A stretch of DNA of 64,000 bases from Polynucleobacter sp. JS-JIR-II-b4 (lineage in GTDB: Bacteria > Pseudomonadota > Gammaproteobacteria > Burkholderiales > Burkholderiaceae), in the NCBI RefSeq assembly GCF_018687815.1, contig NZ_CP061306.1:1736001-1800000 (forward strand), read 5' to 3'. Positions 1 through 64,000 of the stretch are shown piece by piece (position 1 is the stretch's first letter; every line of letters starts with the position of its first letter). The position numbers were made by a program, and so were the translations under genes. Below the pieces are notes generated by a model. The model saw only the letters and a list, made by a program, of their open reading frames with translations, made no database searches and was not told the origin of the DNA.

Positions 1-1
1 C

Positions 2-400
2 AATAAAGATTGCCACGTGATTTTGCGTGGTGGCAAAGAGCCAAACTATGAAGCTCAGTTTGTGCAAGCGGCCTGCTCTGAGCTAGAAGCAGCCAAGCTT
101 CCAGCCAGTTTGATGGTTGATTTATCCCACGCCAATTCAAGCAAGAAGCATGAGCGTCAGATTGTGGTTGCTGACGATGTGGCACAGCAAATTGAATCTG
201 GCTCACACCAGATTTTTGGCGTGATGGTTGAGAGTCATTTAAATGATGGAGCTCAGAAATTTACGCCAGGAAAAGATGATCCAAGCAAATTGGAATACGG
301 CAAGAGTATTACCGATGCCTGCATCAACTGGGATGACTCTGTGAAGGTACTGGAGCGTCTAGCTACAGCCGTTAAGAAATGTAGAAGCAAGAAAAAGTAA
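2..400 (+). CDS. aroG: 3-deoxy-7-phosphoheptulonate (DAHP) synthase, C-terminal part
   Basis: Only the last 132 codons are inside the window; the reading frame is open from the first bases. The product would condense phosphoenolpyruvate and erythrose 4-phosphate, the first step of the shikimate pathway, in the cytoplasm. The visible tail has the class I DAHP synthase features: HVILRGGKEPNY, MVDLSHANSSK and GVMVESHLNDGAQ, then a YGKSITDACI stretch, all typical of the C-terminal barrel strands of AroF/AroG/AroH. Which feedback-regulated isozyme it is cannot be told because the N-terminal regulatory part is missing. It ends at a bidirectional hairpin terminator. Confidence 0.93.
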   Translation, partial: NKDCHVILRGGKEPNYEAQFVQAACSELEAAKLPASLMVDLSHANSSKKHERQIVVADDVAQQIESGSHQIFGVMVESHLNDGAQKFTPGKDDPSKLEYGKSITDACINWDDSVKVLERLATAVKKCRSKKK

Positions 401-429
401 TACTGCAGTATTTTTTAAGTACTACTGAT

Positions 430-458
430 AAAAGAGACTAATTTATTTAGTCTCTTTT
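430..458. terminator. Bidirectional terminator between aroG and the adenosyltransferase gene
   Basis: A 12-bp perfect stem (430-441 with 447-458), a 5-nt loop and a run of T (455-462). It serves aroG on the plus strand and, with an A-rich flank, the adenosyltransferase gene on the minus strand. The minus-strand stop codon (443-445) lies in the loop. Confidence 0.85.
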
Positions 459-1012
459 TTTTCATGCTTCCACAACACATCCGAACCACCAGCCGCACGA
501 TTCAAAATACGCGCAAGCACAAAGAGCAAATCGGATAGGCGGTTGACATATTGACGAGGGGAATTATATAAAGGCTCCTCCCAACCCAAGCGAACAATCG
601 AACGTTCGGCCCTGCGACATACGGTGCGACAAACATGGGCTTGTGCAGCAGCGCGAGTACCACCCGGCAAAATGAATTCAGTCAAAGGGGGTAATTGTTT
701 ATTGTATTTTTCGAGCCAAACATCTAGCTGCGCTACATGCTCAGGATTGAGCAGTTTGTAATTAGGGATGCATAGTTCGCCCCCTAAATCGAATAAATCA
801 TGCTGCACCTGCAGAAAGAGCTCCTGTAATTCGGCAGAAATGCTCTCTGGGATCTCCTCGGTCATTAAAACCCCGATTTCTGAGTTCAACTCATCGATAT
901 CGCCCATAGCGCAGACCCGTAAGTGATCCTTCTCTACGCGACTTCCGTCACCCAAGCCCGTCATTCCTGCGTCACCGGTTCTAGTGGCGATTTTTGATAG
1001 TCGATTTCCCAT
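443..1012 (-). CDS. PduO-type cob(I)alamin adenosyltransferase
   Basis: Predicted ATP:cob(I)alamin adenosyltransferase (189 aa), which transfers the adenosyl group of ATP to reduced corrinoid to make adenosylcobalamin. The N-terminal TRTGDAGMTGLGDGSRVEKD (residues ~11-30) is the PduO-family ATP-binding signature. Later motifs are GDIDELNSEIG, LPGGT (about 123) and the helix CRTVCRRAERSIVRL with the family's Arg/Glu pair, then YVNRLSDLLFVLAR. Length is normal. It is transcribed away from glcD with only an 18-nt gap between starts, so the two share a promoter region. No B12-dependent enzyme or riboswitch is seen nearby. Confidence 0.93.
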   Translation of the reverse strand: MGNRLSKIATRTGDAGMTGLGDGSRVEKDHLRVCAMGDIDELNSEIGVLMTEEIPESISAELQELFLQVQHDLFDLGGELCIPNYKLLNPEHVAQLDVWLEKYNKQLPPLTEFILPGGTRAAAQAHVCRTVCRRAERSIVRLGWEEPLYNSPRQYVNRLSDLLFVLARILNRAAGGSDVLWKHEKKETK

Positions 1013-1030
1013 AAGCTTAATTATAGGTAA

Positions 1031-2545
1031 ATGGCTAAAATGATTCTTATGAATATGGTGACCCCACCCCCCGAATTAGCCGCTATTAGCGCCCTTCAGT
1101 CCAAATTGGTTGCAGCCTTGCGCCCAATCCTGCCGGAACATGCCCTTCTATGGGAGCCAGAAGACACCATTCCCTATGAATGTGATGGTCTAGCCGCCTA
1201 CCGTCGGATGCCTTTGGCAGTAGCTCTGCCAGAAACAGAAGAGCAAGTTGCCCAAATTTTGAAGATTTGCTATGCAATGCAAATCCCCCTAGTGCCTCGC
1301 GGATCAGGAACCGGTCTCTCGGGTGGCGCAATGCCTCTTTCTCAGGGATTGGTCCTGTCCCTAGCCAAGCTCAAGAAAATTATCAGCATTGATCCATTTA
1401 CTCGCACTGCAGTCGTTCAGCCTGGTGTTCGCAATCTTGCTATTTCTGAAGCAGTTGCCCACCTCGGTTTGTATTACGCTCCAGATCCCTCCTCTCAGAT
1501 TGCCTGTTCGATTGGTGGTAACGTCAACGAAAACTCTGGTGGCGTGCACTGTCTTAAATACGGCCTCACTCTGCACAATGTTCTGCGTGTGCGCGGAATA
1601 CTCATGAACGGTGAGATCGTTGAATTTGGCGGCTTAGCACCAGATGCACCTGGACTCGATTTACTCGCAATCATGATGGGTAGCGAAGGCATGCTCGCAG
1701 TGGTTACTGAAGTCACGGTCAAGTTAGTGGCGAAACCAAAATTGGCTCGCGTAATCATGGCAAGTTTTGATGACATTGAAAAAGGTGGTAACGCAGTTGC
1801 TGCCATCATTGCAGCCGGCATTATTCCTGCTGGTTTGGAGATGATGGACAAAGCTACTACTCGCGCTGTAGAAGAATTTGTGCACGCAGGCTATGACTTA
1901 GACGCTGCAGCTATTTTGCTCTGTGAGTCTGATGGCACTCCAGAAGAGGTTGCAGAAGAAATTGAGCGTATGACCAAAGTGCTTGAAGAAGCTGGTGCAA
2001 GCGGAATACAGATTTCTAAAGATGAAAGCGAGCGCTTAAAGTTTTGGAGTGGCCGGAAGAACGCCTTCCCGGCCGCAGGTCGCCTGGCCCCAGACTACTA
2101 TTGCATGGATGGCACCATTCCTCGTCGCCATATTGCTACGCTCCTCAAGCGCATTCAGGGCATGGAAGAAAAATACGGTCTTGGATGTTTAAACGTATTC
2201 CATGCAGGCGACGGCAATATGCATCCCCTGATTTTATTTAACGGTGCTGATCAAGAAGAATGGCATCGCGCAGAAGAATTCGGCACTGAAATCCTAGAAG
2301 CCTGTGTAGAACTCGGTGGCACGATCACTGGTGAGCATGGTGTTGGCATTGAAAAAATTAATTCGATGTGCGTGCAGTTTGGTGAAGGTGAGCGTGAATC
2401 TTTCTGGGGTGTGAAGAGTGCTTTTGATCCAGAAAAATTACTCAATCCAGATAAAGCTATTCCGACTTTGAGTCGCTGCGCAGAATATGGTCGTATGCGC
2501 ATTAGCGGCGGCCAATTGCCTCACCCAGAATTGGAGCGCTTCTAA
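1031..2545 (+). CDS. glcD: Glycolate oxidase FAD-linked subunit GlcD
   Basis: FAD-binding subunit (504 aa) of the glycolate dehydrogenase complex, oxidising glycolate to glyoxylate and passing electrons to GlcE/GlcF and the respiratory chain. The FAD_binding_4 domain shows VPRGSGTGLSGGA (about residue 90) and the block YYAPDPSSQIACSIGGNVNENSGG. The C-terminal FAD-oxidase domain has RKNAFPA, YYCMDGTIPRR, VFHAGDGNMHPLI and GEHGVGIEK. Length and sequence follow E. coli GlcD (499 aa) end to end. There are four in-frame ATGs in the first nine codons, so the exact start is uncertain. The stop overlaps the glcE start by 1 nt. Glycolate is a common algal exudate, which fits a freshwater heterotroph. 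Confidence 0.97.
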   Translation: MAKMILMNMVTPPPELAAISALQSKLVAALRPILPEHALLWEPEDTIPYECDGLAAYRRMPLAVALPETEEQVAQILKICYAMQIPLVPRGSGTGLSGGAMPLSQGLVLSLAKLKKIISIDPFTRTAVVQPGVRNLAISEAVAHLGLYYAPDPSSQIACSIGGNVNENSGGVHCLKYGLTLHNVLRVRGILMNGEIVEFGGLAPDAPGLDLLAIMMGSEGMLAVVTEVTVKLVAKPKLARVIMASFDDIEKGGNAVAAIIAAGIIPAGLEMMDKATTRAVEEFVHAGYDLDAAAILLCESDGTPEEVAEEIERMTKVLEEAGASGIQISKDESERLKFWSGRKNAFPAAGRLAPDYYCMDGTIPRRHIATLLKRIQGMEEKYGLGCLNVFHAGDGNMHPLILFNGADQEEWHRAEEFGTEILEACVELGGTITGEHGVGIEKINSMCVQFGEGERESFWGVKSAFDPEKLLNPDKAIPTLSRCAEYGRMRISGGQLPHPELERF

Positions 2546-3690
2546 TGAGCCACTCCGATCCAAAAATCAATGCATTCCGCGAGCAAATTCTCAATGCAGC
2601 TAAGAATAAAACCCCGCTCTCGATTGAGGGCGGCGGTACAAAATCTTGGTACGGCAATCCGAATGGCTATACCAAACTAGACACACGTGGCTACTCAGGA
2701 ATTTTGGAATACCAACCAGAAGAATTGGTCATCACTGCTTGTGCCGGAACTCCACTAAAGGAAATTGAAGCAGCCCTCAAAGAAAAGAATCAGGTACTTG
2801 CTTTTGAGCCGCCTCATTTCGGCGAGAATGCAACCTTTGGCGGGGCAATTGCCGCCGGCCTTGCTGGTCCAGGACGCATCACTGTGGGTAACTTCCGTGA
2901 CTTTGTATTGGGCGCTCGCATTATTGATGGCAAAGGCCAAGACCTTTCCTTTGGCGGCAAGGTAATGAAGAACGTAGCGGGATATGACGTCTCTCGTTTG
3001 CTGCCTGGCTCCTTGGGAACCCTTGCTCTTCTGTTAGAAGCATCAGTCAAGGTGCTGCCTAAACCTGCTGCGACCGCAACTTTACGTTGTCAGATCTCTC
3101 AAGAGAAAGCCCTCAAGATCTTGAATGAATGGGCGGGACAGCCATTACCTCTATCTGCAAGCTGTTGGATTGGTTCATCTAAAGGTGGAGATGGGGAGTT
3201 AACTTTCCGTCTCGCTGGTGCAGCAGCTGCTGTAAAGGCTGCAATTCCTCTCATGAGTTCTTTAGTGATGGCCACTGAGCTTAATCCTGAAGCTGCAGAA
3301 CATTTCTGGAATGATTTGCGTGAGCAAAAACTTTCTGCATTTGCCAATCTAGGTGCCGATCAAACGCTTTATCGCTTAGCACTCCCTGCAGCCAGTGGGC
3401 CAATTACTATCAGTGGTGCCTCAGATGGGATTGTTCTGGAGTGGCATGGTCAACAACGTTGGATTACAGCGCCTGGTAATGAGGCTACCTTTAAAGCTAT
3501 CAAGGCCATTGCTAATTCCCATGGCGGACATGCAACTCGCTTTAGACAGGGCGCCAATGTAGACCCTAGCAATCAGCGCTTTACTTTGTTATCAGAGCAG
3601 ACTCACTCCTTTGCCCTTGAGGCAGTGCAAGAGCGCCTAAGATCAGCTTTTGATCCTGCAGGTGTATTCGCTACTAAACGTCTTCCATAA
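2545..3690 (+). CDS. glcE: Glycolate oxidase subunit GlcE
   Basis: Second flavoprotein-like subunit (381 aa) of glycolate dehydrogenase. It carries a shorter FAD_binding_4 domain: IEGGGTKSWYG near the N-terminus, then PEELVITACAGTPLKEIEAAL, FGGAIAAGLAGPGR (about 96-110) and GGKVMKNVAGYDVSRL. It ends with AFDPAGVFATKRLP, the usual C-terminal signature. Start ATG overlaps the glcD stop (TAATG), which implies translational coupling. It is 8 nt from glcF. Confidence 0.95.
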   Translation: MSHSDPKINAFREQILNAAKNKTPLSIEGGGTKSWYGNPNGYTKLDTRGYSGILEYQPEELVITACAGTPLKEIEAALKEKNQVLAFEPPHFGENATFGGAIAAGLAGPGRITVGNFRDFVLGARIIDGKGQDLSFGGKVMKNVAGYDVSRLLPGSLGTLALLLEASVKVLPKPAATATLRCQISQEKALKILNEWAGQPLPLSASCWIGSSKGGDGELTFRLAGAAAAVKAAIPLMSSLVMATELNPEAAEHFWNDLREQKLSAFANLGADQTLYRLALPAASGPITISGASDGIVLEWHGQQRWITAPGNEATFKAIKAIANSHGGHATRFRQGANVDPSNQRFTLLSEQTHSFALEAVQERLRSAFDPAGVFATKRLP

Positions 3691-3698
3691 GTATTTCT

Positions 3699-4976
3699 AT
3701 GCAAACTCAACTCGCTCCTCAATTTGCCAACACGCCGGAAGGTATCGAGGCAGCCCGCATTCTGGGCAAATGTGTTCACTGTGGTTTTTGTACGGCCACC
3801 TGCCCTACCTATCAAATACTAGGCGATGAGTTAGATGGGCCTCGCGGACGCATCTATCTAATTAAGCAGATCGCCGAAGGGCAGGCACCCACTGAAAAGA
3901 CTCGCTTGCATTTAGATCGCTGTTTAACATGTCGCAATTGCGAGAGTACTTGCCCGAGCGGTGTTCAATACGGCAACTTAATAGACATAGGTCGCAAGTG
4001 GGCAGAAGACAATACGCCTGAGCGCCCAATCGGCCAACGCTTGACCCGTTGGGCCCTAAAAGAAGGTTTAACTAAGCCCGCTTTATTTAATACAGCAATG
4101 ACTCTAGGTCGTTTAGTACGCCCATTGATGCCAAGCGGTATCAAACGCAAGATCCCACTGACTGTAAATAAAGCATTGGCTAATTCCACCGATGCTTATG
4201 CAAGACCCACTGCAGCTCATCAGCGCAAAATGGTTTTGCTAGAGGGTTGTGTTCAGCCTGGCATGCTCCCGAATATCAATTCAGCAACAGCGCGTGTGCT
4301 TAACGCGTTAAAGATTCAAATGATTAGCGCGCCCAATGCCACTTGCTGTGGAGCACTACGCTATCACCTTAATGATCAAGCTGGCGGTTTAGATAATGCC
4401 AAGCAAAATATTGATGCGTGGTGGCCTTTGGTTGAAAGTGGTATAGAAGCCATTGTCATGACTGCATCTGGTTGTGGTGTGATGGTGAAGGACTATGGAC
4501 ATCTATTTGCAAATGATCCTATCTATGCAGCCAAAGCGAAAAAGATTTCAGATCTGACCAAGGATATTTCTGAAATACTGCCTTCCTTGCAAAATGAGCT
4601 GGTGCAGCTAGTAGGCACAGATCCAAAACCAGGTGTTGTTTATCACCCACCTTGCACCTTGCAACACGGCCAACAAATTCGCGGCAAGGTTGAGGGATTA
4701 CTTTCCAGCATTGGTATTGGTGTGCGTTTATGTGCCGACAGCCATCTTTGCTGCGGATCTGCGGGCACTTATTCAGTGACTCAACCAGAACTCTCTGAGC
4801 AACTTCGTAAAAACAAGTTAACCCACTTAAATGCTGCCTGCGAGGAATCTGGTGCAGAGATCATTGTTTCTGGAAACATTGGCTGCATCACCCATCTACA
4901 GCAAGAAGACACCCCCGTAGTGCATTGGATTGAAATCGTAGATCAATTGCTTAGCAAATCTTCTAAGGCCTCATGA
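3699..4976 (+). CDS. glcF: Glycolate oxidase iron-sulfur subunit GlcF
   Basis: Iron-sulfur electron-transfer subunit (425 aa) of glycolate dehydrogenase. Two 4Fe-4S ferredoxin motifs are visible: CVHCGFCTATCPTY (about residues 26-39) and CLTCRNCESTCPSG (about 77-90). Two CCG-type cysteine-rich domains follow: TCCGALRYH with ASGCGVMVKDYGH, and HPPCTLQHGQ with CCGSAGTYS and SGNIGC. This order is the standard GlcF layout. The stop overlaps the start of the yggS-like gene by 4 nt (ATGA), so glcDEF, yggS and proC are probably one transcript. No glcC-type regulator gene is nearby. Confidence 0.96.
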   Translation: MQTQLAPQFANTPEGIEAARILGKCVHCGFCTATCPTYQILGDELDGPRGRIYLIKQIAEGQAPTEKTRLHLDRCLTCRNCESTCPSGVQYGNLIDIGRKWAEDNTPERPIGQRLTRWALKEGLTKPALFNTAMTLGRLVRPLMPSGIKRKIPLTVNKALANSTDAYARPTAAHQRKMVLLEGCVQPGMLPNINSATARVLNALKIQMISAPNATCCGALRYHLNDQAGGLDNAKQNIDAWWPLVESGIEAIVMTASGCGVMVKDYGHLFANDPIYAAKAKKISDLTKDISEILPSLQNELVQLVGTDPKPGVVYHPPCTLQHGQQIRGKVEGLLSSIGIGVRLCADSHLCCGSAGTYSVTQPELSEQLRKNKLTHLNAACEESGAEIIVSGNIGCITHLQQEDTPVVHWIEIVDQLLSKSSKAS

Positions 4977-5698
4977 ATTCCATTGTTGTCAATCTGATGC
5001 AAGTCAGAGCGCGGATTGAGCTTGCTGCATTAGCCGCAAAACGTGAGCCCGAAGAAATAGAGCTTCTGGCGGTTAGTAAAACTTTTCCGTCCTCGGCCGT
5101 TGAAGAAGCCATGCATGCCGGTCAATCCGCCTTTGGTGAAAACTACGTGCAAGAGGCGGTTGAAAAAATTGAGAAGTTAGCCAAATTGCGCCCTTGGTTG
5201 ACCTGGCATTTCATTGGCCCTTTGCAGGGCAATAAAACCAGGGAAGTAGCGCAACACTTCGATTGGGTTCATAGCCTGGACCGCCTCAAAATTGCAGAGC
5301 GCCTATCCGCTCAACGCGGCGAGTTTCCAGATTTACCGCCATTGATGGTTTGCGTACAAATCAATGTCAGCGAGGAAGAGAGCAAAAGCGGTATTTCCCT
5401 GGTTGAAGTTGAAGAGCTCTGTAACGCCATTACCTCCTTGCCAAACTTAGTGCTGCGGGGCTTGATGGCTATTCCCGCACCTCATCCAGACCCTGTCTTG
5501 CAACGCCAAGCTTTTGCAGCTGTACAAGATTGTTTCAAGCGCATACAAGCCAGCCATTTCACTGAGCTTGGCTACCAGTTCTTTGACACACTTTCGATGG
5601 GTATGTCTGATGATTTAGAGGCTGCTATCGCCGAAGGCAGCACTATAGTGCGTGTTGGCACGGCCATTTTTGGGAAGCGCGATAAGATTAGCAAATGA
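4973..5698 (+). CDS. yggS: YggS/PLPBP-family pyridoxal phosphate homeostasis protein
   Basis: PLP-binding protein (241 aa) of the YggS/PROSC family, single-domain alanine-racemase-fold proteins thought to control free PLP and amino acid/keto acid balance rather than to catalyse a reaction. Visible: LLAVSKTFP, where the Lys binds PLP, FGENYVQE, WHFIGPLQGNKTR, CVQINVSEEESKSG, RGLMAIPAP, LSMGMSDDLEAAIAEGSTIVRVGTAIFG. All are canonical. It overlaps glcF and proC by 4 nt each; the yggS-proC pairing is common across bacteria. Confidence 0.95.
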   Translation: MNSIVVNLMQVRARIELAALAAKREPEEIELLAVSKTFPSSAVEEAMHAGQSAFGENYVQEAVEKIEKLAKLRPWLTWHFIGPLQGNKTREVAQHFDWVHSLDRLKIAERLSAQRGEFPDLPPLMVCVQINVSEEESKSGISLVEVEELCNAITSLPNLVLRGLMAIPAPHPDPVLQRQAFAAVQDCFKRIQASHFTELGYQFFDTLSMGMSDDLEAAIAEGSTIVRVGTAIFGKRDKISK

Positions 5699-6564
5699 GC
5701 ACAAACAAAATCGCACAAAACAATAGCAATGCCCACATCACCTTTGTTGGTGGTGGCAATATGGGGCGCGCACTCATCAGCGGCCTTCTTGCCAGTGGAT
5801 TCGAACCCAATCAAATCTCTGTTGTAGAAACTAATGCTGCAACCGCCCTAAAGTTACATGAAGATTTTGGTGTTCAAGGCATTGGCGCTCTGGAGCAAAT
5901 CGCTTTTGAATTCTCTAAAAATAATGTGCTTGTCATGGCGATCAAACCCCAAGACTTCAATGTCGTTGCCAAAGGTTTGGCAACTAAACTTAAGCATGCT
6001 AGCGCTCCCGGCCCGCTCATTCTGAGCATCGCTGCCGGCATTCGCCTAAAAGATATGAGTCGCTGGCTTGATCACACGCGCTGTGTGCGCGCTATGCCCA
6101 ATACTCCAGCCTTAATTGGCAAAGGGATTACCGGTCTTTTTGCAGATGCTGCTGTAGATCAATCTGATCGTACCTTAGCTGAAACTATTTGTAATGCGGT
6201 AGGCCAAACCGTTTGGGTAAAAGAAGAAAAATTGATGGATGCAGTAACTGCTGTTTCTGGTAGTGGCCCAGCCTATGTCTTTGCATTTTTAGAAGCCATG
6301 CAATCTGCTGGAGAGAAGCTCGGTCTTGACTCAGAGACAGCGCGCAAGCTGGCTTATGCCACTCTTGAAGGCGCTACACAGCTCGCCCATAACTCTGATG
6401 AGCATGCTGGTGTTCTCCGCGAAAGAGTTACTTCCAAAGGTGGAACCACTGCTGCTGCTCTAGATGTCATGAAACAACAAGGTTGGCATGAAATTTTAGA
6501 AAAAGCGATTGATGCAGCCAGTCAGCGCGGTAAAACAATGGGCGATGAACTCGGCCAGAGTTAG
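5695..6564 (+). CDS. proC: Pyrroline-5-carboxylate reductase
   Basis: Last enzyme of proline synthesis: reduces 1-pyrroline-5-carboxylate to proline with NAD(P)H (289 aa). The Rossmann motif [16 protein letters not shown] lies at residues ~17-32, followed by [43 protein letters not shown] and the C-terminal [14 protein letters not shown] signature. It starts inside the yggS stop (ATGA). Its stop overlaps the stop of convergent ubiA by 4 nt, with no hairpin terminator between them. Confidence 0.96.
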
Positions 6565-7424
6565 TTAATACCTAGACCCAGCACAATTCCCAGAAATAAA
6601 AATCCGCCTAACCAGTTGTTATGGCGGAATGCTTTAAAGCAATTGTCTCTATTGCGAGTTGAAACTAACTTCAAGTGATAGATCGCGCAAGCCAATGCTG
6701 CGAACCAACCCACTAAAAAATAATTGCTTAAGTTAGCCAATTGCGCCACCCATAACTGACTCAGAAAAAGCATCCCGTAGCTTATTGCTATAGCGACGAC
6801 ATCATACTGACCAAAAGTAATGGCCGACGTTCTCAATCCTAGGCGCAGATCATCATCGCGATCAACCATGGCATAGGCTGTGTCATAGGCTATCGCCCAA
6901 AAGATATTCCCAATAAATAAGAACCATGCCTCTAAGGGAATGAAATCCAAAATAGCCGCATACGCCATCGGAATGCCAAAGCCAAAGGCAATGCCTAAGA
7001 CAGCTTGAGGCATGGCAAAAAAGCGTTTAGTAAAGGGATAGACGAAGGCTGCTAGCAAAGCAAGCACGGACAACTGCTTTGTAAATAGGTTCAGGGGCTG
7101 AATGAGTAAAAAGGCGAGTAGTGCCAAAACACCAGCTACGGCTACAGCCTCTTTGCCGGAGATTTTTCCACTTGTGACTGGGCGGCCTTGGGTCCGTTTA
7201 ACATGCCGATCAAAATCACGATCAGCATAATCGTTGATTGCGCAGCCCGCACTACGCATCAAAAATGTGCCAACAATAAAGATCAGCAAAATAGATAAAT
7301 CAGGCACGCCACTGCTTGCCAACCAAAGAGCCCAGAGCGTAGGCCACAATAGTAATAGCGTACCAATCGGCTTATCTAGCCTGATTAGATACCCGTAAGA
7401 AATAAAACGATCTTTTAAATTCAT
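6561..7424 (-). CDS. ubiA: 4-hydroxybenzoate polyprenyltransferase
   Basis: Membrane prenyltransferase of ubiquinone synthesis (287 aa), attaching the polyprenyl chain to 4-hydroxybenzoate. The first Asp-rich motif is NDYADRDFD (about residues 64-72) with RPVTSG after it; the second is [21 protein letters not shown] (about 180-200). Roughly eight hydrophobic segments match the UbiA fold. Normal length (E. coli 290 aa). It lies 10 nt downstream of recG on the same strand. Confidence 0.95.
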
Positions 7425-7434
7425 AAAGTAATTA

Positions 7435-9522
7435 TCAAGCCTTCAGAAATTCTGCTCGAGATCCGAGCCAGCGCTCTAAATGACGCTCTACCAGATCTGC
7501 ATGCTCAGCGAGTAAGCGCTCAGCCGCCTGTTGAGCCAAGTCAATTAACCAGGCGTCGCGTTGCAAATCAACAAAGCGCAACATCGCATCCCCTGATTGC
7601 TTTGCACCCAATAATTCACCCGGACCACGCAGAGATAAATCTCGCTCGGCAATCACAAAACCATCCGAGGTCTCACGTAAAGTTTGTAGGCGCTCTTTGG
7701 CCGCCATTGAAAGTGGTTCGGCATACATCAAAATACAAACCGAATCCGCAGACCCCCTACCCACGCGCCCGCGTAATTGATGAATCTGAGCATAACCAAA
7801 ACGCTCAGCATGCTCAATCACCATTAACGCCGCATTGGGTACGTCTACCCCAACCTCAATTACCGTAGTAGCCACTAAAAGCTGAATCTCATTTGCCTTG
7901 AAGGCAGCCATGACTGCCGCTTTTTCTTCTGCTTTTAATCTGCCGTGTACCAAGCCAACCTTAAAGTCAGGTAAAGCCTGCGTCAGTTGCTCGAAGCTCT
8001 CAACTGCTGTTTGCAATTGCAGCACTTCAGACTCTTCAATGAGAGGGCAAACCCAGTACGCTTGCAACCCCTTAGACAGCCAACTTTGCAAACCACCAAT
8101 GACCTCATCACGGCGACTGGCCTTAACTACCTTGGTAGCAATCGGTTTTCGGCCAGGAGGTAATTCATCAATGACAGAGACATCTAAGTCCGCATAGTAG
8201 GTCATCGCTAAAGTGCGTGGTATTGGTGTCGCTGACATCATCAACTGATGGCAGTAAAACAATTCTGAGCCAACCCGTTGCTGAATCTCTAAACGCTGCC
8301 TCACTCCAAAGCGATGTTGCTCATCAATCACTGCGAGGCCAAGTTTGGCAAAGCTCACATTTTCTTGAATAAGAGCATGCGTACCAATAATAAGTTGGGC
8401 TTGCCCATTCTCGATCACTGCTTGCGCCAATCGTTTTTCTTTGGCTTTCAGACTCCCCGACAGCCAAGCGATTTTTACCCCCAAAGGTTCAAACCATTCT
8501 TTCATTTTGAGGTAGTGCTGCTCAGCCAAGATCTCCGTAGGCGCCATGATGGCGGCTTGATAACCATGATCCATCACCCGCGCCGCAGCTAAAGCAGCCA
8601 CTACGGTCTTGCCGCTACCCACGTCTCCTTGTAAAAGGCGATTCATCGGGAATGATTGAGAAAGGTCATGACTCATTTCAGACCAAACACGATCTTGAGC
8701 ATTAGTTAATTTAAAAGGCAATACTTTCAGCAAGCCCGCTTCAAAGCTTTGCCGCTCTTTCTTGCCCTTACTCTCATCTTTATTTTTTACAAAACTAGGT
8801 GCATGCCGCTCCCGACGAATCGCATGCGCACGCTTTAACGAAATTTGCTGAGCAAGAAGTTCCTCAAACTGCACTCGACGCCAAGCAGGATGAGTACGCT
8901 CTAGCAATGCCTGAGTATTGGCATCGGCAGGCGGTTGATGCAAATAGGTAATCGCCGCTTGCAAGTTTGGCCAATCATGACTAGGCAGTAACTCTGCCAT
9001 CAGTTCTTTGGGCAAGAACTCAGCCAGACTATCTTGCAGGCTTGGGTCACGTAAGGCTTGTGACACTGCTTTACGAATAATCGTTTGCGAGACTCCAACA
9101 CTTGCTGGATAAACTGGAGTCAAACTAGCAGGTAGAGGTGCATCTGGAGCGACAGCTCTCACCGTAGGGTGCACCATCTCTGGACCCTGAAAACCTTCAC
9201 GCACTTCACCGCGGACTCGAATATTGGCCCCAACAGCCATTTGTTTTTGCTGGCTAGGGTAGAAGTTCAGGAAACGCAGATTTAAGGTTTCAGTTTCATC
9301 CTCGATGGTCACCACCATCTGCCTTCTGGGCCTAAATAAGACCTGATTGCGAATAACTACACCCTGGGTCTGGGCTGAGTTAAATCGACCCTGATGTATG
9401 GCCTCCTCGATCGTGAGTAGCTCGGTCTCATCCTCATAACGGGATGGCAAGTGCAAAGCAAGGGCCATAGGGCTGTCTAAACCCATCTTTTGGAGTGTGC
9501 TTGGCGCTTGTTTAGTAGTCAT
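7435..9522 (-). CDS. recG: ATP-dependent DNA helicase RecG
   Basis: Branch-migration helicase (695 aa; E. coli 693) that remodels stalled forks, R-loops and recombination intermediates. An N-terminal OB/wedge region comes first (about 60-160), with [17 protein letters not shown]. The SF2 motor follows: motif [15 protein letters not shown], motif II as DEQH ([14 protein letters not shown], the RecG variant), motif [14 protein letters not shown], then motifs [17 protein letters not shown] and QLRGRVGRG. The C-terminal RecG signature [16 protein letters not shown] is present. It is divergent from queA with a 30-nt gap. Confidence 0.97.
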
Positions 9523-9552
9523 CGTTAAAATCTAATACCTGATGGTAATGCT

Positions 9553-11753
<2,201 letters not shown>

Positions 11754-11761
11754 TAGCCCTA

Positions 11762-11780
11762 CAGGGGGCAAAACCCCCTG
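11762..11780 (+). other. GC-rich hairpin after tgt
   Basis: A 7-bp perfect stem of C, A and five G (11762-11768) with its complement (11774-11780) and a 5-nt loop, 9 nt after the tgt stop. There is no T run after it, so it is not a standard intrinsic terminator. It could mark an mRNA 3' end or act with Rho. The rest of the gap to yajC holds only a good ribosome binding site (GGAGG, near 11878). Confidence 0.4.
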
Positions 11781-11887
11781 CAAATCACCTCCAAAGCCCC
11801 ACACAGTTTAGAATTGCGGGTTACGGCCATCGGTTTAAAGGTCGAAAAATATCGCAGTTTTTAATTGGTAATTAACGGAGGTTTTGT

Positions 11888-12214
11888 ATGTGGATTAGTA
11901 ACGCTTTTGCCCAAGCTCCTGCAGCGGGCGCAGATTCCAATGGCTTGATGAGCTTTCTCCCTTTGATTTTGATGTTTGCAGTTTTGTACTTCATCATGAT
12001 TCGCCCACAAATGAAGCGTCAAAAAGAAACTAAGGCAATGCTCGAGTCATTAGGCGTTGGTGATGAGGTTGTTACTGTTGGCGGCATCATGGGCAAAGTA
12101 ACAGCATTGAAAGACCAAGTGGTTACCGTTGAAATTTCTGCTGGCACTGAAGTGCACATGCAAAAAGGTGCTGTCACTACAGTATTACCAAAAGGCACAC
12201 TGAAGTCTGCTTAA
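11888..12214 (+). CDS. yajC: Sec translocon accessory subunit YajC
   Basis: Small single-pass inner membrane protein (108 aa) of the SecDF-YajC complex. A short N-terminal segment (WISNAFAQAPAAG) leads into the membrane helix MSFLPLILMFAVLYFIMIRPQMKRQKE (split across residues ~19-45), then a cytoplasmic domain with LGVGDEVVTVGGIMGKV. This is the standard YajC architecture. A strong Shine-Dalgarno (ACGGAGG) precedes the start. It leads the yajC-secD-secF cluster. Confidence 0.96.
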   Translation: MWISNAFAQAPAAGADSNGLMSFLPLILMFAVLYFIMIRPQMKRQKETKAMLESLGVGDEVVTVGGIMGKVTALKDQVVTVEISAGTEVHMQKGAVTTVLPKGTLKSA

Positions 12215-12252
12215 TGCATCCGCTTAATTTGTTTGATTAAAAGTATCTCAAT

Positions 12253-14112
12253 ATGAATCGCTACCCTCTCTGGAAATATCTAGTCATTGCCGTTGCATTA
12301 CTGATCGGTGGACTATATTCATTACCCAATTTCTATGGTGAGGCACCAGCGGTTCAAGTCTCGTCTGCCAAGCCAACCATCAAGGTTGATTTGGCAACGC
12401 AGGCTCGTGTCGAAAAGATTCTTGCAGAAGCTAACATTAATAACACCGGTCTCTTCTTCGAAGTCGCTGGCAATGTAGGCTCCATCAAAGTTCGATTCAA
12501 TAACACTGACATTCAGTTGCGCGCGCGCGATCTATTGCAGCAGAAATTAAATGTTGATCAAAATGATCCCAACTACACCGTTGCCTTAAACCTGCTATCT
12601 AATACACCGGGCTGGTTAAGTGCAATCAACGCATTACCAATGCCACTAGGCCTTGATTTGCGTGGTGGCGTCTATTTCCTCTTGCAAGTAGATATGAAGG
12701 GGGCAGTCCAGAAAAAAGTGACTTCCTTGGCAGGCGATATTCGCAGTCAATTGCGTGACAAGAGCATTCGTCATCAAGGTATCGAGCGTGGCGCTGATTT
12801 CATATCAATCAATTTCGCCAATGTCGAAGATGCTGATAAAGCGCGCGCAGTACTGACAACGGGGCAACCTGAGCTCATTTGGTTAATCAAATCCAATGGC
12901 TCTTTACCTAAATTAGTGGGTGAATTTAAGCCGACTGCTTTAAAAGAAATTCAAGATAACGCCGTTAAGCAAAACATCATCACCCTGAATAAGCGTGTGA
13001 ACGAATTGGCGGTTAAAGAGCCAGTGATCCAACAACAAGGTGCTGAGCGCATTGTGGTGCAGTTACCCGGTGTACAAGATACCGCTCGTGCCAAAGACAT
13101 TATTGGTCGCACAGCAACACTCGAGTCTCGCTTAGCTGATCCCTTGGTATCTACCATCGGCTTGGGCGAAACTCCTCCTCCGGGCATGGATACATTCCGC
13201 TTTGGTGAAAATCGTTTGGGGGTATTTAAAAAATCAGTGATCTTCAGTGGTGATCGCATTACCGATGCTAGCGCTGGCTTTGACCAAAACCAACGTCCCG
13301 CAGTAAATATCTCCCTAGATGCAGCTGGTGGGCGCGTCATGCAAGAAGTGACTCGCGAAAATATCGGCAAGCCGATGGGCATGATCTTGTTTGAAAAAGG
13401 TAAAGGTGAGGTACTCACTATCGCCACTATTCAAAGTGAGTTTGGCTCCAAGTTCCAGATCACTGGTCAGCCAACTACCGAGAGCGCTAATGATTTAGCC
13501 CTGCTCTTGCGCGCTGGATCATTAGCAGCGCCAATGGAAATCATTGAAGAACGCACTATTGGACCAAGTCTTGGCGCAGAAAATATTGAGAAGGGCTTTA
13601 AGTCACTCTTAATCGGCTTTACTGCGATCGCAATTTTTATGATGGCCTACTACTTACTATTTGGCACTTTCTCTGTTGTTGCTTTGGCAGTGAACTTGCT
13701 CTTGCTGATCTCAGTGCTATCGATGTTGCAAGCCACCCTCACCTTGCCAGGCATCGCAGCGATGGCCTTAGCTTTGGGTATGGCGATTGACTCGAACGTG
13801 TTGATTAACGAGCGTATTCGTGAAGAATTGCGTAACGGAGCTTCACCACAAACAGCCATTTCTGTCGGCTTCGATAAAGCTTGGGCAACGATTCTGGACT
13901 CTAACGTAACGACTTTGATTGCCGGTCTAGCCTTGTTAGCTTTTGGCTCAGGCCCTATCAAAGGCTTCGCAGTGGTTCACTGCTTAGGTATTCTGACTTC
14001 AATGTTCTCGGCCGTCTTCTTCTCACGTGGCCTTGTTAACCTCTGGTACGGCAGACATAAGAAGATTCAAAAACTTGCTATCGGCCAGGTTTGGCGTCCA
14101 CAGGAGAAATAA
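12253..14112 (+). CDS. secD: Protein translocase subunit SecD
   Basis: RND-type membrane protein (619 aa) that uses the proton gradient to help pull proteins through SecYEG. One TM helix lies at the N-terminus. A large periplasmic domain follows, with LPLGLDLRGGVYFLLQVD (about 131-148), IVVQLPGVQDTARAKDIIGRTATLESR and FDQNQRPAVNISLD. Five TM helices close the protein, with ALALGMAIDSNVLINERIREE (motif around the conserved Asp) and GFDKAWATILDSNVTTLIAG. Length is typical. It lies 3 nt before secF. Confidence 0.97.
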   Translation: MNRYPLWKYLVIAVALLIGGLYSLPNFYGEAPAVQVSSAKPTIKVDLATQARVEKILAEANINNTGLFFEVAGNVGSIKVRFNNTDIQLRARDLLQQKLNVDQNDPNYTVALNLLSNTPGWLSAINALPMPLGLDLRGGVYFLLQVDMKGAVQKKVTSLAGDIRSQLRDKSIRHQGIERGADFISINFANVEDADKARAVLTTGQPELIWLIKSNGSLPKLVGEFKPTALKEIQDNAVKQNIITLNKRVNELAVKEPVIQQQGAERIVVQLPGVQDTARAKDIIGRTATLESRLADPLVSTIGLGETPPPGMDTFRFGENRLGVFKKSVIFSGDRITDASAGFDQNQRPAVNISLDAAGGRVMQEVTRENIGKPMGMILFEKGKGEVLTIATIQSEFGSKFQITGQPTTESANDLALLLRAGSLAAPMEIIEERTIGPSLGAENIEKGFKSLLIGFTAIAIFMMAYYLLFGTFSVVALAVNLLLLISVLSMLQATLTLPGIAAMALALGMAIDSNVLINERIREELRNGASPQTAISVGFDKAWATILDSNVTTLIAGLALLAFGSGPIKGFAVVHCLGILTSMFSAVFFSRGLVNLWYGRHKKIQKLAIGQVWRPQEK

Positions 14113-14115
14113 GCC

Positions 14116-15090
14116 ATGGAATTTTTCCGGATCAAAAAAGATATTCCCTTTATGCGCCATGCATTGGTGCTCAATGCGATTTCTTTAATTACTTTTTTAG
14201 CTGCAGTCTTTTTCCTCTGGCATAACGGCCTGCACCTCTCCATCGAATTTACTGGTGGAACGGTGATGGAAGTCAGCTATCCACAAACTGCGCCGTTGGA
14301 CTCTATTCGTACCAAGGTTGAGAAGTTGGGTTATGCAGATACCCAAATTCAGAACTTTGGTAGCTCACGCGATGTGATGATTCGCCTGCCATTACAAAAA
14401 GATGCTGAAGGCAAATTGATTTCTTCTGCTGATCAGAGCACGGCAGTGATGCAAGCGCTTGAACCAGCAACGACTGGCGTGAAATTGCAACGCGTTGAGT
14501 TTGTTGGCCCACAGGTGGGTCAAGAGTTGGCTATTGACGGCTTAAAAGCACTCATCTTTGTAATCATTGGCATCGTGGTGTATCTATCTTTCCGCTTTGA
14601 GTGGAAGTTTGCGCTTGCCGGCATCATTGCGAACTTACATGACGTTGTCATCATCTTGGGCTTCTTCGCCTTCTTCCAATGGGAGTTCTCCCTCTCAGTA
14701 TTGGCAGCCGTTCTTGCGGTTCTGGGCTATTCAGTAAACGAATCCGTCGTGATATTTGACCGTATTCGCGAGAACTTCCGCAAATACCGCAAGATGAATA
14801 CCCGTGAAATCATTGATAACGCAATTACAAGCACTATCAGCCGTACCGTAATCACTCACGGCAGTACTGAGATGATGGTCCTGGCAATGTTAGTCTTTGG
14901 AGGCCCAACACTCTTCTACTTTGCACTAGCACTGACCATTGGTATTTTGTTTGGTATCTACTCTTCAGTCTTCGTTGCTGCAGCATTGGCCATGTGGCTT
15001 GGTGTTACACGCGAAGATTTAGTGAAGGGCGATAAAAAGCCAGATGATGATGCCCGCAAAGATGATCCGAACTACGGAGCGCGGGTCTAA
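14116..15090 (+). CDS. secF: Protein translocase subunit SecF
   Basis: Partner of SecD (324 aa). Features: N-terminal helix, the LSIEFTGGTVMEVSY motif, RVEFVGPQVGQELA, then the membrane bundle with VLGYSVNESVVIFDRIRENFRK and TSTISRTVITHGSTEM. It ends in a polar, Asp/Lys-rich cytoplasmic tail. The start ATG has the Shine-Dalgarno AGGAGAAATAAGCC, overlapping the secD stop. No clear terminator lies between it and convergent waaA (21-nt gap). Confidence 0.97.
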   Translation: MEFFRIKKDIPFMRHALVLNAISLITFLAAVFFLWHNGLHLSIEFTGGTVMEVSYPQTAPLDSIRTKVEKLGYADTQIQNFGSSRDVMIRLPLQKDAEGKLISSADQSTAVMQALEPATTGVKLQRVEFVGPQVGQELAIDGLKALIFVIIGIVVYLSFRFEWKFALAGIIANLHDVVIILGFFAFFQWEFSLSVLAAVLAVLGYSVNESVVIFDRIRENFRKYRKMNTREIIDNAITSTISRTVITHGSTEMMVLAMLVFGGPTLFYFALALTIGILFGIYSSVFVAAALAMWLGVTREDLVKGDKKPDDDARKDDPNYGARV

Positions 15091-15111
15091 CTCAGTCTTT
15101 TTAGTTCAGCA

Positions 15112-17918
<2,807 letters not shown>

Positions 17919-17932
17919 CTATACTTGAGCCC

Positions 17933-18547
17933 ATGAAACTTATCGGATCCCTTACCAGCCCCTATGTACGTAAAGTACGCATTGTTTTTAACGAGAAAAA
18001 GGTCGATGTTGACCTCGAATTAGAGAATGTATGGGCTGCAGACACCAAAATAGCCCTTAACAACCCCCTAGGGAAGGTTCCTTGCCTTATGGCTGACGAT
18101 GGAGAGGCCATTTACGACTCCCGCGTCATTGCCGAATATGCCGACGGCCTCAGCCCAGTAAGCAAGCTCATTCCTGCCGATAACCGTGAGCGTGCCGCAG
18201 TAAAAACCTGGGAAGCACTAGCAGACGGAATTGTCGACGCGAGTATTTTGGCTCGTCTAGAACTTACATGGCGCCCAACTGAACAACAAAGCCAGGCATG
18301 GGTAGATCGTCAAATGAGCAAAATTGATGTGGCGCTGCGTCACATGTCCGAGCAACTGGGTGGAAATGCCTGGTGTCATGGCAATCAACTAACTTTGGCA
18401 GATATCGCCGTAGGTTGCGCAATCGGATATTTATTATTTCGCTTTCCAGAAGTGAAATGGCAAACTCAATATCCAAATTTAGATCGTCTGTATCAAAAGT
18501 TATTACAGCGACCTTCCTTTATTGAAACCGAACCACCTGCTGCTTAA
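17933..18547 (+). CDS. Glutathione S-transferase, YibF-like
   Basis: Cytosolic GST (204 aa from the ATG at 17933, product MKLIGSLTSPYVRKVRI). A thioredoxin-fold N-terminal domain with SPYVRK and NPLGKVPCLMADDGEAIYDSRVIAEY (glutathione-binding Val-Pro and Glu/Asp-Ser; about 52-77) is followed by an all-helical C-terminal domain with LTLADIAVGCAIGYL. It resembles E. coli YibF in length and in the N-terminal active-site region. The substrate is unknown. A terminator follows. Confidence 0.9.
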   Translation: MKLIGSLTSPYVRKVRIVFNEKKVDVDLELENVWAADTKIALNNPLGKVPCLMADDGEAIYDSRVIAEYADGLSPVSKLIPADNRERAAVKTWEALADGIVDASILARLELTWRPTEQQSQAWVDRQMSKIDVALRHMSEQLGGNAWCHGNQLTLADIAVGCAIGYLLFRFPEVKWQTQYPNLDRLYQKLLQRPSFIETEPPAA

Positions 18548-18565
18548 TTCACTTGCTGCTGAATT

Positions 18566-18596
18566 AAAAATGCCAATCAAAACTGATTGGCATTTT
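18566..18596. terminator. Terminator after the GST gene
   Basis: A 9-bp perfect stem TGCCAATCA (18571-18579) with TGATTGGCA (18583-18591), a short loop, A-rich upstream and T-rich downstream flanks. It can also serve mnmA from the other strand. Confidence 0.85.
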
Positions 18597-18621
18597 TGTA
18601 TCCGCTACTTGCTAATGAAAA

Positions 18622-19737
18622 TTATGCAGAAATAATTCCGCCACCCAAACAAATATCTCCGTCATACAAGACAGCAGATTGCCCTGGAGTAACAGCCCAC
18701 TGCGCTTCTGGAAAACTTAAGTCGAAGCTTAGTGCTTCAGCACCAGCACTCAAAGTACAAGCAGAGTCTGCTTGTCGATAACGAGTCTTAGCAGAATAAT
18801 TTCCGGGTGTTGGTGAAGCACCAGAAACCCAACTGGCGTCCATTGCGGCAAGCTGATTAGCCAATAGCCACGGGTGTTCGTGGCCTTGGGCTACATATAA
18901 GGTGTTATTAGGAATATCCTTGCGCGCCACATACCAAGCGTCACCATTGCCATCTTGACTACCACCCAAACCAATACCTTTGCGCTGACCTAAGGTGAAG
19001 AAGGCTAAGCCCATATGCTCGCCAACTGTTTTACCTTCTGGGGTTTTTATCGGGCCAGGTACGCGCGGTAAATAACGATTTAAGAATTCTCTAAAAGGAC
19101 GTTCACCAATAAAGCAAATACCGGTGGAGTCTTTCTTTTTAGCATTGTGCAAACCAATTTTCTCTGCAATTTTTCTGACTTCCGTTTTTGGAATTTCTCC
19201 AAGCGGGAACATCACGTTTGCCAATTGTTGCTGCGTTAAGCGATGTAAGAAATAACTTTGGTCCTTACTGGCATCGACAGCTTTCAACAACTGTACTCTG
19301 CCACCTTCATGACGCACGCGCGCATAGTGCCCTGTTGCAATCGCATCCGCACCCAAACTCATGGCGTGATCTAAGAAAGCTTTGAACTTAATTTCGGCAT
19401 TACATAAAACATCAGGATTGGGTGTTCGCCCTGCAGCGTACTCGCGCAAGAAATCAGCAAATACGCGCTCACGGTATTCAGCAGCAAAATTGACTGCTTC
19501 GACGTCTATTCCGATCAAATCGGCGACTGAAACCACATCGAGCCAGTCTTGACGAGCAGAACAGTACTCGTCGTTATCGTCATCCTCCCAATTTTTCATA
19601 AAAAGGCCAATAACTTCAAAGCCTTGCTCTTTGAGCATCCAGGCAGCCACCGACGAATCTACCCCTCCAGACATGCCAATAACGACTTTCTTGGGCTGGG
19701 AGGATGGGATTGAGGAAGAATTGAGCGGGATCATCAA
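18622..19737 (-). CDS. mnmA: tRNA-specific 2-thiouridylase MnmA
   Basis: Thiolates U34 of tRNA-Lys, -Glu and -Gln (371 aa; E. coli 368). The PP-loop [16 protein letters not shown] (about 18-33) binds ATP. The catalytic cysteines are in [12 protein letters not shown] and [11 protein letters not shown]. Other motifs: [27 protein letters not shown] and [16 protein letters not shown] at the C-terminus. Single gene, divergent from pntAA. Confidence 0.96.
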
Positions 19738-19911
19738 AAAATGCGAGAATTCAATATAAGCTTACAGACCATATTGTAGAAGTCTTAGCCTGATTTCACA
19801 GAATTTCGGGCAAAAACCAAGCAAAAGGACTTAGGGGTAAGTAAATAGGCGCAATTAGCCCTATTTAACTAAAATAGATTTTTTATAAATTTTTGCTTTT
19901 GGAGACATGCC

Positions 19912-21042
19912 ATGCGCATAGGAGTGCCACTGGAAACAAGGCCCGGGGAAACTCGAGTAGCCGCCACACCAGAAACCGTTAAAAAATTAATTGGTCAAGG
20001 TCATACCGTCGTTATTCAAAAAGACGCCGGAGTAAAAGCCAGTCAACCTGACTCTGCGTTCGAAGCTGTCGGCGCAAGCATTGGTAGCGCTGCAGATGCA
20101 TTAGGTGCTGAGATTGTGCTCAAAGTACGCGCGCCTGAAGCGGCTGAACTCAAGCAAATTAAATCTGGTGCTGTGCTCTTGGGCATGCTCGATCCGTTTG
20201 ATAACGACATGATTGCAGCCATGGCTGCGCAAGGCGTTACCGCATTTTCTTTAGAGGCTGCACCACGCACAACTCGTGCACAAAGCATGGATGTTTTATC
20301 TTCACAGGCAAATATTGCTGGTTACAAAGCAGTGTTGGTTGCCGCAAATGAGTATCAACGCTTCATGCCGATGTTGATGACTGCCGCAGGAACTGTGAAA
20401 GCAGCTCGCATATTGATCTTGGGTGCTGGTGTTGCAGGCTTGCAAGCAATCGCTACAGCAAAACGCCTTGGCGCTGTAATTGAAGCATCTGATGTGCGTC
20501 CAGCCGCTAAAGAACAAATTGAATCATTGGGCGCCAAGTTTGTTGACGTTCCTTATGAAACTGATGAAGAGCGTGAGATCGCCCAAGGAGTTGGTGGCTA
20601 TGCTCGCCCAATGCCTGAAGCTTGGATGAAGCGTCAAGCAGCCTTGGTTGCAGAGCGCGCTCAACAAGCCGACATCGTAATTACCACTGCATTGATCCCG
20701 GGGCGTAAGCCACCTGTTCTTTTGCATAGCGATACTGTTGCCAATATGAAGCCAGGCTCGATCGTAATTGACCTAGCTGCAGGCAAAGGTGATAACGGTT
20801 CAGGTAACTGCCCGTTAACACAAGCAGACAAAGTAGTTGATGTGAATGGCGTGAAAATTGTTGGCTACACCAACTTAGCTAGCATGGTTGCTGCAGATGC
20901 TTCTGCACTGTACTCACGTAACTTGCTCGATTTCATGAAACTCATTGTGGATAAAGAAGCCAATTTAGTCATCCCAAGTGATGATGACATTGTTACTGCT
21001 TGCTTAATGTGTCGTGATGGCCAAGCCATCCGCAAAAACTAA
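19912..21042 (+). CDS. pntAA: Proton-translocating NAD(P) transhydrogenase subunit alpha part 1
   Basis: NAD(H)-binding domain I (376 aa) of membrane transhydrogenase, which uses the proton gradient to make NADPH from NADH. An AlaDh/PNT N-terminal domain starts at MRIGVPLETRPGETRVAATPETV. The Rossmann motif is ILILGAGVAGLQAIATAKRLGA (split, about 165-186), followed by the mobile-loop region with RPMPEAWMKRQAAL and VIDLAAGKGDNGSGNCPLT. The alpha subunit is split into two genes, as in many proteobacteria other than E. coli. The 174-bp gap upstream has an AT-rich promoter-like stretch and an inverted repeat of AAATAGG/CCTATTT near 19845-19869. Confidence 0.95.
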   Translation: MRIGVPLETRPGETRVAATPETVKKLIGQGHTVVIQKDAGVKASQPDSAFEAVGASIGSAADALGAEIVLKVRAPEAAELKQIKSGAVLLGMLDPFDNDMIAAMAAQGVTAFSLEAAPRTTRAQSMDVLSSQANIAGYKAVLVAANEYQRFMPMLMTAAGTVKAARILILGAGVAGLQAIATAKRLGAVIEASDVRPAAKEQIESLGAKFVDVPYETDEEREIAQGVGGYARPMPEAWMKRQAALVAERAQQADIVITTALIPGRKPPVLLHSDTVANMKPGSIVIDLAAGKGDNGSGNCPLTQADKVVDVNGVKIVGYTNLASMVAADASALYSRNLLDFMKLIVDKEANLVIPSDDDIVTACLMCRDGQAIRKN

Positions 21043-21066
21043 TAGTAAAAATACTAAGGAAACACT

Positions 21067-21405
21067 ATGGATCTCGCTGCCTTTCAAAGCATCCTCACCG
21101 TTCAAAACATTACCGTGTTTGTATTGGCCATCTTTGTTGGCTATCACGTAGTTTGGAACGTAACGCCAGCATTGCATACGCCTTTAATGGCGGTGACTAA
21201 TGCCATCTCCGGCATCATCATTGTTGGCGCATTGCTCCAAACTGAAGTTATCGGTGGCGATGAAATCACCCTCACCAGCATTATTGGTGCAGTAGCGGTA
21301 TTCCTCGCGTCTATCAATATTTTTGGTGGCTTTATGGTCACCCGTCGCATGCTTGAAATGTTCAAGAAAAAAGCTCCCAAAGCTGATGCGGCTGGAACCA
21401 AATAA
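21067..21405 (+). CDS. pntAB: NAD(P) transhydrogenase subunit alpha part 2
   Basis: Short membrane subunit (112 aa) giving the alpha-side part of the proton channel. About three hydrophobic helices are visible: [30 protein letters not shown] and [20 protein letters not shown], with the family motif [14 protein letters not shown]. It ends with a basic tail. It lies 24 nt after pntAA and 33 nt before pntB. Confidence 0.95.
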
Positions 21406-21438
21406 ACCTAGAACAAGACCTATATAGAGACCAAAACT

Positions 21439-22806
21439 ATGTCAAACATAACCGCTATTTCTTATCTCATTTCATCGGTGTTGTTCATCCTCGCTTTGCG
21501 TGGCTTGTCTTCACCAACTACTTCACGCCAAGGCAATACCTTCGGCATGATTGGTATGTTGTTAGCCGTTGTCACCACTTTCTTCATTCCTGATTTCAAA
21601 CCTGTCATCTCATTGATTGGTGTTGCAATTGTGGGTGGCGCGATTATTGGAACGATTGCCGCTAAACGCGTGCAAATGACCAAGATGCCTGAGTTGGTTG
21701 CTTTGATGCACTCCTTCGTAGGTTTGTCAGCTGTGTTAATTGCGATTGCTGCTGTATTTAATCCAGCGCATGACCATACTGGCGCGCAGAAGATTGAGCT
21801 CTTTATTGGCGCATTTATTGGTGCCATCACCTTTACCGCATCTGTCATTGCATTTGGTAAGTTATCCGGCAAAGTCAGTGGTAAGCCAGTTACTTTCGCT
21901 GGTCAACATTTGCTGAATTTGATTTTGGCTGTCTCAATGGTTGGTGCTGGTATTGCTTATTACATGGGTGATAGCCAGGCAGCTTTCTTGGCAATGTGTG
22001 CAGTTGCTTTGGTATTGGGCGTGACATTGATCATCCCTATCGGTGGCGCTGATATGCCAGTGGTTGTATCAATGCTGAACAGTTATTCTGGTTGGGCAGC
22101 GGCTGGCATTGGCTTCACCTTAAACAACCCAGTGTTGATTATTGCGGGTGCTTGCGTAGGCTCATCTGGTGCGATTCTGTCTTACATCATGTGTAAGGCG
22201 ATGAACCGTTCCATTCTGGCTGTTTTGCTCGGCGGCTTTGGCGCCGAAGCTGCTGCCGGCGGTGCTGATGATGGCGGCCCTAAGAATTACAAAACAGGTT
22301 CACCAGAAGATGCTGCCTTCCTTATGGAAAATGCTGATACCGTGATCATTGTTCCTGGATATGGCTTAGCAGTGGCTCGCGCTCAACATGCCCTCAAAGA
22401 ATTGACTGAAAAGTTGACTCATCATGGCGTGACGGTGAAGTACGCGATTCACCCAGTAGCAGGTCGTATGCCTGGTCATATGAACGTACTGTTGGCTGAA
22501 GCTGAAGTTCCATACGATCAAGTATTTGAGATGGAAGACATCAACAGCGACTTTGGTCAGGCTGACGTAGTGCTGGTACTTGGCGCTAACGACGTGGTTA
22601 ACCCAGCTGCACGCACTCCAGGTAGCCCAATTTTTGGTATGCCAATCTTGGAAGCATTTAAAGCCAAAACTATCATCGTGAACAAGCGCTCTATGGCAGC
22701 TGGTTATGCCGGCCTAGATAACGAGCTCTTCTATATGGATAAGACCATGATGGTCTTCGGTGATGCGAAGAAGGTGGTTGAAGAGATGGTTAAGGCTGTT
22801 GAATAA
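21439..22806 (+). CDS. pntB: NAD(P) transhydrogenase subunit beta
   Basis: Beta subunit (455 aa). An N-terminal membrane domain with about nine helices includes ALMHSFVGLSAVLI and ADMPVVVSMLNSYSGWAAAG. The C-terminal NADP(H)-binding domain III contains IIVPGYGLAVARAQHAL, YAIHPVAGRMPGHMNVLLAEA, VLVLGANDVVNPAARTPGSP and KRSMAAGYAGLDNELFY. All match the family. It closes the operon at a strong terminator. Confidence 0.96.
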   Translation: MSNITAISYLISSVLFILALRGLSSPTTSRQGNTFGMIGMLLAVVTTFFIPDFKPVISLIGVAIVGGAIIGTIAAKRVQMTKMPELVALMHSFVGLSAVLIAIAAVFNPAHDHTGAQKIELFIGAFIGAITFTASVIAFGKLSGKVSGKPVTFAGQHLLNLILAVSMVGAGIAYYMGDSQAAFLAMCAVALVLGVTLIIPIGGADMPVVVSMLNSYSGWAAAGIGFTLNNPVLIIAGACVGSSGAILSYIMCKAMNRSILAVLLGGFGAEAAAGGADDGGPKNYKTGSPEDAAFLMENADTVIIVPGYGLAVARAQHALKELTEKLTHHGVTVKYAIHPVAGRMPGHMNVLLAEAEVPYDQVFEMEDINSDFGQADVVLVLGANDVVNPAARTPGSPIFGMPILEAFKAKTIIVNKRSMAAGYAGLDNELFYMDKTMMVFGDAKKVVEEMVKAVE

Positions 22807-22829
22807 GCTTGAGTCAAGAATCATCAAAT

Positions 22830-22856
22830 AAAAAACCGCCTTCGGGCGGTTTTTTA
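22830..22856 (+). terminator. Intrinsic terminator of the pnt operon
   Basis: AAAAAACCGCC, loop TTCG, GGCGGTTTTTT: a UUCG-capped hairpin with a T run, 24 nt after the pntB stop. Confidence 0.92.
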
Positions 22857-22908
22857 TTACACTAAACAAACTCCTTAACTTAGCTGCACCACATTACGAG
22901 AATTTGCC

Positions 22909-23700
22909 ATGCCAAATTTCATTGGGAATCATCTCAATTTTGTTAAATATGCGCCTTTAATATTTTTTGTCTCTATCCTGACATTCTTATTAATGGGTTG
23001 GCTCTTCGGAAAATACCGCCTACGTACCTCAAATCAGGTAATTGTTCGAGATTCTTTGGCAACCGCTATCTTTGGATTATCGGCATTGGTTCTCGGTTTT
23101 ACATTCTCGGGTGCAAATGATCATTTTGATAAACGCGTCAGCCTCATGCGCGCCCAAGCGGACGCCATTACCCAAATCTACCAATCTAGCAAGTACCTCT
23201 CCCTAAAAGATCAAGTTGAAGTACGAAACTCACTTAAAGAAATTCTTGAAGACCGTCTTGAGTTATATCAAGAGGTCAATACATTCACTGACCTGAATGC
23301 AAATATAGCTCGTCTAGGCAACAAGTTAAATGAATTTAATGAATTAATGATGTTGAGCATTCCTCGCGCACCAATTGGTAATAGAGAATTAGCGGAAAAA
23401 ATATTAAGACCTCAAACTGATCGCCTCATGGAAGTTTTACGTGATGGCATGTTAAATGCTAGACATCATCCCCCACCAATTCTTGACCGCTTCTTATTTG
23501 CCCTACTATCGATTGGTGCGCTTTTAAGCGGCTATGCCATGGCAGTTAAGAATGAAGAGGATTGGTTTTTAACTGCCCTTTACCTAGGATTGATGGGATT
23601 CGCGCTTTATGTGATCTTTGCCCTAGAGTTTCCAAATCAACTATTCCCATACGAATCTTTCAACGCAGACTTATTGCGAACACAAAAACTATTTCAATAA
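22909..23700 (+). CDS. DUF4239 (bestrophin-like) membrane protein
   Basis: Unknown function; 263 aa. Two N-terminal TM helices (about residues 13-31 and 48-65, with LATAIFGLSALVLGFTFSGANDHFDKR) are followed by a ~110-residue soluble helical segment. Two C-terminal helices follow (RFLFALLSIGALLSGYAMAV, WFLTALYLGLMGFALYVIFALEFP). The GF.FS.A..HFD.R motif and the layout fit the DUF4239/bestrophin-like family; the family call is from memory of the pattern. It stands alone after the pnt terminator and converges on the next gene. Confidence 0.75.
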   Translation: MPNFIGNHLNFVKYAPLIFFVSILTFLLMGWLFGKYRLRTSNQVIVRDSLATAIFGLSALVLGFTFSGANDHFDKRVSLMRAQADAITQIYQSSKYLSLKDQVEVRNSLKEILEDRLELYQEVNTFTDLNANIARLGNKLNEFNELMMLSIPRAPIGNRELAEKILRPQTDRLMEVLRDGMLNARHHPPPILDRFLFALLSIGALLSGYAMAVKNEEDWFLTALYLGLMGFALYVIFALEFPNQLFPYESFNADLLRTQKLFQ

Positions 23701-23715
23701 TCCGCTGATGAAGGT

Positions 23716-24450
23716 CTAACGTCTTTGATAGCTATTGGATAAATTGTCTTGCAGTACATAGGCAATACCATTGGCTACCAAAGAAAGATCTTGATCGAGT
23801 ACCCGGCTTCGGTAAGTCCAGCCAGCAGGCAATTTCAACTGCTCACCCAATACCGGGAGATCTTTCATATTGAGGGCAGGATTGACGATTTGTGAATAAG
23901 ACTGCATCACATAAACATCACCTCCAGGAGAGGTGAGTTCATATACAGCGCTACCAACTCGATAAATAAAATTAGTAGTACGGGTAATTTCATTGGGGGT
24001 GTATTGTTTGCTACCCATCAATTGCTTGAGCAAGCTCAACTGGATAGTTGCCCGTAAATTCATCTCGATGCCACCAAAAGATTCTTTTACGTCATTGACA
24101 GTAGTTCCTGCCGCTTGTATTTCATCCATAGTCCAATAGCGAGGGCCATTTAACAAAACAAATGAGGCATCGAAAGTCTTTTCAATAGGCTCTTTGGTTA
24201 AAGTCTTCCACTGGGCTTCAGGGCAAAGATTAAGCCCTTGTGTATTAAATACCTTTACTTCCAAATTGAGCCAAGCTCGCTTGCCTACCAGAACTTCGCA
24301 ATAACGCTGATTACGTAGATTTGAGACGCTTTTCTGAAATACTGGCTGAGAGTCAGCTGATTGAGCGATTGAAGTCCCGCTAAGAAGGGTGGAGCTCAGT
24401 AAGAGTAAACCCGCTGAAATGAGGAGAGTTGCTTGATTGCGACCAGTCAT
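23716..24450 (-). CDS. Secreted protein of unknown function
   Basis: 244 aa with a signal peptide: a basic start, hydrophobic core ATLLISAGLLLLSSTLLSGTS and a likely cut after SIAQSA (about residue 32). The mature part has a Cys pair (NQRYCEVLVG and LNLCPEAQW) that could form a disulfide, a LLNGPRYWTMDEI stretch and the C-terminal WTYRSRVLDQDLSLVANGIAYVLQD. I recognise no enzyme motif. LNGPRYW-like blocks occur in conserved secreted bacterial proteins, but I cannot name a function. It lies downstream of the groEL terminator. Confidence 0.65.
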   Translation of the reverse strand: MTGRNQATLLISAGLLLLSSTLLSGTSIAQSADSQPVFQKSVSNLRNQRYCEVLVGKRAWLNLEVKVFNTQGLNLCPEAQWKTLTKEPIEKTFDASFVLLNGPRYWTMDEIQAAGTTVNDVKESFGGIEMNLRATIQLSLLKQLMGSKQYTPNEITRTTNFIYRVGSAVYELTSPGGDVYVMQSYSQIVNPALNMKDLPVLGEQLKLPAGWTYRSRVLDQDLSLVANGIAYVLQDNLSNSYQRR

Positions 24451-24503
24451 CTTGATGCCCGTTCCAGTGGTAATGTTGGGTACAGCTTACTCCTATAAAT
24501 AAA

Positions 24504-24533
24504 AAGCGCCTGGTCTTTTGAACCAGGCGCTCT
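24504..24533 (-). terminator. Terminator of groES-groEL
   Basis: A 10-bp stem AGCGCCTGGT (24505-24514) with ACCAGGCGCT (24522-24531). On the minus strand it is followed by a T run. It lies about 40 nt after the groEL stop. Confidence 0.88.
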
Positions 24534-24571
24534 TATTTCTACAGCCAGATGGCTGAGGAAAGTAACGGCTA

Positions 24572-26236
<1,665 letters not shown>

Positions 26237-26249
26237 TTAGATACCGAAA

Positions 26250-26540
26250 TTACTTCTGTACAACAGCCATGATGTCGTCTTCACGCATCACGATGAGTTC
26301 TTCGCTGTCAACTTTGACTGTTTGACCTGCATATTTGCCAAACAACACACGGTCGCCTACTTTGACGTCAGGTGCGTTTAATTTGCCGCTGTCATCGCGC
26401 TTGCCTGGTCCTACTGCCAATACTTCACCTTGATCAGGCTTTTCTGCAGCAGCGTCAGGAATGATGATTCCGGAAGCAGTTTTTGATTCTTGATCTAAAC
26501 GCTTGATGATTACGCGATCATGTAAGGGACGCAAATTCAT
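26250..26540 (-). CDS. groS: Co-chaperonin GroES
   Basis: 10-kDa lid of the GroEL chamber (96 aa). Starts [18 protein letters not shown], with the mobile loop [13 protein letters not shown] and the C-terminal [21 protein letters not shown] strong Shine-Dalgarno (GGAGA) lies just upstream. First gene of the heat-shock operon; its leader carries the CIRCE operator. Confidence 0.98.
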
Positions 26541-26649
26541 CTCTTCTCCTATGTTAGTAAGTGTTAACTATTTAAATAAACTATATAAATCAATGCTTTA
26601 TGATCTCTTCACACGGAAGCCAAGGGTTATTTAGGTATAAATCGCCTCT

Positions 26650-26706
26650 TTAGCACTCGCATGTAGGGAGTGCTGATTATATAGGTCTGATTCCCTGGAT
26701 TTCAAG
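26650..26706 (-). promoter_or_regulatory. groES promoter with CIRCE (HrcA) operator
   Basis: TTAGCACTC at 26650-26658, 9 nt, then GAGTGCTGA at 26668-26676: the CIRCE inverted repeat with one mismatch, the known binding site of repressor HrcA. On the minus strand, TTGAAA (26705-26700), an 18-bp spacer and TATAAT (26681-26676) form a housekeeping promoter whose -10 box abuts CIRCE. CTTGAAA followed 14 bp later by CCTATATA also resembles a sigma-32 heat-shock promoter. The remaining 109-nt leader shows nothing else clear. Between 26707 and 26850 I see only the start region of the EAL-like gene. Confidence 0.85.
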
Positions 26707-26856
26707 GGCGGATCACCATAAATTCTTTAAGGATTTAGCCTATTTTTATAATAGGGACAGGCTGGTAGGTCAATTCCTACAGATAAATCAGCCTAAAGCC
26801 CTTACCGCTCCAATCCGTCCTGCCTAGACTGGATAGTCACCGATTGGAGAATGCTG

Positions 26857-27699
26857 ATGAGCCCGAAATCCCGGCTGTACACGCTTGTAAAGGCATGGAA
26901 GAACAAACCCTTCCAAGAAGTACGAGACGCCTGTGGCGACCCCTGGCTTGGCCTGAGTAGCCAAGTCCTTGAAGAACACCAATCCTGGTCCAAACGACAA
27001 GCGATTAGTCATGAACCCATTTTTAACTGCAAGGGAACCAAACTGACAGGATCTTTATTTAGACCATTGCTAACTGCTTCTGACCTGCAATTGCTTCGCC
27101 TTTTTATGGAAGGGCTAGACACCATCGCCTATTGGTATCGCAGTGGTCGCTTTATTCCTGGAGTTTTGCCAATACCAACACATGCCATAGCCTCAAGCGG
27201 CTACGTGGATGCCATGAGTGAACTCATTCTGAACTCACGCCTACCAGTGGGCTTAGTCAGTATTGGCATTCAAACCATTCCTGAGCCAGACATCGCCGAT
27301 GCTTGTAAAGAAGGATTGCTGCGTTTACGACGGCTTGGCATCTTGCTACATTTTCTAAAATTCACCGGCAGCATTGAAGAGTTGCAGTGGATCACGGAGA
27401 TGCAATTAGAAGGTGTTCATATTGATATGAGCCAGATACGTGAGCGCGAGCTGGCTAGTGATGCACTTTCTCAACTCAGGCAATCGCCCTACTCACCTAC
27501 ACAAATTTATGCCAGCAATATTGGGTTGGTAAAAGATTTAGAAAATGCCTCCACTCTGATTGCCGACCATGCATATGGCGGCCTCATGATGCCCCCTATT
27601 AGCCGTCATCAGATGCTTCAGATTAATGATAGCCGTATCGCTAAAGCCATTTTTTCGCTGCACCCTCATCAACACCCAAACCAAAACGGAGACAAGTAA
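26857..27699 (+). CDS. Degenerate EAL-domain protein, BvgR-like
   Basis: 280 aa. The EAL fold can be followed through HEPIFNCKGTKLTGS, LRLFMEGLDTIAYWYRSGRFIPGVLP, LPVGLVSIGIQT, GLLRLRRLGILLHFLKFTGSIEEL, GVHIDMSQI, IYASNIGLVKDLENASTL and YGGLMMPPIS. The catalytic residues of c-di-GMP phosphodiesterases are gone: EAL has become LFR, DDFG has become LKFTG, and the AEGVE Glu is missing. So it is probably a non-catalytic regulator. ATG 26857 is preferred over 26851 because GGAGA lies 6 nt before it. Its stop overlaps the response-regulator start by 1 nt. Bordetella bvgAS is also accompanied by an EAL-type regulator, BvgR; the equivalence is inferred. Confidence 0.75.
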   Translation: MSPKSRLYTLVKAWKNKPFQEVRDACGDPWLGLSSQVLEEHQSWSKRQAISHEPIFNCKGTKLTGSLFRPLLTASDLQLLRLFMEGLDTIAYWYRSGRFIPGVLPIPTHAIASSGYVDAMSELILNSRLPVGLVSIGIQTIPEPDIADACKEGLLRLRRLGILLHFLKFTGSIEELQWITEMQLEGVHIDMSQIRERELASDALSQLRQSPYSPTQIYASNIGLVKDLENASTLIADHAYGGLMMPPISRHQMLQINDSRIAKAIFSLHPHQHPNQNGDK

Positions 27700-28322
27700 T
27701 GAGAAAACGCGTGATGTTGGTAGATGACCATCCAGCAATGCTGATGGCTCTTAAAAGTATGTTGCAGGACCAGTTGTTATTTGAAATTGCAGGGCAAGCG
27801 CAGAACGGCGAGGAGTGCCTCAGGTCTATGAAAGAGGTGAACCCTAATATGGTGATCCTTGATCTAGATATGCCCAAGACGGATGGCTTTGATGTCATCC
27901 GCCGAATTGGGTTGATGTACCCAGATGTGAGGATGCTAGTGCTATCGAGTATGGATGAAGCAGTCTATGGCGGCAGGGTTCGCTCACTTGGTGGGCATGG
28001 CTTTGTAAACAAAACTGCCGGTGCGGATGTCATCCTAGCTGCATGCGTTGCCATATCCCAAGGCTATAACTTTTTCACTCATGGCAAGAATGGCAATAGC
28101 TCATTAAGTGATAACGATAAGCTCGCACTGATTTCTGATCGTGAGCTACAGGTCATGAAATATTTAGGCAAAGGGAACTCAAACCAACAAATCTCTGAAA
28201 TGCTGCATATCAGCAATAAGACAGTAGCCACTTATAAGACTAGAGTCTTTGACAAGCTGGGCATTAACAATATTGCAGACTTGATTTTGTTCTGCCGCAT
28301 GAACAACATCATCGAAAGCTAG
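27699..28322 (+). CDS. LuxR/FixJ-type response regulator, BvgA/EvgA-like
   Basis: 207 aa. Receiver domain residues 1-120: VMLVDDHPAM (acidic pair 9-10), phospho-acceptor Asp55 in VILDLDMP, VLSS (Thr/Ser position) and the conserved Lys in FVNKTAG. LuxR-type HTH at about 143-200: LSDNDKLALISDRELQVMKYLGKGNSNQQISEML (read in parts), then SNKTVATYKTRVFDKLG. It should be phosphorylated by the hybrid kinase encoded 6 nt downstream and bind DNA as a dimer. Its targets are unknown. Confidence 0.92.
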   Translation: MRKRVMLVDDHPAMLMALKSMLQDQLLFEIAGQAQNGEECLRSMKEVNPNMVILDLDMPKTDGFDVIRRIGLMYPDVRMLVLSSMDEAVYGGRVRSLGGHGFVNKTAGADVILAACVAISQGYNFFTHGKNGNSSLSDNDKLALISDRELQVMKYLGKGNSNQQISEMLHISNKTVATYKTRVFDKLGINNIADLILFCRMNNIIES

Positions 28323-28328
28323 AGCGGC

Positions 28329-30755
28329 ATGTATCGATCCATCACCCGTATTGCCCTTTTTATCCTATTGAATGGGATATTAAGCAATAGCTATGCGAAC
28401 TTACTGAACTCGGCAGAGCAACGGTGGATCGATGCTCATCCTGTAGTGCGTTTTAGTATTCATGAAAAATATGCGCCTTACTTGGATGTTAATGGACAGG
28501 GTGAATCTGGAGTTTTCCATAGCTTTCTAAAAAAACTTGGTGAATTTACCCACCAAGAGTTTTTACCGAAGTGGCGTAAGAGCGATCGGGAGGGACTTCA
28601 GCAACTAGCCAATGGAGAGGTGGATTTCATCATTGATCCGCCCACCCTGGATGACGAGTATCTGAAATTTGGGTCCTTATCAGAAGCAATCTTTTGGGGG
28701 CATGACGCTATTCTGACCAAACGATCAAAAAATGATGCGCCGATTGAGCCAATTAATATCGCCTACTTCGACCGTGGCTTTGAAAACCCACCAATACCCA
28801 ATCATCCCCAAGCCAGCGTATCCGGCGATGCGGAAAAATTACTATTCGACCTACTCAAAAACGATATTGAAGCGCTTGTCTTACCGCTTCGTCTTGCGCA
28901 ACAACTCATTCAGAAGTTAAACGCAGACAAGTTACAGATTGACGGGCTTTACAGTAGAGAGCCCTTTGAATATCGCTGGCTTATCTCGAATCAAGATGAA
29001 GCTTTGCATGGAGTACTTGGGCAGTTTCTTAATAATCTAGATCCAATCGCTTCACGAGATCTTTTTAACATCAACGTGTCTATTTCTGAAAGAGGCCGCT
29101 CATCCCCACCCAACCATTTGCCTTGGCTCTCCACTTTAGCAATCCTACTGATAGGCTCTACCTTACTTTGGCGTATGCATCAGAGACAAACAATTCAAAA
29201 ACAAGAAGCGAAACACCTTATTTCATCGAAAGAGCAGGCAGAAAATGCAAACGCCGCAAAGTCTGCCTTCCTGGCCACCATGAGCCATGAAATTCGCACG
29301 CCCATGAATGCCATTTTGGGCGTGCAAGAGTTATTGCTTAGCAGCTCCCTACCTGCAAATGAAAAAACTTTACTGAAGAGCGCACACTCATCAGCAGAAT
29401 CTCTTCTGGGAATCCTCAACCAGGTTTTAGATCTCTCCAAGATAGAAGCAGGCAAGCTCACGCTCAATATTGAACCCTGCAATCTCAATGCTTTGATTGA
29501 TGACATCGATTCGGCATTCTCAACGGTTGCCCATAGGCAGAATCTTAAGCTGCATACCTCTAAAGATCCGCGCATTGCAGAAGTCTTGTTGTTGGATTCT
29601 TTACGTTTACGCCAAATACTGCAGAACCTGATTAGTAACGCCATTAAGTTCACCGATCATGGTGAAATCTATTTCTCTATCAGCGTGCTCGCAGATGATC
29701 ATGCGGGACAACTAATTGAATTCAGAGTCATTGATACCGGTGTTGGTATGGGTACAGAAGAAATTACCCTAGCACTGCAAGCTTTTGAGCAAATTCCGGG
29801 CAATACCGAACAAGTGAATGGCACTGGTCTTGGCCTTACCATTACTAACCACTTAGTTACCTCCATGAACAGCCAACTTTACTTTGAGAGCGCACCTGGC
29901 TTTGGTAGCAATATTCATTTTTGCGCTGCATTCCCACGTACCAGCATTGCTGCAACCAGAGCCTCAAGACCTGAACATAGCAATATATCCAGAAAGCTAG
30001 TCTCCAAGCATGCTCAAAATAATGAGCGCCTATTGCAAGCCTTAGTAGTGGAAGATCACCCAGCAAGCCGCCAAATTATCTCGCTTCAACTTCAGGCGCT
30101 AGGCATTGAAGTATCAGTTTGCGATAACGCCACCACAGCTCTGGATCTCATCAGTCAACAGCATTTTGATCTTCTGTTAACAGATCAATCTATCCCAGGC
30201 ATGCAGGGTTCAGAGCTTGCCAAGCACATACGTAATATAGGTAATCAAGACCTCATCATCATCGGAATTACCGCAGATATCTATGCCCTAGATTCACGCC
30301 ATCAATTCTTGGAGGCTGGTATGAATGGTGTCTTAATCAAGCCTTTAAGTCTCATGACTTTAGAGAATGAGCTTTCTCGCTATTTCCAAGTTGAAAATTC
30401 AACCAGTACCTCAACACCCACAACCTATCAGGAGGAATATTCGTTTGTCGCCTTTGGAAATCTCCTCAGAAACAGCCCAGAGTACATTCTGGTGATCTTG
30501 GAAGAAATTAAAAAGGTTCATGATGAGACCCTTATCACCCTAAAGAACGAAGAAGTAGATGAAGCTACCTTCAGAAGTATGGTTCATAAAGTCAAAGGGG
30601 GAGCTCAACTCCTCCATGCCAAAAACTTTACTAGGGCATGCGAAGCTCTGGAGCAAGAGAAGAATTTAGATGCTCGAATTACCACCTTTATTCAATTACT
30701 GGAGGACCAAAATCTAATTATTACTAGGTATCAATCTCAATATGCAAAGCTTTAA
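28329..30755 (+). CDS. Hybrid sensor histidine kinase with periplasmic binding domain, BvgS/EvgS-like
   Basis: 808 aa. Signal/anchor helix at 1-23, then one periplasmic solute-binding (Venus-flytrap) domain (about 28-250: RWIDAHPVVRFSIHEKYAPY, GEVDFIIDPP). A TM helix follows at about 260-278 (LPWLSTLAILLIGSTLLW). Then HisKA with His320 in MSHEIRTPMNAILG, HATPase with N box NLISNAIKFTDHG, G1 VIDTGVGMG and G2 GTGLGLTIT. A receiver domain has LVVEDHPASRQ and Asp619 in LLLTDQSIPG. The HPt domain has His753 in MVHKVKGGAQ. This is a full phosphorelay in one chain. Bordetella BvgS has two flytrap domains and a PAS; here there is one flytrap and no obvious PAS. The signal is unknown. Confidence 0.92.
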   Translation: MYRSITRIALFILLNGILSNSYANLLNSAEQRWIDAHPVVRFSIHEKYAPYLDVNGQGESGVFHSFLKKLGEFTHQEFLPKWRKSDREGLQQLANGEVDFIIDPPTLDDEYLKFGSLSEAIFWGHDAILTKRSKNDAPIEPINIAYFDRGFENPPIPNHPQASVSGDAEKLLFDLLKNDIEALVLPLRLAQQLIQKLNADKLQIDGLYSREPFEYRWLISNQDEALHGVLGQFLNNLDPIASRDLFNINVSISERGRSSPPNHLPWLSTLAILLIGSTLLWRMHQRQTIQKQEAKHLISSKEQAENANAAKSAFLATMSHEIRTPMNAILGVQELLLSSSLPANEKTLLKSAHSSAESLLGILNQVLDLSKIEAGKLTLNIEPCNLNALIDDIDSAFSTVAHRQNLKLHTSKDPRIAEVLLLDSLRLRQILQNLISNAIKFTDHGEIYFSISVLADDHAGQLIEFRVIDTGVGMGTEEITLALQAFEQIPGNTEQVNGTGLGLTITNHLVTSMNSQLYFESAPGFGSNIHFCAAFPRTSIAATRASRPEHSNISRKLVSKHAQNNERLLQALVVEDHPASRQIISLQLQALGIEVSVCDNATTALDLISQQHFDLLLTDQSIPGMQGSELAKHIRNIGNQDLIIIGITADIYALDSRHQFLEAGMNGVLIKPLSLMTLENELSRYFQVENSTSTSTPTTYQEEYSFVAFGNLLRNSPEYILVILEEIKKVHDETLITLKNEEVDEATFRSMVHKVKGGAQLLHAKNFTRACEALEQEKNLDARITTFIQLLEDQNLIITRYQSQYAKL

Positions 30756-30786
30756 TCTTTGATGCGGTGGGTTTATCCTATGGGGG

Positions 30787-32316
30787 ATGCGTTTTTCTCC
30801 TCTTCGCCCATCCGCTTTTATCGCAATCCTCCTTTGGACGGCTAGTTCTTTAGCCTTTGCCGGCGAGACTGCATCCCCAGTAATTCCACCATCCGTAGCG
30901 AGTAGCCTCGAGCGCAATCAAATACCTCTTGATACGGTAAGCATTTCAGTTATCGAGATCGAACCTGGCCACCCCGGAAAGAATGTAGCCAAGAAAGTTT
31001 TAGATTGGCGCGGTGGCGATCCAATGAACCCCGCTTCAACGATGAAGTTGTTAACAACGCTTTCTGGTTTAGATATCTTGGGTCCACAGTATCGTTGGCG
31101 CACTAATGTCTATACAGATGGAGTGATTCGTCAGGGAATACTGAAGGGTAATCTATATTTGCAGGGAACCGGTGATCCCAAGCTTGTTCCAGAAGAGTTG
31201 GCCAAGATGATGAAGGACCTTCAAGGTCTAGGTATCCAGAAGATTGATGGCAATCTGTTCTTTGATCGCAGTGCTTATGCAGCCAGTGTCATGGAGCACA
31301 ACACTATTGATGGCGAAGCTCTACGTGCATACAACGTTCCGCCAGATCCTTTGCTCTATGCATTTAGAACTTTGTCGTTTCAATTAGGCAAGTCACGCAC
31401 CGCGGACTTTATTGACATTAGTTACACCCCTCCCCTCTCCCAGCTAAAGGTATCTAACCAAATGCAGTTGGTCGATCGCTCATGCGATAACTGGAAAAGC
31501 AATATCCGCTTTAATTTAGATCCCGAAGGTGTCACTAATACCGATCAGCCTTTGACTGCCCAGTTCTCTGGCGCATTCCCAAGCTCCTGCAAGGGGGTGA
31601 ACTTTAATGTCGTTGCACTTGATGCCAATACCTTTCTAACGCAAGGATTTGCTGCTGCATGGGAATTAGCTGGTGGTAGCTGGGCACAAGCTCCCATCGG
31701 CAAAGATGGCTCAGTTCCTTTAGCCGCTCGACTCCTATTGCAATTTGAAGGCAGCAAACTTGCCGATGATGTTGTAGATATCAACAAATACTCCAATAAC
31801 GTCATGGCTCGCCAAGTTCTTTTGACTATGGCTCTAGATAAAATGGGTAAGCCAGCAACAACTGCCAATGGTGTGTTAGTCATTCAGAGCTGGCTCAAAC
31901 AAAATAGTCTAGATTTTCAGGGGCTGGTGATTGAAAATGGCTCTGGGCTATCTCGCAACGAAGCAATCTCTGCCAGTCAAATGAATCAACTCTTGCTCAC
32001 TGCTCGCAATTTACCCGTGGGTGATATTTTTTATAACAGCCTACCGATTGCTGGTACCGATGGCACGATGCGCAATCGCTTGATGGTTCAACTGCGCAAG
32101 TTTTTACATCTGAAGAAAAAACCCGAAGCCAGAATTAAAACCGGCTCTCTTGCTGATGTACGAGCGATCTCAGGCTATGTAATGAGTAAATCTGGAAAGA
32201 TGTATGCGGTAACTTCATTCATCAACCACCCCAATGCTTGGAGAGGTCTAGAGGCGCATGATCAGTTGCTATCGTGGCTACTTGAAGATGGGCCAGAACC
32301 AAAGCATGCGCGCTGA
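30787..32316 (+). CDS. dacB: D-alanyl-D-alanine carboxypeptidase/endopeptidase (PBP4)
   Basis: Periplasmic class C penicillin-binding protein of the S13 family (509 aa), trimming and cleaving peptidoglycan peptides. The signal peptide ends around AFAGE (residue 25). Catalytic motifs: Ser84-x-x-Lys87 in NPASTMKLL, S-x-N in KYSNNVMARQ, and KTG in RIKTGSLADVRAISGY. GNLYLQGTGDPKL and FDRSAYA are also family blocks. Its last 55 nt overlap the end of convergent tsaC. Confidence 0.95.
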   Translation: MRFSPLRPSAFIAILLWTASSLAFAGETASPVIPPSVASSLERNQIPLDTVSISVIEIEPGHPGKNVAKKVLDWRGGDPMNPASTMKLLTTLSGLDILGPQYRWRTNVYTDGVIRQGILKGNLYLQGTGDPKLVPEELAKMMKDLQGLGIQKIDGNLFFDRSAYAASVMEHNTIDGEALRAYNVPPDPLLYAFRTLSFQLGKSRTADFIDISYTPPLSQLKVSNQMQLVDRSCDNWKSNIRFNLDPEGVTNTDQPLTAQFSGAFPSSCKGVNFNVVALDANTFLTQGFAAAWELAGGSWAQAPIGKDGSVPLAARLLLQFEGSKLADDVVDINKYSNNVMARQVLLTMALDKMGKPATTANGVLVIQSWLKQNSLDFQGLVIENGSGLSRNEAISASQMNQLLLTARNLPVGDIFYNSLPIAGTDGTMRNRLMVQLRKFLHLKKKPEARIKTGSLADVRAISGYVMSKSGKMYAVTSFINHPNAWRGLEAHDQLLSWLLEDGPEPKHAR

Positions 32317-33368
32317 AGACGATCTCTAACGCCGTCCCACTCCTCACCTGCTGGCGGCTCAGGGAACAAAATTAAATCCCAACCTTGCTGATCTAGATCT
32401 CGTAAGGAACGATATAGGCGACTTGCAAAGGCACCGCTATCGCTTGGCACTTCAACCTCTTCAAAGTGGGCCGAAGGATGCCCATCTTCGCTTAAGGAGG
32501 ATTCTGAATCCCACACCGCTACAGCAACGCGCGATTTAATATCTGGATATTCAGTCAAGGCATCCAAGACACGACCGGCGGCATATAGGCGCAAAGGCGT
32601 AGTTGGTGCGTAATGGGCTTTAAGACTTCCAGATACTCTTGGTAGATCTGCCGTTGCTTCATTGGCCGCTTCATTCCCTTTTACTTCTCCAAGCTGATAA
32701 ACCTTCACACCTGTCTTAGCAAAGATTTCACTTGGAGTGATTGCACCGGGTCTGAGCAGTACAGCCTTATCGCCAGATGACAAATCAATGATGGTTGACT
32801 CGATACCGACTTCACAATCTCCACCATCTAGGACCATTAAATCCAACATACCCTCGAACTCATTACGGACGTCAGCAGCACTCGTCGGCGATACCTTACC
32901 AAAGCGATTGGCTGAAGGTGCTACAACTCCGCCTTTAAATTTACGCAACAACTCTTGAGCAATAGGATGGGAAGGAGCCCGAATCGCTACCGTATCTTGG
33001 CCGCCAGTCAGTTCATTTAAAACACTTTTATCTTTCTTGAAGACCAGGGTTAATGGCCCTGGCCAAAAAGCATTAATGAGTTTTAAGGCTTCCTCGGACA
33101 AGTCTCTTACCCACGACGCCAAGAGCGCAACCCAATCGATTTGAGTTTGATCGAACTTATCTGGCGCAGCTAAGTGAACAATGAGAGGGTGATTTGATGG
33201 ACGACCCTTAGCAGTAAAGATTTTCTTAATCGCTTCAGGATTTTTAGCATCCGCGCCCAAGCCATAAACGGTCTCCGTGGGGAATGCAACCAAACCACCG
33301 TCACGCAAGCTTTGTACTGCCTCATTAATCACTGCAGAAGATTGCAAGTGGGTACTGTCTGCGGACAT
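32262..33368 (-). CDS. tsaC: Threonylcarbamoyl-AMP synthase, Sua5/YwlC type
   Basis: Makes threonylcarbamoyl-AMP for the t6A37 modification of ANN-decoding tRNAs (368 aa). The YrdC-like domain spans about 10-210: GGLVAFPTETVYGLGADA, IFTAKGRPSNHPLIVHL, FWPGPLTLVF, VAIRAPSHPIAQELL, APSANRFGKVSPTSA and CEVGIESTIIDLS. The C-terminal Sua5 domain (about 240-355) starts at SGSLKAHYAPTTPLRLY, so this is the long Sua5 form, not short E. coli TsaC. It lies 2 nt after purK. The 3' end is antisense to the end of dacB. Confidence 0.94.
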   Translation of the reverse strand: MSADSTHLQSSAVINEAVQSLRDGGLVAFPTETVYGLGADAKNPEAIKKIFTAKGRPSNHPLIVHLAAPDKFDQTQIDWVALLASWVRDLSEEALKLINAFWPGPLTLVFKKDKSVLNELTGGQDTVAIRAPSHPIAQELLRKFKGGVVAPSANRFGKVSPTSAADVRNEFEGMLDLMVLDGGDCEVGIESTIIDLSSGDKAVLLRPGAITPSEIFAKTGVKVYQLGEVKGNEAANEATADLPRVSGSLKAHYAPTTPLRLYAAGRVLDALTEYPDIKSRVAVAVWDSESSLSEDGHPSAHFEEVEVPSDSGAFASRLYRSLRDLDQQGWDLILFPEPPAGEEWDGVRDRLQRACFGSGPSSSSHDSN

Positions 33369-33370
33369 TT

Positions 33371-34555
33371 CTAGGGCTCGATCCCTAATTCAGTAGCAAC
33401 AGCTGCGCAATTTTGGCGCGCTTCATTGAGGGCTTCACCTAAGCAGTTAATGTGGCCCATTTTTCTACCAATACGTGGCGCAGACTTGCCATAGAGATGC
33501 AGCTTTGCATCGGGGTGAGTGAGTACTTTATTCCAAGCAGGCTCTTTTGGTTGGTCTTCACTACCCTCAAACCAAAGATCGCCCAATAAGTTCAACATGG
33601 ATACGGGCGCTAGCTGACGAGTATCACCCAACGGCAGTCTAGCCATGGCTCTCACCTGCTGCTCAAACTGGCTGCTCACACAAGCATCCATGGTGTAGTG
33701 CCCAGAGTTGTGTGGACGTGGCGCGATTTCATTAGCGACGATATCGCCGTTCTTCAGTACAAAGAACTCCACACAAAGAACACCCACGTAATCGATCTTC
33801 CGAATGAGCGCCTTGGCTGCATCAATGATTTTCTTTTCTTGAGCAGGCTTCAATGAGGGTGCTGGCACAGTAGAGGTATGCAAAATACCATCGCGATGGA
33901 TGTTTTGGGCTACTGGATAAGCCACTACAGCATCGTCATAACCACGCACTACCAAAGCCGATACTTCAAAATCCAATTCCATGCGCTTTTCTAAAACACA
34001 AGGTACGCGCCCGAACTCATTCCACGCAGTAGTCAATTCTTCTGCGCTATAAACAGTGGCCTGACCTTTGCCGTCATAGCCCATGCGTGCAGTCTTTAAG
34101 ATGCCAGGGAAGAGCTCCTTTGGAGTATGAGCAATATCAGCCTCATGCTCAATTACAAAGTTGGGAGCTGGGCCAATATTGGTTTCTGACTTCCAGGTGG
34201 CTAAGAAATTTTTCTCAGCAATACGATTTTGAGCAAGAGAAACGCAGCTACTACGCGGCGCCACAAATACACCCAAGGATTCCAACTCATCTAAGGCTTG
34301 TGCTGGAACATTTTCAAATTCAGTGCTCACTGATGAACACAATGCAGCCATCTCTTTTAAAGCAGCGCTGTCAGTGTATTGCGCTTGAATAAATTTTTCG
34401 GCAATGGAGCCTGCGGGACTATCAGAACCAGGGTCGAGCACGCAAACCTTGTAGCCCATTGCTTGAGCAGCCTGAGTAAACATCCGACCCAATTGACCGC
34501 CACCTAAAATTCCTAAATACGAACCCGGCAAGATGGGCTCCATACGATCTGCCAT
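33371..34555 (-). CDS. purK: N5-carboxyaminoimidazole ribonucleotide synthase
   Basis: ATP-grasp enzyme (394 aa) that carboxylates AIR with bicarbonate, giving the substrate of PurE. Visible: LGILGGGQLGRMFTQAA (about 16-32), TARMGYDGKGQATV, LEKRMELDFEVSALVVRG, YVGVLCVEFFVL, NEIAPRPHNSGHYTMDA and LLGDLW. Lies 4 nt downstream of purE, an obligate functional pair. Confidence 0.96.
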   Translation of the reverse strand: MADRMEPILPGSYLGILGGGQLGRMFTQAAQAMGYKVCVLDPGSDSPAGSIAEKFIQAQYTDSAALKEMAALCSSVSTEFENVPAQALDELESLGVFVAPRSSCVSLAQNRIAEKNFLATWKSETNIGPAPNFVIEHEADIAHTPKELFPGILKTARMGYDGKGQATVYSAEELTTAWNEFGRVPCVLEKRMELDFEVSALVVRGYDDAVVAYPVAQNIHRDGILHTSTVPAPSLKPAQEKKIIDAAKALIRKIDYVGVLCVEFFVLKNGDIVANEIAPRPHNSGHYTMDACVSSQFEQQVRAMARLPLGDTRQLAPVSMLNLLGDLWFEGSEDQPKEPAWNKVLTHPDAKLHLYGKSAPRIGRKMGHINCLGEALNEARQNCAAVATELGIEP

Positions 34556-34559
34556 GTAA

Positions 34560-35054
34560 TTAATATCCCGGCAAATTCATTGAACGTGCGGTATCAGACT
34601 GCTTGGCACGGAAATCCTCTAAGCGCTTGGCTAATTCAGCATCATGCAAAGCCAAACCTGCAATCACATGCAAGGCAGCATTCGCTGCACCGGCTTCACC
34701 AATCGCAAACGTAGCAACCGGAATACCCTTAGGCATCTGCACAATAGAGAAGAGAGAATCTTCACCACGCAAATATTTACTGGCAACAGGTACGCCATAA
34801 ACAGGAATAATCGTTTTTGATGCGAGCATGCCTGGTAAATGGGCTGCACCACCTGCTCCAGCAATGATTGCCTGCAAGCCATTGGCTTGGGCTTTTTCTG
34901 CATACTGAAACATATCATCTGGCATGCGGTGTGCGGAGAGTACTTTTGCCTCGTGCGCAATGCCAAATAGTTCAAGCATTTGAGCGGCGTGCTGCATGGT
35001 GTCCCAATCTGAATTGGATCCCATCACTATTCCGACGATTGGCTTCTTACTCAT
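34560..35054 (-). CDS. purE: N5-carboxyaminoimidazole ribonucleotide mutase
   Basis: 164 aa. Moves the carboxyl group of N5-CAIR to give CAIR. VGIVMGSNSDWDTM at the N-terminus, VLSAHRMPD, IAGAGGAAHLPGMLAS (about 63-78) and VPVASKYLRGEDSLFSIVQMPKGIPVAT (read in two parts) are the class I PurE signatures. Sits between purC and purK in the minus-strand run. Confidence 0.96.
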   Translation of the reverse strand: MSKKPIVGIVMGSNSDWDTMQHAAQMLELFGIAHEAKVLSAHRMPDDMFQYAEKAQANGLQAIIAGAGGAAHLPGMLASKTIIPVYGVPVASKYLRGEDSLFSIVQMPKGIPVATFAIGEAGAANAALHVIAGLALHDAELAKRLEDFRAKQSDTARSMNLPGY

Positions 35055-35103
35055 TTACCTCTCCAAATGCCTTATAACCATTAAGGGCTCTATTATCCCT
35101 GAC

Positions 35104-36003
35104 TCAAGAAGTCTCAGTAAGGCGGGTAAGCGCTTCACGATACTTTTGGGCAGTCTTTTCAATCACATCTGCTGGCAATTGCGGTGCAGGGGCTGTTTTA
35201 GGCCATAACTTACCATCCACCATAGCGGTTTCAAGCCAATCACGCACAAACTGTTTGTCATAAGAAGGTGGGTTAGAGCCTACATAGTAGGTCTCTGCAG
35301 GCCAAAAACGAGAAGAGTCGGCTGTCAGGATCTCATCCATCAACACCAGTTGGTCATTGGCATCTAAGCCAAACTCAAACTTGGTATCAGCAATGATGAT
35401 TCCGCGAGTAGCTGCGTATTCAGAAGCCTCTTTGTATAAACGAATACTCACTTCACGGATTTGATTGGCTAACTTTTCACCAATGAGTTCAATGACTTTT
35501 TCAAATGAGATGTTTTCATCATGCTCGCCGACTTCAGCCTTAGCCGCTGGAGTAAAAATCGGCTCAGGCAATTTCTGGGCGTTTTCTAAACCTTCGGGTA
35601 AAGCAATGCCACATACCTTGCCGGTTTCTTTGTAATCTTTCCAACCGCTACCAGCTAAATAGCCACGCACTACCGCTTCAACCAAGATTGGCTTTAAACG
35701 CTTAGCGACAACAGCACGACCTTGAACTTGAGCTACCTCATCAGCAGCAACAACAGTAGCCGGATCAATCCCTGTCAAATGATTTGGAATAACAGAAGCC
35801 AATTTATCAAACCAAAAATTAGCCATTTGATTAAGGACTACGCCTTTCTCGGGGATAGGCTCGCCCATCACCACATCAAATGCGGAGAGGCGGTCTGTCG
35901 TAATCATGAGCAACTTATCGTCATCCAATGCATAGACATCGCGGACCTTACCTTTAGACAATAAAGGCAATGACTTAATGGAGGTAGCGTACAGAGCTGG
36001 CAT
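35104..36003 (-). CDS. purC: Phosphoribosylaminoimidazole-succinocarboxamide synthase
   Basis: SAICAR synthase (299 aa) joining CAIR and aspartate with ATP. Motifs: [35 protein letters not shown] (read in parts, about 14-48), [47 protein letters not shown] and [12 protein letters not shown]. This is the longer ~300-aa PurC form common in betaproteobacteria. It follows fba by 8 nt. Confidence 0.96.
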
Positions 36004-36010
36004 ATTTAAT

Positions 36011-37075
36011 TCACTTCACAATTTGAGTTAATTTGCCGCTCTTATAAAGCTCGGCCATCTTCTCTAAAGGAATCGGCTTAATTTTGGAGGCTTGTCCAGC
36101 AGAACCAAAAGCCTGGAAACGTGCAATGCAAACCTTCTTAGCAGCTTCACGAGCTGGCTTCAAATAGTCGCGTGGATCAAACTTGGATGGATTTTCAATA
36201 AAGTAACGACGGATTGCGCCAGTCATTGCCAAACGGATATCGGTATCGATATTGATCTTACGTACGCCATTCTTGATGCCCTCTTGAATCTCCTCAACCG
36301 GAACACCGTATGTCTCTTTCATATCACCGCCGAATTCACGGATCTCAGCAAGCAACTCTTGTGGAACACTAGAAGAACCATGCATTACCAAATGCGTATT
36401 AGGTATACGCGCATGAATTTCTTTAATACGATCGATTGCCAAAATATCGCCCGTCGGCTTTTTGGTGAACTTGTATGCCCCATGGCTAGTACCGATCGCA
36501 ATTGCTAAGGCATCGCACTGAGTAGCCTTTACAAAATCAGCAGCCTGCTCAACGTCAGTCAACAATTGCTCACGAGTCATCTTGCCATCAGCACCATGAC
36601 CATCTTCTTTATCACCTTGCATGGTCTCTAGTGAGCCCAATACACCTAATTCAGCCTCAACCGTAACCCCAATAGAGTGAGAGAACTTCACTACTTCTTT
36701 GGATACGTCTACGTTGTACTCGTAGCTAGCAACACTTTTACCATCGGCCTCTAAGGAGCCATCCATCATCACACTGGTAAAGCCACTCTTAATTGCAGCC
36801 ATACACACTGCTGGGCTTTGACCGTGGTCTTGGTGCATCACTACCGGAATATGTGGATAAGCCTCAACCGCCGCAGAAATCAGATGGCGCAAGAATGCTT
36901 CACCAGCATATTTACGTGCGCCCGCTGAAGCTTGCATGATGACTGGGGAATCAGCCTCATTTGCCGCTTCCATAATCGCCGTTACTTGCTCTAAGTTGTT
37001 CACGTTAAATGCTGGCAGGCCGTAACCGTTTTCAGCAGCATGATCCAAGAGTTGTCTTAAAGATACTAAAGCCAT
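36011..37075 (-). CDS. fba: Class II fructose-1,6-bisphosphate aldolase
   Basis: Zinc-dependent aldolase of glycolysis and gluconeogenesis (354 aa). [10 protein letters not shown] near the start, [21 protein letters not shown] (zinc His, about 79-99), [41 protein letters not shown] and [11 protein letters not shown] are the class II Calvin/CbbA-type signatures. Part of the pgk-pyk-fba glycolytic run. The 66-nt gap from pyk holds a GGAGG ribosome binding site for it and nothing else clear. Confidence 0.97.
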
Positions 37076-37141
37076 GGTGTTCTCTTAATAAATAGTAAGG
37101 AGGTTAAAAATAAATCTGTTTTGAATCTTTTTCAATGTGAA

Positions 37142-38578
37142 CTACTTCACATGAATAATTTTGAGCGTATTGGTGCCACCGGGCTCACCCATCGGTTCGC
37201 CAGAGGTAAGTACAACGGTATTGCCTGTTTTGACAGCGCCTACTTTTTTCAAGCATGCCTCAACCTCTTGCAGTGCCGTATCACGATCTTTTGTATAGTC
37301 CAAGCCGATTGGGGTGACATTACGATAGGTGCTTAATGCCCGCTGCGTAGCGATCTTGGAGGTCAATGCAAAAATCGGGACGTGAATATTATGACGACTC
37401 ATCCAAATGGCTGTTGAGCCAGAGTCCGTTAAAGCTGCGATAGCATCGGCATTTAAATGATGGGCAGTAAACAAGGCTCCCAGGGCAATCGTTTGATCGA
37501 TGCGAGTAAAAGTTTGATCTAAGAAGTCGGTGTCGAGTTTCACGCGATCTGACTTTTCTGCTTCAACACAAATCTCCGCCATCGCTTTGATGGTTTGCAC
37601 TGGATACATGCCAGCAGCAGACTCAGCGGACAACATTACTGCATCAGTGCCATCTAATACAGCATTGGCCACGTCGCTGACTTCAGCACGCGTTGGTACT
37701 GGGGCATTAATCATCGACTCCATCATTTGGGTAGCCGTAATCGTAAATTTATCCGCCTCACGCGCCCAAGCAATCATGCGCTTTTGCAACGCAGGCACTG
37801 CCGCATTACCCACTTCAATGGCGAGATCACCACGAGCAACCATGATGCCGTCACTCTCAGCAATAATGCTTTTAAGGGCTTCAGGCTCAATCGCTTCTGC
37901 GCGCTCGACTTTTGCAATGGTTCTGACTTTACCAACACCATACTTAGCGCTAGCAGCATCAGCCAACTGACGGGCATAGGCCATGTCAGCACCATCTTTT
38001 GGAAAGCTGATCGCCAAGAAATCTACGCCCATTGAGATTGCAGCGTCTAAGTCAGCAATATCTTTTTCAGTCAGCGCAGGAGCAGTTAAACCACCACCAG
38101 CGCGATTAATACCTTTGTTATTGGAGAGTGGTCCTCCCTGCTCAACAATAGTAAATATCTCACCATCCTTAACACTATCAACTGTCAGAACCACTAAACC
38201 ATCATTTAATAAAAGACGGTCGCCTGGTTTTACATCGCCTGGCAACTCTTTGTAATCAAGACCTACTTTAGTTTGATCACCGAGCTCACAAGCTACGTCC
38301 AAGGTAAATTTGTCGCCTTCTTTTAGGAGGATTTTGCTATCAGCAAATTTACCCACACGAATTTTAGGTCCCTGTAAGTCGGCCATGATGCCCACTTCTT
38401 TACCTACCTCAGCAGAGATAGTGCGCACTAAATCATGGCGCGCTTTATGGTCAGCAACGGTACCGTGAGAGAAGTTCATGCGTACTACATCTACACCCGC
38501 ACGAATCATGTCACGCAACACTTCGGGCTTCTCGGAAGCAGGCCCTAAGGTTGCAATGATCTTAGTTGCTCTCAACAT
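37142..38578 (-). CDS. pyk: Pyruvate kinase
   Basis: 478 aa. Transfers phosphate from phosphoenolpyruvate to ADP. TKIIATLGPASE and VRMNFSHGT at the N-terminus, IMADLQGPKIRVG, LAISFPKDGADM, the signature IAKVERAEAIEPEALKSIIAESDGIMVARGDLAIEVG (read in parts, about 219-255), TITATQMMESMINAPVPTRAEVSDVANAVLDGTDAVMLSAE and the C-terminal allosteric domain. Lies 2 nt from pgk on the same strand. Confidence 0.97.
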   Translation of the reverse strand: MLRATKIIATLGPASEKPEVLRDMIRAGVDVVRMNFSHGTVADHKARHDLVRTISAEVGKEVGIMADLQGPKIRVGKFADSKILLKEGDKFTLDVACELGDQTKVGLDYKELPGDVKPGDRLLLNDGLVVLTVDSVKDGEIFTIVEQGGPLSNNKGINRAGGGLTAPALTEKDIADLDAAISMGVDFLAISFPKDGADMAYARQLADAASAKYGVGKVRTIAKVERAEAIEPEALKSIIAESDGIMVARGDLAIEVGNAAVPALQKRMIAWAREADKFTITATQMMESMINAPVPTRAEVSDVANAVLDGTDAVMLSAESAAGMYPVQTIKAMAEICVEAEKSDRVKLDTDFLDQTFTRIDQTIALGALFTAHHLNADAIAALTDSGSTAIWMSRHNIHVPIFALTSKIATQRALSTYRNVTPIGLDYTKDRDTALQEVEACLKKVGAVKTGNTVVLTSGEPMGEPGGTNTLKIIHVK

Positions 38579-38580
38579 AT

Positions 38581-39792
38581 TTAGTCTTTCGCTCTTTCAG
38601 CAAGTACCGCAAAGGCTGGCAAAGTTTTGCCTTCTAAAAATTCTAAGAAGGCGCCGCCGCCAGTAGAGATGTAATCCACCTGATTCTCAATACCGTACTT
38701 CGCAATTGCCGCCAAAGTATCACCGCCACCCGCAATCGAGAATGCAGGTGAGTGCGCAATGGCTGCGGCCAACATCTTGGTGCCGCCACCAAATTGATCA
38801 ATCTCAAATACGCCTAATGGGCCATTCCAAACAATCGTGCCAGCGTGAGCGAGCATGATGGATAAACGTGCAGCAGTCTTTGGACCAATATCCAAGATCA
38901 TGTCGTCTTCTGCAACCTGATCCGCAGGTACTCGGTTTGCGCGGGCTAATGGAGACAGCTCATTGGCAACCACTACGTCTTCAGGAATTGGAACGTGAGC
39001 GCCACGCTTTTCCATGATCTCCATAATCTCTCTTGCTTCGTCCACTAAATCAGGCTCAGCAAGGGATTTACCAATCGGCAATCCTTTGGCCAGCAAGAAA
39101 GTATTAGCAATGCCGCCACCAACGATGAGCTCATCCACTTTCTCAGAGAGCGCTTTCAGAATCGTCAACTTAGAAGAAACTTTAGAGCCAGCAACAATGG
39201 CTACCAGAGGACGTTTTGGACTTGCTAAAGCACGACTCAGCGCATCTAATTCAGCAGCCATCAAAGGACCGGCACACGCTACTGGTGCAAACTTCGCTAC
39301 ACCATAGGTAGTGGCTTCAGCGCGATGCGCCGTACCAAATGCATCGTTGACATACACATCACACAATGCAGCAATTTTTTTCGCTAATTCGTCGCTATTC
39401 TTTTTCTCACCGACATTCAATCGGCAATTTTCCAGCAGGACTACCTCGCCAGGATTCACTTCAAAGCCGCCATTCACCCAGTCGCTAATTAAAGGCACTT
39501 TACGATTCAGCAAACTAGCAATGCGATCGGCTACAGGAGCCAAACTATCTTCAGGTTTAAATTCCCCTTCGGTTGGACGACCTAAATGCGAAGTCACCAT
39601 CACTGCTGCCCCAGCATCCAAACACATCTGTACAGCAGGCATCGATGCCCGAATACGAGTGTCTTCTGTAATGTTGCCTGCCTCGTCTTGAGGGACATTC
39701 AAATCGGCACGGATAAATACCCGCTTACCCTTTAATTGACCTGACTGGGCTAATTCACTTAAACGCTTAACTTTAAATAAGGATTCCGGCAT
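38581..39792 (-). CDS. pgk: Phosphoglycerate kinase
   Basis: 403 aa. Interconverts 1,3-bisphosphoglycerate and 3-phosphoglycerate with [20 protein letters not shown] (about 24-37), [65 protein letters not shown] and [12 protein letters not shown] are all family signatures. First gene of the minus-strand series reaching to tsaC, divergent from ilvE. Confidence 0.97.
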
Positions 39793-39837
39793 GAGTTTTG
39801 GTAAATAAGTGGTTTATGGGGAATGTTCCATTCTAAA

Positions 39838-39898
39838 GGCTCCGACCCATCCACCCCCGAGGATCGGAGCCGACAGACTGCCCTGCCTGCTCTACAAT
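39838..39898 (+). promoter_or_regulatory. Candidate ilvE promoter with an overlapping inverted repeat
   Basis: The 209-bp gap between the pgk and ilvE starts holds an 8-bp perfect inverted repeat GGCTCCGA (39838-39845) / TCGGAGCC (39864-39871). Right after it, a -35-like CCGACA (39870-39875), a 17-bp spacer and TACAAT (39893-39898) read towards ilvE. The repeat could be an operator or an RNA stem; I cannot assign a regulator. Confidence 0.4.
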
Positions 39899-40001
39899 AA
39901 GGACTTAAATGCATTCTGGGCCGGAAGACCAAACACTGCCAGCCTAGCGCTCTGCTTAAACCGCTTTTATAGATACTTAATAGACACAAAAGGTAAAGAA
40001 A

Positions 40002-40925
40002 ATGTCGATGTCCGACCGCGATGGCTTTATTTGGACTGATGGGAAGCTAATTCCTTGGCGCGAGGCCAATATTCACGTCTTAACCCATAGTCTCCACTAC
40101 GGAATGGGCGTATTCGAGGGCATCCGAGCCTATAAAACCCCCCAGGGAACCGCCATTTTCCGCCTCCCAGAGCACGTAAAGCGCCTTTTTAACGGCACTA
40201 AGATCTTTCAAATGAACATGCCTTACAGCCCAGAAGAGATCACCAAGGGCATTATTGACGTCGTCAATAGCAATAAGCTCGAAGCCTGCTATATCCGCCC
40301 AATTATCTTTATCGGCTCCCAAAAACTGGGAATCTCCCCCAAAGGTAACAGCATTCATACCTCGATTGCCGCTTGGGAATGGGGTGCTTATTTGGGCGAA
40401 GATGGCCTAAATAAGGGTATTCGGGTTAAAACCTCCTCATTTACACGTCATTTCGTCAATTCTTCACTCGTTCGTGCCAAGGCATCGGGCTACTACATCA
40501 ACTCCATTTTGGCTAACCAAGAAGTGACTGCCAATGGATATGACGAAGCTTTACTACTTGATACCGAAGGTTATGTTTCTGAAGGTTCCGGTGAAAACCT
40601 CTTTATGGTTCGCAACGGGATTGTGTACACACCAGACTTGGCATCCTGCTTAGATGGCATCACACGTGACTCCGTTATCCAGATCGCCAAAGATCTTGGC
40701 TATGAAGTTCGTGAAAAACGTCTGACTCGCGACGAAGTCTATTCCGCTGATGAGGCCTTCTTCACTGGCACTGCTGCTGAGGTAACTCCTATTCGTGAAT
40801 TAGATGACCGCACTATTGGTGACGGCAAACGCGGCCCTATCACTGAGAAAATTCAGAAGACGTATTTTGATGCGGTGTACGGCAGAAATGACCAATACAA
40901 ATCTTGGCTCACTTACGTTAAATAA
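40002..40925 (+). CDS. ilvE: Branched-chain amino acid aminotransferase
   Basis: PLP enzyme of fold type IV (307 aa; E. coli 309) making leucine, isoleucine and valine from their keto acids. Motifs: FIWTDGKLIPWREANIHVLTHSLHYGMGVFEGIRAY (read in parts), YIRPIIFIG, the PLP lysine region RAKASGYYINSILA, EALLLDTEGYVSEGSGENLF and FFTGTAAEVTPIRE. Second ATG (MSDRDG) is an alternative start. It leads a plus-strand group that runs to 43302. Confidence 0.96.
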   Translation: MSMSDRDGFIWTDGKLIPWREANIHVLTHSLHYGMGVFEGIRAYKTPQGTAIFRLPEHVKRLFNGTKIFQMNMPYSPEEITKGIIDVVNSNKLEACYIRPIIFIGSQKLGISPKGNSIHTSIAAWEWGAYLGEDGLNKGIRVKTSSFTRHFVNSSLVRAKASGYYINSILANQEVTANGYDEALLLDTEGYVSEGSGENLFMVRNGIVYTPDLASCLDGITRDSVIQIAKDLGYEVREKRLTRDEVYSADEAFFTGTAAEVTPIRELDDRTIGDGKRGPITEKIQKTYFDAVYGRNDQYKSWLTYVK

Positions 40926-40948
40926 TTTCAGCAATTAGGAAACAGCAC

Positions 40949-41137
40949 ATGACTCAAGCTCAAGTGGTTATGGTGGATGGCAAAGATTTACCTTTACATT
41001 GCCCCACCAACAAAACTCCTGCATGGAACTCACATCCACGTGTTTTTCTAGATATCACCGAGACCGGTGAAGCCAAGTGCCCATACTGTGGCACAGAGTA
41101 CAAACTCATTCCCGGCACTGAGCCGCACGGTCACTAA
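40949..41137 (+). CDS. Small zinc-finger (CHCC-type) protein
   Basis: 62 aa. Metal ligands are visible: LHCP near residue 17, HPRVFLDI near 29, and CPYCGTEYKL at 43-52, i.e. the Cys/His/Cys-x2-Cys pattern of the zf-CHCC family, related to the mitochondrial complex I 13-kDa subunit. In betaproteobacteria a gene of this kind often sits beside ilvE and waaF. Exact role unknown; complex I assembly or metal binding is suggested by family only. Confidence 0.88.
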   Translation: MTQAQVVMVDGKDLPLHCPTNKTPAWNSHPRVFLDITETGEAKCPYCGTEYKLIPGTEPHGH

Positions 41138-41143
41138 GCCTTA

Positions 41144-41168
41144 TCAGCACCTCTTCTTGAGGTGCTGA
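41144..41168 (+). other. Strong hairpin between the zinc-finger gene and waaF
   Basis: A 10-bp perfect stem TCAGCACCTC (41144-41153) with GAGGTGCTGA (41159-41168) and loop TTCTT. It is followed by GTCGGGATAC, not a T run, so it is a stem-loop rather than a standard terminator. It ends 15 nt before the waaF ATG, which has no clear Shine-Dalgarno. Confidence 0.5.
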
Positions 41169-41183
41169 GTCGGGATACATTAC

Positions 41184-42224
41184 ATGCACGGTATTCTGAT
41201 CATTGCCCCAAACTGGATTGGGGACGCTGTGATGACTCAGCCATTATTAGCATCCCTCAAAAAGCAATATCCAGAAGCAAACATTGACGTACTCGCCAGC
41301 ACTTGGGTTGCTCCAATTTATCGTGCATGCTCCGAAGTACATGAAGTCATCGAAGCCAAGTTCGAGCACAAACAATTGCAGTGGGGCTTACGCAAACAAC
41401 TTGCAGCCAAGCTGGCGACCAAAAAATATCAAGCCTGTTTTGTATTACCCAATAGCCTGAAGTCAGCACTCATTCCTTGGCTCGCTAATATTCCTTTTCG
41501 GGTTGGCTATCGTGGTGAATTACGCTTTGGCTTAATCAACTTATCACTAGATAATCCAAGCAAGGTAAATCGTCCGCCTATGGTGGAGCACTATCTTGCA
41601 TTGAGCCAACTTCTCAATGAAGAGCAGGTTTCATCAACCGCAAGGAATCTCGCGCCCAAGTTAAATGTTTCGATTGCAGCTAATCAATCAGTACAGGCTA
41701 AATTAGTCAGCGCCAATGTTGATCCCGCCAATATTTATGTCATGTGCCCAGGCGCCGAGTACGGCCCAACCAAACGCTGGCCCACAAGTCACTTTGCACA
41801 ATTGGCGCAAAAACTCATTACCAGCAATCCGCATAGTCAGATCATTCTTTTGGGTAGCAAAGGCGACCACGCACTTGCCCAAGAAATTCAATCACAAGCA
41901 AAGCAAGATAATCATATTCATAACTGGTGTGGAGATACTTCGCTAGATGAAGCGATTGCCTTGATTGGCATGGGCAAAGCGGTTATCAGCAATGACTCTG
42001 GATTAATGCACATTGCGGCAGCCCTCAGAACCCCTCAAGTTGCCATTTTTGGATCAAGCGACCCAGCCCATACCCCACCTTTATCAGATAAAGCTAAGGT
42101 AATTTGGCTCAACCTGCCTTGCAGTCCATGCCATAAAAGAGAATGTCCACTGGGTCACTTAAAGTGCTTAAACGACATCTTGCCGGAACAAGTATTCGCT
42201 ACACTGAATACCTTGCAGCCATAA
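41184..42224 (+). CDS. waaF: ADP-heptose:LPS heptosyltransferase II
   Basis: Adds the second heptose to the LPS inner core (346 aa). GT-B glycosyltransferase family 9: ILIIAPNWIGDAVMTQPLLASL at the N-terminus (split), PNSLKSALIPWLANIPFRVGYRGE, MCPGAEYGPTKRWP (about 189-202), GNDSGLMHIAAALRTPQVAIFGSSDP (read as SNDSGLMHIAAAL then FGSSDP) and HTPPLS. The C-terminal Cys-rich CSPCHKRECPLGHLKC is typical of WaaF. It pairs functionally with waaA in this window. Confidence 0.94.
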   Translation: MHGILIIAPNWIGDAVMTQPLLASLKKQYPEANIDVLASTWVAPIYRACSEVHEVIEAKFEHKQLQWGLRKQLAAKLATKKYQACFVLPNSLKSALIPWLANIPFRVGYRGELRFGLINLSLDNPSKVNRPPMVEHYLALSQLLNEEQVSSTARNLAPKLNVSIAANQSVQAKLVSANVDPANIYVMCPGAEYGPTKRWPTSHFAQLAQKLITSNPHSQIILLGSKGDHALAQEIQSQAKQDNHIHNWCGDTSLDEAIALIGMGKAVISNDSGLMHIAAALRTPQVAIFGSSDPAHTPPLSDKAKVIWLNLPCSPCHKRECPLGHLKCLNDILPEQVFATLNTLQP

Positions 42225-42241
42225 CTCAGGAATAGTAAGCC

Positions 42242-42676
42242 ATGACCAAACTTGCCAGACTCTTTCACAGTGCGGACGATGTTGTCGAAGCATGGCGAGA
42301 TGCCTTACGTCATCGTGATATTCAAGGTGCTCTGGATATTTGGTTAGATGATGACTCCATTACCTGCGTTCTGCCAGAAGGTCATCGCCTAACAGGTCAT
42401 GCAGAAATTCGTGAGGGCCTAGAGAGACTGCTCGCCAAGCAACCTTTATTCCTAGAGCCCATTGCCTGTATTAGCCATTCCGTTTTAGGTGCTGCGGTAT
42501 ACGACACTACTGAAGCAGTTCATCTGAGAGCCGATCAAGTTGAAGCAGAATTTTTTCTGAATATCACACTCGTACTTTTACAGGATAGTCAGGGCTGGCG
42601 GATTGCCCATTTGCATGCCAGTCACTCTACCGAAGAAACCTTCGACGCTCCATCTACACCGCACGGCTTGCACTAA
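42242..42676 (+). CDS. SnoaL/NTF2-like small protein
   Basis: 144 aa cytosolic protein with an NTF2-like (SnoaL/DUF4440-type) cone fold: VVEAWRDALRHRDIQGALDIWLDDDSITCVLPEGHRLTGHAEIREGL (read in parts, residues 14-60), then strands ending with FFLNITLVLLQDSQGWRIAHLHASHS. The last block is the usual end of this family. Substrate or role unknown. It lies 18 nt after waaF and 6 nt before the next gene. Confidence 0.8.
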   Translation: MTKLARLFHSADDVVEAWRDALRHRDIQGALDIWLDDDSITCVLPEGHRLTGHAEIREGLERLLAKQPLFLEPIACISHSVLGAAVYDTTEAVHLRADQVEAEFFLNITLVLLQDSQGWRIAHLHASHSTEETFDAPSTPHGLH

Positions 42677-42681
42677 ACATT

Positions 42682-43302
42682 ATGGATGTTCAAGTGCTTC
42701 GGTCACTCATGAAGTGGCCCAATGTACCTGATTGCTATGGCTGGCTTGCTTTAGATCGCCGTGGCCAGTGGCGTATGCGTGACGAGTTCACACAACAAAA
42801 TAATCTCCCAGGCCAAGTGATTCAACATGCTGCCCTGAATGATTTCATTGAACGTAACTATGCTTGCGATGAGAGCGGTAGATACTTTTTCCAGAATGGC
42901 CCGCAACGCGTTTTTATTACCTTAGATGCGACCCCTTGGATAGTACGAATTATTCCAGGTGACGCCGGAACGCATCTAACTAATCAATGCCATCAAATCA
43001 TGGAGCCCACTGCCGCTCTAAGCGACGAGAAAGGCAATATTTATATTGTTGGCATAGTAAATCAAACGATTTATGGCAGCAATAAAAACGACAGCAATCA
43101 ATTTGTTAAAAAAGATGGCCAAACAGTTGCCCTGTTACACGATCACGATCTTGATCATTTTGCTGAGCTAGCCAAGCTACGCGAAGAGGCTTGCAGCTTT
43201 GGCGGCTCCTGGAATTGGCAAGGCAACCAACTGCCCTTAGACCCCATTCACTCCGAAGAGCTAGCCTCTCGCTTTCACTATATAGCGCAGCCACAGCCTT
43301 AG
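42682..43302 (+). CDS. Conserved betaproteobacterial protein of unknown function
   Basis: 206 aa, no signal peptide and no TM helix. The N-terminal block MKWPNVPDCYGWLALDRRGQWRMRDE and the middle block DFIERNYACDESGRYFFQNGPQRVFI look strongly conserved-domain-like. I remember similar sequences in Burkholderiales as a DUF family of about this length, but cannot give the number safely. The repeated 'DRRGQWR...DESGRYFFQNGPQRV' pattern suggests a beta-rich fold. Last gene of the ilvE-waaF run, overlapping the stop of the convergent protease gene by 4 nt. Confidence 0.75.
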   Translation: MDVQVLRSLMKWPNVPDCYGWLALDRRGQWRMRDEFTQQNNLPGQVIQHAALNDFIERNYACDESGRYFFQNGPQRVFITLDATPWIVRIIPGDAGTHLTNQCHQIMEPTAALSDEKGNIYIVGIVNQTIYGSNKNDSNQFVKKDGQTVALLHDHDLDHFAELAKLREEACSFGGSWNWQGNQLPLDPIHSEELASRFHYIAQPQP

Positions 43303-44999
43303 CCAGGCATCTGCTTGCCTTGCTCCTTAAGCTCATCTTGATACTGGCGCTGCATTTCTCGTAAGCGGGCATCAATGCTCGAGCCTTGATAAAAATCGGC
43401 GCCACCTGCTGATCTAGCAATACGGAGTTGTTCAATTGCCGAAGGCCAAGCACCCTCTAAGGCATATTTTTCACCGAGTGCGTAATGGCGCATAGGAATA
43501 TTGCCAGCTTGATCATAGGATTTAGATAGCAGGCTCCACCACACCACTTCGTTGGGCTGCGCTCTTGTGCGCGCTTTTAACCAAGTAACCGCATCATTAG
43601 TGCGGCCCAGTTTTAAATCCGCATTAATCATGGCAGCACCAGCAGCGTATGACTGGGGGTAAGCACGCAAAGTAGCTTGGGCGATTTGCAAAGCCTCCTC
43701 CCCTTTGCCTTTTGCTAGAGCAAGTTCAGAGGCGGTGATATCCAGCGATAGGCTCTGTCTTTGAATAGGCGACCCTGGTGCACTTGCCTTCTGAGCTAGA
43801 TTGCGAGCTTGCTGCAAATCCGCCTCTGCTTGGTCTATTTTTCCTTGGCGCTGCGCTATCAAGGCTAGCCCATAAAAACCCTCTAACTGTTTACCAATCG
43901 GCTGCTGTTTACTCAAACTCTCAAAGGTATTTTTTAAGTCATACATTCCACTGGATGTTCCAGCCTGCTCCATGCGCGCACGAGCCTTAATGAAATAGAA
44001 CTCGACTGAGGTAGGTACATTACGTGACGCAACAGTGCGCGCCCTATCTTGCATATCTGCAATACGGTCGGTTGTTAAAGGATGGGTACGCACGTAAGCA
44101 GGTACACCTTTATCCATAATGCCGGTGGCTTTTTGCAAGCGCTGGAAAAATCCTGGCGCTCCATTGACGTCATATCCACTGGCATCCAATATCTGAAAGC
44201 CTACCCGATCAGCCTCGCGCTCTGCATCCCTCGAATACGAAAGTTGATTATTTACTGCCACTGCCTGCCCACCCTGCATCAAACCAGCTCCGGCCTGGGG
44301 GTTGCGAGACATCGCCAATGCGCCAAGCACCATACCGGCAATGGCAATCATGGTATTGGTTGTTTGTTTATCCATCTGACGCGCCAAATGGCGCTGCAAT
44401 ACGTGACCTGTTTCGTGGCCCATGACAGAAGCGACTTCAGAATCTGATTCAGCACTCACAATCAAACCCGTATGAAATCCAATAAATCCGCCAGGCAATG
44501 CAAACGCATTAATGCTGCTATCTTTAACGGCAAATACTTCGAAGTTATAAGCGCCACTGCCCTGCTCATTAGCGCCACCGAGTTGTAGTTTTCGGGCGGC
44601 TTGTAATAAGCGGCGTTCCATCTGATTTAAAAAATCGTAGAGCGGCAGGTCATTTGAATAGTCAGGATCCGGACGAATCTGGCGCATGATCATTTCGCCA
44701 TACTTACGCTCATCCACTCGACTTAAGGCATCGCCACCTGGATCGCCCATATCGGGCAAAACAATAGTAGGCTGACTTTGCATCGTGTTGCGTGTAGGCG
44801 CATTAGCGGGACGTGCATCGGGTGACTGCATTGCCCTACCGATATTCTGAATAGCGGCTGAGTTACCTTCTACCGACACATCGCCAGCAGGGGTGGCGGC
44901 ATATGCAGGAAACCCAGAGCAAGCCAATCCCAACATCAGCTGAACAGCCAAAGCACGGCGCAAAAAGGAGGTTTTTGGAACTGACTTTATGTCTTGCAT
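43299..44999 (-). CDS. BepA-like periplasmic M48 metalloprotease with TPR region
   Basis: 566 aa. Signal peptide at about 1-34 ([18 protein letters not shown]). The M48 domain has [40 protein letters not shown] and the zinc motif HETGH in [17 protein letters not shown], with the third ligand Glu in [18 protein letters not shown]-terminal helical/TPR region follows (about 330-540: [25 protein letters not shown]). BepA/YfgC in E. coli checks outer-membrane protein (LptD) assembly; this long TPR form fits that role. Divergent from moaC with 23 nt between starts. Confidence 0.92.
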
Positions 45000-45022
45000 C
45001 TCTATATGGTAAAACTTATCCC

Positions 45023-45502
45023 ATGAACAAACTAACTCATTTTGATGCCAGCGGGCAAGCCCACATGGTAAACGTTGGCGATAAACCCAATACCCACCGT
45101 ATAGCCGTTGCCACTGGCAAGATCACCATGCTTCCCGAGACCTTCAAAATGGTAGAGGCTGGTACCCACAAAAAGGGTGATGTTTTAGGAATCGCCAGAA
45201 TTGCAGGTATTCAGGCATCCAAAAGAACATCAGATCTCATTCCTCTATGCCATCCGCTGGCGCTAACTCACGTTAGCCTAGAGTTCCAAACCAATCCAAG
45301 TGAAAACAGTATTACCTGCCAAGTCAGAGCAGAAACCACCGGACCAACCGGTGTAGAAATGGAAGCGCTCACTGCAGTCCAAGTTGCCCTCCTCACAATT
45401 TATGACATGTGCAAAGCCGTAGACCGTGGCATGGTGATGGGGGATGTCAAACTACTCGAGAAAAGTGGCGGCAAAAGCGGGGAATGGGTTGCGGAGAAGT
45501 AA
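45023..45502 (+). CDS. moaC: Cyclic pyranopterin monophosphate synthase MoaC, 3' end replaced by the integrated element
   Basis: MoaC (159 aa) converts the MoaA product to cyclic pyranopterin monophosphate in molybdenum cofactor synthesis. Start ATG 45023 ([18 protein letters not shown]) aligns residue for residue with E. coli MoaC; upstream in-frame codons lie inside the protease gene. Catalytic Asp128 and Lys131 are in [36 protein letters not shown] is intact. Codons 118-155 are the 114-bp att repeat. The last four codons (Val-Ala-Glu-Lys) come from the element; the original tail Asn-Ala-Ala survives at 51962-51973. The protein should remain functional because the changed tail is beyond the conserved core. 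Confidence 0.95.
45374..45487 (+). repeat. attL: 114-bp direct repeat in the moaC 3' end
   Basis: Identical at every base to 51848-51961 and diverging on both sides (T versus C just before, G versus A just after). It is exactly 38 moaC codons, Ala118 to Trp155, including the catalytic Asp-Met-Cys-Lys. The core crossover point is somewhere inside and cannot be fixed from one sequence. Confidence 0.93.
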
Positions 45503-45544
45503 ACGCTAACCTGTAAAACAAAAGATAAGAAAAATAAAAAGCTA

Positions 45545-45564
45545 GGGCCCAATTCTGTCCCACT
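45545..45564 (+). repeat. Candidate integrase arm-type site next to attL
   Basis: GGGCCCAATTCTGTCCCACT, matching 17 of 20 bases with TGGCCCAATTTTGGCCCACT at 51747-51766 near attR, in the same orientation. The two lie just inside each end of the element, as arm sites for tyrosine integrases often do. It also lies just upstream of the integrase Shine-Dalgarno. Confidence 0.45.
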
Positions 45565-45578
45565 GAGGAGCAGAAAAC

Positions 45579-46562
45579 GTGGCAACACTACGCAAAAGAA
45601 GCAATGGACATTGGCAGGCACGAGTCCGCAAAGCAAATCAAAGCATCACAAAAACTTTTATTAATAAAGTCGATGCCGAACGCTGGGCAAAGCAAACTGA
45701 AGTTGAGATTGATAAAGGCAGTTTTATAAACGTCGGTCTAGCCGAACGTACAACCTTTGCCGAAATCATTGATCGTTACATCACAGAGGTATTACCAAAG
45801 ATGCGTGGGGGTGAGGCCGACTACATCCGTTTAAGGGCACTGGCAAGGCGTCCAATAGCTAAGCTGAATATGGTGGCACTAACCCCACAAAAGATAGCTC
45901 AACACAGGGATGAACGACTGCGAGAGATTGCACCAGCAACAGTCATCAGAGAGCTATCTTATTTTTCATCCATCATTACACATGCCCGCAAAGAATGGGG
46001 CATCAACATAAACAACCCGGTAGCACTGGTATCTAAACCTAAAAATCCACAAGGAAGAAGTCGCATACTTGATAATGCCGAAACTAACGCACTATTTGAA
46101 GCATTAAGACCAACTGGGCGGCGTTCGATATGGATGCTACCTTTGGTAAAACTAGCGCTTGAAACAGCAATGCGTAGAAGTGAATTACTGGGGCTGCGCT
46201 GGGAGCATATTGACCTTGGGCGGCGTACGATATTCCTTGAGCTAACTAAGAACGGCACAAGCAGAACTGTACCTTTATCAACCCATGCAATCCAAATACT
46301 TACCGAAATGCCACGTAACCTCGATGGAAGAGTTTTTCCAGTTACCCATGTAGTAGTGTCACAGGCATTTAACCGAGCCAGAAAACAAGCTGGGGTTAAA
46401 GATATACGCTTCCACGATTTAAGACACATGGCTATCACCAGACTTGCTGAAAAGCTGCCCAACCTAATTGAACTATCCGCAGTTTCGGGACATAAGAGCT
46501 TGGCCATGCTTAAAAGGTACTACCACCCAAATCCTAAGTTACTTGCAGAAAAGTTGGGTTAA
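45579..46562 (+). CDS. Tyrosine recombinase (phage-type integrase)
   Basis: 327 aa, GTG start with GAGGAG nearby. The N-terminal Arm-type fold KRSNGHWQARVRKANQSITKTF (read in parts, 5-28) is followed by a SAM-like core-binding domain (about 58-150) and the catalytic domain. The catalytic residues are visible: Arg in LETAMRRSELLGLRW, the beta-hairpin Lys in LTKNGTSRTVPLS, His-x-x-Arg in FHDLRHMAITR, His in SGHKSLAM and the nucleophile Tyr314 in MLKRYYHP. Complete, so probably active. It is next to attL, as usual for integrases acting on the adjacent site. Confidence 0.95.
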   Translation: MATLRKRSNGHWQARVRKANQSITKTFINKVDAERWAKQTEVEIDKGSFINVGLAERTTFAEIIDRYITEVLPKMRGGEADYIRLRALARRPIAKLNMVALTPQKIAQHRDERLREIAPATVIRELSYFSSIITHARKEWGININNPVALVSKPKNPQGRSRILDNAETNALFEALRPTGRRSIWMLPLVKLALETAMRRSELLGLRWEHIDLGRRTIFLELTKNGTSRTVPLSTHAIQILTEMPRNLDGRVFPVTHVVVSQAFNRARKQAGVKDIRFHDLRHMAITRLAEKLPNLIELSAVSGHKSLAMLKRYYHPNPKLLAEKLG

Positions 46563-46731
46563 AACAACAATAAACAGAATTTGGGCAAACTTTTATTTTT
46601 GCTTTTAAAATACATATGCTCACTAATTCAGCCTGACCTCCTAAAGTCCATGAACTGCCAGAATTAGTAGACGGGTTTTATATCGCCAAGCGATTCACAG
46701 CCGACAAACGCAGTACCAATTCATTAACCCG

Positions 46732-46785
46732 GATTGGAGTTTGTTGGTAAATCCCGGCAGCTCCAATCAACTAGGAGCTGTCATG
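46732..46785 (+). promoter_or_regulatory. Two mutually exclusive hairpins over the start of the 71-aa gene
   Basis: Segment A (46732-46741) pairs with segment B (46759-46768), a 10-bp stem with one G-U. Segment B's other part (46756-46764) pairs with segment C (46774-46782), a 9-bp stem with one G-U and a 9-nt loop. C contains the Shine-Dalgarno AGGAG and touches the ATG at 46783. A:B and B:C share bases, so forming A:B frees the ribosome binding site and B:C hides it. No protein gene is seen between the integrase stop and 46783 (221 bp). An open 37-codon stretch at 46637-46747 lacks a start codon. Confidence 0.6.
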
Positions 46786-46998
46786 GAAAAATTAATATCA
46801 CCTGTAATCAAAAATCAAAAACGAATTGAGCTCGTCTATCAGGCTGTCATATCGCTTGAAGCACAAACTTGGGGAATGCGTCATTCGCCAAACCCTCTTG
46901 AATCTGCTATTAATTTCCTTGAGGTAGTAGAAGAGGCAATTTATAAAAAATACCCAATCGATGCAGGATTTGAGCAAGGTGACGATAATGATCGCTGA
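46783..46998 (+). CDS. 71-aa protein of unknown function upstream of the replication gene
   Basis: Start ATG 46783 with AGGAG 5 nt upstream; a TTG 14 codons earlier is possible but has no ribosome binding site. The product (MEKLISPVIKNQKRIELVYQ...) is helical-looking and acidic at the end (FEQGDDNDR), with the middle SLEAQTWGMRHSPNPLESAINFLEVVEEAIYKK (read in parts). No family recognised. Its end overlaps the start of the rep gene by 11 nt, so the two are translationally coupled. It may be a replication accessory or a copy-control coupling peptide. Confidence 0.7.
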   Translation: MEKLISPVIKNQKRIELVYQAVISLEAQTWGMRHSPNPLESAINFLEVVEEAIYKKYPIDAGFEQGDDNDR

Positions 46999-48376
46999 AA
47001 ATACCCTGCTCTCCCACTTGGTGTGGGACACCGATAATCCCAATGCAAATATTTACAAAGTCTTAAGCGAAATAGATCCTGGGTGCTCCAGAAGCGAATG
47101 GATGCAAGTAGGCTTTGGTTGCATTGACCACCTAGGAGAATCCGCTCAATCGGCATTTTTTGACTGGTCACAAGGGTGCTTGCATGAAAAGTATGATTTT
47201 GGTAATTCACCCCCAACTAATTACAGCCGCAGTGAGCTTGAGAGTCAATGGAACGACTGGATAAAGCGCAAATACGAAGGTAGGTCGGGCATTACGTTTG
47301 GGACGGTGAAACATTTAGCCAAAAAACATAGCGGTAAACAAATTGGCTCATCCAGACCAACGGTCATAAATAGAAATTCTGGGGGCATAAGCGCCAAAGA
47401 TCTAGCAAATAAAACCTTTCCCCCATTGGTGTGGATTGTTAAGGACATACTCCCAGAGGGTTGCTATCTACTTTCAGCAAGGCCTAAGGTTGGGAAGTCT
47501 TGGCTTGCACTTCAATGCTGCCTAGCTGTTGCTTATGGGAGCAAAACACTTGATCGGGAAGTCGCCGCAGGAAAGGCAATCTACCTAGCGCTTGAGGACA
47601 ATCAAAGAAGGCTACAAAGTAGATTGAAAATCATGCGCCCTCAGGGATATGCAACAGACAACCTGATTCTTCATACCGAATGGCCAAAGCTAAATGATGG
47701 CGGTATAGAAGCGCTAGAAAAATTAATTTCCTCAGAGTCACCAAGGCTTGTTGTAATCGACACTCTAGCTAAAGTTCGCCCACCAATGGGCAGAAACTCA
47801 AACTTATACGAAGGCGACTATTCTGCAGTAGCGCCATTAACCACATTGGCAAATAAATATCGGTGTTGCATCTTAGTGGTCACCCATAATAGAAAGGGCA
47901 AATCCGATTCAGATGCGCTGGAACAGATTAGCGGGTCTCTTGGCCTATCTGGAGCCGTAGATGGAGCGCTTGTTATAGACGGAATTAGGTCAGACAAACA
48001 GTACAAGTTAAGCCTAATTGGTAGAGACATACCCAATGATGATGAACTGGCTATCAGCCGTCAAGAAAATGGCGAATGGAAGATTCTTGGGGAGGCGACA
48101 CAGATATTTATTAGCGCTGAAAGAAAGGAAATTACCGACGCCCTTCGACTCCACCCAGCAGGCCTAAAACCTAAAGAGATAGCTGATTTCCTTGGGAAAA
48201 AGCAACCAACCGTTCGCAAACTATTAAGCTCGATGGTAGTTGCTGGACAGATACAAAACTCTGGTGGTACTTATACATTAATAAGTGGTAACTCTAGTAA
48301 TAACGAGAAGATCGGTAACTCTGGTAACACCAGTAACTCAAGTAGCTTATTAGCATCAATAGATTGGGATAACTGA
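46988..48376 (+). CDS. Replication protein with PriCT-2 and RepA-like AAA domains
   Basis: 462 aa from ATG 46988 (AAGGTGA 6 nt upstream; an earlier in-frame ATG at 46961 lacks one). N-terminal PriCT-2 primase-associated domain: SEWMQVGFGCIDHLG, FFDWSQGCLHEKYD, WNDWIKRKY, ITFGTVKHLAKKHSG (about 25-115). RepA/AAA_25 ATPase follows: Walker A in LLSARPKVGKSWLALQCC (about 162-179), IYLALEDNQRRLQSRLK, Walker B LVVIDTLAKVRP, LVVTHNRKG. A C-terminal winged-HTH-like segment (ALRLHPAGLKPKEIADFLGKKQPTVRKLL, read in parts) and a Gly/Asn/Ser tail end it. No archaeo-eukaryotic primase catalytic domain is present. Probably opens the element's own origin. Confidence 0.88.
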   Translation: MIAENTLLSHLVWDTDNPNANIYKVLSEIDPGCSRSEWMQVGFGCIDHLGESAQSAFFDWSQGCLHEKYDFGNSPPTNYSRSELESQWNDWIKRKYEGRSGITFGTVKHLAKKHSGKQIGSSRPTVINRNSGGISAKDLANKTFPPLVWIVKDILPEGCYLLSARPKVGKSWLALQCCLAVAYGSKTLDREVAAGKAIYLALEDNQRRLQSRLKIMRPQGYATDNLILHTEWPKLNDGGIEALEKLISSESPRLVVIDTLAKVRPPMGRNSNLYEGDYSAVAPLTTLANKYRCCILVVTHNRKGKSDSDALEQISGSLGLSGAVDGALVIDGIRSDKQYKLSLIGRDIPNDDELAISRQENGEWKILGEATQIFISAERKEITDALRLHPAGLKPKEIADFLGKKQPTVRKLLSSMVVAGQIQNSGGTYTLISGNSSNNEKIGNSGNTSNSSSLLASIDWDN

Positions 48377-48440
48377 GTTACCGATGTTACCGATTTACAT
48401 AGGTATACCGCTTAGCAAATTAAAAGCTGATCGGTATACC
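48287..48440. other. Candidate replication origin: GGTAAC repeats plus a large hairpin
   Basis: Five copies of GGTAAC/GTTACC occur in 105 bp: 48287, 48314 and 48323 (forward) and 48377 and 48386 (reverse). The last two form a tandem GTTACCGAT GTTACCGAT (48377-48394), whose complement ATCGGTAAC is at 48311-48319. Next comes an inverted repeat GGTATACCG (48402-48410) / CGGTATACC (48432-48440), each half containing the palindrome GGTATACC, with a further TTAGC/GCTGA stem and an A/T loop. It straddles the 3' end of the rep gene, where satellites and small replicons often keep their origin. No T run follows, so it is not a simple terminator. Confidence 0.55.
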
Positions 48441-48471
48441 CCATAACCCCATCCCAGATACTGTCAAATTT

Positions 48472-48747
48472 ATGCCACTACCAGCAATCACAAAATATGG
48501 CGCCAAAAAATGCCAATGCAAAAGTAAGCGCACCGGGTTACCTTGTAAAAATCTAGCCGCTCACGGTTGTATTAGCTGCAGAATGCATGGCGCTCATAGA
48601 TCCAAAAATGTGCTCAAAGGCATAGAGCATCCAAACTATAAATACGGGCTAGATACTAAAGAGGCGAAAATCGAGAGAAAAAAGAAGTTTGCGGAGCTAA
48701 ATCAGATCGCCGCCAGTCTTGGCATTAATCTTCCAAATAAGAATTAA
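48472..48747 (+). CDS. Small Cys/His phage-type protein (HGG/NYKYG family)
   Basis: 91 aa. Cys/His pattern CQCKSKRTGLPCKNLAAHGCISCRMHG (split, residues 14-41) followed by HPNYKYGLDTKEA. This resembles the short proteins with 'C.A..K.G..C......G...C..HGG...G..N..KHG.YT' that are common in prophages and islands and may relate to terminase small subunits; function is unproven. The four Cys and the His could bind zinc. A basic Lys-rich helix follows (AKIERKKKFAELNQ). No strong Shine-Dalgarno. It converges on the cargo genes. Confidence 0.7.
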   Translation: MPLPAITKYGAKKCQCKSKRTGLPCKNLAAHGCISCRMHGAHRSKNVLKGIEHPNYKYGLDTKEAKIERKKKFAELNQIAASLGINLPNKN

Positions 48748-48778
48748 AGCGCCTCTAACGCATATTAGTAACACTGAA

Positions 48779-49285
48779 TCATCTACTACGCTCTTCAGCA
48801 TATCGACTACATCGCAGATACCACTCATATTTTCTTTGCGACATCTGTGACTGCACCCTTGAAATTGTGGCGTCAGCATTTTGCATCGCTCTATCAAGCT
48901 CGGGACTAGCTTTCTGCTTTACTCCATATTGCGACAGAATGGCTGCATCTCTCTGAGACTCAATTGCCAAAATTTTCCTATCAGCCTCATCATTAATTCT
49001 CAAAACACGCTCTTGCGCTAAAAACCGCTCGTAGTCTCTTCCTACTGCATACATTTGCCCTCGCCAAAACTCTCGCATCTCATCTCCGCTAAAAGTCTTC
49101 ATTCTCAACTGAAGCACCATTCCAATTGGCTGACATTTGCTATCAATTTGGAGCTCAACTTTATTCTTAATATAGTCTTCTCTGTCTGCTGCTTTTTGCT
49201 CCTCGGTTCTTCTATCAAGTCTTCTAGCATCCGCATTGGAGAGAAATAGCGCAGCCAAAAGAAAGAGTAATAAGCTGTTTTTCAT
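48779..49285 (-). CDS. Secreted coiled-coil protein, cargo of the element
   Basis: 168 aa. Signal peptide KNSLLLFLLAALFLSNADA, cut about residue 20. The mature part is highly charged and helical: DRRTEEQKAADREDYIKNKVE, then MREFWRGQMYAVGRDYERFLAQERVLRINDEADRKILAIESQRDAAIL (read in parts) and VQSQMSQRKYEWYLRCSRYAEE. Two Cys (about 52 and 160) may bridge. No family recognised. Last of three closely spaced genes (gaps of 3 and 5 nt with the two upstream). No hairpin terminator seen in the 31 nt before the convergent gene. Confidence 0.7.
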   Translation of the reverse strand: MKNSLLLFLLAALFLSNADARRLDRRTEEQKAADREDYIKNKVELQIDSKCQPIGMVLQLRMKTFSGDEMREFWRGQMYAVGRDYERFLAQERVLRINDEADRKILAIESQRDAAILSQYGVKQKASPELDRAMQNADATISRVQSQMSQRKYEWYLRCSRYAEERSR

Positions 49286-49290
49286 GGGGT

Positions 49291-49692
49291 TTATAGCTTT
49301 CTCATCGCCACCAATTCTTTAAACCAAGCTGGAAATTGCTCGGGCCTTACGCCTAACCTCTGAAACCCTTCCATCTCCGACACAAAATCGAGGGGTTTTC
49401 TATTTAAAAATGGGTATAAATCAACAGGACTAGGCTCAAATTTAATGCCCTTTATCCTGCGAACCATAGACTCCCAAGTGGTGTAATTTCTCTTGGGCTT
49501 TTCTTTAACTCCAAGATAGTTAAATTCGCTTAACAGCATTTGAGCGGCACACCTCTGACAGACCACCAAATCAGTAAGCATTTTATTTTTTGGAGGGAGG
49601 TTTCGAAAATCAATAGAGCTATATATAGGCTCGATATGCCCCTGATCACATTTGGGACACTCGTAAAGTTTGAATGAAGAAATTCTAGTCAC
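49291..49692 (-). CDS. Cys-x2-Cys zinc-ribbon-like protein, cargo of the element
   Basis: 133 aa from a GTG start, only 3 nt after the stop of the upstream gene. CPKCDQGHIEPIY (about 12-24) and VVCQRCAAQMLLSE (about 48-61) give two Cys-x2-Cys knuckles, as in a zinc ribbon. The rest contains TTWESMVRRIKGIKFEPSP and ends FPAWFKELVAMRKL. No signal peptide, so it is cytosolic although both neighbours are secreted. Not recognised; a nucleic-acid-binding or regulatory role is only a guess. Confidence 0.65.
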   Translation of the reverse strand: MTRISSFKLYECPKCDQGHIEPIYSSIDFRNLPPKNKMLTDLVVCQRCAAQMLLSEFNYLGVKEKPKRNYTTWESMVRRIKGIKFEPSPVDLYPFLNRKPLDFVSEMEGFQRLGVRPEQFPAWFKELVAMRKL

Positions 49693-49695
49693 AAT

Positions 49696-50355
49696 TTAAT
49701 CACACAAACCTAAGCGACTCATTCCGCTAGATAGCCCCTCTATTAAGGCATCGAATCTTGGGCGGACTCCAATTACACAATAGGATTTTTCGCGGAATTT
49801 ATTTATTTCATTTTGACAAGGAATGCTGCCATAGCCACTAGGGGGTATCCCCCCACCAGCAAAATATTCGGCACAATAAAATACGGCATCATAGTCAGCC
49901 GTATTAGCTGAGCACCACTTTCCCTTAATTCCCATACCAACCATAACCCCTGATATCCCGCCAGCGCTATTATTTTGAAAACTTATTTTTGGCGCTGCTC
50001 CATATTCCATTTTTATGTTCTTAAAATTTCCTATTAAGGCAGTAACCCTTGGTCTTGTCTGGCCAGCTAAAAACAGATTTCCAGATTTATCCTGTTCTGC
50101 ACTTATTCCACACCTAGTGCGTAGATCTTTTTTTATCTGATTTTCATTTTTTGAGGTTTTAGCTTCACTCTGATCGGGAAATTTCATATAACAGGCTTGC
50201 TGAATAGCATATGTTGCAGCCTCTCCTTCGGTACCCTTTAGCTTAGACAGGACACATTCTTCGTAATTAGATGGCCCAAAAATGCCAGCATGGGCACCAG
50301 AGAAAATACAAAATAAAAAAATAAGTATTACGAGGTGATAAAACTTTCTCTTCAT
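49696..50355 (-). CDS. Secreted cysteine-rich protein with a YEEC...ACYMKFP motif
   Basis: 219 aa. Signal peptide LVILIFLFCIFSGAHA (cut about residue 23). The mature N-terminus GIFGPSNYEECVLSKLKGTEGEAATYAIQQACYMKFP (read in parts, 24-60) matches a motif I have seen at the start of short exported proteobacterial proteins: Tyr-Glu-x-Cys, then about 20 residues, then Ala-Cys-x3-Phe-Pro. More Cys at about 83, 147, 158, 178, 191 and 218 suggest disulfides. Function unknown. First gene of the tight three-gene cargo unit; GAAGGG ribosome site upstream. Confidence 0.7.
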   Translation of the reverse strand: MKRKFYHLVILIFLFCIFSGAHAGIFGPSNYEECVLSKLKGTEGEAATYAIQQACYMKFPDQSEAKTSKNENQIKKDLRTRCGISAEQDKSGNLFLAGQTRPRVTALIGNFKNIKMEYGAAPKISFQNNSAGGISGVMVGMGIKGKWCSANTADYDAVFYCAEYFAGGGIPPSGYGSIPCQNEINKFREKSYCVIGVRPRFDALIEGLSSGMSRLGLCD

Positions 50356-50401
50356 CTTGAAACCCTTCTACATCAAAGGCTGGAAATTTAGTACAAGGTT
50401 T

Positions 50402-50779
50402 TCAGCGTCCATATAAGTTATTTATCTTTGCGGCAAAAGGATTAGCCTCAAATCTTATAGACCTCTCTTGAAACTCTTTTGATATTTCAGGCGCAAATTC
50501 TGAATTAATAACTGAATCCGAAGGTCTAAATTTTAGGAGCATTTTTCCTAGGGGGTGATCATTACTAACCATCATCATTTGAGTTGATGCAAATGAAAGC
50601 GTATGTTTTTGCTCATCTGATAATTTTGCTCCAGCTTTGCCAATTAGATTAATTACATGGTTTTCAGTGGCATTAGGATTTGACAAGCCCATTCCACGTT
50701 GTAAAAGACTTGCGCAACCGACCATAAATGCAAACTCCATATCCTTCCAGCTAATATCCTTCTTAAACAGCCCAAACAT
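50402..50779 (-). CDS. Unknown 125-aa cytosolic protein, cargo of the element
   Basis: Starts MFGLFKKDISWKDMEFAF with AAGGGA about 7 nt upstream. No signal peptide or TM segment; moderately helical (GKAGAKLSDEQKHTLSFASTQMMM). Ends EANPFAAKINNLYGR. No family recognised. It is separated by 46 nt from the downstream secreted gene and 60 nt from the upstream membrane gene, so it may have its own promoter. Confidence 0.65.
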   Translation of the reverse strand: MFGLFKKDISWKDMEFAFMVGCASLLQRGMGLSNPNATENHVINLIGKAGAKLSDEQKHTLSFASTQMMMVSNDHPLGKMLLKFRPSDSVINSEFAPEISKEFQERSIRFEANPFAAKINNLYGR

Positions 50780-50839
50780 ATATTTTCCCTTACTTAATTT
50801 AATCTAATCTTTATGAGCAAAAATTCCTAGTATTGGAAT

Positions 50840-51232
50840 TTAAATTAACTCATTTGAAGGCAATAGCCAGTCCCTGAAATTTCTTAAAAAATTTCCTAAT
50901 GCTGAAGATCCTAAAAAAACTGTATAGACTGCCAAAAAATATTGACTAATTATTCCGCCTTCGCTTTCAAAGAAAAACAATGCGCTATATATTAATAATA
51001 GAAAGCTAGCGCAAATAAAAATATGCATGTAGCTACGCACAAAATATCCACTCGTAAGGCCAAAAAAAACTAAGCCTACATTTAAAACCATGGTACTAGT
51101 CAGAAAATTCCAATAATTAGGCTTATCGCTTTCCAACGAAGGATCTAATATAAAAATCAACCCCACCCCAACTACAACAGCTATATTTGGTATAAATTTT
51201 TTCATTATTAATTTTTTAAATACATTACCCAT
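50840..51232 (-). CDS. Four-helix membrane protein, cargo of the element
   Basis: 130 aa with four hydrophobic segments: IPNIAVVVGVGLIFIL, TMVLNVGLVFFGLTSGYF, HIFICASFLLLIYSALFFF and IISQYFLAVYTVFLGSSAL. An alternative start at Met10 (51205) gives MKKFIPN; neither start has a clear ribosome site. A/T-rich codon use unlike the backbone. Function unknown. It is divergent from the XRE regulator and is the first gene of the minus-strand cargo block, so the regulator could control it. Confidence 0.65.
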   Translation of the reverse strand: MGNVFKKLIMKKFIPNIAVVVGVGLIFILDPSLESDKPNYWNFLTSTMVLNVGLVFFGLTSGYFVRSYMHIFICASFLLLIYSALFFFESEGGIISQYFLAVYTVFLGSSALGNFLRNFRDWLLPSNELI

Positions 51233-51317
51233 TTATTATGTTTAATGAAGCAGCCTTTTAAAGGCGCATTTTTAACAAAATTATGGGTATCATCTCCCGT
51301 GGTTTTAAATCCGTCAA

Positions 51318-51336
51318 TAGACAAATATCCTGTCTA
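51318..51336. promoter_or_regulatory. Operator-like inverted repeat at the XRE regulator start
   Basis: TAGACA (51318-51323), 7 nt, TGTCTA (51331-51336): a perfect 6-bp dyad whose last base is the A of the regulator's ATG. A site here could let the regulator block its own expression and perhaps that of the divergent cargo gene starting at 51232. The 103-bp divergent gap holds no other clear motif. Confidence 0.5.
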
Positions 51337-51581
51337 TGGCAAAACCTTCCCCAAGCTATAGTGGATCAAAGCAACTTATTGCCCTAGGCAAGGCCATCAG
51401 GGTATTTAGGCAGGGGAGCGGACTATCCCAAGAGGCATTAGCCAACGAAATTGGTATTGACCGTAGTTATATGGGTGGTATCGAGAGAGGCGAGCATAAC
51501 GTAGCCATCATGAATCTAAGCAAAATTGCCAAAACCCTCAAAATTAAGACATCGGAATTGCTGGTAGCAGCAGGCCTATAG
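51336..51581 (+). CDS. XRE-family HTH regulator of the element
   Basis: 81 aa. One HTH_3/Cro-C1 domain: LGKAIRVFRQGSGLSQEALANEIGIDRSYMGGIERGEHNVAIMNLSKIAKTLKIKTSELL (read in parts, residues 17-77), with the recognition region IDRSYMGGIERG. It is almost only the HTH domain, with no protease or peptide-binding part, so it is a small autonomous DNA binder. It lies next to attR at the opposite end from the integrase. A role in keeping the element quiescent is inferred from position and the dyad over its start. Confidence 0.9.
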   Translation: MAKPSPSYSGSKQLIALGKAIRVFRQGSGLSQEALANEIGIDRSYMGGIERGEHNVAIMNLSKIAKTLKIKTSELLVAAGL

Positions 51582-51746
51582 CCTAGAGTCAAATGCTTGA
51601 CACCACCCGATAGATTTTGTGATGTGGTTACAAAACTCTGATCTACCTAAACTAGAAGGCTTACCTGTACTTAGGTGGGTACGGGGTGGGTGGGGGTCCA
51701 ATCTTCCAATATGAAGAAGCAAAACCGCCTGTGATATTCTTTTCTG

Positions 51747-51766
51747 TGGCCCAATTTTGGCCCACT
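51747..51766 (+). repeat. Candidate integrase arm-type site next to attR
   Basis: TGGCCCAATTTTGGCCCACT, 17/20 identical to 45545-45564. The 266-bp stretch 51582-51847 holds no gene; besides this repeat it contains several A/T-rich tracts and a GGTGGGTACGGGGTGGGTGG G-rich run (51674-51693). Confidence 0.45.
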
Positions 51767-51847
51767 TGTTTATTTATTTAACCACACAGAGTTTGGTTCT
51801 TTAAGTTTTAATTTTCTTAGTTCGTTGTTTTTGCTGGGTTTTCCACC

Positions 51848-51973
51848 GCAGTCCAAGTTGCCCTCCTCACAATTTATGACATGTGCAAAGCCGTAGACCG
51901 TGGCATGGTGATGGGGGATGTCAAACTACTCGAGAAAAGTGGCGGCAAAAGCGGGGAATGGAATGCCGCCTGA
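51848..51973 (+). pseudogene. moaC: attR and displaced original 3' end of moaC
   Basis: Bases 51848-51961 are the second copy of the 114-bp repeat. The moaC frame then continues Asn-Ala-Ala and stops at 51971-51973. There is no start codon or ribosome site upstream, so this 41-codon remnant is not expressed as a protein. It is the tail that moaC had before integration, and the moaC terminator still lies just behind it. Confidence 0.92.
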
Positions 51974-51992
51974 ATTCTCCAATTCAACAATC

Positions 51993-52018
51993 AAAAGCCG
52001 CTTCTAAAGCGGCTTTTT
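51993..52018. terminator. Original moaC terminator, shared with pilA
   Basis: AAAGCCGC stem (51994-52001) with GCGGCTTT (52009-52016) and a T run. It is 20 nt after the displaced moaC stop and 11 nt from the pilin stop on the other strand. Active moaC is now about 6.5 kb away from it. Confidence 0.88.
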
Positions 52019-52028
52019 AATTAGTTCC

Positions 52029-52541
52029 TTATTTACCGATTCTGCATTCCGAAGGTAGTAACTGAGAAATTAAGTTCGTTTCAGTAGACCTACATGACCA
52101 ACCACCCGCCCAAGTTGCGCCCTCTGGCTTAGACAAATCAATAGGCTTAGGCGAATTTGCATCAGGCTCGTTAGTTGGCACTAAATGAAGTGTATTTTTA
52201 CCTTCAGGCGCAACACTGACTTGATAGTCAATCGCAATCGCACCCGAGGGTGTGATCTCAATTAACTTAACGCTGCGTGTTGGCGTAAAAGTAAAAGCAC
52301 CATTCGTTGCATCATCCATGGGAACAGTGCCACGACTTGCAAAAGCCTCTGTCACCGCGAGCTTAGCGCTTGAGGATAAATTCATACCTTCTACAACCCT
52401 GCTTCGAGCAATGTAGTCTTGATACTGAGGAACGGCTACCGCAACCAAAATGCCAATGATGGCCACAACCACCATCACCTCAATCAAGGTAAATCCAACT
52501 TCTTCCTTGTTTTCTAGTTTTTGAATATCTTGAATCTGCAT
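52029..52541 (-). CDS. pilA: Type IV pilin (PilA-like)
   Basis: Structural pilin, 170 aa. A 16-residue leader ([16 protein letters not shown]) precedes the prepilin-peptidase site [32 protein letters not shown], with Phe+1 and Glu+5. The globular domain ends with a D-region whose Cys pair (WSCRS and SECRIGK) would form the disulfide loop. The leader is longer than the usual 6-7 residues of type IVa pilins. No other pilus genes are in the window, so assembly proteins must be encoded elsewhere. It may be the major pilin or a pseudopilin-like minor one. Confidence 0.9.
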
Positions 52542-52612
52542 ATTTTCTAGCTCCCGAGGTCAAATGCCCCATCATCCAGTCTAGGCTTTTATTCCTCAAG
52601 ATATTCAGCTGT

Positions 52613-52642
52613 AAAAAAAGCCAGCTTTTATTGCTGGCTTTT
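52613..52642. terminator. Terminator after the terC-like gene
   Basis: A 10-bp stem AAAAGCCAGC (52616-52625) with GCTGGCTTTT (52633-52642), A and T runs on both sides. It separates the TerC-family gene from pilA on the minus strand. Confidence 0.85.
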
Positions 52643-52668
52643 CTGATTCAGAAGAAGGCTGAAGAAGC

Positions 52669-53370
52669 TTATGCTTTAGCGCGATTCTTTTTCTTCAAAT
52701 AGGTGCCTAGCAAAATCACAATAGCGACGCCAATGCCCTCAAAAATCATATGGGCATCTTCCATCGCGCCTTGAATAGAATCTTTGATTGCCGGGTCTTC
52801 CACCAACATACCGCCAGCCAATAAGCCCAATAAACCAGCACCCAAAGTAATGATGACTGGGAAGCGATCCATTACTTTAAGAAGCATGGTGCTACCAAAG
52901 ATGATCAACGGAATAGAAAGACCAAGACCAATGATTAAAAGGGCTAAACGAGTTTCTTCAGGACCCTTTTGAGCAGCGGCAGCTACAGCAATAACGTTAT
53001 CCAAACTCATCACTAAGTCCGCTACCAATATTGTGCGTATCGCACCCCAGATATTGGAGTGGCCATCCATTTCTGCTTCATCATCACTGTCGGCTAATAA
53101 TTGCACGCCAATGTAGACCAGCAAAATAGCGCCAACGATTTTTAGATAAGGAAGGCTAAGGAGTTGTACCGCAGTAATTGTCAAAATCACACGCAAAATA
53201 ATGGCTGCCGCACTACCCCAAAAGATTGCTTTCTTTTGTTGATTTGCTGGCAGATTGCGTGATGCTAATGCAATCACTACTGCGTTATCACCGGATAACA
53301 AGATGTTGGCAACAATGATTGATAAAAGTGCAGCCCAAAATGCCGGACCTGAAAATACTGAAAAATCCAT
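52669..53370 (-). CDS. TerC-family membrane protein (YjbE-like)
   Basis: 233 aa, about seven TM helices. TerC signatures: IIVANILLSGDNAVVIALASRNLP (Asp-rich membrane motif, about 17-40), AILLVYIGVQLL, ILVADLVMSLDNVIAVAAAAQ (second Asp-Asn motif, about 113-133), and GLGLSIPLIIFGSTMLLKVMDRFP. A short basic tail follows. Related proteins (Alx, YceF/YkoY) export manganese or help metal loading of secreted enzymes; the substrate here is not shown by sequence. Between sucD and pilA, with terminators on both sides. Confidence 0.9.
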   Translation of the reverse strand: MDFSVFSGPAFWAALLSIIVANILLSGDNAVVIALASRNLPANQQKKAIFWGSAAAIILRVILTITAVQLLSLPYLKIVGAILLVYIGVQLLADSDDEAEMDGHSNIWGAIRTILVADLVMSLDNVIAVAAAAQKGPEETRLALLIIGLGLSIPLIIFGSTMLLKVMDRFPVIITLGAGLLGLLAGGMLVEDPAIKDSIQGAMEDAHMIFEGIGVAIVILLGTYLKKKNRAKA

Positions 53371-53416
53371 GAGTCGTCTCCCTGCGTTATTTTTATGTTT
53401 TAACTACTGACACCAC

Positions 53417-53449
53417 AAAAAAGGATGCTGTTTTATCAGCATCCTTTTT
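53417..53449. terminator. Terminator of sucC-sucD
   Basis: A stem AAAAGGATGCTG (53419-53430) with CAGCATCCTTTT (53437-53448) and a 6-nt loop, with T/A runs on both sides, just after the sucD stop at 53461. Confidence 0.88.
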
Positions 53450-53460
53450 CTTATTGCTAA

Positions 53461-54354
53461 TTACAACATTGCCTTTAGTAAAGCAGCCATTTCTGAAGGG
53501 TTCTTCGTTACTTTGAAGCCACACTCTTCCATTACAGCAAGCTTGGCATCTGCAGTATCGGCACCACCAGAAATCAAGGCACCTGCGTGACCCATACGCT
53601 TGCCTGGAGGCGCTGTAACGCCGGCAATAAAGCCAACTACTGGCTTCTTCATATTGTCTTTGCACCAGCGCGCAGCCTCTGCTTCGTCTGGACCGCCGAT
53701 TTCACCAATCATGATCACTGCATCTGTTTCTGGATCTTCATTGAACATTCTCATGATGTCGATATGCTTCAGGCCATTGATTGGGTCGCCACCAATACCA
53801 ACCGCTGTGGACTGACCTAAGCCAATAGCTGTCAACTGACCAACTGCTTCATAAGTCAATGTACCGGAACGGCTAACAACACCAATACGGCCTTTCTTAT
53901 GAATATGGCCAGGCATGATGCCGATCTTCAGTTCATCTGGAGTGATGATGCCTGGGCAGTTAGGGCCAAGCAATAAAGTCTTCTTGCCGCCAGCAGCTTC
54001 TTTAGCATGCATCTTATTACGCACTTCAAGCATGTCGCGCACTGGAATGCCTTCGGTAATACAGATCACAAAGTCGAGGTCAGCTTCAACAGCTTCCCAA
54101 ATCGCAGCAGCAGCGCCAGGAGGCGGAACATAGATAACAGAAGTCGTTGCACCAGTTTGCTGAGCAGCTTCTTTCACGGTCCCATAAATAGGAATATTGA
54201 AAATAGACTCGCCCGCTTTTTTAGGATTTACACCAGCAACAAAACAGTTTTTGCCGTTTGCGTATTCCTGACATTTTTCAGTATGGAACTGACCGGTCTT
54301 ACCAGTAATACCTTGTGTAATGACTTTGGTGTTTTTATTAATCAAAATAGACAT
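53461..54354 (-). CDS. sucD: Succinyl-CoA synthetase alpha subunit
   Basis: 297 aa. With SucC interconverts succinyl-CoA and succinate with NTP formation in the citric acid cycle. CoA-binding domain [18 protein letters not shown] (about 11-28), [41 protein letters not shown], and the phospho-His loop [18 protein letters not shown] (active-site His about residue 252). It lies 15 nt downstream of sucC. Confidence 0.98.
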
Positions 54355-54369
54355 ATTGAAATTCCTGAA

Positions 54370-55539
54370 TTATTTGTTTTTGGCAACAGCAGCAACTACC
54401 TTGGTAGCAGCTTCAGCCATTGAATCGGCGCTAATAATTGGCAAACCAGAGTCCGCAAGAATCTTCTTGCCTAGCTCTTCGTTTGTACCCTTCATGCGCA
54501 CAACCAAAGGTACTGTCAGGTTGACTGCCTTACATGCAGTAACAACACCATCAGCAATCACGTCGCAACGCATAATGCCGCCGAAGATGTTTACCAAAAT
54601 CGCCTCAACACTCTTGTTCTTCAACATGATCTTGAATGCTTCAGTTACTTTTTCTGCTGTAGCACCACCACCAACGTCCAAGAAGTTCGCTGGCTCGCCA
54701 CCGAACAACTTAATGGTGTCCATAGTAGCCATCGCCAAGCCTGCACCGTTCACCAAACAACCGATATTGCCATCCAATGAGATGTAAGCGAGGTCAAATT
54801 TAGAGGCTTCGATTTCAGCAGCATCTTCTTCATCGATATCGCGGTACGCCACGATTTCTGGATGACGGAACAATGCGTTTGGATCAAAGTTGAACTTCGC
54901 GTCCAAAGCCTTGATCTTGCCGTTACCTTCAAGAATCAATGGGTTGATTTCAACCAATGAAGCATCGGTATCCCAGTAAGTCTTGTACAAGTTTTTAAAT
55001 ACATCACGAGCCATTGGGATGGACGCTTCAGGAACGCCAATACCTTTAGCAACGATGTCGCAATCCGCATCTGTCAAACCAACCATTGGATCAACAAATA
55101 CTTTAATAATTTTTTCTGGGTGAGATTCAGCCACTTCCTCAATATCCATTCCGCCTTCGCTTGAAGCCATGATCACATTCTTCTGCGTTCCGCGGTCTGT
55201 AACGATACTGAAGTAGTACTCTTTCTTAATGTCAGCGCCATCTTCAATCAGGAGGCGATTTACTTTTTGACCTTCTGGTCCAGTTTGATGTGTCTTGAGC
55301 TGCATGCCCAAAATTTCAGAAGCGTATTTTTTTACTTCATCCATGCTTCTTGCCAACTTCACACCGCCGCCTTTACCGCGACCACCAGCATGAATCTGTG
55401 CTTTTACAACCCATACTGGGCCGCCGAGTTTTTCAGCAGCTTTCACCGCCTCATCAACACTGAATGCAGGAATGCCGTTAGGAACTGGCACATTAAATTG
55501 GCGAAGAAGTTCTTTGCCTTGGTACTCGTGAATTTTCAT
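54370..55539 (-). CDS. sucC: Succinyl-CoA synthetase beta subunit
   Basis: 389 aa, ATP-grasp subunit that binds nucleotide and succinate. [22 protein letters not shown] at the start, [20 protein letters not shown] (about 43-62), [46 protein letters not shown] and [17 protein letters not shown]. The 188-bp region upstream to recX (55540-55727) holds no gene and no obvious hairpin; it should contain the sucCD promoter. Confidence 0.98.
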
Positions 55540-55727
55540 AATTACTCCGAAACGGTATCTTTTTTAGCAAGCGATGAGGATTAGTTAAACCGATGTTGCC
55601 TTGCTCCCATACTTACTCTAGAAATAGCTAAATTAGCCAAATTTGAATAAATGCGAACGGCTTGACCGACTCCATAAGTCTAGCATGCTGCAATGCCGCA
55701 AATAGCCTCTGCGGATCCGTAATTGCC

Positions 55728-56249
55728 CTAATCCGGGCTTTGACCGCCAATCACTTTCGCCACCACTTCTGAGCCAAAACCCTTCGATGCCAAGAAGCGA
55801 TACTGTCTAGCTCGCTCCTTTTGGTCCTGAGCGCGTACGCCGTATTTTCTGGTCCAGAGATCAAAGGCACGCTGAAACTCGGTCTCTTTTAAGACCCCAA
55901 GGAGTGCGGCTGACTTTTTGGCGTCTACTCCAGCCCTATCGAGTTCATCAGCAATCTTTCTCATCCCGTAGCGCTCGCTACGACGGCGAACCAGCGCTTC
56001 AGCAAAACGCTCATCAGATAACCAACCTCTTGCCTCAAAGTCATCCAAAACGGCTTCAATCTGAGAGCTCCTGGATTCAGACGTTTGTTCAGCCTGCTCA
56101 CCGCCTAACTTCCCCCATCTTGCTTCTGATTCTGCCAACTTTGCGGCTAAGCCTTTGCGACTGTATTCTCGCTGCGACAAAAGGCGCAAAGCCCGAGCTT
56201 TGAGACTCGGGCTTTGTTTGACCTTCTGATTACCGCTTAACTCTTGCAT
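55728..56249 (-). CDS. recX: Regulatory protein RecX
   Basis: RecX caps RecA filaments and limits recombination. Start taken at ATG 56249 (MQELSGNQKVKQSPSLKARALRLLSQREYSRKGL, read in parts; 173 aa), 4 nt after the recA stop. A GTG at 56276 would add nine residues and overlap recA by 23 nt. Features are three-helix repeats: LSQREYSRKGLAAKL, FEARGWLSDERFAEALVRRRSERYGMRKIADEL and the C-terminal RARQYRFLASKGFGSEVVAKVI. Transcribed with recA. Confidence 0.92.
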   Translation of the reverse strand: MQELSGNQKVKQSPSLKARALRLLSQREYSRKGLAAKLAESEARWGKLGGEQAEQTSESRSSQIEAVLDDFEARGWLSDERFAEALVRRRSERYGMRKIADELDRAGVDAKKSAALLGVLKETEFQRAFDLWTRKYGVRAQDQKERARQYRFLASKGFGSEVVAKVIGGQSPD

Positions 56250-56253
56250 CGAA

Positions 56254-57345
56254 TTATTCGACTTCCTCTTCCTCACTCAGCACATCCGTTACTACTGCTG
56301 AACCAGATTTAACGCCCAATTTCTCGCGAATTCTTGCTTCGATATCTTTGGCAATGGCTGGGTTCTCTTTTAAGAACTCACGCACATTGTCTTTACCTTG
56401 ACCAATGCGATCACCGTTATAGCTATACCAAGAGCCTGACTTTTCAACGAGGTCAGCTTCGACACCCATATCAATAATTTCGCCCTCTCTGGAAATACCA
56501 GCACCGTACATGATGTCAAAAATTGCCTCACGGAATGGAGGAGAAACTTTGTTCTTCACAACCTTCACGCGGGTTTCATTACCAACAACCTCATCGCCTT
56601 TTTTGATGCTACCAATACGACGGATATCTAAACGCATAGAGGCGTAGAACTTCAGCGCATTACCACCAGTAGTGGTTTCTGGGGAACCAAACATCACACC
56701 AATCTTCATACGAATCTGGTTAATGAAGATCACAGTAGTGTTGGTACGCTTGATAGCACCAGTTAACTTACGTAAAGCCTGACTCATCAAACGGGCTTGC
56801 AAGCCTGGTAAAGAATCGCCCATATCGCCTTCGATCTCAGCCCTTGGAACCAAAGCAGCAACAGAGTCAATGACGATTAAATCAATAGAGCCTGAGCGAA
56901 CTAATGCATCTGCAATTTCTAACGCTTGTTCACCAGTGTCTGGTTGAGAGATCAACAAATTATTTACATCCACGCCGAGACGAGATGCGTACTGCACATC
57001 CAATGCATGTTCTGCATCAATAAATGCGCAAGTGCCGCCAAGCTTTTGCATTTCTGCAATCGCATGTAATGTCAAAGTTGTTTTGCCAGAAGATTCTGGG
57101 CCGTAGATTTCAATCACGCGACCACGTGCAAGACCACCAACTCCAAGAGCGATATCTAATCCGAGTGAACCACTAGACACCACCTGAATGTCTTGACTAA
57201 TTTCGGCATCGCCCAATCTCATGATTGAACCTTTGCCAAACTGTTTCTCAATTTGTGCCAGTGCTGCAGTTAATGCTTTTTGCTTGTCCCCGCTCATTCC
57301 TTCAAATTCTGAAGAGGCTGATTGCTTTTTGTTATCCAAGGCCAT
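56254..57345 (-). CDS. recA: Recombinase RecA
   Basis: 363 aa. Forms filaments on single-stranded DNA, drives strand exchange and triggers LexA self-cleavage. Walker [11 protein letters not shown] (about 79-88), MAW-like [20 protein letters not shown], Walker [24 protein letters not shown]2 region [31 protein letters not shown]. The C-terminal acidic tail (LSEEEEVE) is the usual autoregulatory one. A LexA box lies in its promoter. Confidence 0.99.
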
Positions 57346-57418
57346 TTTTGATTCCCTTTTCGCTATGTACTGGGCTTTTTCCCGAAGTTTTATCTACTGT
57401 GTAACAACTTAGGAGTTA

Positions 57419-57434
57419 CTGTATATAAAAACAG
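57419..57434 (-). promoter_or_regulatory. LexA (SOS) box in the recA promoter
   Basis: CTGTATATAAAAACAG fits the consensus CTGT-N8-ACAG exactly. It is 74 bp upstream of the recA start. On the minus strand TATACA inside it can act as -10 with TTGCAA (57441-57446) 15 bp upstream, so bound LexA would block RNA polymerase. Confidence 0.85.
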
Positions 57435-57453
57435 TGGTCTTTGCAAGCGTCTT

Positions 57454-57996
57454 TTAAACTGAATTTACGGATTTTTGACTAGGTCGTACTTGATTGGCTC
57501 GGTCCCAATAGAAAAAGAGGGGTATAGCAAGGGCCCAGACCACCCCTACCAGGATAAATCCAGCAATTTCGCTACCAGGAACCCAGGATCCAGCCCCCAT
57601 CCGAATACCAGCCTCATAGGACATTGGACCAGCAATGCCTCCTAAAACAGCTCCTAAAACAGGTCTGCCGCGCAACCAAGTCAAGGAGCCATTAATGGTA
57701 GTGGCCACCAAAACCCACAAAACCCACATCCAGAGGGGTGACAAATAGGGTGACGGCCAATCATCCCGAAAATCCAAGTAGCCCAAATGCATGATGAGGG
57801 TATCAGCCACCAAACCAAAGACAAAGGCTTTCAACAAAAGGCTGATTTCTGTTTTGGGAGAAGGTGAACGCCAAGCGTGAAAAGCAATATAGGCTAGGGT
57901 AGCAACCACCGCCCAAAGCACATCTTTATTGGCTGCGCCGAGAACACAGGCAAACCAACCAAGCTGGAAAATAACAAAATTCCAAAATTTAGCCAT
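57454..57996 (-). CDS. DUF2878-family membrane protein
   Basis: 180 aa, about six TM helices, beginning FWNFVIFQLGWFACVLGAANKDVLWAV (read in parts). Conserved blocks WPSPYLSPLWMWVLWVLVATTINGSLTWLRGRP and GGIAGPMSYEAGIRMGAGSW are typical of the DUF2878 family (YbjM-like neighbours in some genomes). Function unknown. It lies upstream of recA on the same strand but the SOS-controlled recA promoter separates them. Confidence 0.82.
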   Translation of the reverse strand: MAKFWNFVIFQLGWFACVLGAANKDVLWAVVATLAYIAFHAWRSPSPKTEISLLLKAFVFGLVADTLIMHLGYLDFRDDWPSPYLSPLWMWVLWVLVATTINGSLTWLRGRPVLGAVLGGIAGPMSYEAGIRMGAGSWVPGSEIAGFILVGVVWALAIPLFFYWDRANQVRPSQKSVNSV

Positions 57997-58010
57997 ATAC
58001 CTAGCAACCT

Positions 58011-58045
58011 AAGAAAAAGGCCACTGCCGAGGGGCAATGGCCTTT
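58011..58045 (-). terminator. Terminator of tRNA-Met
   Basis: On the minus strand AAAGGCCA (58045-58038) pairs with TGGCCTTT (58023-58016), with an inner TGCC/GGCA stem, followed by TTTTTCTT. It starts 6 nt after the tRNA 3' end. Confidence 0.85.
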
Positions 58046-58050
58046 AGATT

Positions 58051-58127
58051 TGGTGGCGAATCAGGGATTTGAACCCCGGACCTGCGGATTATGATTCCGT
58101 CGCTCTAACCAGCTGAGCTAATTCGCC
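58051..58127 (-). tRNA. tRNA-Met (anticodon CAT)
   Basis: 77 nt including an encoded CCA. Acceptor GGCGAAT pairs with ATTCGCC, D arm GCTCAGCTGGTTAGAGC, anticodon loop ATCATAA with CAT at the centre, T arm GGGGTTCAAATCCC. The first acceptor pair is G-C, which argues against initiator tRNA. Elongator Met is favoured; a CAT anticodon could also be the lysidine-modified Ile2 tRNA, which sequence alone cannot rule out fully. Confidence 0.93.
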
Positions 58128-58205
58128 GAACTCGCTATTGTAAATGATCGGAATGCATCTGTCTAAACCAATCCAACCCTATGGCCGCTGGAGGTACTCA
58201 AATCC

Positions 58206-58637
58206 CTATTTAATCTGAAAGGTGCTGACAGCCTCATCTCGGCCATAAAGGACATTAAATTCGATTTTCTTGGCTAAAAAGAGCTTTTTCAGGACCTCAT
58301 CCTTGTTCTCAAACACAATTGCGGTTTGTTCAGGGTAATGCGAAAAGGGGTCGCTATTGACATCTATCACCACCCCATCAATCTTGATTTGCTTGATTGA
58401 GCGCTTATAAAACTTATCGGGACGTATAAAAATGAGGCGCTTTACATACTTATCTAAAACGAGCTTTTGACCCTGCTCGTTGATCTTGAAGTAATAGACC
58501 AACTCCTCTTTGCCATTGGTAGTCATGTCACGCTCTTCATCCCACTTAGCGTAAATGCTTGAACTCGCTATGGCACAAAGAAATACCAAGACCAATTGGC
58601 TCAATACAAAAACAGATTTCTTTTGAGAGGAATTCAT
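58206..58637 (-). CDS. Exported small protein of unknown function
   Basis: 143 aa. Signal peptide VFVLSQLVLVFLCAIASSSIYAK, cut about residue 30. The mature domain is beta-like: WDEERDMTTNGKEELVYYFKINEQGQKLVLDKYVKRLIFI (read in parts), KQIKIDGVVIDVNSDPFSHYPEQTAIVF, LAKKIEFNVLYGRDEAVSTFQI. No Cys in the mature part. No family recognised. The surface-assembly of short strands suggests a small periplasmic domain. Divergent from the next gene (57 nt between starts). Confidence 0.65.
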   Translation of the reverse strand: MNSSQKKSVFVLSQLVLVFLCAIASSSIYAKWDEERDMTTNGKEELVYYFKINEQGQKLVLDKYVKRLIFIRPDKFYKRSIKQIKIDGVVIDVNSDPFSHYPEQTAIVFENKDEVLKKLFLAKKIEFNVLYGRDEAVSTFQIK

Positions 58638-58694
58638 CCTGTAATCATATCAGCCAGTTGTACGCCTCAAAAGTGGAAGGCGTAATATTCCCAA

Positions 58695-59018
58695 ATGATG
58701 AATTCATTTCTCTTGCGCCTACTCAGCTTTTTACTCTTAAGTAGCTGCATCCCCACGGCCGCTTGTGCAGCTCAAATCTTCATTACCAATTACCCATCAG
58801 AGGCCAATGCCAAAGTCTTTGTCACAAAGTACCAATCAGAAGCAAACTGCATTGTGTATGACACCCAATACTCCAGCGATAACGAGCCGGGTGTTTGGTT
58901 CTATACGAAATACAAGGGTGATGCCCGTGCCGTGATTTATTACACCCAATACAAATCCGAGGCAGACCTGATTGTGTACTTCACTAAATACAAGAGTGAT
59001 GCGCGCTGTCGCTACTAA
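58695..59018 (+). CDS. Exported Tyr-rich repeat protein (DUF6150-like)
   Basis: 107 aa. Signal peptide LLSFLLLSSCIPTAACA; LSSC (residue 18) could be a lipobox, or signal peptidase I may cut after ACA. The rest is about six short repeats of roughly ten residues: TNYPSEANAKVFV, TKYQSEANCIVYD, TQYSSDNEPGVWFY, TKYKGDARAVIYY, TQYKSEADLIVYF, TKYKSDARCRY. The Thr-x-Tyr-x-Ser-Glu-Ala-x-x-x-Val-Tyr beat is that of the DUF6150 family, from memory. Probably a beta-rich repeat fold; function unknown. Confidence 0.75.
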   Translation: MMNSFLLRLLSFLLLSSCIPTAACAAQIFITNYPSEANAKVFVTKYQSEANCIVYDTQYSSDNEPGVWFYTKYKGDARAVIYYTQYKSEADLIVYFTKYKSDARCRY

Positions 59019-59048
59019 TAAACATCTTTTAATCACCCTCTTTACTTC

Positions 59049-59660
59049 ATGAGACTTCTTTCTATATCCGCCGGCAAGGTATCTCCTTTATTTGGCAATC
59101 ACCATCCAAATTACAAATCCGTTGCCTCAGCCATTCGCAAGAAGGTAGTCAGTAATATAGAAAATCCTGCTCCAGTTGAAATTACTCCTCTTGGCGTTAA
59201 AGGCGATGAGCAAGCTGATCTATCGGTACACGGCGGAATTGAAAAAGCCATTTATGTTTATCCAGCAGAGCACTACATCTTCTGGAATGAACTGCTCACT
59301 CGAGAAACCAAGCAGCCGGTTGATTTACAACATGGTGCTATCGGCGAGAACTTCACAATCGAAGGCCTGCTAGAAACAGAAGTGTTTGTTGGGGATAAAT
59401 TGGTTATTGGCGAACTTGAATTTGCTGTCGTCAAACTCCGCGAACCCTGTTTCAAATTCAACGCTGCTGTTGCTTACAAGGGTGCAAGCAAAGCCATGCT
59501 GCAATCTGGCTTTAGTGGTTGGTATTTGCGGGTACTCAAAACTGGAACTCTTACTGCTGGAACTGAAATGACTTTGATTCCAGGTCCAAGAGAAACCTCT
59601 ATTGCCCAACAAAATCAAAAGCTCTTAAATAATCGCAATCAAAAAGATTTGTGGGAATAA
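59049..59660 (+). CDS. MOSC-domain protein, YiiM-like
   Basis: 203 aa. MOSC domains bind molybdenum cofactor or sulfur and carry out sulfur transfer or N-hydroxylated base reduction; E. coli YiiM protects against hydroxylaminopurine. LLSISAGKVSPLF at the start, GVKGDEQADLSVHGGIEKAIYVYPAEHY (about 57-84), GAIGENFTIEGL, GDKLVIGELEFAVVKLREPCFKF with the catalytic-type Cys, and GWYLRVLKTG. The Moco link fits moaC elsewhere in the window but not as an operon. Terminator follows. Confidence 0.93.
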   Translation: MRLLSISAGKVSPLFGNHHPNYKSVASAIRKKVVSNIENPAPVEITPLGVKGDEQADLSVHGGIEKAIYVYPAEHYIFWNELLTRETKQPVDLQHGAIGENFTIEGLLETEVFVGDKLVIGELEFAVVKLREPCFKFNAAVAYKGASKAMLQSGFSGWYLRVLKTGTLTAGTEMTLIPGPRETSIAQQNQKLLNNRNQKDLWE

Positions 59661-59693
59661 AAAAACCCGACCATTTCTGATCGGGTTTCTTAT
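59661..59693. terminator. Bidirectional terminator between MOSC and MFS genes
   Basis: AAACCCGA (59663-59670), a 10-nt loop, TCGGGTTT (59681-59688), with A and T runs on the two sides. Confidence 0.85.
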
Positions 59694-59713
59694 TTGATAC
59701 AGACTAAAACTGC

Positions 59714-61384
59714 TTAGTCACGTGCGTAGATATCTACATCTTTAGTTTCACGTATAAACAGCGTTCCGATTACCAATGTCATCGCAGCGATGATGATTGG
59801 GTACCAGAGACCGTAGTAAATGTTACCGTTTTGCGCTACCAAGGCAAAGGAGATCGTTGGCAACAAGCCACCGAACCAACCGTTACCAATGTGGTATGGC
59901 AAGGACATAGAGGTGTAACGAATACGAGTTGGGAACATCTCAACCAACATCGCAGCTATTGGGCCATAAACCATGGTTACCAAAAGCACTAGGTAAACCA
60001 ACAAGAACAATACAGCAACATAATTAATTTGTGCTGGATCAGCCTTAACTGGATAACCTTCTTTGTTTAAAGCCTCGCGAATTGCCTTTTTAAACTCAGC
60101 ATCTTTTGCTTTTGCTTCAGCAGGATCAATACCCTTAGATGTATATCCAGGGATTTCGATATCGCCAATTTTCACAACAGCAGTGGAACCAGCTGGAGCC
60201 GTAACGGTTGTATAGCTAGCAGAGTTAGACGCCATCACTTGTTTTGCAATATCGCAAGAACTTGTGAACTTTGCTGTACCAGTTGGGTTGAACTGGAATG
60301 TACATTCAGCAGGATCAGCAGTAATCGTAGCTGGTGCTGTTGCCATTGCCTTTTCCAACGCTGGGTTAGCGAAGTGTGTCAAAGCATTAAACACAGAAAC
60401 TGGAGTGTTAGGAATGTAAGTAATTACAGCCAATAACAAACCACCCATGATGATGACTTTACGGCCGATCTTGTCAGACAAGCTACCAAATACTACAAAG
60501 AATGGTGTGCCGATGACCAAAGAGGCAGCAATCAACAAGTTTGCAGTCTTAGCATCCACCTTCAACACTTGAGTGAGGTAGAACAAAGCGTAAAACTGAC
60601 CTGTGTACCAAACCACCGCTTGACCTGCAACCAGACCAAACAAGGCCAAGATCACAATCTTCAAGTTTTTCCACTGGCCAAATGACTCAGTTAAAGGTGC
60701 TTTTGATAGCTTGCCTTCTTCTTTCATCTTCTTGAAAGCTGGGGATTCATTCATGGACAAACGAATCCATACAGAAACTGCCAACAATGCGATAGAAACG
60801 ATGAAAGGAACGCGCCAGCCCCAAACTTCAAAGTCTGGGCCAGTGAATTCACGAGTGAACAAAATCACGAGCAAAGAAAGGAACAAGCCAAGAGTAGCTG
60901 TTGTCTGAATCCAAGCTGTGTATGCGCCACGACGACCATGAGGAGCGTGTTCTGCAACATAAGTAGCAGCACCACCGTACTCGCCACCCAAAGCCAAACC
61001 TTGAAGCATACGCAATGCGATCAAGATGACTGGAGCAGCAACACCGATAGTTGCATAGTTAGGCAGAATACCTACGATGAAAGTTGCACCGCCCATCAAT
61101 AAGATGGTTACCAAGAAGGTATATTTACGACCAATCAAATCGCCTAGACGACCAAACACCAACGCGCCAAATGGACGTACGATGAAACCAGCAGCAAACG
61201 CTAACAAAGCGAAAATGAAGGCAGAGCCAGCATCTAGGCCTGAGAAAAACTGCTTGGCAATAACGGCGGCCAAAGAACCGTAAAGATAAAAGTCGTACCA
61301 CTCAAAAACCGTACCTAAAGATGATGCAAAGATAACCTTGCGTTCTTCAGCGGTCATTGGGGCTGCTTTAGTTGATGTTGACAT
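59714..61384 (-). CDS. MFS transporter, metabolite:H+ symporter (MHS) type, with a large extracytoplasmic insertion
   Basis: 556 aa, about 12 TM helices. Start AEERKVIFASSLGTVFEWYDFYLYGSLA and GRLGDLIGRKYTFL (about 78-91) are MHS-family signatures, as are RMLQGLALGGEYGGAATYVAEHAP and RRGAYTAW. About 110 residues (roughly 350-460) are inserted between helices 8 and 9: ECTFQFNPTGTAKFTSSCDIAKQVMAS (a Cys pair) and DAEFKKAIREALNKEGYPVKADP. A soluble segment of this size is unusual for MFS carriers. Substrate, probably an organic acid or osmolyte, is unknown. Confidence 0.9.
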   Translation of the reverse strand: MSTSTKAAPMTAEERKVIFASSLGTVFEWYDFYLYGSLAAVIAKQFFSGLDAGSAFIFALLAFAAGFIVRPFGALVFGRLGDLIGRKYTFLVTILLMGGATFIVGILPNYATIGVAAPVILIALRMLQGLALGGEYGGAATYVAEHAPHGRRGAYTAWIQTTATLGLFLSLLVILFTREFTGPDFEVWGWRVPFIVSIALLAVSVWIRLSMNESPAFKKMKEEGKLSKAPLTESFGQWKNLKIVILALFGLVAGQAVVWYTGQFYALFYLTQVLKVDAKTANLLIAASLVIGTPFFVVFGSLSDKIGRKVIIMGGLLLAVITYIPNTPVSVFNALTHFANPALEKAMATAPATITADPAECTFQFNPTGTAKFTSSCDIAKQVMASNSASYTTVTAPAGSTAVVKIGDIEIPGYTSKGIDPAEAKAKDAEFKKAIREALNKEGYPVKADPAQINYVAVLFLLVYLVLLVTMVYGPIAAMLVEMFPTRIRYTSMSLPYHIGNGWFGGLLPTISFALVAQNGNIYYGLWYPIIIAAMTLVIGTLFIRETKDVDIYARD

Positions 61385-61470
61385 CAGTAGCTCCTAACTA
61401 TTTTTTATTAAATAAATAACAACGGATCGATTATGCTTTGAAAAAATTCAAAGAAATCCACTAGTTAGGG

Positions 61471-61520
61471 TAATTCCCCATCAAATAGGATCGGGGTTTT
61501 CCCGAGATATTTGGGAATTA
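61471..61520. repeat. Large imperfect palindrome upstream of the MFS gene
   Basis: TAATTCCC (61471-61478) pairs with GGGAATTA (61513-61520); AAATA pairs with TATTT inside it after a 4-nt bulge; TCGGG/CCCGA forms an inner stem around a GTTTT loop. A smaller CTTTGAA-AAAA-TTCAAAG dyad lies at 61436-61453. The 177-bp gap between the TRIC stop and MFS start holds no gene. Terminator, operator or riboswitch-like leader are all possible. Confidence 0.5.
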
Positions 61521-61561
61521 GAGCTAGCTACGCAGCACCTATGAGCCCAGCCTTGGTGCAA

Positions 61562-62191
61562 TTAGCGTGTTTTAGTAATAAACATTTTGGGTACGTGCAG
61601 ATCCCAATAAATAGCAGCTGCGCGCAGTCCAAAAATTCCGAGCATGCAAATCACGGAGCCCTCGACTACATACTGAGGTAAGAAGTTCAGCACCAGGACA
61701 TATGCACAACAACCCAAAGTCACTGGAATGGCATAAAGCTCATGCGACATAATGAGCGTTTTTCTGCCAGCCAAAACATCACGTAATAAGCCTCCGCCGA
61801 TTGCAGTGATTACGCCCAAGATGACTGGTGCCACAGGTAAGCCATATCCCATACTCCACGCCTTATCGGCCCCCTGAATAGCAAAGAGAGCTGCGCCAAA
61901 ACCATCGATATACAGCATCCACCGATAAATTTGCGGCTGGGTAAAGAAAGATTCTGCAAAGAAGGTGAGGATGCTAGCGCCGAGCGCAAGCCACACATAC
62001 ATTTGATTCTCAGACCAGAAAATAGGGGCTTCCAAAATGATGTCGCGAATCGTGCCGCCGCCAATTGCGGTAATTAAACCCAGCACCAAGACGCCGAAGA
62101 GGTCTACACCACGATCTGCAATAGCTAAGACGCCTGTTACCGCAAAGGCCATGGTTGCGATGATGCCAATCCAGAAATTAATGTCTTCCAT
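61562..62191 (-). CDS. TRIC-family cation channel protein (YadS/UPF0126)
   Basis: 209 aa from ATG 62191 (MEDINFWIGIIATMAFAVTGVLA); the open frame reaches 72 codons further, but that part overlaps the maiA promoter region and does not look like the family. Two homologous halves of about three TM helices each are visible, each with the signature GLITAIGGGTIRDIIL (about 38-53) and GVITAIGGGLLRDVLAG (about 126-142). The two repeats form the TRIC/UPF0126 fold, a K+ channel or glycine-type carrier in bacteria; substrate not shown. It is divergent from maiA. Confidence 0.9.
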   Translation of the reverse strand: MEDINFWIGIIATMAFAVTGVLAIADRGVDLFGVLVLGLITAIGGGTIRDIILEAPIFWSENQMYVWLALGASILTFFAESFFTQPQIYRWMLYIDGFGAALFAIQGADKAWSMGYGLPVAPVILGVITAIGGGLLRDVLAGRKTLIMSHELYAIPVTLGCCAYVLVLNFLPQYVVEGSVICMLGIFGLRAAAIYWDLHVPKMFITKTR

Positions 62192-62281
62192 AACAACCAG
62201 TCTAATGCACTTTGTCCGAGCGCAGACTTGAATGACCATCCTCAATATACTGTTAGCTATGAGTGCAAATAAGGTGTTGAT

Positions 62282-62962
62282 ATGACCCCCAAGCTGTATA
62301 GCTTTTGGCGTAGCTCTGCCGCTTTTCGTGTTCGCATTGCCCTCAATCTCAAGGCCATGGATTACGAAATCATCCCCGTTCATCTCGGTAAAAATGGCGG
62401 AGATCAATTGGGCGAGGAATATGGCAAGAAAAATCCTAATCGCTTAGTACCTCTTCTGGAAGATGGCGAAAAAAGTATTCATCAATCCTTGGCCATTATT
62501 GAGTACCTCGAAGAGATTCAATCTGAGCCATCACTCCTACCAACACTAGCGATTGATCGCGCATGGGTGCGTGCTATTGCAATGGATATTGCGAGCGATA
62601 TTCATCCAATCAATAATTTACGGGTATTGCGTTATCTCATCAAAAAACTCGGCATCAATACGGAAGCAAAAGATGAGTGGTATGGACATTGGATCAAGCT
62701 GGGACTCGAAAGTGTAGAGAAACAATTAAGTCTCGATCCACGAGTTGGGAGATTTTCCTATGGCGACCAACCCGGCTTGATTGATGTCTGCTTAGTACCT
62801 CAGCTATTTAACGCATTAAGCGCAAAAGTAGATGTCACTCCCTACCCCACTCTGATGCGAATCTTTCATGAGTGCATGACATTGCCCGCTTTTATCGACG
62901 CCTCTTGGGAAAACCAAATTGATGCTGAAGGATTAAACCCCGTTGCTCCACCACAGAAATAA
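62282..62962 (+). CDS. maiA: Maleylacetoacetate isomerase (zeta-class GST)
   Basis: 226 aa. Isomerises maleylacetoacetate (or maleylpyruvate) to the fumaryl form in tyrosine/homogentisate or gentisate breakdown, using glutathione. The zeta signature SFWRSSAAFRVRIALNLK (about 7-24, with the catalytic Ser pair and Arg) is intact. KKNPNRLVPLLEDGEKSIHQSLAIIEYLEE (read in parts) binds glutathione. IDVCLVPQLFNA closes the C-terminal domain. No other genes of that pathway are in the window. Its last 30 nt overlap the end of the convergent AEC gene. Confidence 0.93.
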   Translation: MTPKLYSFWRSSAAFRVRIALNLKAMDYEIIPVHLGKNGGDQLGEEYGKKNPNRLVPLLEDGEKSIHQSLAIIEYLEEIQSEPSLLPTLAIDRAWVRAIAMDIASDIHPINNLRVLRYLIKKLGINTEAKDEWYGHWIKLGLESVEKQLSLDPRVGRFSYGDQPGLIDVCLVPQLFNALSAKVDVTPYPTLMRIFHECMTLPAFIDASWENQIDAEGLNPVAPPQK

Positions 62963-63862
62963 AGAGAGCGTCAGCAAAGAACTCACGGTAGTAATTAATA
63001 CCACCCTAGAAATCACGCTACCGTCAGCTTTGTAGTATTGCGCCAACATAAAGGGGCCCGTACCAGTTGGTAGCGCGCTGAGTATGATGATGGCACTCAC
63101 CCATAATGCCGGCAGCTCCAAGATGGGGCCCGCAATGACCCAAGCAATCAAAGGTTGCAGAAGCAGCTTTGCCAAACTGATACCCCAAGCCTGAGCAGGA
63201 GCGGTAGTACTCTTTTGCATCAGAAATAAACCGATGGAAACGAGAGCACAAGGTGTTGATGCGGCAGCTAAGAATGCAATCACTTGTGCGATGGGATCAT
63301 ATAAAGTTAAATCGCTTGAGGCCCACAACAGACCAGCAACTGGAGCTATTAATAAGGGGTTAGTACAAAGTGATTTAATCACGCTCAACCCAATCTCATG
63401 CGGCTTCTTATGCGACAAGATGCCAATCTCAATCAAGACCGTTGCTAAAGCAAACATGACAAACACAATAAAGGTAGAAATAATCGCAGGCGCTAAACCA
63501 TCTTGACCAAGGGCAAGTGCACATAAGGGAATGCCCATATACCCCGTATTTGAATAAGAAGCACTCAGGCCATCAAAGCTAGCTGCCGCTAAATCACGAT
63601 GACGTAGCCAACTCACCAAGAGCACCAAGACAAAAACAATTAAACAACTGAGAAAAAATGCAGTGATGAAACCAGGCTGCCAAAGTGTTTGCCAGCCACT
63701 ATTGGCGGCAAAGTTAAAGAGTTGCGCAGGCAATGCCAACCAAACCACAAAACGATTGAGCTCAACTGAAGCGTTGATTCCTAACTTACCAGTACGCCCA
63801 CCAACATACCCAATCAAGATGAGTAGAAATACTGGGAGAACTACATTAAATACATAGAGCAA
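62933..63862 (-). CDS. AEC-family permease (auxin efflux carrier-like)
   Basis: 309 aa, about ten TM helices in two inverted halves. VVLPVFLLILIGYVGGRTG at the start, LNRFVVWLALPAQLFNFAA, SASYSNTGYMGIPLCALALG (about 102-121), NPLLIAPVAGLLWA, TPCALVSIGLFLM and SALPTGTGPFMLAQYY are characteristic. Bacterial members export or import organic acids such as malonate or malate; substrate unknown. Confidence 0.9.
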   Translation of the reverse strand: MLYVFNVVLPVFLLILIGYVGGRTGKLGINASVELNRFVVWLALPAQLFNFAANSGWQTLWQPGFITAFFLSCLIVFVLVLLVSWLRHRDLAAASFDGLSASYSNTGYMGIPLCALALGQDGLAPAIISTFIVFVMFALATVLIEIGILSHKKPHEIGLSVIKSLCTNPLLIAPVAGLLWASSDLTLYDPIAQVIAFLAAASTPCALVSIGLFLMQKSTTAPAQAWGISLAKLLLQPLIAWVIAGPILELPALWVSAIIILSALPTGTGPFMLAQYYKADGSVISRVVLITTVSSLLTLSLFLWWSNGV

Positions 63863-63890
63863 AATATTTAACGACTGATAGTTAAGGGAT

Positions 63891-64000
63891 TAAGAAATTT
63901 TCTTCAGCGTCTTGACATAACGCTGCGCATTTTTGACATAGCGACCAGCGATATCGTGAATGCCAGCAATCTGCTCCGGAGTCAACTCTTTTACCGCCTT
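63891..64000 (-). CDS. C-terminal end of a gene, possibly gamma-carbonic anhydrase family
   Basis: Only the last 36 codons are inside the window (KAVKELTPEQIAGIHDIAG..., ending KTLKKIS). LTPEQIAGIHDIAGRYVKNAQRY resembles the helix that ends YrdA/PaaY-type gamma-carbonic anhydrases (hexapeptide-repeat acyltransferase fold). The diagnostic repeats lie outside, so the call is tentative. It is 28 nt upstream of the AEC gene on the same strand. Confidence 0.55.

Follow-up and report, generated by a model that had tools for sequence, protein, structure and literature searches.

In a 64-kb window of the Polynucleobacter sp. JS-JIR-II-b4 genome (64,000 nucleotides of contig NZ_CP061306.1, the whole stretch that we analysed), the 3′ end of moaC adjoins a 6.47-kb tyrosine-integrase element that is flanked by a 114-bp repeat. 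Its features, in window coordinates, are as follows.

45023–45502, + strand: moaC, 159 aa (PF01967, E 7.6e-58); codons 1–128 are chromosomal and the tail is completed at attL
45374–45487, + strand: attL identity block, moaC codons 118–155, from repeat comparison
45404–45423, + strand: core motif GACATGTGCAAAGCCGTAGA, with the putative crossover at the ATG of codon 129 (45407–45409)
45488–45502, + strand: last codons VAEK and stop, element-typical; endings and 3′ flank (..GAAGTAAACGCTAACCT..) are similar in elements of other hosts
45546–45564, + strand: candidate left arm-type integrase site (GGCCCAATTCTGTCCCACT), pairing with the right-end site
45579–46562, + strand: tyrosine integrase, 327 aa, GTG start (PF00589, E 3.6e-29; phrog_1, E 2.2e-63)
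46741–46998, + strand: small ORF, best start perhaps 46783, common to the element of genome G131; no Pfam or PHROGs family
46961–48376, + strand: replication-type protein with AAA_25 (1.1e-27) and PriCT_2 (6.2e-8), of phage primase/helicase families
48472–48747, + strand: 91-aa Cys/His-rich ORF, phrog_3678 (function unknown); 9 of 23 elements have a related ORF
48779–49285, − strand: cargo ORF; no Pfam or PHROGs family, weak PADLOC match PDC-S02 (0.0025)
49291–49692, − strand: cargo ORF with a relative in the G176 element
49696–50355, − strand: cargo ORF, no assigned function from Pfam and PHROGs searches
50402–50779, − strand: cargo ORF with a weak relative in G182
50840–51232, − strand: hydrophobic cargo ORF, no PHROGs family
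51336–51581, + strand: HTH regulator (HTH_3, E 1.8e-11)
51748–51766, + strand: candidate right arm-type integrase site (GGCCCAATTTTGGCCCACT), pairing with the left-end site
51848–51961, + strand: attR identity block, from repeat comparison
51878–51897, + strand: attR core motif, from motif search
51962–51973, + strand: displaced native moaC end, NAA and stop; its flank agrees with the empty sites of G115 and G119
51993–52017, + strand: displaced native moaC terminator hairpin (−14.5 kcal/mol, z −6.7)

The two copies of the repeat agree at all 114 positions over a spacing of 6,474 bp, and the match can be widened to 123 nt at 98%. The repeat coincides with moaC codons 118–155 (counted from the start at 45023) and is thus in coding register. 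A sequence-only reading of this DNA had described the repeat around an integrase-containing segment and proposed an integrative element that uses the moaC 3′ end; the repeat proved exact, and the att repeats, the integrase and empty sites in relatives bear out the element, with an element-linked tail completing the active gene. Perfect identity in coding register is not due to chance and, together with the empty sites, rules out tandem duplication. Active moaC ends ..EW-VAEK and the displaced copy ends ..EW-NAA-TGA, followed by the hairpin, which was found by folding energy and not flagged by a simple terminator scan. The proposals that insertion lengthened MoaC by one residue and moved its old end and terminator 6.5 kb away agree with these endings. 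A tRNA gene as hidden target was rejected: the only tRNA that ARAGORN placed in the window lies far away, at 58051. The integrase ORF begins 76 bp past the moaC stop. Because a terminator search found none between the two genes, where the fold is weak, transcription may read through from moaC into the integrase gene.

Integrase residues R199, K224, H279, R282, H305 and Y314 are invariant across 13 aligned rows, and we take them to be the catalytic residues of a tyrosine integrase. No second integrase of this family was found elsewhere in the same genome. The candidate arm-type pair scored 28, whereas 100 shuffles reached 24 at most, which suggests arm-type sites at both ends of the element; across elements, such repeats exceeded all 100 shuffles in just 9 of 13 at moaC and 5 of 13 at pntB. 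Our search of the window for defence genes returned just the weak PDC-S02 match and HTH matches of the 'control protein' kind.

An integrase and a replication module in a small element are a feature of satellites (PICI- or P4-like). The primase/helicase-like gene, the small size and the Cys/His ORF family, close to phage families, all suit a defective prophage or satellite remnant rather than an autonomous element. PHROGs searches found no virion structural genes, our mark of a temperate phage, among the ORFs of the window, PHROGs and Pfam together yielded no packaging interference families there, and among the 80 best IMG/VR relatives, whose identity never exceeds 50%, not one has a tail of moaC or pntB. 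We regard a remnant of this kind as a realistic possibility that falls a little short of even; it is compatible with integrase-mediated recombination at att sites. Phage origin was rejected with a best phage-record match of 39% and best IMG/VR relatives at 47–50%; so was plasmid origin, for which the best plasmid among the matches listed stands at 46.5%, while the summary counts one plasmid record at 60–80%.

Full-length relatives of the integrase (at least 53% identity) occur in 31 of 186 Polynucleobacter genomes: 16 at moaC, 14 at pntB and 1 elsewhere. The occurrence of other elements at the same site, which the sequence-only reading had put up for checking, is thereby established. The 16 genomes with an integrase relative at moaC share one layout, and a second MoaC tail lies downstream in 14 of them; in the other two, G180 and G147, the contig ends before any such tail. 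Uninterrupted sites in close relatives, another of the proposed checks, were also found. Among 69 measured moaC–pilA gaps, 20 are empty, including those of G115 and G119 (97% MoaC identity), in which pilA follows about 59 bp past the moaC stop and the 3′ flank (ATTCTCCAATTCAACAAT..) is nearly the same as that behind the displaced tail of JS-JIR-II-b4. Duplications in relatives that lack the integrase had been named as evidence against an element. They do exist, since a second MoaC tail without detectable integrase was present in 9 of 75 genomes examined, and we take most of these cases to be elements that have decayed. Outside Polynucleobacter, 17 further elements sit at moaC, a spread that reaches other Betaproteobacteria. 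This spread, the crossover position, the pntB branch and the off-target insertions go beyond what the earlier reading had covered.

The off-target insertion in genome G073 locates the crossover. Here, an unrelated gene is split between ..TGTATGG and TATGGTTG.., an intact 79% homologue in G023 spans the junction, and the moaC of G073 itself is empty, which places the crossover at TATGG, in the region of MoaC codon 129. At four further sites (G123, G155, G161 and G012), the base directly before the ATG is not the same in attL as in attR, and in pntB elements the first later difference comes at +5 (G005). Targets in both genes give ATGG(T) in identical register. One remnant, G008, has an attL/attR difference inside the ATG, which counts against a crossover there. 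On the evidence of G073, G123, G161, G012 and G005, we infer that the crossover core is short and lies inside the identity block.

The sister elements use pntB, which shares the 20-bp core (GANATGNNNAARGCNGTNGA) with moaC in the same register. In JS-JIR-II-b4 this site is unoccupied.

22783–22802, + strand: core motif at the 3′ end of pntB (21439–22806), unoccupied site of sister elements

In its own genome the motif occurs solely at pntB, moaC and attR (reversed control, 0), its presence at the first two being by construction, as it was derived from them. In a rooted integrase tree, all 17 pntB rows form one clade (99/94; 200 of 200 bootstrap trees) nested among the moaC integrases, which indicates that the family moved from moaC to pntB only once, and the target gene is predictable from the integrase clade.

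These observations bear on whether the integrase is a passenger in a replicon that carried a moaC fragment and entered by RecA-dependent, Campbell-type homologous recombination. Such an insertion would suit the 114 bp of perfect homology and the nine duplications without detectable integrase. We consider it highly improbable, however: each of the 31 full-length integrases stands directly behind its target gene except that of G073, which comes after the joined moaC tail; one crossover register recurs in two unrelated genes and the off-target gene; and the target follows the integrase clade.

We compared the 81-bp tail past the crossover with the displaced tail of the same host. Nine of 13 elements showed no mismatch and a tenth showed one; the remaining three (G176, G155 and G135) showed 9–16. 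Tails of different genomes had a mean identity of 0.77. Similarity among tails tracked that of host moaC codons 1–110 (rho 0.46; 0 of 2,000 permutations), and attL tails were unlinked to integrase similarity (rho −0.03). When sucD served as the host marker, in 10 genomes, the signal was weaker (attL, rho 0.18, p 0.10; attR, rho 0.26, p 0.012). The tail in JS-JIR-II-b4 is closest to those of near relatives (0.88–0.92). The sequence-only reading had seen in the whole block a foreign tail, which the element had captured from the moaC of a close relative and which was swapped in on insertion. The element-typical last codons suit that idea, as does G155, with 16 mismatches between its attL and attR tails over the 81 bp; for the block as a whole it is unlikely, given the host-like tails in 10 of 13 elements, the missing link to the integrase and the affinity to near relatives. 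What looks element-borne is confined to codons 156–159, the stop codon and the 3′ flank.

Host-like tails point to homogenisation of the tail with the host copy. They would also be expected if the identity were merely recent, the element having come from the same species with that species' tail already in place, and gene conversion would then be unnecessary. Recent origin likewise yields attL equal to attR and accommodates the mismatch-free tails, and integrase similarity weakly tracks host moaC (rho 0.19, p 0.02). Against it stand four mosaics. On the left side of the crossover, G123 and G141 carry 6 and 3 mismatches, respectively, in 36 positions, and on its right side they carry none; G135 and G176 are identical on the left and across the core and diverge from about +45 and +20, respectively. 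In addition, element-typical ends, KAEK in G131 and G176 and VAEK in JS-JIR-II-b4, with the same 3′ flank, follow host-specific tails, and each host species would still have had to contribute its tail at some point. Recent origin is in our estimate somewhat less likely than not.

The account that we favour, and as a whole hold to be very probable, is that the element's own integrase recombined attP with an attB that lies within moaC, the exchange falling at the ATG of codon 129. Host moaC would retain the left half-site and codons 130 to stop would come from the element, and because the element supplies them MoaC would stay complete; the original end and terminator would be pushed 6.47 kb downstream, to attR. 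The integrase family would recognise the 20-bp core in moaC and pntB, one branch having moved from the former to the latter. The long shared tail would be homogenised to the host copy by gene conversion, or a host tail captured and then spread within the species, so that the host would retain its own MoaC sequence apart from the last codons. Architecture, empty sites and the crossover interval in moaC, pntB and the off-target gene are read directly from the genomes; the element is presumably active. A broader proposition has two joint parts: that the 20-bp core (D/E-M-x-K-A-V-D/E) sets the target, with a single switch made possible by pntB's chance possession of it, and that the host continually rewrites the protein-coding part of att, turning a tail that is foreign on entry into a new species into the local functional one after each insertion. 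To the two together we give an even chance.

This class of mechanism is already known from e14 and phage 21 in icd. The moaC locus has the features of such gene-restoring elements: an integrase adjoining one att site, repeats inside a target that is complete, uninterrupted attB in relatives and a short crossover core within the identity block. As described for e14 and phage 21, a tyrosine integrase acts towards the 3′ end of a conserved metabolic gene, at a site that lies well within it, the element brings the replacement end and the old end persists at the far junction as a pseudogene. In the account of e14 in Escherichia coli icd, 163 bp lie at the far junction (PMC6379469), and icd identity blocks of up to ~250 bp are mentioned in PMC10111431. 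The moaC element differs in gene, host class, integrase and cargo, in a tail that is host-like in each genome and in having a sister clade that has moved to another gene sharing the core. Like the fis, hpt and late-gene PICI integrases, as presented in PMC10111431, it belongs to integrase clades with repeated protein-gene targets; the helper-embedded PICI type discussed there disrupts its target without replacement sequence, whereas the moaC element restores the gene. The replaced 3′ end and the attL/attR identity block recall tRNA-gene islands, and more distant integrase relatives (36–38%) adjoin tRNA genes; unlike in those islands, the target is coding sequence and the tail must therefore keep the reading frame. 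We did not find moaC as an integrase target in the openly licensed literature, supplements aside, and TIGER island tables may list it. In the passages of PMC5406005 that name it, moaC is merely an operon gene, and a table in PMC3091717 names pntB as one of the genes that border plastic regions of Photorhabdus and Xenorhabdus, with no integrase link given there.

The two unrelated conserved genes, with one core, the same crossover register and a single switch on the tree, offer a natural series for studying how an integrase changes target. They also provide sets of attB, attP and integrase ready for use in Betaproteobacteria, in whose genomes the ends of moaC and pntB are insertion hotspots to expect during annotation. 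For the host, mobile elements lastingly edit the C terminus of a core metabolic enzyme, MoaC.

The sequence-only reading had described an integrase-bearing element inserted in the 3' end of moaC between two copies of a 114-bp repeat, and every point of that observation was borne out. In the window, which spans C1:1736001-1800000 of the 2.02-Mb genome, the two copies (attL, 45374-45487; attR, 51848-51961) are spaced 6474 bp apart. moaC is open through attL and ends in VAEK, and the displaced copy ends in NAA, followed by a hairpin. The empty site anticipated in relatives was also found: the 3' flanks of genomes G115 and G119 (G numbers denote Polynucleobacter genomes, and L numbers fetched loci or database records) are nearly letter-identical to that of the window. 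A moaC match was present in 176 of 186 genus genomes. moaC regions were fetched for 75, a non-random sample in which near relatives of the window genome and element carriers are over-represented; the distance from moaC to the downstream gene pilA was measurable in 69 of these, the window included, and was less than 200 bp in 20. G016 (L065) is among the latter, with a broken moaC that has matches in two frames and internal stops.

Full-length relatives of the integrase at 53% identity or more occurred in 31 of the 186 genomes, including that of the window. The gene lies directly after moaC in 16, directly after pntB (NAD(P) transhydrogenase beta) in 14 and elsewhere in one (G073); the pntB copy in the window ends at 22806 and its site is unoccupied. 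A second gene tail was present downstream in 14 of the 16 moaC cases and 10 of the 14 pntB cases, with the fetched contig stopping early in the remainder. Integrase fragments accompany pntB tails in G104, G134 and G128, and moaC in G014, G008, G203 and G178. In a tree of 57 integrases, in which the outgroup does not fall on one side of a branch and L096, L129, L194, L182 and L175 are long rows, the 17 pntB rows group together as a single clade (99/94; 200/200 bootstrap trees) inside the moaC rows, as pntB rows likewise do in a within-genus tree. A single change of target is enough to account for the integrase tree.

Among 80 genome loci listed outside or beside the genus, 41 were examined: 20 had moaC as the target, 7 pntB and 14 neither. 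Seven of these 27 moaC or pntB loci were genomes already counted, leaving 17 new cases at moaC (record titles include Methylotenera, Limnohabitans, Roseateles, Thiomonas and Bordetella ansorpii) and 3 at pntB. Other targets appear below about 47% integrase identity, some of these integrases adjoining tRNA genes, and at 49% the target varies (L177 is at moaC, L180 is not). The integrases of L183 and the IMG/VR record L237 (45-50%) sit behind a short stretch, MALMITDECIN, which we take to resemble the start of a ferredoxin gene and which may mark a third target among protein genes, in this case entered at the 5' end. Among openly licensed full texts, we found no paper linking moaC with attB/integrase or a prophage insertion site; passages of PMC6379469 and PMC10111431 describe icd/e14 insertion and extended identity blocks.

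moaC and pntB share a 20-bp core, GANATGNNNAARGCNGTNGA, which occurs three times in the genome of the window (pntB, moaC and attR; reversed control, 0) and has a match in 176 of 186 genus genomes (reversed control, 4 matches in 4 genomes). As the motif was built from moaC and pntB themselves, what is informative is that it is nearly absent from other places and that it coincides with the crossover as mapped. A third location, GAAATGAAAAAAGC.., was seen repeatedly in a few genomes. Mismatches between attL and attR fall on the base preceding ATG (in MoaC, codon 129) for moaC elements of G123 and G155 and for pntB elements of G161 and G012, and the closest later difference in pntB is at +5 (G005). 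Unless mutations arose afterwards, these differences delimit a crossover interval common to both genes, ATGG(T). The remnant in G008 conflicts with this interval (ATG versus ATA). In G073, whose own moaC is empty, a moaC-type element interrupts a gene belonging to a glycosylation cluster distant from moaC; attL (..TGTATGGCTAAAGCG..) and attR (..GATATGGTTGATG..) have the letters TATGG in common, and an intact homologue (79%) of the split gene runs across the junction in G023.

Another such island, in G030, holds three moaC tails in degenerate form, of which two retain a remnant of the integrase start. In both G073 (L104/L105) and G030 (L066), moaC-type elements or remnants lie in glycosylation gene clusters far from moaC, with orphan moaC tails. 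The moaC-pilA gap of G023 (L034 988-6435) contains TPR/glycosyltransferase-like genes along with the intact homologue, and integrase is absent.

Most moaC elements have a paired repeat at both ends, one copy about 43 bp past the stop codon of moaC and the other 110-134 bp ahead of the attR core. Its letters vary among elements and agree within one element, and it scores higher than any of 100 shuffles in 9 of 13 moaC and 5 of 13 pntB elements; these repeats are candidate arm-type sites. The integrase is the sole gene common to all of 23 elements, whose cores lie 3.5-13.7 kb apart. Replication-type proteins of several kinds recur, a Cys/His ORF is present in 9 and certain module families are common to moaC and pntB elements. 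The window element holds a PriCT_2-AAA_25 protein, an HTH regulator and ORFs without assigned function. Ten large cargo proteins were searched against Pfam and ten against PADLOC, with eight common to the two sets.

Paired end repeats in the window and cargo from the Pfam/PADLOC scan
45546-45564 and 51748-51766, window: paired end repeat, candidate arm-type sites
L052 7950-8822, G009 moaC element: SRA-HNH, restriction-like
L109 6341-7513, G062 moaC element: MrcB_N-NOV_C, restriction-like
G125: TPR protein
G095: autotransporter domain
G158: IS-like transposase domains

Nine genomes (G035, G032, G112, G069, G186, G208, G114, G089 and G100) have a second MoaC tail and no match to any of the 57 integrases (E 1e-3). 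G208 retains left-end sequence of the element, and no left-end trace was seen in G069 or G100. Decayed elements are the likeliest explanation for most of these duplications. Signs of tandem elements were seen in G125 (L106), with an additional degenerate moaC tail within the element, and in G003 (L127), where the element's own left-end sequence follows attR up to the contig end.

We compared tails in 13 elements with both att sites. Over 81 bp counted from codon 129, attL and attR had no mismatches in 9, one in G125, 9 in G176, 10 in G135 and 16 in G155; over the 36 bp left of the core there were 0-1 mismatches in 10, three in G141, five in G155 and six in G123. Between genomes, the 84-bp attL tails agree at a mean of 0.773 and a maximum of 0.929. 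They track codons 1-110 of the host moaC (rho 0.46, 0/2000 permutations) and do not track the integrase (rho -0.03, p 0.56). The relationship to host sucD (10 genomes) is weaker (attL, rho 0.18, p 0.10; attR, rho 0.26, p 0.012), and the integrase itself follows host moaC weakly (rho 0.19, p 0.02; sucD, rho 0.08, p 0.20). Regardless of host, the last codons and the 3' flank have an element-like sequence (..GAAGTAAACGCTAACCT..), and G133, G109 and G208 are among the genomes with element-like ends after moaC in which integrase was not detected. From these sequence comparisons, we conclude that the shared block is probably mostly host sequence at both att sites, via gene conversion or capture with within-species spread, and that the lasting foreign part would be 3-4 codons.
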